Part shown: positions 1 through 28,983 of the stretch, piece after piece
Layout: each line of letters opens with the position of its first letter
How positions within the stretch are numbered: position 1 is the stretch's first letter
From: a virus
Virus record (IMG/VR): IMGVR_UViG_3300007236_002153
Span: 1 to 28,983 of that record
DNA: 28,983 nt
Direction: 5' to 3' (one strand)
Notes under the pieces: generated by a model
Database searches by the model: none
The model's input: the letters and a program-made list of their open reading frames with translations, nothing else
What the model was told of the DNA's origin: nothing
Translations under genes and position numbers: made by a program

Positions 1-30
1 AAAAAAACAAATCGAATGAGGGGTGTAGCG

Positions 31-2013
31 GTGGCTGATTCTGCTAATGGTCTTTCTGTCTTTCCCAATGAGTTGTCTCAGTTCGTAATCACCCGGTCTT
101 ACTCCAGGTGGAACCCCGATTTGGGCCGGAGGGAGACTTATCCGGAGACGGTAGAAAGATACTGCAGTTTCATTTCCAAGCACCGTGACATACCAGCCGA
201 AATACTGGAAGAGATACGGTCTGGAATCCGGACCATGAACACACTCCCCTCCATGCGAGCGTTGTGGTCTGCGGGTACAGCGGCAGAGACCGACAACACC
301 ATGATCTACAACTGCTCTTTCCTCCCGCTCGACAATCTCAGAGCATTCTCCGAGATGCTCTACATCCTGATGATGGGGACTGGTGTGGGGTACTCCGTCG
401 AAAGAACGTTCGTGGACAACCTTCCTAAGGTTTATCCCTCCAACGGACACACCCACCACATCACGGTGGAGGACAGCACGGCAGGATGGGCGGATTCCCT
501 GTTTGAGGGATTGACCTACATGTGGAAGGGAAGCAAGGTCACATTCGACTATTCTCTCGTCCGTCCGGAAGGCTCAAGGTGCAAGACCAAGGGTGGCAGA
601 GCTTCCGGACCCAAGCCGCTGAAGGACCTCCACGATTTCTGTCAGAACCTTCTGGACAACGCGAGGGGTCGCAAGCTCAGGTCCATAGAGGTCAGTGACA
701 TAGCTTGCATGATCGGGGAAATAGTCAAGGCAGGGGGAGTCCGGGGTGCTGCCCTTATTTGCTTCTCCGACCCTGACGACGAGGAAATGCGTCACGCCAA
801 GGACTGGAGCCGGGGCGACTTTCCGAGTTACAGATACGTGGCGAACTTCAGCGGATTCTGGTCTGAGCGTCCAGACCGGAAGACCTTCGACAAGGAGTGG
901 ACTGCTCTCAGGAACTCCGGGTCTGGTGAGCGCGGCTTCTACATGTTCCCCCACCACAAGCGTTCTGAGCGCCGGGGTGACTGCCGCTCCAACCCGTGTG
1001 GGGAAATCCTGCTCCGTTTCAAGAGGGCCGAGTGCCCCTGGACCGGAAGAGGCGGCGGGGGTCAGTTTTGCAACCTCTCTGCAGCTGTCATGCGTTCTTG
1101 GGACACCAAGGAGACTTTCGCCGCCAAGATCCGGGTCGCCACCTGGATCGGTGCCATACAGTCCAGCTTCACCGAGTTCCCGTATCTTCGCCCTGCCTGG
1201 AAGCAGCACTGTGAAGAGGACAGGCTTCTCGGTGTGGATATAACGGGCCACTGTGACAACCCCGCCCTTTCTGGTGACAACGAGGCCATGGCCTACTTCA
1301 ACACGGTCGCCAGGGATACTGCGTACGTCGCTGCGAAGCATCTGGACATAAACGTCCCAGCCATGATCACCTGTGGGAAGCCCAGCGGTAACTCCTCTCA
1401 GGCAGTGGACTGCGCAAGCGGTTTCCATACCCGTTGGAGCAAGTTCTACATCCGCAGAGTTCGCATCAACAACAGGGACCCCCTTTTCAGTCTTATCAAG
1501 GATGCCGGGGTCCCGGTCTTCAAGGACAACTCGTACAAGAACCTCCCCGACGAGGAGTGCCCTAGGTGGGTTGCGGAGTTCCCGGTCAAATCGCCTGAAG
1601 GCTGCATGACCAGAGACGACGAGACTGCCATCGAGCAGCTCAACCGCTACCTCAACATCATGGAGACTTGGCTTTCGGTCAAGGGACACAACCAGTCTGC
1701 CACCGTCTACGTTCGGGACCACGAGTGGGATGGAGTCGGTGACTGGCTTTACGAGAACTTCAACAAGGTCACCGGACTCTCCTTCCTCCCCTACGACGGC
1801 GGGAAGTACGAACTGGGACCCTACGAGACCATAACCGAAGAAGAGTACAACCGCCTCAGCGAGAGCTTCCCCCACATCGACTATTCCCTCCTTCCCTCCT
1901 ACGAGGTTGAGGACATGGGTACGGGTGCACAGGAGCTTGCTTGCATGGGCGGTTCTTGTGAATTGGGTGATTGGCTCGACGCCAAGAGCGAAGAAGTCTC
2001 CGCTTCTTTGTAG
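31..2013 (+). CDS. nrdJ: Adenosylcobalamin-dependent ribonucleoside-triphosphate reductase (class II)
   Basis: Reduces ribonucleotides to deoxyribonucleotides for phage DNA synthesis, using B12 to make the radical. Numbering from the GTG at 31 (660 aa): an early YNCSF cysteine (about C95), the active-site NPCGE motif (C323, E325), a CNL cysteine shortly after (about C347), and a C-terminal CMGGSC pair that matches the redox-shuttle cysteines of Lactobacillus-type RTPR. The protein resembles monomeric RTPR (about 740 aa) more than NrdA, and no small subunit gene is seen. Start: an ATG at 16 is in frame but has no SD; GTG 31 has GAGGGG (18-23) seven bases upstream. It is followed by a zinc ribbon gene and virion genes. 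Any upstream control region lies outside the window. Insertion between NPCGE and CNL is longer than in the Lactobacillus enzyme. Confidence 0.9.
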   Translation: MADSANGLSVFPNELSQFVITRSYSRWNPDLGRRETYPETVERYCSFISKHRDIPAEILEEIRSGIRTMNTLPSMRALWSAGTAAETDNTMIYNCSFLPLDNLRAFSEMLYILMMGTGVGYSVERTFVDNLPKVYPSNGHTHHITVEDSTAGWADSLFEGLTYMWKGSKVTFDYSLVRPEGSRCKTKGGRASGPKPLKDLHDFCQNLLDNARGRKLRSIEVSDIACMIGEIVKAGGVRGAALICFSDPDDEEMRHAKDWSRGDFPSYRYVANFSGFWSERPDRKTFDKEWTALRNSGSGERGFYMFPHHKRSERRGDCRSNPCGEILLRFKRAECPWTGRGGGGQFCNLSAAVMRSWDTKETFAAKIRVATWIGAIQSSFTEFPYLRPAWKQHCEEDRLLGVDITGHCDNPALSGDNEAMAYFNTVARDTAYVAAKHLDINVPAMITCGKPSGNSSQAVDCASGFHTRWSKFYIRRVRINNRDPLFSLIKDAGVPVFKDNSYKNLPDEECPRWVAEFPVKSPEGCMTRDDETAIEQLNRYLNIMETWLSVKGHNQSATVYVRDHEWDGVGDWLYENFNKVTGLSFLPYDGGKYELGPYETITEEEYNRLSESFPHIDYSLLPSYEVEDMGTGAQELACMGGSCELGDWLDAKSEEVSASL

Positions 2014-2045
2014 GGCGGGTACTATTCCACGCAGGAGGAAATAAA

Positions 2046-2429
2046 GTGCCCACCTATGCCTACCACTGTGTGCAGTGCGCTCTCGACTTCGAGAAGATAT
2101 TGCCTATATCTCGATACGACGAGCCACAAAATTGCCCCAACTGCGACGAGGGTCCCTGCAAGAAGATGGTGACCCTCCCCAACTTCATACTGAAGGGCAA
2201 CGGGTGGTCAGGCAAGAACCTGAGGATCAAGCGCCAGATGGCAGAGAAGAACAGGCGTCTTACCATCAAGGAACAGGAACGGAAGAACGACGGTTCTGGT
2301 GGGGTCCGGCTCGCCCCCAACGTCGATGGTGAGCAGGTGGACTCTTGGTCTGAGGCGAGCAAGCTCGCAAATTCGAAGGGCAAAGACACCAGCGGATACG
2401 ACAGACTCGCGGCGAAAGAGAAGAAGTAA
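2046..2429 (+). CDS. FmdB-type zinc ribbon protein
   Basis: 127 aa from a GTG start with AGGAGG (2033-2038) seven bases upstream. The N-terminus MPTYAYHCVQC, then a CPNC pair about 25 residues later, is the CxxC...CxxC zinc ribbon of the FmdB/'putative regulatory protein' family. The rest (residues about 60-127) is basic and polar, with many K, R and E, and looks helical or disordered. Small proteins of this type are frequent in large phages; their role is not established, and both regulation and nucleic-acid binding have been suggested. It lies 32 bases after the reductase, between it and two virion genes. A longer in-frame ATG at 1971 overlaps the reductase and lacks the family N-terminus, so it was not used. 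Confidence 0.75.
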   Translation: MPTYAYHCVQCALDFEKILPISRYDEPQNCPNCDEGPCKKMVTLPNFILKGNGWSGKNLRIKRQMAEKNRRLTIKEQERKNDGSGGVRLAPNVDGEQVDSWSEASKLANSKGKDTSGYDRLAAKEKK

Positions 2430-2477
2430 CGTCGGTTCGTTGGGGGATTTATCGGGGTTCTAAGGGAGGAGATAACA

Positions 2478-3161
2478 ATGCCTTCCACACCGAATCTCAT
2501 AGAAAGGCACAGAGGCATCATAGAGCTTTCTGTTCCTTCCAAGTCCAACGTCTCCTCCTACGTTGTGGGAGCTGCTACGAGTTTGACCACTGCCTTTGCT
2601 GGCACCACCCAGCTTTTCACTGTGTCGAGGGGCGGATACTTCCGTTCCATGACCCTCAAGCGCAACAAGGTCAATCGGACTGACGAATCCGTGAGGGGCC
2701 TCACCAGAGCCTCCTTCAATTTGGATGACTTCGCATCTGCGACTGTTCCGGGTGACGGGGCCATTTCCTTCCTGAGGGTCACCGAAGTGGACTCCACCGG
2801 GGCTTCTGGTCCAGAGGGGCCCATACTGGTGGTCCCACCCCCCGACTTCTACTCCTCTTCCAGGAAGGTCGTGTACCTCTCCGGTACCGCGCCAAACGTC
2901 GCCTCCACCACGAGCGGAGTTCCTCCTCAGGGGGCCATGGAGATCAAGTTCTCCAAGTTCGGGGACCGACTGGAGATAGTCAATTCCGGTGGTGCGGCTC
3001 TCTTTGTTGGCACTTCACCTGGTATGCCGGAGTTTTCTGTGGGTGCCGGAACCTCTCGCACCCTTGTTGAAGCTGGGGCTTCGCATCTGTTCCTTCACGG
3101 CGACGGGGCCACTCCGACCTTCGAGCTGTACCTTTCGGCCATAGACGGGATATCCCACTAA
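2478..3161 (+). CDS. Hypothetical protein, probable virion component
   Basis: 227 aa, ATG with a very strong SD (GGGAGGAG, 2464-2471). I do not recognise the family. The sequence is rich in Ser, Thr, Gly, Val and Pro, with no long hydrophobic segment and few Cys or Lys. The last third (about 155-227) alternates short strands and Gly-rich turns (VNSGGAALFVGTSPGM), as in beta-rich phage head or tail decoration proteins. The first 35 residues are more polar. The upstream 48-base gap carries TTATC (2449-2453) and GATAA (2471-2475), which could pair around the SD. Assignment as structural is inferred from composition and from the similar downstream gene, not from homology. Confidence 0.6.
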   Translation: MPSTPNLIERHRGIIELSVPSKSNVSSYVVGAATSLTTAFAGTTQLFTVSRGGYFRSMTLKRNKVNRTDESVRGLTRASFNLDDFASATVPGDGAISFLRVTEVDSTGASGPEGPILVVPPPDFYSSSRKVVYLSGTAPNVASTTSGVPPQGAMEIKFSKFGDRLEIVNSGGAALFVGTSPGMPEFSVGAGTSRTLVEAGASHLFLHGDGATPTFELYLSAIDGISH

Positions 3162-3221
3162 CTCGTTAGGTCTTTGATTAACTTCCTAAAGTAGTGATCC
3201 CTTTCACTGGAGAAACTCACC

Positions 3222-3890
3222 ATGGCACACACCGCATACGTTTGCAGAATCCGAACCGACATCCCCGCTGGAGCCCTCCAGTGGACTGACGTTCGTCCCA
3301 ACACCTCCCAGCGCAGCCTCGTTTACGATTCTGCTGGTCAGTCTGGTTACCTCGGCAGCCGAGCAACCAACAGCACTCTGGCTGCTCTCGTCGCAAATGC
3401 TACCGTGGCTGAATACACGGGAGTGGCTGCTTACCTGATCGACCACGTCATTGACGAAGTTTCGGGTGTCACCATCACCGTTACTGTTGCTAACGCTGCA
3501 GCCCTGGCCTTCATCGCCCAGATGGATTCTGGCCTCAGCATCGACATCAACGCTGCCATGGTCACCAGTGGTGGTGCTGGCGCTGGTACCACCCTCACCA
3601 ACGCTGCTGGTTCCAACGGCTCCCTCAAGGAGCTTCTCAAGATCCTCTCGGGCGCTGAGTACACCCTCCCCTCCGGTTCCACCGTTGGCGGCCTCGGTGC
3701 TGGTGCCGCCCTCGGGTCGTTCACCAACGACAGCGAGTACCGCCAGATGTACAGCTCCGGCTCCCTGCAGATGTCCTGCGGTGAGGGTCAGCTCGCCAGT
3801 TTCGCCCTGAGCACCTTCGAGTACGACGGAACCGCCAACCCCGCTCTGGTTGTCTACGACTACCAGGGTACGGCTCTCACCTCCCAGTGA
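3222..3890 (+). CDS. Probable abundant virion structural protein
   Basis: 222 aa, ATG preceded by TGGAG (3208-3212). Extremely rich in Ala, Gly, Ser and Thr with beta-prone stretches (VSGVTITVTVANAAAL) and a low content of charged residues. Codon use is strongly C/T-ending with favoured codons, as in highly expressed genes, and differs from the ata/agg-rich reductase and baseplate genes. A stable hairpin follows directly, as expected for a strongly transcribed structural gene. Candidates are a tail tube, decoration or minor capsid protein, but no family motif allows a choice. The N-terminus (MAHTAYVCRIRTDIPAGALQ) looks like the start of a small jelly-roll or tube-like protein; this is inference only. 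Confidence 0.6.
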   Translation: MAHTAYVCRIRTDIPAGALQWTDVRPNTSQRSLVYDSAGQSGYLGSRATNSTLAALVANATVAEYTGVAAYLIDHVIDEVSGVTITVTVANAAALAFIAQMDSGLSIDINAAMVTSGGAGAGTTLTNAAGSNGSLKELLKILSGAEYTLPSGSTVGGLGAGAALGSFTNDSEYRQMYSSGSLQMSCGEGQLASFALSTFEYDGTANPALVVYDYQGTALTSQ

Positions 3891-3909
3891 AATAGTCTAA
3901 GGGATCATT

Positions 3910-3955
3910 TCGGCCCCCGTCCTTCCTGGGTGACCTGGAAGGGTGCGGGGGCCGA
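3910..3955 (+). terminator. Strong hairpin, probable transcription terminator
   Basis: A perfect 10-bp inverted repeat, TCGGCCCCCG (3910-3919) and CGGGGGCCGA (3946-3955), encloses a second stem, TCCTTCC (3920-3926) with GGAAGGG (3937-3943, one G-T pair). It lies 20 bases after the stop of the abundant virion gene. No T-tract follows, so it may be a phage-type terminator, a processing signal or a stabiliser of the mRNA 3' end rather than a classical intrinsic terminator. Confidence 0.65.
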
Positions 3956-3967
3956 TCTGTATCCGGG

Positions 3968-3973
3968 TATAAT
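3968..3973 (+). promoter_or_regulatory. Possible -10 element (TATAAT) after the hairpin
   Basis: A perfect TATAAT lies 12 bases after the hairpin and ends six bases before the ATG at 3980. If it is a -10 box, transcription would start at or inside the start codon and make a leaderless message. No convincing -35 is visible, because the -35 position falls inside the hairpin arm. A chance match is possible. Confidence 0.3.
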
Positions 3974-3979
3974 GGGCAC

Positions 3980-4216
3980 ATGCCCTTTAGAACTTCGGAT
4001 ACCTACTTCGCCGCCTATCTTCTATCCGCCAAGGTTCCCATGGTCGGTATAGAGGATTCGGGAAGCGTGTTCACATTTGTATTTGAAGAACAAGACTCAA
4101 GAGTAGTCAGGGAGCTGAAGACCGCTTACTTCTCGGGATACGCAAAGGTTTCGGCACTGGACTATTCCCAGAACCTGAAGTTCCTTAAATCCGGGATGAA
4201 GAGAAGGGAAAGGTGA
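3980..4216 (+). CDS. DUF5659-like small protein
   Basis: 78 aa. The pattern FRTSDTYFAAYLL near the N-terminus, then GIEDSG...FTFVFEE, then a final NLKFLKS segment matches what I recall of DUF5659: a 'TSD-Y-AA-L' opening, a central FvFe strand and a terminal LK motif. Such proteins are short, of unknown function and frequent in phages. There is no good SD upstream, and the ATG is preceded by TATAAT six bases away. The gene overlaps the next one (GTGA at 4213-4216), so they are probably translated together. It opens the replication block. Confidence 0.65.
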   Translation: MPFRTSDTYFAAYLLSAKVPMVGIEDSGSVFTFVFEEQDSRVVRELKTAYFSGYAKVSALDYSQNLKFLKSGMKRRER

Positions 4217-4683
4217 AGCCGATTCTCGTGATTGTTGGCCTGTTCTGGAAAGACAAAGAGGGTCAACCCATGGTCCAGACCGAAGAAGGACACGTTGACC
4301 TTCTGAAGGAAATCAGCGCGTTCGAAGACTCTGTGGTCGACCTCAGTGTACACCACTATCCTCCAGGCCCCCCAGACCCAACCGCAGTTGGCGGTGGCTG
4401 TTGCAAATGGGGGGAGGGCTGTCCTTTTGGACACGCAGAGGACCCTGAGTACATGTTCAGCTTCCAGTCCGAAGGAAACCTCTCGTTGGACGAGGAGGGT
4501 GTGAACGTGGGTGATTTGGCTGTACCTTTCCAGTTCATGGAAGGCCACCACGGCAGACTTGTCATTTTGAGAGAGCTTGAAATTCCGAGTGGTGTCCCGG
4601 AAGACCTTGGGTCTATTGGTGACCTTGAGGCCGAGGCTCAACAACTCGAAGCCCTGCTTTCTGGGCTTAGGGAGATTCTATGA
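4213..4683 (+). CDS. Hypothetical protein with a Cys/His cluster
   Basis: 156 aa, GTG start overlapping the previous stop (GTGA), end overlapping the helicase start (ATGA at 4680-4683). Not recognised. The start (KPILVIVGLFWK) could be a buried strand. The middle has CCKWGEGCPFGH, which has the spacing C-x5-C-x3-H of the second half of a CCCH zinc finger, but the expected first Cys eight residues earlier is missing. The C-terminal 40 residues are acidic and helical (LEAEAQQLEALLSGLREIL). Translational coupling with the RecD2-like helicase suggests a role in DNA metabolism, but nothing more can be said. Confidence 0.6.
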   Translation: MKPILVIVGLFWKDKEGQPMVQTEEGHVDLLKEISAFEDSVVDLSVHHYPPGPPDPTAVGGGCCKWGEGCPFGHAEDPEYMFSFQSEGNLSLDEEGVNVGDLAVPFQFMEGHHGRLVILRELEIPSGVPEDLGSIGDLEAEAQQLEALLSGLREIL

Positions 4684-6914
4684 GTGTCAGTACCTTCAGC
4701 GGAAGAGTCCAGACCGTGCACTACAGCAGCGGTGACTTCCACATCGTGAAGGTTCGGTCCGACGACGGGACCATCATCACTGCCAAGGGCAACTTCCCCC
4801 TCCAGACCATCAGTATAGGGACTTGGGTTTCCTTTGAGGGGAAATGGTCCAAGCATGACACCTATGGCAAGCAGGTCTCTGTCACCAAGAGTCCTGTGGA
4901 CAGCGGTGAATGGGATGACCCGAAGGTTCTCAGCGTCCTGAGTTCCAACGGGGTCGGTCCCGGAGTCCGCGCAAGTCTTCGGACCGTAGCCTCCATCAAG
5001 AACCAGAGTCTGTACGACCTGTTGAATGGGGGCGACCTGACTGAGAGCGACCTCGACGAGTTCACCCAAGAATTCGTCCTATCCCGCTGGAACAGCACCC
5101 GCACCCTGTTCGAAGCCGCCCACTTCCTCGCCAACTCTGGGGTCCCCTCCAAGGTCGCTGGTAGCGTCTGGAGGATTCTCGGAGACGAGCTTGAGAGCAA
5201 GATCACCGAAGACCCCTGGGTTCTCGTTCGGGTGCCGGGAATCACCTTCACTCAGGCAGACGAGGTGGCGGTCAGGCTTGGGGTCCCCTTGACCAACCCA
5301 GGCAGGATCAGAGGTGCCGTTCTTTCCTCCGTTTCCTCGATCTACAGGGACGGGCACTCCTTCGCCAGCCCCGGTCAGGTCGTGTACAAGGTCAACTCCA
5401 TGGTGCCGGGTGGGAGCTGTTCCAACGCCGACATAGCCAACGCTATCAAGCAGTTGTGCGAACAGAAGAAACTCACTTTGGAAAGGAAGCTGGGGGAGTC
5501 CTCAGCGCTGTACGACCCTTGGGTTGAGGATATGGAGGTCTTCTGTGCCCAAGAGTTTGTGAGCAGGTGTAGCGCCGAGAGCGGTATAGACCGTGAAGTT
5601 GCTGAGGAAGAGGTCAGGAAGTGGTCTGCGGGCCGCAGTATGTCCCTGACTGATACTCAGGTCAAAGCGGCTGTTGACTCTGTGGTCGAGTCTGTTTCTA
5701 TTCTCACCGGGCTCCCCGGAACCGGAAAGACAACTACCCTGCAAGCCGTGGTTTCGGTTCTGAAAGACCTCTCTGTCCCCTATCTTCTGGTCGCTCCCAC
5801 TGGTATCGCTGCGAAGCGAATGGCCAATGTGACCGGGTCTGGGGCTTCCACCGTTCACCGGGCCTTCTCTGCCAAGGGTTTCAGCACCGAGGACAGGGAC
5901 CACTCCTACGTTGGTATTACCAGCAGTTCCTCTTCCGAGGACACCTCAAGCACCAAGGACCAAGTTTGGGAATTCGGTCCTGAAAACCCCCACCCCGCAG
6001 ACGTCATCATCGTTGACGAGAGTTCGATGGTGGACCTCCACATGCTCTACCGCATTCTCATGGGGACCAAGAAGGACTGTCGAATAGTCATGGTGGGCGA
6101 CCCCTATCAGCTTCCCTCCGTTGGGGCTGGGGACGTTCTTCGAAGTCTGGTCAAATCCGGGCGATTTTGCCACACTCACCTGTCTGATATCTTCCGGCAG
6201 GAGAACACCTCCGATATTATCGCGGCGGCACACGACATCCACGTCGGCAAGACCCCCAAGATTTCCGGCAGCAAGGATTTCAAGCTCATACCCTGCAATT
6301 CTGAGTCTGAAGCTTGCGACATCATCAAGGCCGTCAGCTCGCGGCTTTTCGAAGCCAAGCGGAATTTTCAGGTTCTGTCCCCCAGACACATGGGCGACGC
6401 CGGGGTCACCAACCTCAACGAGGTTTTGAGGGTCGCCATCAACCCACCCTCCTTTGGCTCCAAAGAGTGTCGGGTCATGGGGTCTGTTATACGGGAAGGC
6501 GACCGGATCATGGTCACCAAGAACGACTACAACAAGGGTGTATACAACGGTGACGTGGGGAAAGTGTCGAGGATCGACAGGAGGGCAAAGGAGATAGAGC
6601 TGAGGATCTTCTCCGGTGGGGGAGTCAGGGATTTGCTTGTCAGATATCCGTACACCAAGGGGCCTATTCCTGTTCGCCTCGCCTATGCCCAGACGGTCCA
6701 CAAAAGCCAGGGGCAGGAGTACGACACCATTGTTCTTCCCATCATGGGTTCGTTCGGGAGGCAGCTCCAGAGGAACCTTATCTACACCGCTGTGACCCGT
6801 GCCAAAAAGAAAGTCATCCTGGTCGGCGAAGAGTCCGCTCTCACCAAAGCCGTTCTGAACGATGTGCAGGACAGCCGAAACTCGTTGCTGGCTGAGAGGA
6901 TAAGGAGGGTCTGA
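4680..6914 (+). CDS. recD2: RecD2-type SF1B DNA helicase
   Basis: 744 aa, ATP-driven 5'-3' DNA helicase expected to act in replication or recombination. In order: an N-terminal OB-like domain (residues 1-75, ending near KWSKHDTYGKQ, as in RecD2); a helical region with helix-hairpin-helix character (about 80-215); Walker A GLPGTGKTTT (about 343-352); motif II VIIVDESSMVD (about 441-451); motif III MVGDPYQLPSVGAGD just after; and near the C-terminus HKSQGQEYDT and YTAVTRAKKKV, the conserved motifs V and VI. Length fits RecD2 (about 740 aa). The ATG overlaps the previous stop. No nuclease domain is present, and RecB/RecC partners are not in the window, which supports a stand-alone RecD2-like enzyme and not RecBCD. 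Confidence 0.92.
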   Translation: MSVSTFSGRVQTVHYSSGDFHIVKVRSDDGTIITAKGNFPLQTISIGTWVSFEGKWSKHDTYGKQVSVTKSPVDSGEWDDPKVLSVLSSNGVGPGVRASLRTVASIKNQSLYDLLNGGDLTESDLDEFTQEFVLSRWNSTRTLFEAAHFLANSGVPSKVAGSVWRILGDELESKITEDPWVLVRVPGITFTQADEVAVRLGVPLTNPGRIRGAVLSSVSSIYRDGHSFASPGQVVYKVNSMVPGGSCSNADIANAIKQLCEQKKLTLERKLGESSALYDPWVEDMEVFCAQEFVSRCSAESGIDREVAEEEVRKWSAGRSMSLTDTQVKAAVDSVVESVSILTGLPGTGKTTTLQAVVSVLKDLSVPYLLVAPTGIAAKRMANVTGSGASTVHRAFSAKGFSTEDRDHSYVGITSSSSSEDTSSTKDQVWEFGPENPHPADVIIVDESSMVDLHMLYRILMGTKKDCRIVMVGDPYQLPSVGAGDVLRSLVKSGRFCHTHLSDIFRQENTSDIIAAAHDIHVGKTPKISGSKDFKLIPCNSESEACDIIKAVSSRLFEAKRNFQVLSPRHMGDAGVTNLNEVLRVAINPPSFGSKECRVMGSVIREGDRIMVTKNDYNKGVYNGDVGKVSRIDRRAKEIELRIFSGGGVRDLLVRYPYTKGPIPVRLAYAQTVHKSQGQEYDTIVLPIMGSFGRQLQRNLIYTAVTRAKKKVILVGEESALTKAVLNDVQDSRNSLLAERIRRV

Positions 6915-6929
6915 TGTGCCTGTATAACT

Positions 6930-6943
6930 CTCCATCATTGGAG
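6930..6943 (+). promoter_or_regulatory. Small hairpin covering the SD of the next gene
   Basis: CTCCA (6930-6934), loop TCAT, TGGAG (6939-6943). The 3' arm contains the GGAG of the ribosome binding site for the gene at 6952. A TATAAC box (6923-6928) lies immediately upstream. A 5-bp stem is short and could be chance, but similar arrangements recur in this window. Confidence 0.35.
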
Positions 6944-6951
6944 GTTTAGTC

Positions 6952-7353
6952 ATGAACCGAAAGAAGCAGATTCAGGATGCGGTCAACCGCGTGAAGGGTG
7001 GTCTCACCATCACCAAGGTCACCAGCACCCGTGCGGTGAAGACGAAGAAATCGGGTGACTTCTTCGTTGGTATGAGCGCCGCCTGGAACAGCGTTCAGGA
7101 CGACGCCGGGGGCATGGGGGCAGACGAGGATCTGACCCTCACCACTCAGGAGCAGTCTTCGGCTGGTATGTCGATCATCGACGCCCAGATTGCTCAGCAG
7201 ATCCTCAACAAGGAAGCCTCCATCGCCGCTTGGCGGAGTGCCCTGACCGAGGGCGCTATCTCGGAGAACGCTTTCCACGCCAAGGTTCGAGAGATCCGGG
7301 CCAACACCATCGCCCACATCGACCGCATTCTGCCGGAAGGTGGAAATGACTGA
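6952..7353 (+). CDS. Hypothetical protein in the recombination block
   Basis: 133 aa, ATG with GGAGG (6940-6944) upstream. Not recognised. Residues 1-30 are basic (MNRKKQIQDAVNRVKGG, then ...TKKSGDFFVGMSAAW), and the rest is mostly helical (IIDAQIAQQILNKEASIAAW). No enzyme motif, Cys pair or membrane segment is seen. It is transcribed with the next gene, whose ATG lies inside its 3' end, and both precede the ssDNA-binding protein. A role as a small replication accessory factor is guessed from position only. Confidence 0.65.
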   Translation: MNRKKQIQDAVNRVKGGLTITKVTSTRAVKTKKSGDFFVGMSAAWNSVQDDAGGMGADEDLTLTTQEQSSAGMSIIDAQIAQQILNKEASIAAWRSALTEGAISENAFHAKVREIRANTIAHIDRILPEGGND

Positions 7354-8164
7354 TTCCACCCTCCCCACTCTGGAACCCTCCTTCTTGGACTCTGTGTTCT
7401 CCAGATTGGCCACCATGGAGGTGGAACTGGACGGAGACCCTCTCCAGTTCGGCCCCAAGCGTCTGAACGGAAAGATCGCCACGGCAAGGGGTATGCTCAC
7501 CGAGTGCGAGCGGATCTACTTGCACGTGTCCCAGCTTCTGCAGAATTTCAAGACCAGCCACAGGACTCTGGAACTTGAATTCGACATCGACAAGAAGCAC
7601 CTGTACGCCAACGACCCGGAGGTCATGGCTGGTCGGAATGTTGCCGACCGTGACGCCATCGCGACCGGGAAGCTGCTGGAGCAGGCCAGAGAACTCAACA
7701 ACCTTGCCAAGAGCCTGTCCAACCTCGAAGCTGTGCTTTCGGTTGTGAAGTCCAAACGGGCCGATTTGAAGGACTTGCAGGGACGGATTCGCGACCAGAT
7801 CAAGCTGTGCCACGAGGAAATCGGGCTGGGGGCAAAGTGGGGAAGCAAACCCCCTCCCGGCACCGAAGTCCCTGACCTCGACAACACCCCGAAGGTTCCC
7901 AAGCAGACCATTCGGGATCTGCAGGACCTGTTCTCCGGTTCCAAGGCACCGGAGGTCACGGATTCAGAGGTCATAGCCCCGGACCCACAGGAATCGGCAG
8001 AGGAATCCACTCCCGCCCCCAACGACTCCGAAGAGGAGTTTGCTGGTGACAAATCGGATGAAGTCATGGACTCCTTCCTCGATGCCATCAAGGACCACTC
8101 CAACGGGACGAAGAGTGCTTCCCCCGATAGCATTGAGAGCATCCTCGAAAGCATGAACCTGTGA
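7346..8164 (+). CDS. Hypothetical coiled-coil protein with acidic tail
   Basis: 272 aa. ATG 7346 is chosen over GTG 7340 because GGAAGGTGG sits just upstream; it overlaps the previous stop. Residues about 15-165 are predominantly helical with heptad-like Leu spacing (RELNNLAKSLSNLEAVLSVV), including a conserved-looking RNVADRDAIATGKL segment. Residues about 170-272 are Pro-, Ser-, Glu- and Asp-rich and end in a short amphipathic helix (SIESILESMNL). The last part resembles the acidic tail of the ssDNA-binding protein encoded next (MESMLDDLEI), so both could contact the same partner. I do not recognise the family. A mediator or loader role beside the ssDNA-binding protein is inference from position. 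Confidence 0.65.
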   Translation: MTDSTLPTLEPSFLDSVFSRLATMEVELDGDPLQFGPKRLNGKIATARGMLTECERIYLHVSQLLQNFKTSHRTLELEFDIDKKHLYANDPEVMAGRNVADRDAIATGKLLEQARELNNLAKSLSNLEAVLSVVKSKRADLKDLQGRIRDQIKLCHEEIGLGAKWGSKPPPGTEVPDLDNTPKVPKQTIRDLQDLFSGSKAPEVTDSEVIAPDPQESAEESTPAPNDSEEEFAGDKSDEVMDSFLDAIKDHSNGTKSASPDSIESILESMNL

Positions 8165-8260
8165 TGGGGGGTATGTCCTCTCCACACAGGATGTAACAAA
8201 ATCTCGGCGCAACTGCAGAAACAGCCAAGCGCTTAAACTCAAACCGGAGAATTCCACATC

Positions 8261-8977
8261 ATGCCTGTCACCACTTTCACGTTCGGTCAGGACGACAACA
8301 ACATCGGCAAGAAGGTCACTCGCTTCAAGGGTGAAACTGGCCGCACCTACCTCGTCTCCTTCGTGTCCTTCACGGACTACGGCGAAGACGGACTCCCCGC
8401 AGAGGGCGCGAACCCCGCCTTCGCCTCCGCCCACCGTATCTACAAGCAGGGCGTGGGCCACGTCATCGTGGACGACGCCAACAAGTCGGCCATGGAGGCC
8501 CTCTTGAAGAAGGAGGCCCGCCACTACGTCGGCACCGTTCTGTGTGTCTGGCCCACCGACCGTCAGGGCGAGCTGGACGTCGAGTCCTTCAAGAAGGGCA
8601 AGGGATACAAGATCATGCCTTGGATCCTCTCGGCCACCCGCTACCCCGACCTCGCTCGCTGCCACAAGAAGTTCCCGCTTCCGAAGCACGACCTGTCCAT
8701 GACCTGCAGCGACGGGCAGTACCAGTCGTTCACCATGGTCTCCGACCCGAAGTGCTGCCTCCGCATGTACCTCGATTCGAAGAACGAGGGCTTCCAGAAG
8801 ATCGGTGCCAACATCGTCGCAGAGGCTCGCAAGGTCTTCGACAAGATCGGTCGTGAGTTCGGTCGGGAGATGACCTTGGACGAGGTCCGCGAGGCGCTGG
8901 GAGAGGAGGTTTCCTCCCCCACCAACTCCACCTCTGCCGAGCAGATGGAGTCCATGCTGGACGACCTCGAAATCTGA
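8261..8977 (+). CDS. Probable single-stranded DNA-binding protein
   Basis: 238 aa, ATG with CGGAG about 12 bases upstream, after a 96-base gap with no clear promoter. The body is beta-rich with aromatic and basic residues (TGRTYLVSFVSFTDYG; KKEARHYVGTVLCVWP; KGKGYKIMPWILSATRYP). It contains Cys/His residues that could bind zinc (ARCHKKFPLPKHDLSMTC, then PKCCL). The last residues form an acidic tail (EQMESMLDDLEI), typical of SSB and gp32-like proteins, where it recruits replication partners. Codons are strongly biased to C-ending forms, as expected for a protein needed in large amounts. The next genes are a resolvase and a RecA-like recombinase. No exact family motif is certain, so the name rests on architecture and context. 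Confidence 0.55.
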   Translation: MPVTTFTFGQDDNNIGKKVTRFKGETGRTYLVSFVSFTDYGEDGLPAEGANPAFASAHRIYKQGVGHVIVDDANKSAMEALLKKEARHYVGTVLCVWPTDRQGELDVESFKKGKGYKIMPWILSATRYPDLARCHKKFPLPKHDLSMTCSDGQYQSFTMVSDPKCCLRMYLDSKNEGFQKIGANIVAEARKVFDKIGREFGREMTLDEVREALGEEVSSPTNSTSAEQMESMLDDLEI

Positions 8978-8985
8978 GGCCCCAG

Positions 8986-9633
8986 ATGAAAGTATTGGGG
9001 CTCGACCCATCCCTGACCAACTACGGATGGGCAGTACTCGATACTACCGCCCCCTCTGGCCACCGGGACAGGTGTGTCAGCAGGGGGCGTTTCCGTACCA
9101 AGTCCAGTATGGAATTCGTGGAGCGATACTGCTTCTTCCGCACCAGTCTTCAAAACCTGCTGGACGAACACAAACCGGACAGAGTCGGGATTGAGTTCCC
9201 CGTATTCGACAGCATGTTCTCTTCTGGAATGTACGGTCTTTTCCTGTACTCCTGTGAGGCTCTGAAATCCAGGGGTATGGACACGGTTTTCTGGTCCCCG
9301 CCTCAGGTCAAAGCCCACGCCAGGGATTCCATCGACCGACCACCAAAGTGGCCTATGGACAAGGCCGATATGGTGGAGGCAGCACAGAAGGACTGTGATG
9401 CCAGGATGAACCATAACGAAGCGGACGCTTATCTGATAGCCGTCCTCTCCGCGAGGTTTTGGGGGTTCTACGACGGGAACATCTTCGAAGGGGATTTGAC
9501 GAAGACCGAGAATCGGTATTTCAACAGGGTCCACACATACGTGCGGGGCAAAAAAGCTGGCAAGACTGTCAAGCGGGGTGTTGTTCACCGCGAGAATGAC
9601 AGGTTCTTTTTGTGGTCCAACACCTCAAAATAG
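8986..9633 (+). CDS. RuvC-like Holliday junction resolvase
   Basis: 215 aa RNase H-fold endonuclease expected to cut four-way junctions made during phage recombination and before packaging. The start MKVLGLDPSLTNYGWAVLD is the classic RuvC first strand with the metal-binding Asp (D7). The second acidic residue is in RVGIEFP (E70), and the last pair is in HNEADAYLIA (E145, D147), with RuvC spacing. The middle segment GLFLYSCEALKSRG and VFWSPPQVKAHA fit the helix and the dimer strand of the family. The ATG follows the SSB-like gene by eight bases, and the C-terminal 30 residues are basic. It precedes the recombinase gene by nine bases. Confidence 0.85.
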   Translation: MKVLGLDPSLTNYGWAVLDTTAPSGHRDRCVSRGRFRTKSSMEFVERYCFFRTSLQNLLDEHKPDRVGIEFPVFDSMFSSGMYGLFLYSCEALKSRGMDTVFWSPPQVKAHARDSIDRPPKWPMDKADMVEAAQKDCDARMNHNEADAYLIAVLSARFWGFYDGNIFEGDLTKTENRYFNRVHTYVRGKKAGKTVKRGVVHRENDRFFLWSNTSK

Positions 9634-9642
9634 GAAAACACC

Positions 9643-10827
9643 ATGGCAACACCAAGCAAGAACAAGGGAACCAGATTCCGCGATATGCAGGACGACCCCA
9701 TCACCAAGATGAGGGAACACCTCCGGAAGAAGCGGGGCAAGGAATACGAGAACATCCGGGTCGCACTCAACGACGACGTGCTGAAGCAGAGTCTCCCCCA
9801 CATCAGCTCCGGTTCGATCACCATCGACTTTCTGATTGGTGGGGAACCCAACATGTTTGGGGTCGCACCCTGTCCGGGGTTCCCCCGTGGTCGTGTCGCT
9901 CAGGTCTGGGGTCACGAGTCCGCAGGAAAGACCACTCTTTGCTTGGAAGCCGTTGCTGAGGTTTGCCGCCAGGGAGGGACGGCAGTCTACATCGATTGGG
10001 AGAACGACATTGTCCCCGATTATGCCGCAGCCCTGGGTGTCCCCATCAACGACGAGTCCAAATTCGAGCTTCTTCAGCCGGAAACGTTGGAAGACGGAAT
10101 CAAGTATGCCATGGCATTCGCAGCCGCTGGTGTGGACTTGGTCGTATTTGACTCCGTTGGTTCTGCTGTTCCGAGGCGCATCGCTGAGCGTGACGCCATG
10201 GAAGTGGCAGAGCAGGGGAAGATCGCGGAACTCCAGTCAATCTGGTCTCAGGAACTCCCCAACCTCAAGAATCTGATTGCCCAGACCGGAACCGCAATCG
10301 TTGGAATCTCCCAGGTCCGAGCTACCATGGCTCAGATGGGTAAGAAGACCAAGCCCCAGGGTGGTAACGCTTGGAAGTTCTATTCTTCTGTTCGTCTGGA
10401 ATTGACTCGCATCAAGAACGAGAAGTCCAAGGAGCACAACTTCCTCACCCACCGCGCCGACGAGCGGGTCATCGGTGGCATCATCCGGGCTACTGCCATC
10501 AAGAACAAACTCTCCAAGTCGCAGGGTCGACAGGAACTGTTCTACATTCGTTGGGGGGAGGGTATCGACAACATCCGCACCCTGATTGAAATCGCCAAGG
10601 CACACGGAATCATCAAGGCTTCTGGTTCTTGGCTGAATTGGGAAGACGGACCTGACGGGCCCATTAAGGTTCTCGGGGTGGAAAAGTTCCGCAAGCACTT
10701 TGTGGATAACGAGGCCCATCGCGATGCCCTCCACCAGAGGGTAACTCCGCTGCTTGGGGCTGGTAAATCCCTGGAGGGCTTCGAAGAGGACTCCGAAGAG
10801 GAAGAATTCGGCGGGCTGGACATCTGA
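9643..10827 (+). CDS. RecA/UvsX-family recombinase
   Basis: 394 aa DNA strand-exchange ATPase. Residues 1-50 are basic and polar. Walker A is GHESAGKT (90-97), preceded by PRGRVAQVWG. A YIDWEND segment (about 116-122) carries the catalytic Glu. Walker B is LVVFDS (166-171). Further on are AIVGISQVRATMAQMG (Walker B+1/L1 region) and GNAWKFYSSVRLELTR, the RecA L2 and following strand. The tail is strongly acidic (EDSEEEEFGGLDI), as in RecA. Length and motifs fit phage RecA/UvsX proteins. It is followed without a gap by the Rad50/SbcC N-terminal half, so recombinase, end-processing and resolvase genes are together. Confidence 0.93.
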   Translation: MATPSKNKGTRFRDMQDDPITKMREHLRKKRGKEYENIRVALNDDVLKQSLPHISSGSITIDFLIGGEPNMFGVAPCPGFPRGRVAQVWGHESAGKTTLCLEAVAEVCRQGGTAVYIDWENDIVPDYAAALGVPINDESKFELLQPETLEDGIKYAMAFAAAGVDLVVFDSVGSAVPRRIAERDAMEVAEQGKIAELQSIWSQELPNLKNLIAQTGTAIVGISQVRATMAQMGKKTKPQGGNAWKFYSSVRLELTRIKNEKSKEHNFLTHRADERVIGGIIRATAIKNKLSKSQGRQELFYIRWGEGIDNIRTLIEIAKAHGIIKASGSWLNWEDGPDGPIKVLGVEKFRKHFVDNEAHRDALHQRVTPLLGAGKSLEGFEEDSEEEEFGGLDI

Positions 10828-10835
10828 GGTGAGTG

Positions 10836-12056
10836 ATGGCCGTTGAAGTCAGAATCAAAAATTTCCAGTCCATTGAAGACGCGACCTTGGTTGTGGACGG
10901 ACTAACGGTCATAACTGGAATCAACAATAGTGGCAAGACAGCCGCTATCAGAGCCATCAAGGGGGTTTTCACCAACCCCCCTGCTGGTGCTCTCGTGCGT
11001 CACGGTTGTGCTTACCTCAGCGTAACCCTCGTATTTGATGATGGCACAACCGTGACTTGGGAGAAGGGCTGGGAGAAACCCAACCAGAAGGGCAAGACCA
11101 TCAACAGGTATCTGTTGAATGGGAAAGAACTGGCTGGGGTCGGGAGTGGCGTCCCACCGGAGGTGGAAGACCTGGGGGTCAAAGAGGTCAGGGCGGCTTC
11201 CGACAGGATCTGGCCACAGATCGCGGATCAATTCGATGGCTCTTTGTTCTTGGTCAACAGGCCCGGTTCGGCTACCGCAGAGGCTCTGTCTGACGTGGAG
11301 CGAGTGGGTTCGCTGACGGCGGCGCTGAAAGCCTCGGAGAAGGACAAAAGGTCCGTGGACTCCGAGTTGAAGATTCGCAGGAAGGACGTCCAGGAACAGA
11401 CCGAAGAGTTGTCGAAGTATGATGGTCTGGGAGAAGTGGGGGAATTGGTAGAGGACCTGTCCCTCATGGACACCACCATAAAGTCCAAGGAATCCGAGAT
11501 CTCCAAGCTGGAGGGGCTGAAGTCCTCCTACGACGATTCCAGGACTTCTCACGATTTGTACTCTGATTTTGATACAGAGATCGTTCCTGACCCAACCAGG
11601 GTTCAGAGACTCGGTAAGGCTGTGAGGAAGGTCACCGGATTGTCTTCCAGACTGGAATCCTCCACCAAGGACCTGGATCGATTCGAAGGGTTCGTGTCCG
11701 TTTCCCTTCCAGATCCTTCGGGTCTGCAGACCCTATCGGACAGTATAGCCTCCGTACAAGGGTTCGCTTCGAAGCTGGGGGACACAGAAGCCCTGCTTTC
11801 GAGTCTTGTGGGTTGTGAAGTGGAAATCCCGGATTCTGGGGAGGTCGAACGACTCAGCGAATCTTTGACCATGGTGTCGGGGTTCGTGGAATCCCTGGGT
11901 GCTCTCCAGAGGGAGATCCAGACACTGGGAGAATCCCTCACTCTTTGCCTTTCTGAATTTGAAGACTCGGAATCCGAAGTGTCCTCCATCTTGGGGGAAA
12001 TGGGTATGTGCCCTGTTTGCAACACGGTACACTCCAACACAGGAGCTTCAGTATGA
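10836..12056 (+). CDS. Rad50/SbcC-like ATPase, N-terminal half ending at a zinc hook
   Basis: 406 aa (ATG 10836; a GTG at 10833 is in frame). The protein opens with VEVRIKNFQSIEDATL and Walker A GINNSGKTA (about 28-36), the start of SMC/Rad50/SbcC ATPases. Then follow a globular part to about residue 155 and a long coiled coil (about 160-385). It stops right after CPVC (392-395), the zinc hook CxxC that is normally in the middle of Rad50. No ABC signature or Walker B is present; these are in a separate gene at 15647. The coiled coil contains three related repeats of about 40 residues, each opening with a PD segment (VPDP, LPDP, IPDS; from about residue 250). It should form the end-processing complex with the SbcD-like nuclease (12263). 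Confidence 0.85.
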   Translation: MAVEVRIKNFQSIEDATLVVDGLTVITGINNSGKTAAIRAIKGVFTNPPAGALVRHGCAYLSVTLVFDDGTTVTWEKGWEKPNQKGKTINRYLLNGKELAGVGSGVPPEVEDLGVKEVRAASDRIWPQIADQFDGSLFLVNRPGSATAEALSDVERVGSLTAALKASEKDKRSVDSELKIRRKDVQEQTEELSKYDGLGEVGELVEDLSLMDTTIKSKESEISKLEGLKSSYDDSRTSHDLYSDFDTEIVPDPTRVQRLGKAVRKVTGLSSRLESSTKDLDRFEGFVSVSLPDPSGLQTLSDSIASVQGFASKLGDTEALLSSLVGCEVEIPDSGEVERLSESLTMVSGFVESLGALQREIQTLGESLTLCLSEFEDSESEVSSILGEMGMCPVCNTVHSNTGASV

Positions 12057-12259
12057 AAGTTAGCGTAAAGAAACTCTCGGTGGAAATACCCATCAAGAAC
12101 AAGGGCATCGAGATCGAAGTTCGGGAAACAGACGGTTCCCACCTTGGGGATCTGGTCATCACCAAGTCCGGTTTGACCTGGTGCAAAGGCCGCACCCGCC
12201 GAGAAAATGGCAAGTTCGTTTCTTGGGGGAAGTTCATCGACCTCCTGTCGGGTGGGTGA
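12053..12259 (+). CDS. Small conserved-looking phage protein
   Basis: 68 aa, ATG overlapping the stop of the Rad50 N-half (ATGA), with GGAG at 12041-12044. The sequence is a short beta-rich domain: an EIEVRETDGSHLGDLVITK stretch, then GLTWCKGRTR and SWGKFIDLL. I recall similar 60-75 aa phage proteins with a 'GDL-it-sGl-WckGr' pattern, function unknown. It lies between the Rad50-like and SbcD-like genes, four bases from the latter. The basic CKGRTRREN segment could contact nucleic acid, but this is a guess. Confidence 0.7.
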   Translation: MKVSVKKLSVEIPIKNKGIEIEVRETDGSHLGDLVITKSGLTWCKGRTRRENGKFVSWGKFIDLLSGG

Positions 12260-12263
12260 CCCG
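12249..12263 (+). promoter_or_regulatory. Hairpin at the SbcD-like gene start
   Basis: CGGGT (12249-12253), loop GGGTG, ACCCG (12259-12263). The loop exposes the SD-like GGGTG, and the 3' arm includes the first base of the GTG start codon at 12263. A 5-bp GC-rich stem; it may be chance. Confidence 0.3.
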
Positions 12264-13240
12264 TGAGCATCAACCTCGTTTGGCGCACCGACGTTCACCT
12301 GTCCGACCGAGCACCCTCGTCCCGCACGGACGATTGGACCGATGCCGTGTTCGACAAACTCGGGCAAGTTCGTGACCTCGCCCGTGAGGTCAATGCCGCC
12401 GCTATCATCGACGGCGGTGACTTCTTCCACATCAAGTCCCCCGGTCGGAACAGCCATGCGCTCGTCAACCGGACGGCAGAGCACCACAGCACCTATCCGT
12501 GCCCGGTCTACTGCACACCGGGGAACCACGACTCCGTATACGGCGATTATTCTTTCCTGCCGCAGCAGCCTTTGGGCGTCCTGTACTCGACGGGCGTGTT
12601 CAAGCGGCTGTATGACGAACATGAGGCTGTGTTCCGTCGGTCTGGTGGGGTCACCGTCCGCGTGGTCGGTGTCCCGTACCACGGCACGTCCTACGATATG
12701 GAGCGGTTCACCTCCATCGAGAAGGGCGACGAGGACATTCTGATCTGCGTGGCCCACGTGCTCGCCTCCCACAAGGGCGGCACCATGTTTGAGGGCGAGG
12801 ACATCATCAAATACGCCGACCTCTTGGACACCGCTCCCGATGTGTACCTGTTCGGCCACTGGCACAAGAACCAAGGCGTCGAGACTCTGGGAGGCAAGCA
12901 GTTCGTGAACATCGGCTCACTGACCCGTGGGTCGCTCTCGCAGGACAACCTCGATAGGATTCCTTCTGCGGCTGTGCTCCGCTGCACCGAGAAGGGGGTC
13001 GAGGTCGAGGTTGCACCACTCAACGTCCGTCCCGCAGAGGAAGTGTTTGACGTGGAGGGTCGGGAGCGACAGGTCAGGAGACAGATGGAAATGGACTCGT
13101 TTGTGGACGCCATACGCGAGTCCCTGCAACCCCCCGAAGACGGCGAAACTCTCGCTGACGTGGTGGCTGGTATGGGCGACGTCCCCAACGAAGTGAAGGA
13201 GCGAGCCCTTTCCTATCTGGAGCACGTGGGTACAGTGTAG
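12263..13240 (+). CDS. SbcD/Mre11-like nuclease
   Basis: 325 aa metallophosphoesterase, expected to be the nuclease partner of the Rad50/SbcC-like ATPase in processing DNA ends. Metal-binding motifs in order: TDVHLSD (D10, H12), DGGDFFH (D53), GNHD (N88-D90), VAHV (H165), FGHWH (H199, H201). Residues 220-325 are the capping and C-terminal region, ending in a helix-rich segment (SFVDAIRESLQ; VKERALSYLEHV) that in this family contacts the coiled-coil base of Rad50. GTG start just after the preceding stop. Codon use is more C-ending and CGN-rich than in the neighbouring ATPase gene, which may point to a different history or higher expression. Confidence 0.92.
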   Translation: MSINLVWRTDVHLSDRAPSSRTDDWTDAVFDKLGQVRDLAREVNAAAIIDGGDFFHIKSPGRNSHALVNRTAEHHSTYPCPVYCTPGNHDSVYGDYSFLPQQPLGVLYSTGVFKRLYDEHEAVFRRSGGVTVRVVGVPYHGTSYDMERFTSIEKGDEDILICVAHVLASHKGGTMFEGEDIIKYADLLDTAPDVYLFGHWHKNQGVETLGGKQFVNIGSLTRGSLSQDNLDRIPSAAVLRCTEKGVEVEVAPLNVRPAEEVFDVEGRERQVRRQMEMDSFVDAIRESLQPPEDGETLADVVAGMGDVPNEVKERALSYLEHVGTV

Positions 13241-13259
13241 ACACTGGAGGTACCCCGTG
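13223..13259 (+). promoter_or_regulatory. Structured translation-start region with GGGTAC/GTACCC repeat
   Basis: CACG-T-GGGTAC (13223-13233) pairs with GTACCC-CGTG (13250-13259) except for one bulged T. Inside it is a second hairpin AGTG-TAGA-CACT (13234-13245). The SD core GGAG (13246-13249) is left as a bulge between the two helices, and the GTG start (13257-13259) is in the stem. A related GGGTAC...GGAGGTACCC module precedes the IMP dehydrogenase gene (20054-20089). Confidence 0.5.
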
Positions 13260-14210
13260 AACGAGTCATCCACCTTATACTGGTCCCACTTCAAGATGTA
13301 CGAGGATTGTCCTCAGCTACTCTTGTGGACAAAGGGCTGGGACGGGATAGACTGTGGGGGAGGCGTGGGAAGACCCAAGCCAAACCCGTCAGAGGATTCC
13401 AAAGAGCATGCTGTGATGGGAATAGCCATCCAGTACGCTGTGGAGAGGATGTACAACGGGGAGCTTTACAAGAACCCAAAGAACCTCCTCGAAACCATGC
13501 AGAAAATAGCCAGGGACGAGTTCGAAAGGCAGGAATCCAAGCCTCGCAACAACATCAACTGGCAAAACTCCAGGATAACCCGCGCTGAAGCTCTTCAAGT
13601 GGTGGAAGACGGGGTTCACGGCTATCTGAAGACCATGAAGGCCCATAGGTTTCTGGGTCCCTATGCCAAGGCGGAAGTCAACATCTACGGCTGGATCAAC
13701 AAGTGGACCTCCATCGGGGGGAGGGCCGACACCATAATCCGGCGTGACGACACTGGCATCACGATCATCGACGGCAAGAACACCAAATGGAAGATGAAGT
13801 ACACCGACCCGGACCAGCTCCGGTGGTACGCCCTCTTGTTCAAGCTGTCGTACAACAAGATGCCAAACCGTCTTGCTTTCGTCTGGTATAGGTTCCCCCA
13901 CGGAATGGTGACCCATGCCGAGGACGGGACCGAGGTGGTCGAGACTGGAGTGGAATGGGTCGACTTCGACGAAGAGGACCTGCAGGGTCTGGCGCAGCGC
14001 GTTCTGAAAGTGAAGAAGGCCATGAGGCAGGGGAAATTCGCCCCCAACCCCGTTCCTTCCAGGTGCAGACTGTGCGACTACGAATCTGTCTGCCCTGAAC
14101 GTCAGTCCCAGAGAGCCGCCAACGCCGCCAAGCGCAAGAAGAAGGCCCCGGTTGAGCTGGAAATAGACCCGACCAGAGAAGAAGGCGGGGTCAAGTTCTT
14201 CACCCTTTAG
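13257..14210 (+). CDS. PD-(D/E)XK nuclease with Fe-S cysteines (Cas4/AddB-like)
   Basis: 317 aa nuclease of the RecB/Cas4 type. Core: GRADTIIR (D158), ITIIDGKNTK (D172, K174) and DQLRWYALLF (Q187, Y191, the QxxxY motif). Cys18 near the N-terminus (YEDCPQ) and C270, C273, C279 near the C-terminus (SRCRLCDYESVCPE) have the spacing of the [4Fe-4S] cluster that ties the ends of the fold together in Cas4 and AddB. After it come a basic NLS-like stretch (AAKRKKKAP) and an acidic segment. GTG start with GGAGG (13246-13250). No cas1 or repeats are present, so a role in phage recombination or end resection is more likely than CRISPR adaptation. Confidence 0.88.
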   Translation: MNESSTLYWSHFKMYEDCPQLLLWTKGWDGIDCGGGVGRPKPNPSEDSKEHAVMGIAIQYAVERMYNGELYKNPKNLLETMQKIARDEFERQESKPRNNINWQNSRITRAEALQVVEDGVHGYLKTMKAHRFLGPYAKAEVNIYGWINKWTSIGGRADTIIRRDDTGITIIDGKNTKWKMKYTDPDQLRWYALLFKLSYNKMPNRLAFVWYRFPHGMVTHAEDGTEVVETGVEWVDFDEEDLQGLAQRVLKVKKAMRQGKFAPNPVPSRCRLCDYESVCPERQSQRAANAAKRKKKAPVELEIDPTREEGGVKFFTL

Positions 14211-14260
14211 GGGTGCGGAGGGTTATTTTCCGTTGTAATTTGGACAAAACGAGGTTAATT

Positions 14261-14533
14261 ATGGAAGAGACCCTTGACGATGACACCAGACTCAAACTCG
14301 CCATCGAGAAGAGGGACAAGCTTCAGGCGAAGTCCCAGAAGATCGCTGGAAAGAAGGAAGCAGCAGCTTCGCGTCTGGAGGCCGTCAGGAAAGAGATCTC
14401 CGACAACAATCTCGACCCCGACACCCTCTCTGAAACCCTGCAGAAGTTGAAGTCCGCTCTGAGATCCTCGCTCGAAGAATTCGAGTCGAAGCTGGAGGAC
14501 GCCGCCTCTGCCCTTGAAAAGTACGAGGCATAA
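14261..14533 (+). CDS. Small coiled-coil protein between the Rad50 halves
   Basis: 90 aa, ATG with GAGG (14250-14254 region) about eight bases upstream. An in-frame ATG at 14213 gives a Cys- and Arg-rich leader without an SD and was not used. The sequence is almost wholly helical and charged, with two long coils (RDKLQAKSQKIAGKKEAAAS and LKSALRSSLEEFESKLEDAA) separated by a NNLDPDTLSE turn. This is a helical hairpin. It lies between the two separate halves of the Rad50/SbcC ATPase and just before the clamp-like gene. It could be the missing descending part of the coiled coil, or an unrelated small scaffold. Confidence 0.65.
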   Translation: MEETLDDDTRLKLAIEKRDKLQAKSQKIAGKKEAAASRLEAVRKEISDNNLDPDTLSETLQKLKSALRSSLEEFESKLEDAASALEKYEA

Positions 14534-14535
14534 CC

Positions 14536-15693
14536 ATGGAACTCAAGGTCGCTCCTGATTATCTTCTCTCCGCTCTCCGAATCGCCAACCTTTGTGTGGG
14601 CAAGGGGGGTATTTCTGCTCACTTCCTGTTCCGGGTCAGGGACGGGTCCGCAGAGATCCTCAGCAAGTCCACCAGGACGTTCTCCGTGTGCCCCGTGACG
14701 TGCACCACGGAGGTCGAGGAAGACGAGGACCCGCGATTCACCGTGGAGGCTTGGCGGCTTATCAAGTGGGTCAACACCATCAACAGCGGGAACAACGCCA
14801 TCACCCTTTCCCACAAAGACGGTGAGGTCACCGCCAAGTGCGGCAGGAGCAAGGTCAAGTTCCGCAGCCTCGACCCAAACGGTTTCAGGGGGTGGGACTC
14901 CCTCTACCAGCAGGCAGAAGATTGCTGCGAGGTCGACCCCCCGGTTTTCTCCAGAGCCATCGCCGCAGGTCGGATCATGGTCTCACAGGAAGACACGCTG
15001 AAGCCCGAAAACTGCCAGTTGGTGGCTTGGGGCGAATCCCTGGCTGCTACGGACCAGAAGGGCGTGGTGAACGTCGGTTTGCCGTACGAGGGTCTGAACC
15101 TCCGGGTTCCCTTCAAGGACATTTCCACCATCCAGAAGTTCATCGAGGACAAGGACACGGTGGAAAACCCGATCTACATCAAGGAAGCCAAGAGGGTCAA
15201 GGAGGACGGGGGCTCGGAATTCGACTTCTTCGTCAGGCCCGATGGGACCTACATCGGGGTTGCGCGACTCGCCCTTCTTCCCGCGAAGGTCCTGACTCCT
15301 GGCAAGGACCAGAAGTGCCATGCCTACATCAACCTCCACAGTGAGGAATTCCAGACCGGGTTGGCTGTTCTGACTGCTTCGGCTCCCAAGGGGCACCACA
15401 CCGCCCACTTCTCCATCAGCGGGGAATCGGTCACCCTTTCCATGCCTTCTGCGGCTGGGGGCAAGGACTCATATCCCATGATCCACACCCAGGCGGAAGA
15501 GGGTGGTGAGGACCTTGAATTCTTCATCGACTACCACTACTTCATCGACCTGTTCGGGCTCTTCAATGTGTCTGAGCTGAGGGTGGGGGTGTACAAGGCC
15601 GGGGACAAGGGGTATGTCTCTGTGTACCACGATGACTCCGACGACGATGCCAACTCCTATTCCTTCGCTATCGGGTGCCTCTTTGAGACTTGA
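14536..15693 (+). CDS. Sliding clamp-like (DNA polymerase beta-clamp/PCNA fold) protein
   Basis: 385 aa, ATG three bases after the previous stop. The length fits a three-domain beta clamp (DnaN about 370 aa), and the sequence has repeated strand-helix patterns: MELKVAPDYLLSALRIANLC at the start, EVDPPVFSRAIAAGRIMVSQ around residue 135-155, and EEFQTGLAVLTASAPKG around 275. Each has the 'helix after two strands' look of a clamp domain. The end (EFFIDYHYFIDLFGLF, then a strand-rich tail) matches the DnaN C-domain 'DY-l-d-l' pattern. No polymerase gene is in the window. The fold assignment is from pattern only; the position among recombination genes supports it. Confidence 0.55.
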   Translation: MELKVAPDYLLSALRIANLCVGKGGISAHFLFRVRDGSAEILSKSTRTFSVCPVTCTTEVEEDEDPRFTVEAWRLIKWVNTINSGNNAITLSHKDGEVTAKCGRSKVKFRSLDPNGFRGWDSLYQQAEDCCEVDPPVFSRAIAAGRIMVSQEDTLKPENCQLVAWGESLAATDQKGVVNVGLPYEGLNLRVPFKDISTIQKFIEDKDTVENPIYIKEAKRVKEDGGSEFDFFVRPDGTYIGVARLALLPAKVLTPGKDQKCHAYINLHSEEFQTGLAVLTASAPKGHHTAHFSISGESVTLSMPSAAGGKDSYPMIHTQAEEGGEDLEFFIDYHYFIDLFGLFNVSELRVGVYKAGDKGYVSVYHDDSDDDANSYSFAIGCLFET

Positions 15694-16312
15694 GGAAATC
15701 AAGTCGAGGTATCTGCAGCTGGACACCCTCCGGAGTTCCTGTGCCAGCACCTTGGCTTCCACTGAGGCCAAGGTCATAAAGCTGGAAGGGGAGTCGGAGA
15801 TTCTGGCGCGGGTTTCCGACCTGTTCCGGGTGCTGATAGACAAAGAGGTCATAAACAACGTCAGGGCGGTTGAAAGCCTCCTGACGGAGGGCCTGCAGGC
15901 TGTGTTTGACGACCTGGACCTGTCTGTGTCTTCCGAGATCTCTGTCAAACGGGGGAAGGTTTCAGTTGAACTCTCCACCGTTCAGAAGCTCCCAGATGGC
16001 ACCGTGACCGAGGGGTCTTGCATCGACTCGTGTGGGGGCTCAATCGCGACTGTAGAATCCGTTCTGCTTCGGATAGTCGTGGTGAACCGCAGGAACATGC
16101 GCCCACTTCTCCTTCTGGACGAGTCGCTTGCTGCTGTGTCTGAACACTATGTGCCTCGTGTGGGTACTTTTCTATCACTGCTATGCGACCGATTGGGGAT
16201 GGACATACTTAGTGTGACCCACAACCCCGCGTTGGTTGAGGCGGCAGACACGGCCTACAGGATCAAGAATTCCGGGGGTCGAGCTACCTTCAGGAAGTTG
16301 GGCAACGGATGA
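15647..16312 (+). CDS. Rad50/SbcC-like ATPase, C-terminal half
   Basis: 221 aa from ATG 15647; in-frame alternatives are ATG 15614, ATG 15632 and TTG 15683, all overlapping the clamp-like gene, and none has a clear SD. Residues 1-70 are coiled coil (LEEIKSRYLQLDTLRSSCAS). Then come NNVRAVESLLTEGLQAVFDD, typical of the base of SbcC/RecF-type ATPases, an ABC signature-like SCGGS (128-132), Walker B RPLLLLDES (D158, E159) and the H-loop VTHNP (H192). There is no Walker A and no zinc hook. It is therefore the complement of the protein at 10836, and the two together would make one ATPase head. The end overlaps the next start (ATGA at 16309). Confidence 0.82.
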   Translation: MPTPIPSLSGASLRLEEIKSRYLQLDTLRSSCASTLASTEAKVIKLEGESEILARVSDLFRVLIDKEVINNVRAVESLLTEGLQAVFDDLDLSVSSEISVKRGKVSVELSTVQKLPDGTVTEGSCIDSCGGSIATVESVLLRIVVVNRRNMRPLLLLDESLAAVSEHYVPRVGTFLSLLCDRLGMDILSVTHNPALVEAADTAYRIKNSGGRATFRKLGNG

Positions 16313-16809
16313 AGACAGAAGGCGAAATCAGACGCAAACTTCAGCAGGCGCAGTATCGCCATGTGAAGAAGATTCTGCGTACCAAATTTCGCCACCTCGG
16401 TGACGGCGAGTGGCCCTCCAACGAAGTGGAGAGCATCAAGTCGGACTACAAGGAGTTCTTTTCTGTCTCCCCCACCCACGTCATAGCTCAACAGTTCCCA
16501 GACGTGGCCGCTCTGATGTGGGTATTGGAGGCACAGCCCGACCAGCCCCTCATGCCCAACGGCTCCCTCGTGGGTCGTATGGGTGGGGTCATGCTTTGGG
16601 CAGACTCCGAAGAGGACGCGGACTTGGCCCGGTCCATGATCGACAAGATCGTGGAAGCCGCCACACGCGAGCCTGACCCCCCGGAACCCAAGACCACCGA
16701 GACCAACTGGGGTCGGGCACATACTGAGAGCGGCACCAGCGTGGTTCCTGTGAGTGAGACGGGTCTGGAGCCCGTGAAGAAGTCGTGGTGGCATAGGTTG
16801 TTCGGATGA
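16309..16809 (+). CDS. Hypothetical protein with basic N-terminus
   Basis: 166 aa, starting and ending with ATGA overlaps (16309-16312 and 16806-16809). Residues 1-30 are basic and helical (EIRRKLQQAQYRHVKKIL), a style seen in other phage hypotheticals. The middle (about 50-115) is mixed alpha/beta (FPDVAALMWVLEAQP; GRMGGVMLWADSEEDADLA). Residues 118-155 look disordered, and the protein ends in an aromatic-basic tail KKSWWHRLFG. Short hydrophobic-aromatic C-termini in phage replication proteins can dock on sliding clamps, and a clamp-like gene lies just upstream, but the tail does not match a defined clamp box. Function unknown. Confidence 0.6.
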   Translation: MKTEGEIRRKLQQAQYRHVKKILRTKFRHLGDGEWPSNEVESIKSDYKEFFSVSPTHVIAQQFPDVAALMWVLEAQPDQPLMPNGSLVGRMGGVMLWADSEEDADLARSMIDKIVEAATREPDPPEPKTTETNWGRAHTESGTSVVPVSETGLEPVKKSWWHRLFG

Positions 16810-17327
16810 ATTCTAACCTCTTGGTGGTCGTTCCCCTCCACCACAAGAAGACCCCTATCATGCTCGACCGGGTTCCTGCTCCTGCTGGCCCCGATGCAGG
16901 GCCATTTCTGGTTTCCTCCAGTCGGTCCCTTATGTGGGTGTCCAGAGCTTTCGAAGGTGGCTTCCTCCGTCTCGCCATCAGAAACACCGACACCGACACC
17001 CTGTATAGAGAGATAGTGGAGTCGGTCGCTCAGGAGGGACTGGAAAAGGGCTGGGGGAACGTTCAGCCCCCCACCAAGGAAGGTGTGCTGGAGGGCATGA
17101 ACCACCTCTCCTATTATGGATTTTCCGAGTTCACCCTCCTGTACGGGGAAGACTTTGATATAGGCTTGTGCCCCAACATGAACAGGTCCCCGGCCTCGTG
17201 GCTCCCAAGCTCCTGGGCGGTCATGGTACCAGACCGAGAATACGTCGGGGTGGTCTACAAGTTCGACGGGGGGAAGGTCGGGACCTTGGTCCACAACCCC
17301 TCACGAGGGATCGTGGTGATAAAGTGA
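16806..17327 (+). CDS. Hypothetical protein
   Basis: 173 aa, coupled to both neighbours by ATGA (16806) and GTGA (17324). Not recognised. Composition is that of a globular alpha/beta protein: LLVVVPLHHKK at the start, FLVSSSRSLMWVSRAFEGG in the middle, FTLLYGEDFDIGLCPNMNR later, and a beta-rich end (YVGVVYKFDGGKVGTLVHN). No Cys pair, nucleotide-binding loop or membrane segment is visible. It lies between the recombination and purine blocks. Confidence 0.6.
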   Translation: MNSNLLVVVPLHHKKTPIMLDRVPAPAGPDAGPFLVSSSRSLMWVSRAFEGGFLRLAIRNTDTDTLYREIVESVAQEGLEKGWGNVQPPTKEGVLEGMNHLSYYGFSEFTLLYGEDFDIGLCPNMNRSPASWLPSSWAVMVPDREYVGVVYKFDGGKVGTLVHNPSRGIVVIK

Positions 17328-17560
17328 TCCCTCCTGTTGTTCTGTCGGTATTTTCTGATTTTCCCCACGTCCAGACTGTGGTTTGGGACGGAGAAGTTGA
17401 GGTCAACGGGTCCAAAGTGGGGAACCCAGAAATCTTTGAACCATTGTGGGACTTCTTTGTCGAAACTCCGCACGTTCGTTATGACCGTGCGGAGGTAAGC
17501 GCCGAATCCCCGACTGGTATACTCCCCAACCCCCTAACAACCTTAGGATCAGACTCATGA
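17324..17560 (+). CDS. Small hypothetical protein upstream of the PurZ-like gene
   Basis: 78 aa from GTG 17324, which overlaps the previous stop (GTGA); its own stop overlaps the PurZ-like start (ATGA at 17557). The SD is weak. The sequence starts IPPVVLSVFSDFPHVQTVVW and is mostly short strands. The unbroken chain of stop-start overlaps is the main evidence that it is a gene. A longer frame opening at 17168 lies inside the previous gene and is not supported. A candidate promoter and a hairpin for the next gene lie in its 3' end. Confidence 0.45.
   Translation: MIPPVVLSVFSDFPHVQTVVWDGEVEVNGSKVGNPEIFEPLWDFFVETPHVRYDRAEVSAESPTGILPNPLTTLGSDS
17515..17523 (+). promoter_or_regulatory. Possible extended -10 promoter for the purine block
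   Basis: TGGTATACT (TG at 17515, TATACT 17518-17523) fits an extended -10 element, 34 bases before the ATG of the PurZ-like gene. No -35 is visible at the expected distance. It lies inside the end of the small upstream gene. Confidence 0.3.
17533..17547 (+). promoter_or_regulatory. Hairpin over the SD of the PurZ-like gene
   Basis: CCTAA (17533-17537), loop CAACC, TTAGG (17543-17547). The 3' arm includes the AGG of the SD (TTAGGA) for the ATG at 17557. The stem is only 5 bp. Confidence 0.3.
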
Positions 17561-18636
17561 GTGGTAGAAAGAGAGAAGTGGTTGCTGTCATTGGCGCACA
17601 ATTCGGCAGTGAGGGCAAGGGCAAGGTCGTTGACTGCCTTGTCAAGAACATGGACGGTGGAAACGGGTTCGACGTTGCCGTTCGGACTGGTGGTCCCAAC
17701 GCTGGGCACACCTTCTACACCAAGGACGGCAAGGCGTGGGTCATGCAGTCCATCCCGTGTGCTTGGGAAGACCCCACCACCAAGCTCGTCATCGGTGCGG
17801 GTGCTCTGTTCGACCCGGAGCAGATCAACGCAGAGATCGACCGCATCGAGGCCGAATACGGTGAGGGCTACATCACCAACCGCCTCTACGTTGATCCCAA
17901 CGCTGCCGTCATCGCTCAGGACCACCGCGACTTCGAGGGCGGCACCAAGGGTGACGCCCACGCCAAGATCGGCTCCACGGGCAAGGGGGTTGGTATCGCT
18001 CGCGCTGTCCATATCGCTCGTGGGCTCGGCTGGCACGGCGAACTCTCCACTGGCACCGTCGCTTCCCGTGGGCTGAAGGGTCGCTGGATCGAGGCCGACA
18101 CCGTTGAGATCATCCAGCAGGGCGACCGCATCCTGCTGGAGGGCACCCAGGGTGCTGGTCTCTCGCTTCTCCACGGTCCTTGGCCGAAGACCACCAGCGC
18201 CGACATTGGTGTCGCCTCCATGATGTCCGAGGCCGGTGTCCCCCCCGGTGACCGCCCCGTGGTCGTCTGGTACGCCACCCGCACTATGCCGATCCGCGTC
18301 GCTGGTCCCTCCGGTCCTCTCCCCGGCGAAATGACCTGGGAAGAGGTGTCCAAGTCCGCAGGCCGCGTGGTCATCGAGCGCACCACCGTGACCAAGAAGG
18401 TCCGCCGCATCGGTCGCTTCGATATGAAGGAGTTCAAGCGCTCTGTGGCCCGCAATGGTGCGGGCAAGGTGCTTTTGACCTTCTGCGACTACCTCGACGG
18501 CGGCAAGCCCGTCAATGAGGACGGATCCCTCGCTCCCGAGACTCAGGCTCTCGTGGACGAGATCAATGGGGTGTCCGGGATCACTGTCGCCGGTATCAGC
18601 ATTGGGCCGAAGGCCAGCGAAACCATCCTCTTTTAG
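17557..18636 (+). CDS. purZ: PurZ-like 2-aminoadenylosuccinate (dGMP) synthetase
   Basis: 359 aa member of the adenylosuccinate synthetase family, far shorter than bacterial PurA (about 430 aa). Kept motifs: the P-loop-like GAQFGSEGKGK (13-23), GGPNAGHT with the catalytic His (H51), GSTGKGVG, LLEGTQGAGL and the aspartate-binding loop TTVTKKVRR. The key change is Ser18 where PurA has the catalytic Asp (GDEGKGK). Replacement of this Asp by Ser, Thr or Gly is the reported mark of PurZ, which joins aspartate to dGMP; host PurB then gives the 2-aminoadenine nucleotide dZMP. Codons are strongly C-ending, unlike the flanking genes, suggesting high expression or separate origin. The alternative is a short archaeal-like PurA acting on IMP, but that keeps the Asp. 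Confidence 0.82.
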   Translation: MSGRKREVVAVIGAQFGSEGKGKVVDCLVKNMDGGNGFDVAVRTGGPNAGHTFYTKDGKAWVMQSIPCAWEDPTTKLVIGAGALFDPEQINAEIDRIEAEYGEGYITNRLYVDPNAAVIAQDHRDFEGGTKGDAHAKIGSTGKGVGIARAVHIARGLGWHGELSTGTVASRGLKGRWIEADTVEIIQQGDRILLEGTQGAGLSLLHGPWPKTTSADIGVASMMSEAGVPPGDRPVVVWYATRTMPIRVAGPSGPLPGEMTWEEVSKSAGRVVIERTTVTKKVRRIGRFDMKEFKRSVARNGAGKVLLTFCDYLDGGKPVNEDGSLAPETQALVDEINGVSGITVAGISIGPKASETILF

Positions 18637-18653
18637 AACGGAGAACAGACGAA

Positions 18654-19382
18654 ATGTCTGATGAAAACACCCGCCAGTTCCTTGCAGGGGTCAAAGATCG
18701 AATTGACGAAGCCTTTGCGGTCATGACCGAGAAGGCAGAACTTCGTGGTACTTCCAATCTTGACGACCAGGGAGTCCACGGTGTCTTGGGTCGCATGATC
18801 CACGACAAGGGTGTTCGCATCAGACGCTGGCTGGAGACTGGTGAAGAGGACTTCGAAGCTGTCCGCGACGACGTTCTCGACACCATCAACTACGCCGCCA
18901 TCGCGTTGTTCATGGGTGACACCAATCGAGGGGCTGGTCCCGGTCCCTCGATTGGCAATCCCCTCGTCACCCACGGCGAGTTCGAAAGAGCCCACGAAAC
19001 CGACGCTGGCTGGGACGTGTACACCAGCGAAGACGTCGTGGTTCCTCCCCACACCCACTCCAACGTTCCCAGCGGCACCCGCATGGTCCCGCCCCCCGGA
19101 ACGTGGCTGTTCCTCGTGGGGCGCAGCAGCACGTGGTCGAAGCACAAGCTGATGGTCATTCCCGGTGTCATCGACGCCGGGTACTCCGGTGAGCTGTTCG
19201 CCATGGTCCACAACCCCACCGACCAGCCCGTCACCCTCCCCAAGGGGTCGCGGGTCGTGCAGGCCATCCCCATCCCCATCCCGGCTCTCAAGGTCGTGGC
19301 TGGCTCGATGGAGGACGTTCATGCTGCCGCTGAGCGGTACGGAGACCGTGGCTCCAAGGGGTTTGGTTCCTCAGGAACCTGA
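18654..19382 (+). CDS. dut: Fusion: helical Nmad1/DUF1599-like domain plus dUTPase
   Basis: 242 aa, ATG with CGGAG 12 bases upstream. Residues 1-90 are helical and contain GRMIHDKGVRIRRWL and RDDVLDTINYAAIAL, which resemble Nmad1/DUF1599 and, more loosely, MazG-type pyrophosphatases (acidic EKAE and DVLD pairs). Residues 115-242 are a complete trimeric dUTPase: AGWD (118-121), GRSS (156-159), GVIDAGYSGE (171-180, with D174 and Y177), GSRVVQ (198-203) and RGSKGFGSSG (232-241). The dUTPase removes dUTP and gives dUMP. The N-terminal domain could hydrolyse another nucleotide; being next to the PurZ-like gene, dGTP is a candidate, as with MazZ. This last point is inference. Confidence 0.88.
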   Translation: MSDENTRQFLAGVKDRIDEAFAVMTEKAELRGTSNLDDQGVHGVLGRMIHDKGVRIRRWLETGEEDFEAVRDDVLDTINYAAIALFMGDTNRGAGPGPSIGNPLVTHGEFERAHETDAGWDVYTSEDVVVPPHTHSNVPSGTRMVPPPGTWLFLVGRSSTWSKHKLMVIPGVIDAGYSGELFAMVHNPTDQPVTLPKGSRVVQAIPIPIPALKVVAGSMEDVHAAAERYGDRGSKGFGSSGT

Positions 19383-19411
19383 ATGACCTTTTCGTTAGGG
19401 TTTTTTATAGT
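19383..19411 (+). promoter_or_regulatory. Candidate sigma70-like promoter
   Basis: ATGACC (19383-19388, 4 of 6 matches to the -35), a 17-bp spacer, and TATAGT (19406-19411, 5 of 6 to the -10), in the 68-base gap after the dUTPase gene. Start of transcription would fall near 19418, at the foot of the hairpin at 19413-19440. Confidence 0.4.
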
Positions 19412-19412
19412 C

Positions 19413-19440
19413 CCGGTTGGGTGTTCTTTCATCCAACCGG
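19413..19440 (+). promoter_or_regulatory. 11-bp hairpin next to the ribosome binding site
   Basis: CCGGTTGGGTG (19413-19423) pairs with CATCCAACCGG (19430-19440), one G-T pair, with loop TTCTTT. The foot of the 3' arm supplies the GG of the SD GGAG (19439-19442) for the gene at 19451. No T-tract follows, so translational control or a protein-binding operator is as likely as termination. Confidence 0.55.
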
Positions 19441-19450
19441 AGAAATAAGT

Positions 19451-20050
19451 ATGAAGAATCTCACTGCTTCCGATCGCAAGGTCCTCATTCGACTCGCTTC
19501 TTCGCTCCCGAAGGGAGACAAGTCGCGCAGGACTATCTTGTCTGGTCTCAGCAAAGTCGCAGCCAAGAAGGTCGTTCTTGAGGGCCTGGACCCCCGCACC
19601 CACAAGGAAATACTGGATGCAATTGGCAAGGTGAAGCGGGTCCTTGGGGACTCTGAGTTCGTTGCCTACAACGACATCTGGTCCGGCAAGTTCCTTGATG
19701 AAGCTTCCCCAACCCGCTATGTGGAGAAGGAACAGGAAGAGTACAACCAGTCAGCCGGGTTCGGCTTGATAGGCTCTATCCTTCCCCTTCTCAGGGGTTC
19801 TGCCAGAAAAGAGGTTGAGGAGGCCCTTAGGTCACAGGGTGTTGCTGTTGTCAGCACCAAGAGTGCTCTGGAATTGGCCAAGAGCGGGCACGAAGGCGGA
19901 GGTGGCTGGAGGTGGGAAGACACCACAGCCACCTGGGGAGACTTGTGGAGACTCGTCAAAGGTAAAGCTGTAGACGCTGTGGCTGTGTCCAAGTTGGTCG
20001 GCAAGCTTGAGGACGAGTATGAGGACGAGGACGAAGACGAGGATTGGTAG
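19451..20050 (+). CDS. Hypothetical protein with acidic C-terminus
   Basis: 199 aa, ATG 19451 with GGAG nine bases upstream; an in-frame ATG at 19421 lies in the hairpin loop region and was rejected. The N-terminus has LIRLASSLPKGDKSRRTIL, a basic amphipathic segment that looks like a reusable leader module. A middle part (about 45-125) is helical (LLRGSARKEVEEALRSQG) and a Trp-rich GGWRWEDTTATWGDLW follows. The end is a run of Glu and Asp with a terminal Trp. No enzyme motif. It sits inside the purine block, between the dUTPase fusion and the IMP dehydrogenase, with its own candidate promoter, so it may be regulated separately. Function unknown. Confidence 0.65.
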   Translation: MKNLTASDRKVLIRLASSLPKGDKSRRTILSGLSKVAAKKVVLEGLDPRTHKEILDAIGKVKRVLGDSEFVAYNDIWSGKFLDEASPTRYVEKEQEEYNQSAGFGLIGSILPLLRGSARKEVEEALRSQGVAVVSTKSALELAKSGHEGGGGWRWEDTTATWGDLWRLVKGKAVDAVAVSKLVGKLEDEYEDEDEDEDW

Positions 20051-20053
20051 AAG

Positions 20054-20089
20054 GGGTACGGTATCTCCAACACCCACTAGGAGGTACCC
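20054..20089 (+). promoter_or_regulatory. SD-sequestering hairpin before the IMP dehydrogenase gene
   Basis: GGGTAC (20054-20059) pairs with GTACCC (20084-20089), and inside it CTCC (20065-20068) pairs with the SD core GGAG (20080-20083). Five bases (20060-20064) bulge on the 5' side. The same GGGTAC...GGAGGTACCC layout precedes the gene at 13257. It could act as a translational switch or a protein operator. Confidence 0.5.
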
Positions 20090-20092
20090 ACA

Positions 20093-21145
20093 ATGAAGCT
20101 CCGTTCCAACACCCCCGCCCTCACATACGACGACGTTCTTCTCGTCCCGGCTCATTCGAGGTGTCTGCCAAACGAGGTGGACACCTCGGTGCGTCTTGGG
20201 GGTCTGGACCTCAGAATCCCTATTCTTTCCTCCGCCATGGACACGGTCACTGAGTCCACGATGGCTATCGCCCTTGCTGAGGAAGGGGGACTGGGGGTCA
20301 TCCACAAGAATCTGTCTGTCGAGGAGCAGGTTCGTCAGGTTTCCGAGGTCAAGTCCAAGGGGCTTCTGGTCGGTGCCGCAGTTGGGATCGGGGAATCTGG
20401 TCTGAGCCGTGCCCACGCCCTTGTGGAAGCTGGCGTCGACCTCCTCTGTGTGGACACAGCGCATGGGCACTCAGAAGGCGTTCTCCGTGCCGTTTCCTTG
20501 GCCAGAAAGGCTTTCCCCGGCATGAATATCCTGGCTGGGTCCGTGGCCACACGGGAGGGCGCGGAAGCGGTCGCGAAGGCGGGTGCTAATATCCTCAAAG
20601 TCGGGATAGGTCCGGGCTCCATATGTACCACCAGGGTTGTGTCTGGGGTGGGTTTCCCGCAGCTTTCCGCCATAGACGAAGCTTTTGATTTCTGCTTCAA
20701 CAACGACGTCGATATAGTCGCAGATGGTGGTATCAAAGTTTCCGGCGACATAGCCAAGGCAATAGGCGTCGGAGCCACTGTGGTCATGGTGGGTTCTCTC
20801 CTGTCTGGTACCGACGAGTCACCCGGCGAGGTGTTTGAACACGGGGGTCGGAAGTACAAGACCTATCGGGGTATGGGCTCCATAGACGCCATGAAGGCTG
20901 GGTCCTCTGACAGGTATTTCCAGGACAACACCAAGAAGCTTGTGGCCGAAGGTATCAAGTCTCGTGTCCCCTACAAGGGCTCTGTTCGGGACATCGTGTA
21001 CCAGCTCGTCGGTGGCTTGCGTTCCGCCATGGGTTACACCGGACACCCCAACCTCAGCACCATGATCGGCAACTGCGAGTTTGTCCGCATAACCAGCAGC
21101 GGGATCGTGGAGAGTCGCCCCCACAGCGTCGAGCAGGTTGACTGA
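20093..21145 (+). CDS. guaB: IMP dehydrogenase lacking the CBS (Bateman) domains
   Basis: 350 aa, ATG with AGGAGG (20079-20084). Converts IMP to XMP with NAD, the first step to GMP. Motifs: TYDDVLLVPAHS near the N-terminus, SSAMDTVTE, the catalytic loop GIGPGSICTTR with Cys178, DGGIKVSGD, then YRGMGSIDAM, SSDRYFQ (the Arg-Tyr dyad, R274-Y275), EGIKSRVPYKG and GGLRSAMGYTG. The DRYFQ flap and EG-RVPYKG show it is IMPDH, not the similar-sized GMP reductase. Where bacterial IMPDH has a roughly 120-residue CBS pair, this protein goes straight from SVEEQVRQVSEVKSK to LLVGAAVG (about residues 85-95). Without CBS domains it should escape purine-nucleotide regulation. No guaA is present. Confidence 0.9.
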   Translation: MKLRSNTPALTYDDVLLVPAHSRCLPNEVDTSVRLGGLDLRIPILSSAMDTVTESTMAIALAEEGGLGVIHKNLSVEEQVRQVSEVKSKGLLVGAAVGIGESGLSRAHALVEAGVDLLCVDTAHGHSEGVLRAVSLARKAFPGMNILAGSVATREGAEAVAKAGANILKVGIGPGSICTTRVVSGVGFPQLSAIDEAFDFCFNNDVDIVADGGIKVSGDIAKAIGVGATVVMVGSLLSGTDESPGEVFEHGGRKYKTYRGMGSIDAMKAGSSDRYFQDNTKKLVAEGIKSRVPYKGSVRDIVYQLVGGLRSAMGYTGHPNLSTMIGNCEFVRITSSGIVESRPHSVEQVD

Positions 21146-21173
21146 TTTCTCGTTGAAGATGGAGGTGTTCCCC

Positions 21174-21227
21174 GTGGAACGGGATCCCTACGAAATCAGC
21201 GTGACCATTTCCGCAAAGGTCCGCTGA
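21174..21227 (+). CDS. Possible 17-codon ORF
   Basis: GTG with GGAGG (21161-21165) eight bases upstream, then 16 codons (peptide ERDPYEISVTISAKVR after the start) and TGA. An in-frame ATG at 21159 would give 22 codons. The SD-GTG layout resembles that of the gene at 13257. It lies in the 134-base gap after the IMP dehydrogenase gene. It could be a leader peptide, a small protein or chance; no homologue is known to me. Confidence 0.3.
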   Translation: MERDPYEISVTISAKVR

Positions 21228-21229
21228 AC

Positions 21230-21274
21230 TGCTCCAGACTGTATAAGAGGATGCCCCCGTAACCCATTGGAGCA
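21230..21274 (+). promoter_or_regulatory. Inverted repeat enclosing a -10-like box and covering the SD
   Basis: TGCTCCA (21230-21236) and TGGAGCA (21268-21274) are perfect inverted repeats 31 bases apart. The 3' copy contains the GGAG of the SD for the ATG at 21280. Between them is TATAAG (21242-21247), a possible -10. If that box is used, only the 3' arm would be in the transcript; with read-through both arms are, and the SD could be masked. Confidence 0.4.
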
Positions 21275-21279
21275 CTCTC

Positions 21280-21795
21280 ATGAGCGTGGTATTTCCTGAG
21301 TCATCGGACCCTATGTCTTGGGTCACCAAGGATGGTCGAGTCCACAACATCTCGAAGATGGAGGACCGCCACATCCACAAGGCATTGAAGCACCTGTACT
21401 CTCTTTCTGAGTCCGACGTCAGACAGGGTCTTCACCGTATGGTCAACGACCTCGAAAAGGAACACGGTGGTCCCACCGTGTTCTCCATGCGGCTCCATAA
21501 GGTTGCCTCCTTCGGCTCCCTTCGTGAGGCCAGAGTCTCCTACACCCCCCAGCTTCCCCACCTGGAAGCCGAAGCTGAACTGAGGAACATTGGTGGGTGG
21601 AGGTACCTCGTGTCCGACTCTCAGGTGCACAAGTCTCTGGGGGAGGTGCTTGGCGGCGCGGCCAACATCGTGAAGACCTACAAGTCCCTGGGCCACAACC
21701 CCAACGTTCCCATCAAGGCAGAGATCGAGAGCATCGTGAACGCAGTCGAACTCCTGGAGAAGGCTGGGTACCGATTTGAGTCCTACCCCCGTTAG
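21280..21795 (+). CDS. Phage hypothetical protein
   Basis: 171 aa, ATG with TTGGAG upstream. The opening (SWVTKDGRVHNISKMEDRHI, then HKALKHL) resembles a short domain I recall from other phage proteins, beginning 'W-T-dG----I--M-d-HL'. The rest has a beta-rich middle (VFSMRLHKVASFGSLREARV) and helical C-terminal parts (IESIVNAVELLEKAGYRF). No metal, nucleotide or HD-phosphohydrolase motif is present, so it is not DatZ. It ends three bases before the stop of the convergent minus-strand gene. Confidence 0.65.
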   Translation: MSVVFPESSDPMSWVTKDGRVHNISKMEDRHIHKALKHLYSLSESDVRQGLHRMVNDLEKEHGGPTVFSMRLHKVASFGSLREARVSYTPQLPHLEAEAELRNIGGWRYLVSDSQVHKSLGEVLGGAANIVKTYKSLGHNPNVPIKAEIESIVNAVELLEKAGYRFESYPR

Positions 21796-21798
21796 GAT

Positions 21799-22566
21799 TC
21801 ACTCCTCGTCGGAAAAATCGATCACCCTTTTGGAAGCGTGTACCACGCACCGCTCCGGTCCATCGTGGTAGTATCGGCAGTTGTTCCCCAGACCACCTAT
21901 GTACAGTCCGGTGGCTGGGTCGCAGCACAGACCGGGCCAACCCTCGTTGTGTTTTGTCGGCTTTCTTCTCATGGCTTCCGGAACTGGTTCGTAGAGCCCT
22001 CTGACCTTCCAATTCACGCCGAGGTGGGCTCGCCGCTTCCGGTTGACCATATTTGGGTTGAGCCTCCAAGCGTCCAGGGTGGCCTCCCTCAGGGCTTGGC
22101 AACAATATTCTTCGGCTCTGGCCTCCACCTGCAGTGGGCTGTCCTCGGTTATTCCGTGGTGCTTGTAATTGGTGTGTCCGCATTTGAACACGGTCGGGAG
22201 TCCGAAGTCGCAGTCCGGGGACAATTCCACCCCCTGGTCTTCAGAGATTTCGATGTCTTCCGATGTCCCCGATGAGATGGGAGATGTCATGACTTGGGCC
22301 GCCGGACGGCCTTTGGTGCTCTTGGGGCTTTTCTTGACCTTGGTAGACTTCTTCTTGACCTTGGTAGACTTCTTCTTGACCTTGGTAGACTTCTTCTTGA
22401 CTTTCTTGTCGGTTCTACCACTCAGGTCTTCCGGTACCCTCAAGTCATTCGAATTCGGCGAATTCAGAACTTGAGAGAATTCCTTCGAGGTCATTTCCAA
22501 TTCGGGACTGGGCTTGGCGGGCTTCTTCTTCACCCACCCTTCTATCAGAGAATTTACGTTCCTCAT
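21799..22566 (-). CDS. Lysine-repeat, Cys/His-rich protein (unknown)
   Basis: 255 aa on the minus strand, ATG at 22566 with CTGGAAG just upstream. Residues about 55-85 are a lysine tract built of KKKSTKV repeats, like histone H1 or other DNA-compacting tails. The C-terminal two thirds hold many Cys and His: FKCGHTNYKHHG, EEYCCQA, LCCDPATGLYIGG, then NCRYYHDGPERCVVH. These suggest one or two zinc sites. The basic NRKRRAH segment adds to a nucleic-acid-binding look. It is the only minus-strand gene between 1 and 28 kb, convergent with the 21280 gene (3-base gap) and divergent from the baseplate gene. Family not recognised; a DNA-binding or host-takeover role is inference. Confidence 0.75.
   Translation of the reverse strand: MRNVNSLIEGWVKKKPAKPSPELEMTSKEFSQVLNSPNSNDLRVPEDLSGRTDKKVKKKSTKVKKKSTKVKKKSTKVKKSPKSTKGRPAAQVMTSPISSGTSEDIEISEDQGVELSPDCDFGLPTVFKCGHTNYKHHGITEDSPLQVEARAEEYCCQALREATLDAWRLNPNMVNRKRRAHLGVNWKVRGLYEPVPEAMRRKPTKHNEGWPGLCCDPATGLYIGGLGNNCRYYHDGPERCVVHASKRVIDFSDEE
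22331..22402 (+). repeat. 21-bp tandem repeat (about 3.4 copies) in coding sequence
   Basis: The unit TTCTTGACCTTGGTAGACTTC starts at 22331, 22352 and 22373, and a fourth copy at 22394 breaks off after about nine bases. It encodes the KKKSTKV repeats of the minus-strand protein. The three copies are identical, so recent duplication or slippage is likely. Confidence 0.9.
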
Positions 22567-22582
22567 GTTCTTCCAGCGTTAG

Positions 22583-23767
22583 GTGAGTTATACGGCTCTT
22601 AGTTTAGAGGTGGAATTGAGTAAAGAAATACAAATAGGGTTTCCCTGCCCTCACCTTGTGGTTGAGGAACCAGTTTCCCTGGGGAGCGACCGTCGGTCAC
22701 TCGATACCAGAGCCCCTGTGTCCAATTCCAACACAGTCAGGGTCTTGGTAAACGACTCTTTCTATGTCCCTCCTTCCGGTCTCTATAACCAAGCTACCCT
22801 GTACAGTCCGGAGGGGCCTTTCAGGATAAGACCCTGCCTGGGCCTCGCTGGTCCGGATGCCAACCTGTTCACGGTCACCACCAGCGCTGGCGAGGTCACG
22901 GTCAGGCTCCCCACCGGGGACCGGGTGTCTGTGACGAGGATAGTGGAATTCCTGAAGCTGAAGTTGGACGGGTTCTGCCTGGTCAGAGTATCCGACAACA
23001 AGTTCACCCTTTCCGACCCCTACGAAGCTGGCCGGGGGTCTTTTGTGAGGGTGGGGGGTGAGGCTTCCGACACACTCAGATTCTCCCAGAAGATGGCCAG
23101 AGGGAAGGAGCTGTACCCCGCTTGGAACCTGGAGTCGAGAGACGAGGTTTTCCCCGCTTCCACCATAGGCAGGGTGGTCATAGTCAAGGCTCGATACCCC
23201 AAATTCGTGTCTCCCATCAGGGGGAACCCCACGTTCAAGGTCACCTATTCTGCCATGCCGGAAAGGTGTCCGAGGTGCCAAGCCACATATGTGGAGAATG
23301 ACTACAGGTTCAACCCGTCCGGGGAATTGCTGACCATAGTGAACGAGAATCTGCTCCAGCAGGTTTGTCTCAAGGCTATACTCACCGTTCGGGGGTCCAA
23401 TCCCTTCCACCCTGGGTATGGTTCAAGGATAATGGAACGGGTGGGGTCAAAGTCCGTTCGGGCCGTGGCCGCAAGGATAAGAGAAGATGTGGTGAACGCC
23501 CTGAACACAGTCCAAGAGCTGCAGAGGAAGCAGGGGGCCTTCCAGCAGGTCACCAACAAGGAGCGGCTGTATAGGGTGGTGACTGTGGACGTCAAGCCGG
23601 GTCCGGACCCCACTGTCTTCAACATATCGGTAGTAGTTACCAACGGTTCCGGTTCCCCCGTCAGAACCACTGTGATCTATACAGCGCCTGGTGCCGTGGC
23701 CCTCGCAGGCTCCAACGGCCAGTCCCTGGGGAAACAGCCAACCCGTGTGATACTGGGTGAGTCATGA
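22583..23767 (+). CDS. Baseplate wedge protein, gp25/LysM-W-like C-terminus
   Basis: 394 aa if GTG 22583 is used; TTG 22616 (with AGAGG just upstream) is a good alternative and removes 11 residues. The last third has SNPFHPGYGSRIMERVG (about 270-286) followed by a helix-rich segment and a strand VVTVDVKPGPDP, the pattern of the T4 gp25 / P2 W wedge family. This family anchors the sheath to the baseplate. The N-terminal 230 residues are an extra beta-rich part (residues 50-110 VRVLVNDSFYVPPSGL...) with a possible zinc pair (PERCPRCQATY). The stop overlaps the start of the next baseplate gene (ATGA). gp25 proteins are normally about 130 aa, so this is a fused, enlarged version. Confidence 0.78.
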   Translation: MSYTALSLEVELSKEIQIGFPCPHLVVEEPVSLGSDRRSLDTRAPVSNSNTVRVLVNDSFYVPPSGLYNQATLYSPEGPFRIRPCLGLAGPDANLFTVTTSAGEVTVRLPTGDRVSVTRIVEFLKLKLDGFCLVRVSDNKFTLSDPYEAGRGSFVRVGGEASDTLRFSQKMARGKELYPAWNLESRDEVFPASTIGRVVIVKARYPKFVSPIRGNPTFKVTYSAMPERCPRCQATYVENDYRFNPSGELLTIVNENLLQQVCLKAILTVRGSNPFHPGYGSRIMERVGSKSVRAVAARIREDVVNALNTVQELQRKQGAFQQVTNKERLYRVVTVDVKPGPDPTVFNISVVVTNGSGSPVRTTVIYTAPGAVALAGSNGQSLGKQPTRVILGES

Positions 23768-26700
23768 GCGTCGCTATCAAGGGACCCGACGGGGTTTCCT
23801 ACCAGGAATTGTTCTATTCCACGAATCTACAGGCTGTCTTCCTGAGCGGGAGCATACCCTCCTCCGCCGTGGAAGTGCAGGTAGACTTCAACGACTCAGG
23901 GTACAACTCCTATCAAGGTCTTGTGCGGTGGGGGGACGGAACCTGGACCTTCCCGGACCCCTCCTACGAGCCCGATGGTATAGCGCTTTCTGTGGGAGTC
24001 AACTCCTTCAAGATCCGTGCTATCCTCCCCAATGGGTCGGTGACTCCCCCCGCCACGGCCAGTATAAGGTTCCTTGACAATTCCGGAGCAGTGGCCAACT
24101 CCCCCACCTCCGTGTCTGTGGAGCAGAACAACAACTCTGTCTCCATCAACGTGGAACCCCCCGATGACCCCAACGGGTACCTTCGGGGCATAAACTTCTA
24201 CGCCTCCACTTTTCCTGGGGGTGGGAGTTCTGGGTACTTCCGAATAAACGTCAACACGGTTTCCACTTCCAGCACCATCCAGAAGACCTCCCAGTTCGCC
24301 AATTCCCAGTTTGACGTTACGGTCAAGGCGGATGCCAACGGCAATCACGTTGCCGACCCCATGTACTTCAGGGTGGCGGGGTCACAAGAGGACTCAGACG
24401 AGGTTCTCCTTCAATCTGACTTCTCCGAGAAGTACGAAATACCAGAGTCTGCTGTTTCCATAAGGTACGTTTCTCAGCTCGAAGAGATCCGCACGGTCGA
24501 GGTCTTCAGCTTTGACCACAACCGCAGTTTCGGCCCCACCTCTGTCGTCCCAACCGTTGGCGTATCCGAATTCCGGTCTCTCTCAAACACCGAGCCTCTG
24601 TACTACGTGGCGACTGCAGTCTTCTACGACCCCATCCAGAAGCTCGAATACGAGTCTGCCTTTTCGGCTGAGGTCGTTGCCCATCCCGCGACGGTCACCC
24701 GCCTCCTCGGTTCGATAGGCACCGCTTCCAGGCAGGATATACTCCAGCAGTTCGTCACTGCCATATTCCGGAGCAACCCTCAGGTCAAGGTGGAGGTGGG
24801 GTCAGTCCTTCGCGACACGGTCATAGACCCCTTCACCTCCGAGTCTGAGAAGCTCCGGTTCATATTGGACTTCTACAACCGGGCCAGAACCCCGGCCCTT
24901 CTCCTTCAGATAGACGACCCCGACGGTTCCGGAACCAGCGTCCCCGTTTCCCAGAGCACCTACAAATCGGGACTGAAGTCCGCGTTGTACTTCGACACCG
25001 ATTCCCAGGTGCAGGACCTCATAGACTCGGCTTTCGAGTCTTACGCCTCAAACTTCGGTGTCACCCGCAAGGCTGGGGTCTCGGCCAGAGGTGAAGTCAC
25101 CTTCTTCACCTCCACCAGACCCCAGACCACGGTTTCCATACCTATAGGAACTCAGGTTTCCGGTGGGGGCCAGACCTTTTCCGTCACCCAGAACGTTTCC
25201 ATACCCGTGGGGCAGCTGGCTTCCTATTATGACCCGGTTTCTGGGTTCTACAAGGTGAACGCCCCCATCCGGTCTGTAGAAGTCGGAACTCAGACCAACC
25301 TGGGTGCTGGTCAGATAAACAAGATCCTGTCCAACGTGGGCTCCAAAATTCGCGTCACGAATTCCGCCTCTACCTTTGGGGGTCAGGAAGGGGAGAGCAA
25401 CCTTTCCCTCACCACCAGAGTGCAGAACCGACTGTCCTCTGTGGACTCAGGCACCAAGCAAGGGTACCAGCAGTCTGCTGCGAACACCCCCGGTGTCATA
25501 AAGTCAGGTGTCGTGGCGGCTGGGGACCCACTCATGCAGCGGGACCTCGACCAGACGGGGACCCATAGGGGTGGGAAGGTGGACGTTTGGGTGCAGGGAA
25601 CCAACCTCACCACGGTCACCGATTCCTTCGCCTTCACGTTTGAGATCAAGTCGGACGTTCAATTCGAGGTTCTGGATACCGCCTCTTTGACGTTCAGGGC
25701 CATAGACTCCGACCTGTCCGAGTTTGACCCCATCATTGAAATGCTGGACAACTCCGTTATAGGCTATGAGTTCGTAAACGCCTCCACCGGGCAGGCTTTC
25801 GATTTGCAGGGAGTCAAGATAGTCTCCTACAACACCATAGAGTTGGACACTAGTTTGGTCCAACCGTCTGTGGACCTCACGGACGTGGTGTTGGGTTCTT
25901 ATCGGAAACGCACTGGCACGGATTTCGTCTTCGTCAGACAGCCCGTCTTTGGGGTCACCTCCCTTGAAGGAGCTGTAAGCGGCGACATTCCCAGCTCGGC
26001 GTACACTCTCGTTCATCCCAATGCCCCCTTGTCTTACGGCAGGTCTATCCTGGCTGGGGACTTCTTGTCGGTGGTCGGGTACACAGACGACAGCGGAAAC
26101 TCCGTCCCCAGTGGTGACACGAATTCCGTGACGGACGAGCAGCACGTTCTGGTGGGTCAGTACCCGGAGTTTCTGGACAGCCTGGGGACCAACTTCCTCA
26201 CCATAGTGGTGAAAAGCTCCGATGGCCTCACCACCTATGCTGGACCACTCGATCCGGGTGGCGCTCCCGACTACCAGATAACCCTCGGTACCCAGACCAC
26301 TGCGGTGAGCATAACCAGAACGGATTCAAGTTCCATACCGAGTGGGGCGATAGTTCTCGTATCGTACGAACACGACGAGAATTTCACCGTGACCTACACC
26401 ACCAACCTGATAGTCAAAACCACCCAGGACTCCATAGACCAGACCAAACACGCTACTGCAGATGTCCTTGTGAAGGAGGCAGTTCCCATTCCCATAGACG
26501 TGGAAGCCACCATACTTCTGTCTCCGGGCGTGGATACCGGGGTGGCTGACACCTCGCTCAGAACAAACCTCAACAACTTCTTCGGCCAGCTTCGGTTGGG
26601 GGACCCAGTAAGGCAGTCGGACATCATAAACGTCATCGAGGGAACCAGTGGCGTTTCATACGTGGTCGTTCCCCTCACAAAGATGGTCCGTCAGGAAGGC

Positions 26701-27219
26701 AGCACCGTCGTCAGGGAGCAACTGTCGACCGATACAGCTGCGGAAAGCACCCTTCTCACGGGGTTGGTGGCTTCGGCTTCTTCTGTGTTTATCCTCAACC
26801 AGGAGTTCTCCGCCGCAACCGTTGACGGCGGGGGTCAGGAAGGGGACTTCAAGGCGGTATTCCAAGACGATTTGGAGCTAGAACTTTTGCCCTCCTCCTC
26901 CACTCTTCAGTCCCTCGCTTTGGGTCCCGGTTACGCCTTCATTATTGGTGAAAAGGGTATGTCTATACCGGGATTTTCGGATGACGCCACCCTCGAAGCT
27001 GAGGGGTATACCACCGAGTCTGCCAAATCCTCCCGCAGAAAAGAAATAACTGCCAACAGGGCTGTGGTTTCCGTCGCGGTTGGGGACTCCCCCGTCAACC
27101 ACGAGTATTCGGTCACCTACATCGTGGGGAACGACACTGGCTCAAAGAACATAGACCCAGGCGGGGCCGAATTCTGTCAGGTGGGAACCCTGACCCTGAC
27201 CTACGACGAGGACTCCTGA
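23764..27219 (+). CDS. Baseplate J-like protein (gp6/gp47 family) with N-terminal Ig/FN3-like domains
   Basis: 1151 aa structural protein of the contractile tail baseplate. Residues 1-310 are extra beta-sandwich modules, including a fibronectin-III-like one (SPTSVSVEQNNNSVSINVEP). The Baseplate_J core follows: RQDILQQFVTAIFRSNP, a strand-rich part with TTVSIPIGTQVSGGGQTF, then FGGQEGESNLSLTTRVQNRL and GTKQGYQQSAANTPGV, which match the 'GG-d-ES---l--R' and 'GT--gy---A---pgv' signature. Near the C-terminus, LRTNLNNFFGQLRLGDPVRQSDII and GVSYVVVP fit the end of the domain. It starts inside the stop of the gp25-like gene, the usual order of these two genes in contractile tails. Confidence 0.88.
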   Translation: MSVAIKGPDGVSYQELFYSTNLQAVFLSGSIPSSAVEVQVDFNDSGYNSYQGLVRWGDGTWTFPDPSYEPDGIALSVGVNSFKIRAILPNGSVTPPATASIRFLDNSGAVANSPTSVSVEQNNNSVSINVEPPDDPNGYLRGINFYASTFPGGGSSGYFRINVNTVSTSSTIQKTSQFANSQFDVTVKADANGNHVADPMYFRVAGSQEDSDEVLLQSDFSEKYEIPESAVSIRYVSQLEEIRTVEVFSFDHNRSFGPTSVVPTVGVSEFRSLSNTEPLYYVATAVFYDPIQKLEYESAFSAEVVAHPATVTRLLGSIGTASRQDILQQFVTAIFRSNPQVKVEVGSVLRDTVIDPFTSESEKLRFILDFYNRARTPALLLQIDDPDGSGTSVPVSQSTYKSGLKSALYFDTDSQVQDLIDSAFESYASNFGVTRKAGVSARGEVTFFTSTRPQTTVSIPIGTQVSGGGQTFSVTQNVSIPVGQLASYYDPVSGFYKVNAPIRSVEVGTQTNLGAGQINKILSNVGSKIRVTNSASTFGGQEGESNLSLTTRVQNRLSSVDSGTKQGYQQSAANTPGVIKSGVVAAGDPLMQRDLDQTGTHRGGKVDVWVQGTNLTTVTDSFAFTFEIKSDVQFEVLDTASLTFRAIDSDLSEFDPIIEMLDNSVIGYEFVNASTGQAFDLQGVKIVSYNTIELDTSLVQPSVDLTDVVLGSYRKRTGTDFVFVRQPVFGVTSLEGAVSGDIPSSAYTLVHPNAPLSYGRSILAGDFLSVVGYTDDSGNSVPSGDTNSVTDEQHVLVGQYPEFLDSLGTNFLTIVVKSSDGLTTYAGPLDPGGAPDYQITLGTQTTAVSITRTDSSSIPSGAIVLVSYEHDENFTVTYTTNLIVKTTQDSIDQTKHATADVLVKEAVPIPIDVEATILLSPGVDTGVADTSLRTNLNNFFGQLRLGDPVRQSDIINVIEGTSGVSYVVVPLTKMVRQEGSTVVREQLSTDTAAESTLLTGLVASASSVFILNQEFSAATVDGGGQEGDFKAVFQDDLELELLPSSSTLQSLALGPGYAFIIGEKGMSIPGFSDDATLEAEGYTTESAKSSRRKEITANRAVVSVAVGDSPVNHEYSVTYIVGNDTGSKNIDPGGAEFCQVGTLTLTYDEDS

Positions 27220-27221
27220 TT

Positions 27222-27389
27222 GTGGCTTCCTTTGATATGGCATGTTTGGTCTGCTACAACCTCATATCACATGGGCTCCGCAAGAGCGAGATCGCCGCTG
27301 CGATGAACGAACCCCCCGACTTCGTTTCCAAGGTGATGCGGGCCATCCGAAAGGTCGCCGCCGATTGGCGGGATCATGTCGGCATCTGA
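27222..27389 (+). CDS. Small helix-turn-helix protein
   Basis: 55 aa from GTG two bases after the baseplate stop; no strong SD. The central part LISHGLRKSEIAAAMNEPP then DFVSKVMRAIRKVA has the layout of a helix-turn-helix, with the turn at AMNEPP. Similar short HTH proteins are common in phages and may act as transcription factors or small-subunit-like DNA binders. The end overlaps the next start by 14 bases. The reading frame is short, but the clean HTH pattern and the tight packing support it. Confidence 0.5.
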   Translation: MASFDMACLVCYNLISHGLRKSEIAAAMNEPPDFVSKVMRAIRKVAADWRDHVGI

Positions 27390-27630
27390 CCAGAACCAGA
27401 CACAAGCGAAGCCACCCGGCCACACCTGCCCCACCATCGACAAGGCCCAGCGGTCGATGCGCCGTCTCGCGTGGCGAGCACGGCAACCGGAGCGGACGGC
27501 GGACACCTCCGAAGTGCTGGCAGAGGGGCTGGCACTACTGGAGTCCGTCAGGGCCGAGAACGCTGCGATGCGGAAGGCGTACTACGAGATGCGTAGCAGA
27601 CTGCGGGAGGTGGAAGATGGCAAGGCGTGA
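27376..27630 (+). CDS. Hypothetical small coiled-coil protein
   Basis: 84 aa, ATG overlapping the previous gene. The N-terminal part has GHTCPTIDKAQ, a Cys/His-containing segment I recall from small phage proteins of the form 'HtCP-ID'. The C-terminal 40 residues are a coiled coil (LALLESVRAENAAMRKAYYE). Function not known. Codon use is GC-rich with CGN arginines, as in the following genes and unlike the baseplate genes. Confidence 0.55.
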   Translation: MSASDQNQTQAKPPGHTCPTIDKAQRSMRRLAWRARQPERTADTSEVLAEGLALLESVRAENAAMRKAYYEMRSRLREVEDGKA

Positions 27631-27817
27631 GGCTCACTGTCTGGTATGCGGTCGGAAGTACATCGACTATGACGCCGCACCCCGCTTCTTCTGCTCCGTG
27701 GGTTGTGCGGCGGACGCTGGCGACCTCTCCCACGAGCGGGTCCATCGAGATACTGGACGAACCCGCCCAGCCCGAGTCGTCCGGTCCATCAAGAAGGCGA
27801 CGGTGAGTGATGACTGA
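27617..27817 (+). CDS. Small zinc-finger protein (CxxC...CxxxC)
   Basis: 66 aa, ATG preceded by GGGAGG and overlapping the previous gene. HCLVCGRKYIDYD then RFFCSVGCAADAG gives a CxxC...CxxxC cluster, like TRASH/MYM-type or ribbon zinc fingers. The C-terminus is basic (VVRSIKKATVSDD). A longer frame opening at 27242 is not supported because it lies over the genes at 27222 and 27376. Likely a nucleic-acid or protein-binding accessory factor; partner unknown. Confidence 0.55.
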   Translation: MARREAHCLVCGRKYIDYDAAPRFFCSVGCAADAGDLSHERVHRDTGRTRPARVVRSIKKATVSDD

Positions 27818-28187
27818 CCCCCACCGAGAACTCCGCGACAACCTGTCGAACATCGACCCCGCATGGCGAGGGGAGATCGAGTCCCTGCTGGCCGACCGGG
27901 ACCACCTTCTCCGCGTTCTACGGGTGGAGAAGGTGGTCACATCGGCGGCACCCGAGGGGTGGACCTATCTGCCCAAGGAACCCACTGAGATGTGGGTGTG
28001 GAACGGACCCTTCACCCACAACGTCCGACCCGTCATCGTCCGCAAGAGTGCGCGGGTGTGGGAACTCCGACAGAAACCCGATGGGGGGATGGCGCTGTCC
28101 TTCCCGACTGCGCTGGAGGCCATGCTCGCTGAGCCTCCGTGGGCGTCCATCGAGGACGGGGACACGCAGGAGATCACGCTGTGGTGA
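27810..28187 (+). CDS. Hypothetical protein
   Basis: 125 aa from ATG 27810 (GTG 27807 is in frame), overlapping the previous stop. Residues 1-40 are helical (RGEIESLLADRDHLLRVL). Residues 45-110 are rich in Trp and Pro (EGWTYLPKEPTEMWVWNGPF), with strands VRPVIVRKSARVWELRQ. No motif recognised. It ends four bases before the stop of the convergent GIY-YIG gene. Confidence 0.55.
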   Translation: MTDPHRELRDNLSNIDPAWRGEIESLLADRDHLLRVLRVEKVVTSAAPEGWTYLPKEPTEMWVWNGPFTHNVRPVIVRKSARVWELRQKPDGGMALSFPTALEAMLAEPPWASIEDGDTQEITLW

Positions 28188-28191
28188 GTGA

Positions 28192-28983
28192 CTACGCCTT
28201 GGGCGGTCTCCACCCCACAGGGTCAGCCACCCACGGATGATCTACACCCTCGCCACGGCACAGGGGTGAGTCCTCTGGCGTCCAGTGACACCGTGCCTTC
28301 CCGCGTTTGGAGTGCTTGAGCCTATACTCTGCACGGAGGGCTTCGGAGCGGCTGTAGTACGGGCCGTAGCAGGCTCGGGCGACCCACGGACGGTGCTTGG
28401 AAGTCCACTTTCCTCCTCCCTTCTTGCCCATCTTGCCGTTGGCGTAGCGCCCGTTGTGCTCACGGAGCCGTCGAGCCGGATCTGTGGTCATCCCAACGTA
28501 AAAGTAGCCGGGGAGGACTCGACCCGTCTTGGGACTCACCCGCTTCTGCTCACTTTGCAAGACGTACACCCAGTAGAGGCGGGACCGCTTCTCCTTGACT
28601 TTCACATTTAGGCAGTTGGGGTCGTCCATGTGTTCCTCGATGATCTGGGACTCGACCTCAAGAGCCTCGTCGTCGGTGTCGCACTCCACCAGTACCCGCC
28701 ATGTGGCGGTGCTCCAGTCCTGCTCGTTGAGGGCGGCTGTGTGACACCCCCTCGCAGATTTGCTCTTGTGGACATTGAACCGAAGGTCAGGACGGGTTGA
28801 CTTGCCGTAGTAGTAGCAGCCATTGGCGAATGTAATGCAGTACACCCGTGGGCGCTTCGTGGCTTCCCTCTTGGCTCTCAGGGAATCCTTGTTCGCTTCC
28901 CGGTACTCGCGTTGGTACGCCGCCCTCATCTCCCGTCTGGCTCTCTCTGTGGCAACGATCCGCTCCTTGTTCGCTTCCCGGTA
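28192..28983 (-). CDS. GIY-YIG endonuclease with two GIY-YIG domains (partial at window end)
   Basis: At least 263 codons, with no in-frame stop up to the window edge; the first ATG inside the window is at 28929. Numbering from that ATG: a first GIY-YIG-like domain VYCITFANGCYYYGK (29-43, with DLRFNVHKS following), a second and clearer one LYWVYVLQSEQ (118-128) with GYFYVGMTTDPARRLREHN (141-159), and then SRSEALRAEYRLKH with the conserved Glu. The N-terminal end has YREANK repeats, helical DNA-binding modules typical of free-standing homing endonucleases. Such genes spread by cutting sites that lack them. It is convergent with the gene before it. The true start is outside the window. Confidence 0.75.
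   Translation of the reverse strand, partial: YREANKERIVATERARREMRAAYQREYREANKDSLRAKREATKRPRVYCITFANGCYYYGKSTRPDLRFNVHKSKSARGCHTAALNEQDWSTATWRVLVECDTDDEALEVESQIIEEHMDDPNCLNVKVKEKRSRLYWVYVLQSEQKRVSPKTGRVLPGYFYVGMTTDPARRLREHNGRYANGKMGKKGGGKWTSKHRPWVARACYGPYYSRSEALRAEYRLKHSKRGKARCHWTPEDSPLCRGEGVDHPWVADPVGWRPPKA
28886..28983 (+). repeat. 20-bp direct repeat with 78-base period
   Basis: TCCTTGTTCGCTTCCCGGTA occurs at 28886-28905 and again at 28964-28983, where the window ends. On the minus strand it encodes the start of repeated YREANK(D/E) modules of the endonuclease, 26 codons apart. More copies may lie beyond the edge. Confidence 0.85.

Follow-up and report, generated by a model that had tools for sequence, protein, structure and literature searches.

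A putative third lineage of PurZ beside guanylate supply genes in a large phage with a contractile-type baseplate

A contractile-tailed phage, 159 kb or more in size, probably encodes a PurZ-type enzyme of a third viral lineage, set among genes whose products would feed guanylate into a route by which 2-aminoadenine (Z) takes the place of dATP. The catalytic steps of this route, those assigned to the host and the presence of Z in the DNA are all predictions from gene content; directly observed are the genes with their families or folds, their conserved residues, purifying selection and the recurrent linkage of purZ with dutZ. The stretch of DNA analysed, hereafter the window, comes from IMG/VR, where it forms a record of 28,983 bases. 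Judging from its genes, the phage may well replace adenine by Z in its DNA. What is new is that PurZ occurs together with a contractile tail, with a gene that fuses DUF1599 and DutZ domains and with genes for a supply of GMP from IMP.

Genome context and contractile tail

Over its full length, the window matches positions 43320–72302 of a 158,946-bp record (G001) at 100% identity. In a second contig of 34,966 bp (G002), most of the window's gene order recurs, with a DNA identity of about 77–87%. Both contigs are classed as linear, with no end repeats, hence they may be incomplete. G001 carries terminase and portal genes (PHROGs), a baseplate J gene, and replication and recombination genes that include RecD2. 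The baseplate genes in the window are:

23764–27219, plus strand: baseplate J-like wedge protein, 1151 aa (PF04865, 79.5 bits; phrog_6, 'baseplate wedge subunit', 121 bits)
22583–23767, plus strand: baseplate protein, weak match (phrog_975, 29.6 bits)

A contractile-tailed phage had been proposed in the initial annotation, and these two genes, along with the terminase and portal of G001, uphold it; the genome is taken to be that of a tailed phage, contractile by its baseplate genes. Baseplate J was found in four (G001, G002, G005 and G033) of the 49 contigs that formed our survey, all with PurZ and at least about 19 kb long. Phages with Z-DNA are described as Siphoviridae and Podoviridae in an excerpt of PMC8599892, and a search of openly licensed literature text returned nothing on point for PurZ or Z-DNA with a contractile tail or Myoviridae.

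The PurZ-like gene and its family

The gene on which the proposal centers is:

17557–18636, plus strand: purZ-like gene, 359 aa, putative third PurZ lineage (sister to PurZ0); predicted reaction dGMP + Asp to dSMP (succino-2-aminodeoxyadenylate)

In its translation, residues 13–24 read GAQFGSEGKGKV, which includes GSEGKGK with Ser18; the PNAGH motif contains His51; and TTVTKKVRR, at 276–284, matches the stretch that we take to be the aspartate loop. The Ser18, His51 and length of 359 aa initially annotated for this gene are thus borne out by the translation, and the aspartate loop is kept as had been stated. The match to PF00709 reached 157.9 bits (Pfam; cut-off 27), and the best PHROG was 1211, '2-aminooxy adenylosuccinate synthetase', with 227 bits. 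The PurZ model NF038379 (succino-amino-deoxyadenylate synthase) gave 213 bits, under its curated cut-off of 300 and still the top of six NCBIfam matches, among them the archaeal-type PurA model with 204.9 bits. Pfam, PHROG and NCBIfam agree that the protein is a relative of adenylosuccinate synthetase. Sequence matches among solved structures were led by PurZ0 (7vf6, 162 bits), followed by archaeal PurA (136), phiVC8 PurZ (about 110) and S-2L PurZ (90). The AlphaFold model (mean pLDDT 82.0) matched archaeal PurA 5k7x at the top (Z 37.8) and PurZ0 7vf6 with Z 37.1, a tie, so that the fold alone cannot choose between PurZ and PurA.

The second contig encodes the same protein (L003) at 96% identity with Ser18 kept, and the dN/dS of the gene between the two contigs is 0.045; since the 158,946-bp contig is also 100% identical, Ser18 is not a sequencing error. 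The strand opposite the purZ-like gene is likewise free of stops there, in a window of 57% GC.

Profiles were built without the window sequence. The protein scored 362 bits with its own viral lineage (L019–L038), 260 with PurZ0 and 184 with classic PurZ, and the Asp-type profiles gave the lowest scores, 174 bits for short Asp-type PurA and 142 for canonical PurA. Nine alignment columns that part 32 PurZ-type from 14 Asp-type sequences were also chosen without the window protein, which has the PurZ state at eight of them (Ser18, Glu127, Arg149, Arg242, Ile246, Ala249, Thr276 and Lys281), column 348 being the sole PurA-like one. Column 127 is weak, as its Glu is also found in three short Asp-type PurA. 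The catalytic Asp of GDEGKGK is present in 14/14 PurA rows, which were picked as Asp-type, at the position where the window protein has Ser18.

Phylogenetic trees were calculated with 87 rows (quick), 85 rows (careful) and 48 rows (careful). The 85-row tree grouped the window protein with 13 viral rows (bootstrap/SH-aLRT, 100/99) and joined this group to PurZ0 (98/89). Similarly, the 48-row tree placed it with the viral lineage (100/95), sister to PurZ0 (91/80), and the branch between the PurZ rows and Asp-type PurA received 100/98. In both trees, the window protein lies outside the PurZ0 clade, in the sister lineage with L019–L038. Its own branch is long, about 1.4–1.6, and AU tests did not reject its placement on the side of Asp-type PurA (p 0.303 and p 0.141).

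The PurA/PurZ tree suggested in the initial annotation then places the protein with PurZ/PurZ0 and not among the IMP-using PurA. Its membership in the PurZ superfamily, with a position beside PurZ0, is likely, not proven, and we would class the protein as a new lineage within this superfamily, neither PurZ0 proper nor PurA. With these AU values in view, the candidate PurZ in a contractile-tailed phage gains support from the profiles, the trees, the diagnostic columns and the adjacent DutZ-type domain described below.

Active site

The residues of S-2L PurZ that surround dGMP, seven of them named for the base pocket, are given in an excerpt of PMC8342488. Taking those residues, the alignment showed that the window protein has the same residue at all seven base-pocket positions (G17, S18, N48, A49, T141, Q198 and V248), and likewise at R155, T213, R247, T276 and R283 around dGMP. 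The residues of the dGMP site are mostly kept in PurA too; among the seven, only Ser18 differs from all of the four PurA rows compared. Against these four Asp-type rows, the window protein agrees with PurZ at Ser18, Thr276 and Phe309, the last being Lys or His in PurA. The same excerpt ties a valine (V241 in S-2L; V248 here) to a clash with the ribose 2′-OH, and the alignment has Val at this position in PurA rows also.

The differences from S-2L are F16 for Y21, T308 for N305 and D311 for Q308, as well as K211/T212 for Y203/C204, which fall within the loop of lowest model confidence. D311 is as in PurZ0 and PurA. Position 311 bears on the use of ATP or GTP as energy donor.

The adjoining DUF1599-DutZ fusion gene

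Downstream of the purZ-like gene by 17 bp starts a gene of two domains:

18654–19382, plus strand: fusion gene, 242 aa, DUF1599-like domain (about 1–100) and DutZ-type dUTPase domain (111–241)

The C-terminal domain matches PF00692 (Pfam). A similar dUTPase domain was found in 660 phage records, of which the top 25 are all phages of Microbacterium, Micrococcus, Arthrobacter or Curtobacterium, at 42–49% identity; 16 of these 25 are also among the PurZ matches listed (60 of 217 per list). Among 40 records spaced down the ranking, 32 are from phages other than those of Microbacterium and Arthrobacter, at 28–38% identity and E-values of 5e-13 or weaker. A plain dUTPase was considered for this gene and rejected, since PurZ0-type phages hold its nearest phage relatives, which are Dut genes, and since a DUF1599-like N-terminal domain is present.

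The viral loci compared were the best 80 of 577 relatives, and 60 of these 80, the window's twin included, have a Dut-like gene downstream of purZ, on the same strand and within 3 kb. According to excerpts of PMC12884076, dutZ occurs in 98/98 PurZ0 genomes and dmtZ (NDT-like) in 85/98, and the substrates hydrolysed by the Dut-like enzymes of Ghobes and Wayne include dATP, dGTP and dUTP. The dutZ trait of the PurZ0 genomes is found here as a DutZ-type domain in the gene adjoining purZ, and, by analogy with the Ghobes and Wayne enzymes, the fusion protein is predicted to convert dGTP and dATP into dGMP and dAMP. We regard this domain, identified by its relatives, as independent support for reading the neighboring gene as a putative purZ.

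Residues 1–100 of the fusion resemble proteins adjoining PurZ in loci L019, L023 and L024. The domain itself had no Pfam match at E-values up to 1, and it is assigned as DUF1599-like because these relatives match PF07659 (DUF1599): L024 with 26.9 bits, over the cut-off of 25, and L023 (21.2) and L019 (12.3), both under it. DUF1599 carries the name 'Nucleotide modification associated domain 1' and is MazG-like. In L024, the same DUF1599-type domain is fused to a nucleoside deoxyribosyltransferase. The AlphaFold model of the domain (mean pLDDT 66.9) had no PDB match with E below 0.001. The dN/dS of the fusion gene between the two contigs is 0.031.

Genes with a proposed role in guanylate supply

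Three further genes have predicted roles in guanylate and dGTP synthesis:

20093–21145, plus strand: IMP dehydrogenase (IMPDH) catalytic domain, 350 aa, without CBS module; predicted IMP to XMP; same place in the second contig
G001 32842–34356, minus strand: GMP synthase, 504 aa, full, with GICYG and SGGVDS motifs; outside the window
16–2013, plus strand: ribonucleotide reductase, 665 aa, probably class II (B12-dependent); phrog_367, 448.7 bits; predicted dGTP supply

The IMPDH gene encodes the motifs GSICTT, YRGMGS, RYFQ and VPYKG, and its product can be aligned over almost its whole length with solved IMPDH structures whose chains are short (361–384 aa), which we take to be CBS-deleted or CBS-less forms; a search for a CBS domain in the phage protein gave no Pfam match. 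The match to TIGR01302 was 416.8 bits, under the cut-off of 481.5. GMP reductase was examined as an alternative for this gene and rejected, since the IMPDH model gave 417 bits against at most 242 for the GMP reductase models, none of them over its cut-off, and the IMPDH motifs are present. The dN/dS of the gene between the two contigs is 0.065; this value, together with 0.045 for the purZ-like gene and 0.031 for the fusion, indicates that selection keeps the neighboring enzymes intact.

The GMP synthase gene lies about 9 kb upstream of the first base of the window, on the opposite strand, and an IS605 OrfB-like transposase ORF is found about 4 kb from it; this neighbor, like the occurrence of the gene in a single contig, counts against its part in the route proposed below. 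For the ribonucleotide reductase, RNR_Alpha matched with 32.6 bits, over the cut-off, and the class II insertion domain with 19.3 bits, under the cut-off.

IMPDH and GMP synthase are rare company for purZ. Among the 49 surveyed contigs, IMPDH occurs in two (G001 and G002) and GMP synthase in G001, while a Lyase_1 (PurB-type) match occurs in 13, G001 and G002 not among them. For IMPDH, 25 of 74 matches in the phage collection were listed: 16 have 53–59% identity, 12 of which are unannotated, and the annotated matches from large phages have about 34–35%, several under the name GMP reductase. GMP synthase matched 18 records of the phage collection, none above 54% identity over a long stretch. In IMG/VR, close relatives of the GuaA, IMPDH and fusion genes of G001 are limited to G001 and G002 (GuaA to G001), plus one distant dUTPase match. 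The search of openly licensed literature text returned nothing that joins diaminopurine, phage and guaB, nor anything on IMP dehydrogenase and GMP synthase as auxiliary metabolic genes of phages. The case for Z synthesis is most strengthened by neighbors that the initial annotation had left aside: the DUF1599-DutZ fusion, IMPDH and, outside the window, GMP synthase.

Proposed route and the polymerase

Host IMP would be converted to XMP by the phage IMPDH without CBS domains, and XMP to GMP by the phage GMP synthase encoded outside the window. GMP would be raised to GTP by host kinases, and the phage ribonucleotide reductase would then yield dGTP. The fused DUF1599-DutZ protein would hydrolyse dGTP to dGMP, besides destroying dATP, and PurZ would combine dGMP with aspartate to form dSMP. 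Finally, host PurB and kinases would complete dZTP, which would take the place of dATP in the phage DNA. As both purines of ZTGC-DNA derive from guanylate, the demand for GMP would go up and dATP must fall, which would explain the presence of guaB and guaA on a phage. It is an evenly balanced proposal that the phage has its own guanylate line for a Z genome, composed of a CBS-less IMPDH predicted to elude feedback from guanine nucleotides, GMP synthase, ribonucleotide reductase, the single-gene DUF1599-DutZ protein, which would set the dGMP and dATP pools, and a PurZ of the third lineage, with IMP diverted from adenine to guanine.

The polymerase is the weakest link of this mechanism. In the 159-kb contig, which is linear and probably incomplete, there was no match to DNA_pol_A, DNA_pol_B or DNA_pol3_alpha, nor, at E 0.01, to DNA polymerase I or PrimPol references. 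Searches of the same probably incomplete contig for DatZ, MazZ and PurB, and for Ghobes gp53 (assigned as an NDT-like, dmtZ-type gene), likewise gave no match at E 0.01. The polymerase-associated matches are to a clamp, clamp-loader and exonuclease subunit, the clamp being:

14536–15693, plus strand: DNA polymerase processivity factor (sliding clamp), phrog_947, 70 bits

A match to PHROG 14632, 'DNA polymerase', covers a short stretch and was read as exonuclease-like.

An alternative that we consider unlikely starts from these matches: the enzyme would make dSMP and dZMP, and Z would replace adenine only in part, for want of a Z-selecting polymerase, replication being left to a polymerase of the host or of the Pol III type. 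In that case, the module would mainly lower dATP and partly spare the genome from restriction. In line with this alternative, the 159-kb contig has clamp, clamp-loader and exonuclease-subunit matches, and none to the catalytic domains of polymerase families A, B and C. In S-2L, moreover, adenine is replaced by way of a PrimPol that accepts both A and Z (excerpt of PMC8065100), so control of the nucleotide pool may outweigh the polymerase. On the other hand, a linear contig may miss the polymerase gene, and a PolA-like gene stands near purZ in many related viral contigs, the Ghobes PolA query matching in 31 of the 80 loci (best 80 of 577).

The meaning of Ser18 and other substrates

The initial annotation held that loss of the Asp separates PurZ from PurA, which does not stand by itself, for a widespread bacterial family of kinase-PurA fusions also has Ser. 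All 80 viral loci (best 80 of 577 relatives) have Ser and His. Ser was also found in 78 of the 80 best genomic matches, a proportion that gives no frequency estimate, as one of the search patterns contained Ser. In 61 of these 80 genomic loci, the protein is extended at its N-terminus by 100 aa or more, and the one extension checked matches P-loop kinase models. A PF00709 search of 13 genomes gave a full-length match of canonical PurA type (above 440 bits) in nine, among them all eight genomes whose Ser-type protein bears an N-terminal extension. In addition, five other Ser-type sequences (L056, L058, L074, L103 and L113) grouped with Asp-type PurA in the 85-row tree (99/96), which shows that Ser18 also occurs outside the PurZ clade. 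These two observations, the 78/80 genomic matches and the five sequences beside Asp-type PurA, led us to reject Ser18 as sufficient by itself to mark PurZ. Since the change from Asp to Ser marks a wider family, genomic context is needed to infer Z-DNA.

This wider family raises the prospect, to which we give very little weight, that the window protein is a Ser-type PurA relative that aminates another substrate, such as the ribonucleotide GMP, or makes a signalling or small-molecule product, as the kinase-PurA fusions might, the adenine of the DNA being normal. The genomic matches with Ser (from patterns that favored it), their extensions and the kinase models lend it some ground, as does a profile of five further cellular Ser-type sequences, a mixed set, which scores the window protein with 273 bits, above the 260 of PurZ0. 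The window protein, however, has no kinase domain, scores 234 bits with the kinase-fusion profile against 362 with its own viral lineage, and differs from the kinase fusions at column 149 and from most of them at column 249. Furthermore, the linkage of purZ to the DUF1599-DutZ gene is that of Z phages.

Least probable is an enzyme of the ordinary PurA type, with IMP as substrate and adenylosuccinate as product, that raises ATP and dATP in infection: the AU tests leave it formally open by permitting attachment beside Asp-type PurA, the top fold match is an archaeal PurA (tied with PurZ0), and the archaeal-type NCBIfam model scores near the PurZ one (204.9 and 213 bits), but residues (Ser for the catalytic Asp, the PurZ state at 8/9 columns), profiles and bootstrap (the 100/98 branch against Asp-type PurA) rule against it, the adjacent IMPDH would drain the same IMP, and the adjoining DutZ-type domain belongs with enzymes that destroy dATP, as these are described in excerpts of PMC12884076.

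A PurZ-type enzyme in a guanylate-fed route to Z is then the reading we prefer. With a Z-module in a contractile-tailed phage of 159 kb or more, the viruses that possibly use the Z alphabet would span a wider range, and the genes found here hint at the way such a big phage could afford Z, with IMP redirected to guanylate by its own guaB and guaA. The phage would add a third PurZ lineage and a DUF1599-DutZ fusion. It also brings a caution: the Asp-to-Ser change is insufficient to call PurZ, as bacterial chromosomes carry a large Ser-type family.

Comparison with known systems

PurZ0, known from the Gordonia phages Archimedes and Ghobes and from Arthrobacter phages (7vf6), likewise has Ser for Asp and is the best sequence match among solved structures (162 bits). 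Ghobes also has matches to the DutZ query within about 3 kb after purZ (excerpt of PMC12884076), and Asp311 of the window protein is shared with Ghobes and Hiyaa. On the other hand, the window protein is 37% identical to Ghobes PurZ0 and groups with the sister viral lineage instead of the PurZ0 clade. Unlike the PurZ0 phages, the phage studied here has DUF1599-like and Dut domains in one gene, a predicted contractile tail, and IMPDH and GMP synthase genes.

With the PurZ of S-2L, phiVC8 and SH-Ab 15497, the window protein has in common the fold, the Ser, the seven base-pocket residues and Val248 (V241 in S-2L), as far as the excerpt of PMC8342488 names them. It is 32% identical to phiVC8 PurZ, and its Asp311 contrasts with Gln308 in S-2L and Asn in phiVC8. 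Compared with the systems of these three phages, the 159-kb contig, probably incomplete, has no DatZ or MazZ homologue. Archaeal-type and canonical PurA have the same fold as the window protein (Z 37.8 to 5k7x) and share His51 with it, along with most of the residues that bind the nucleotide; the window protein differs from PurA by Ser18 for Asp, Arg242 for Lys, Ile246 for Thr, Ala249 for Gly, Thr276 for Gly and Lys281 for Arg.

Finally, DutZ, the dUTPase-like dATP/dGTP diphosphatase of PurZ0 phages in the excerpts of PMC12884076, is the counterpart of the fusion domain at 111–241, which is closest to the Dut genes of such phages (42–49% identity). In Wayne, according to the same excerpts, DutZ is fused to an NDT-like (DmtZ) domain, whereas here the putative DutZ is fused to a DUF1599-like domain.

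Baseplate genes in other PurZ-type viral contigs

Baseplate_J matches were found in two other viral loci of the PurZ type, L023 (29.9-kb contig G005; 278.9 bits) and L072 (70.8-kb contig G033; 41.8 bits). L023 also carries PolA-like, DutZ-like and DUF1599-like genes, DutZ being the dUTPase-like dATP/dGTP diphosphatase of PurZ0 phages. There may thus be several kinds of PurZ phage with a contractile tail. In a further viral locus of this type, L024, the gene directly adjoining purZ (L024:7034-7804) encodes a fusion of a DUF1599 domain and a nucleoside 2-deoxyribosyltransferase-like domain.

Putative mobile elements, repeats and other genes

The 158,946-bp contig that includes the window, G001, and the window itself present the following putative mobile elements:

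G001 26194-28029 (L005:6194-8029), DNA methylase (N6_N4_Mtase) split by an intein-like insert
G001 38346-39638 (L005:18346-19638), probable IS605 OrfB/TnpB-like transposase
window 28192-28929, minus strand, homing endonuclease match (phrog_314)

The methylase insert matched Hint and LAGLIDADG models, the latter under the cut-offs. The homing endonuclease ORF, for which a weaker match is named GIY-YIG, is located downstream of the baseplate genes on the opposite strand. The family match of the transposase was assigned to its ORF by inference from the start sequence of that ORF; the GMP synthase gene is only some 4 kb away from this probable element, so guaA may have been acquired recently.

A scan of 78 unannotated ORFs of G001 revealed matches to glutamine synthetase, a sulfotransferase, sigma factors and a deoxynucleoside kinase, the kinase match being located at the start of the contig. 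Window positions 19392-19527, at the start of an ORF without assigned function, have a second copy at about 81.1 kb of G001, matching at 95.6% across 137 bases, and a partial one at about 117.1 kb, matching at 98.6% across 69 bases; the repeat may be a leader or a regulatory sequence.

Bacterial Ser-type proteins with an N-terminal extension

Among the best 80 genomic loci (L098-L177), 61 encode bacterial proteins of about 540 aa in which a Ser-type PurA/PurZ domain follows an N-terminal extension of 100 aa or more, for example:

L104:5434-7041, bacterial extended Ser-type PurA/PurZ protein

The L104 extension, the single one tested, matches P-loop kinase models. Canonical PurA was also present in all eight genomes with an extended Ser-type protein, among 13 genomes examined.
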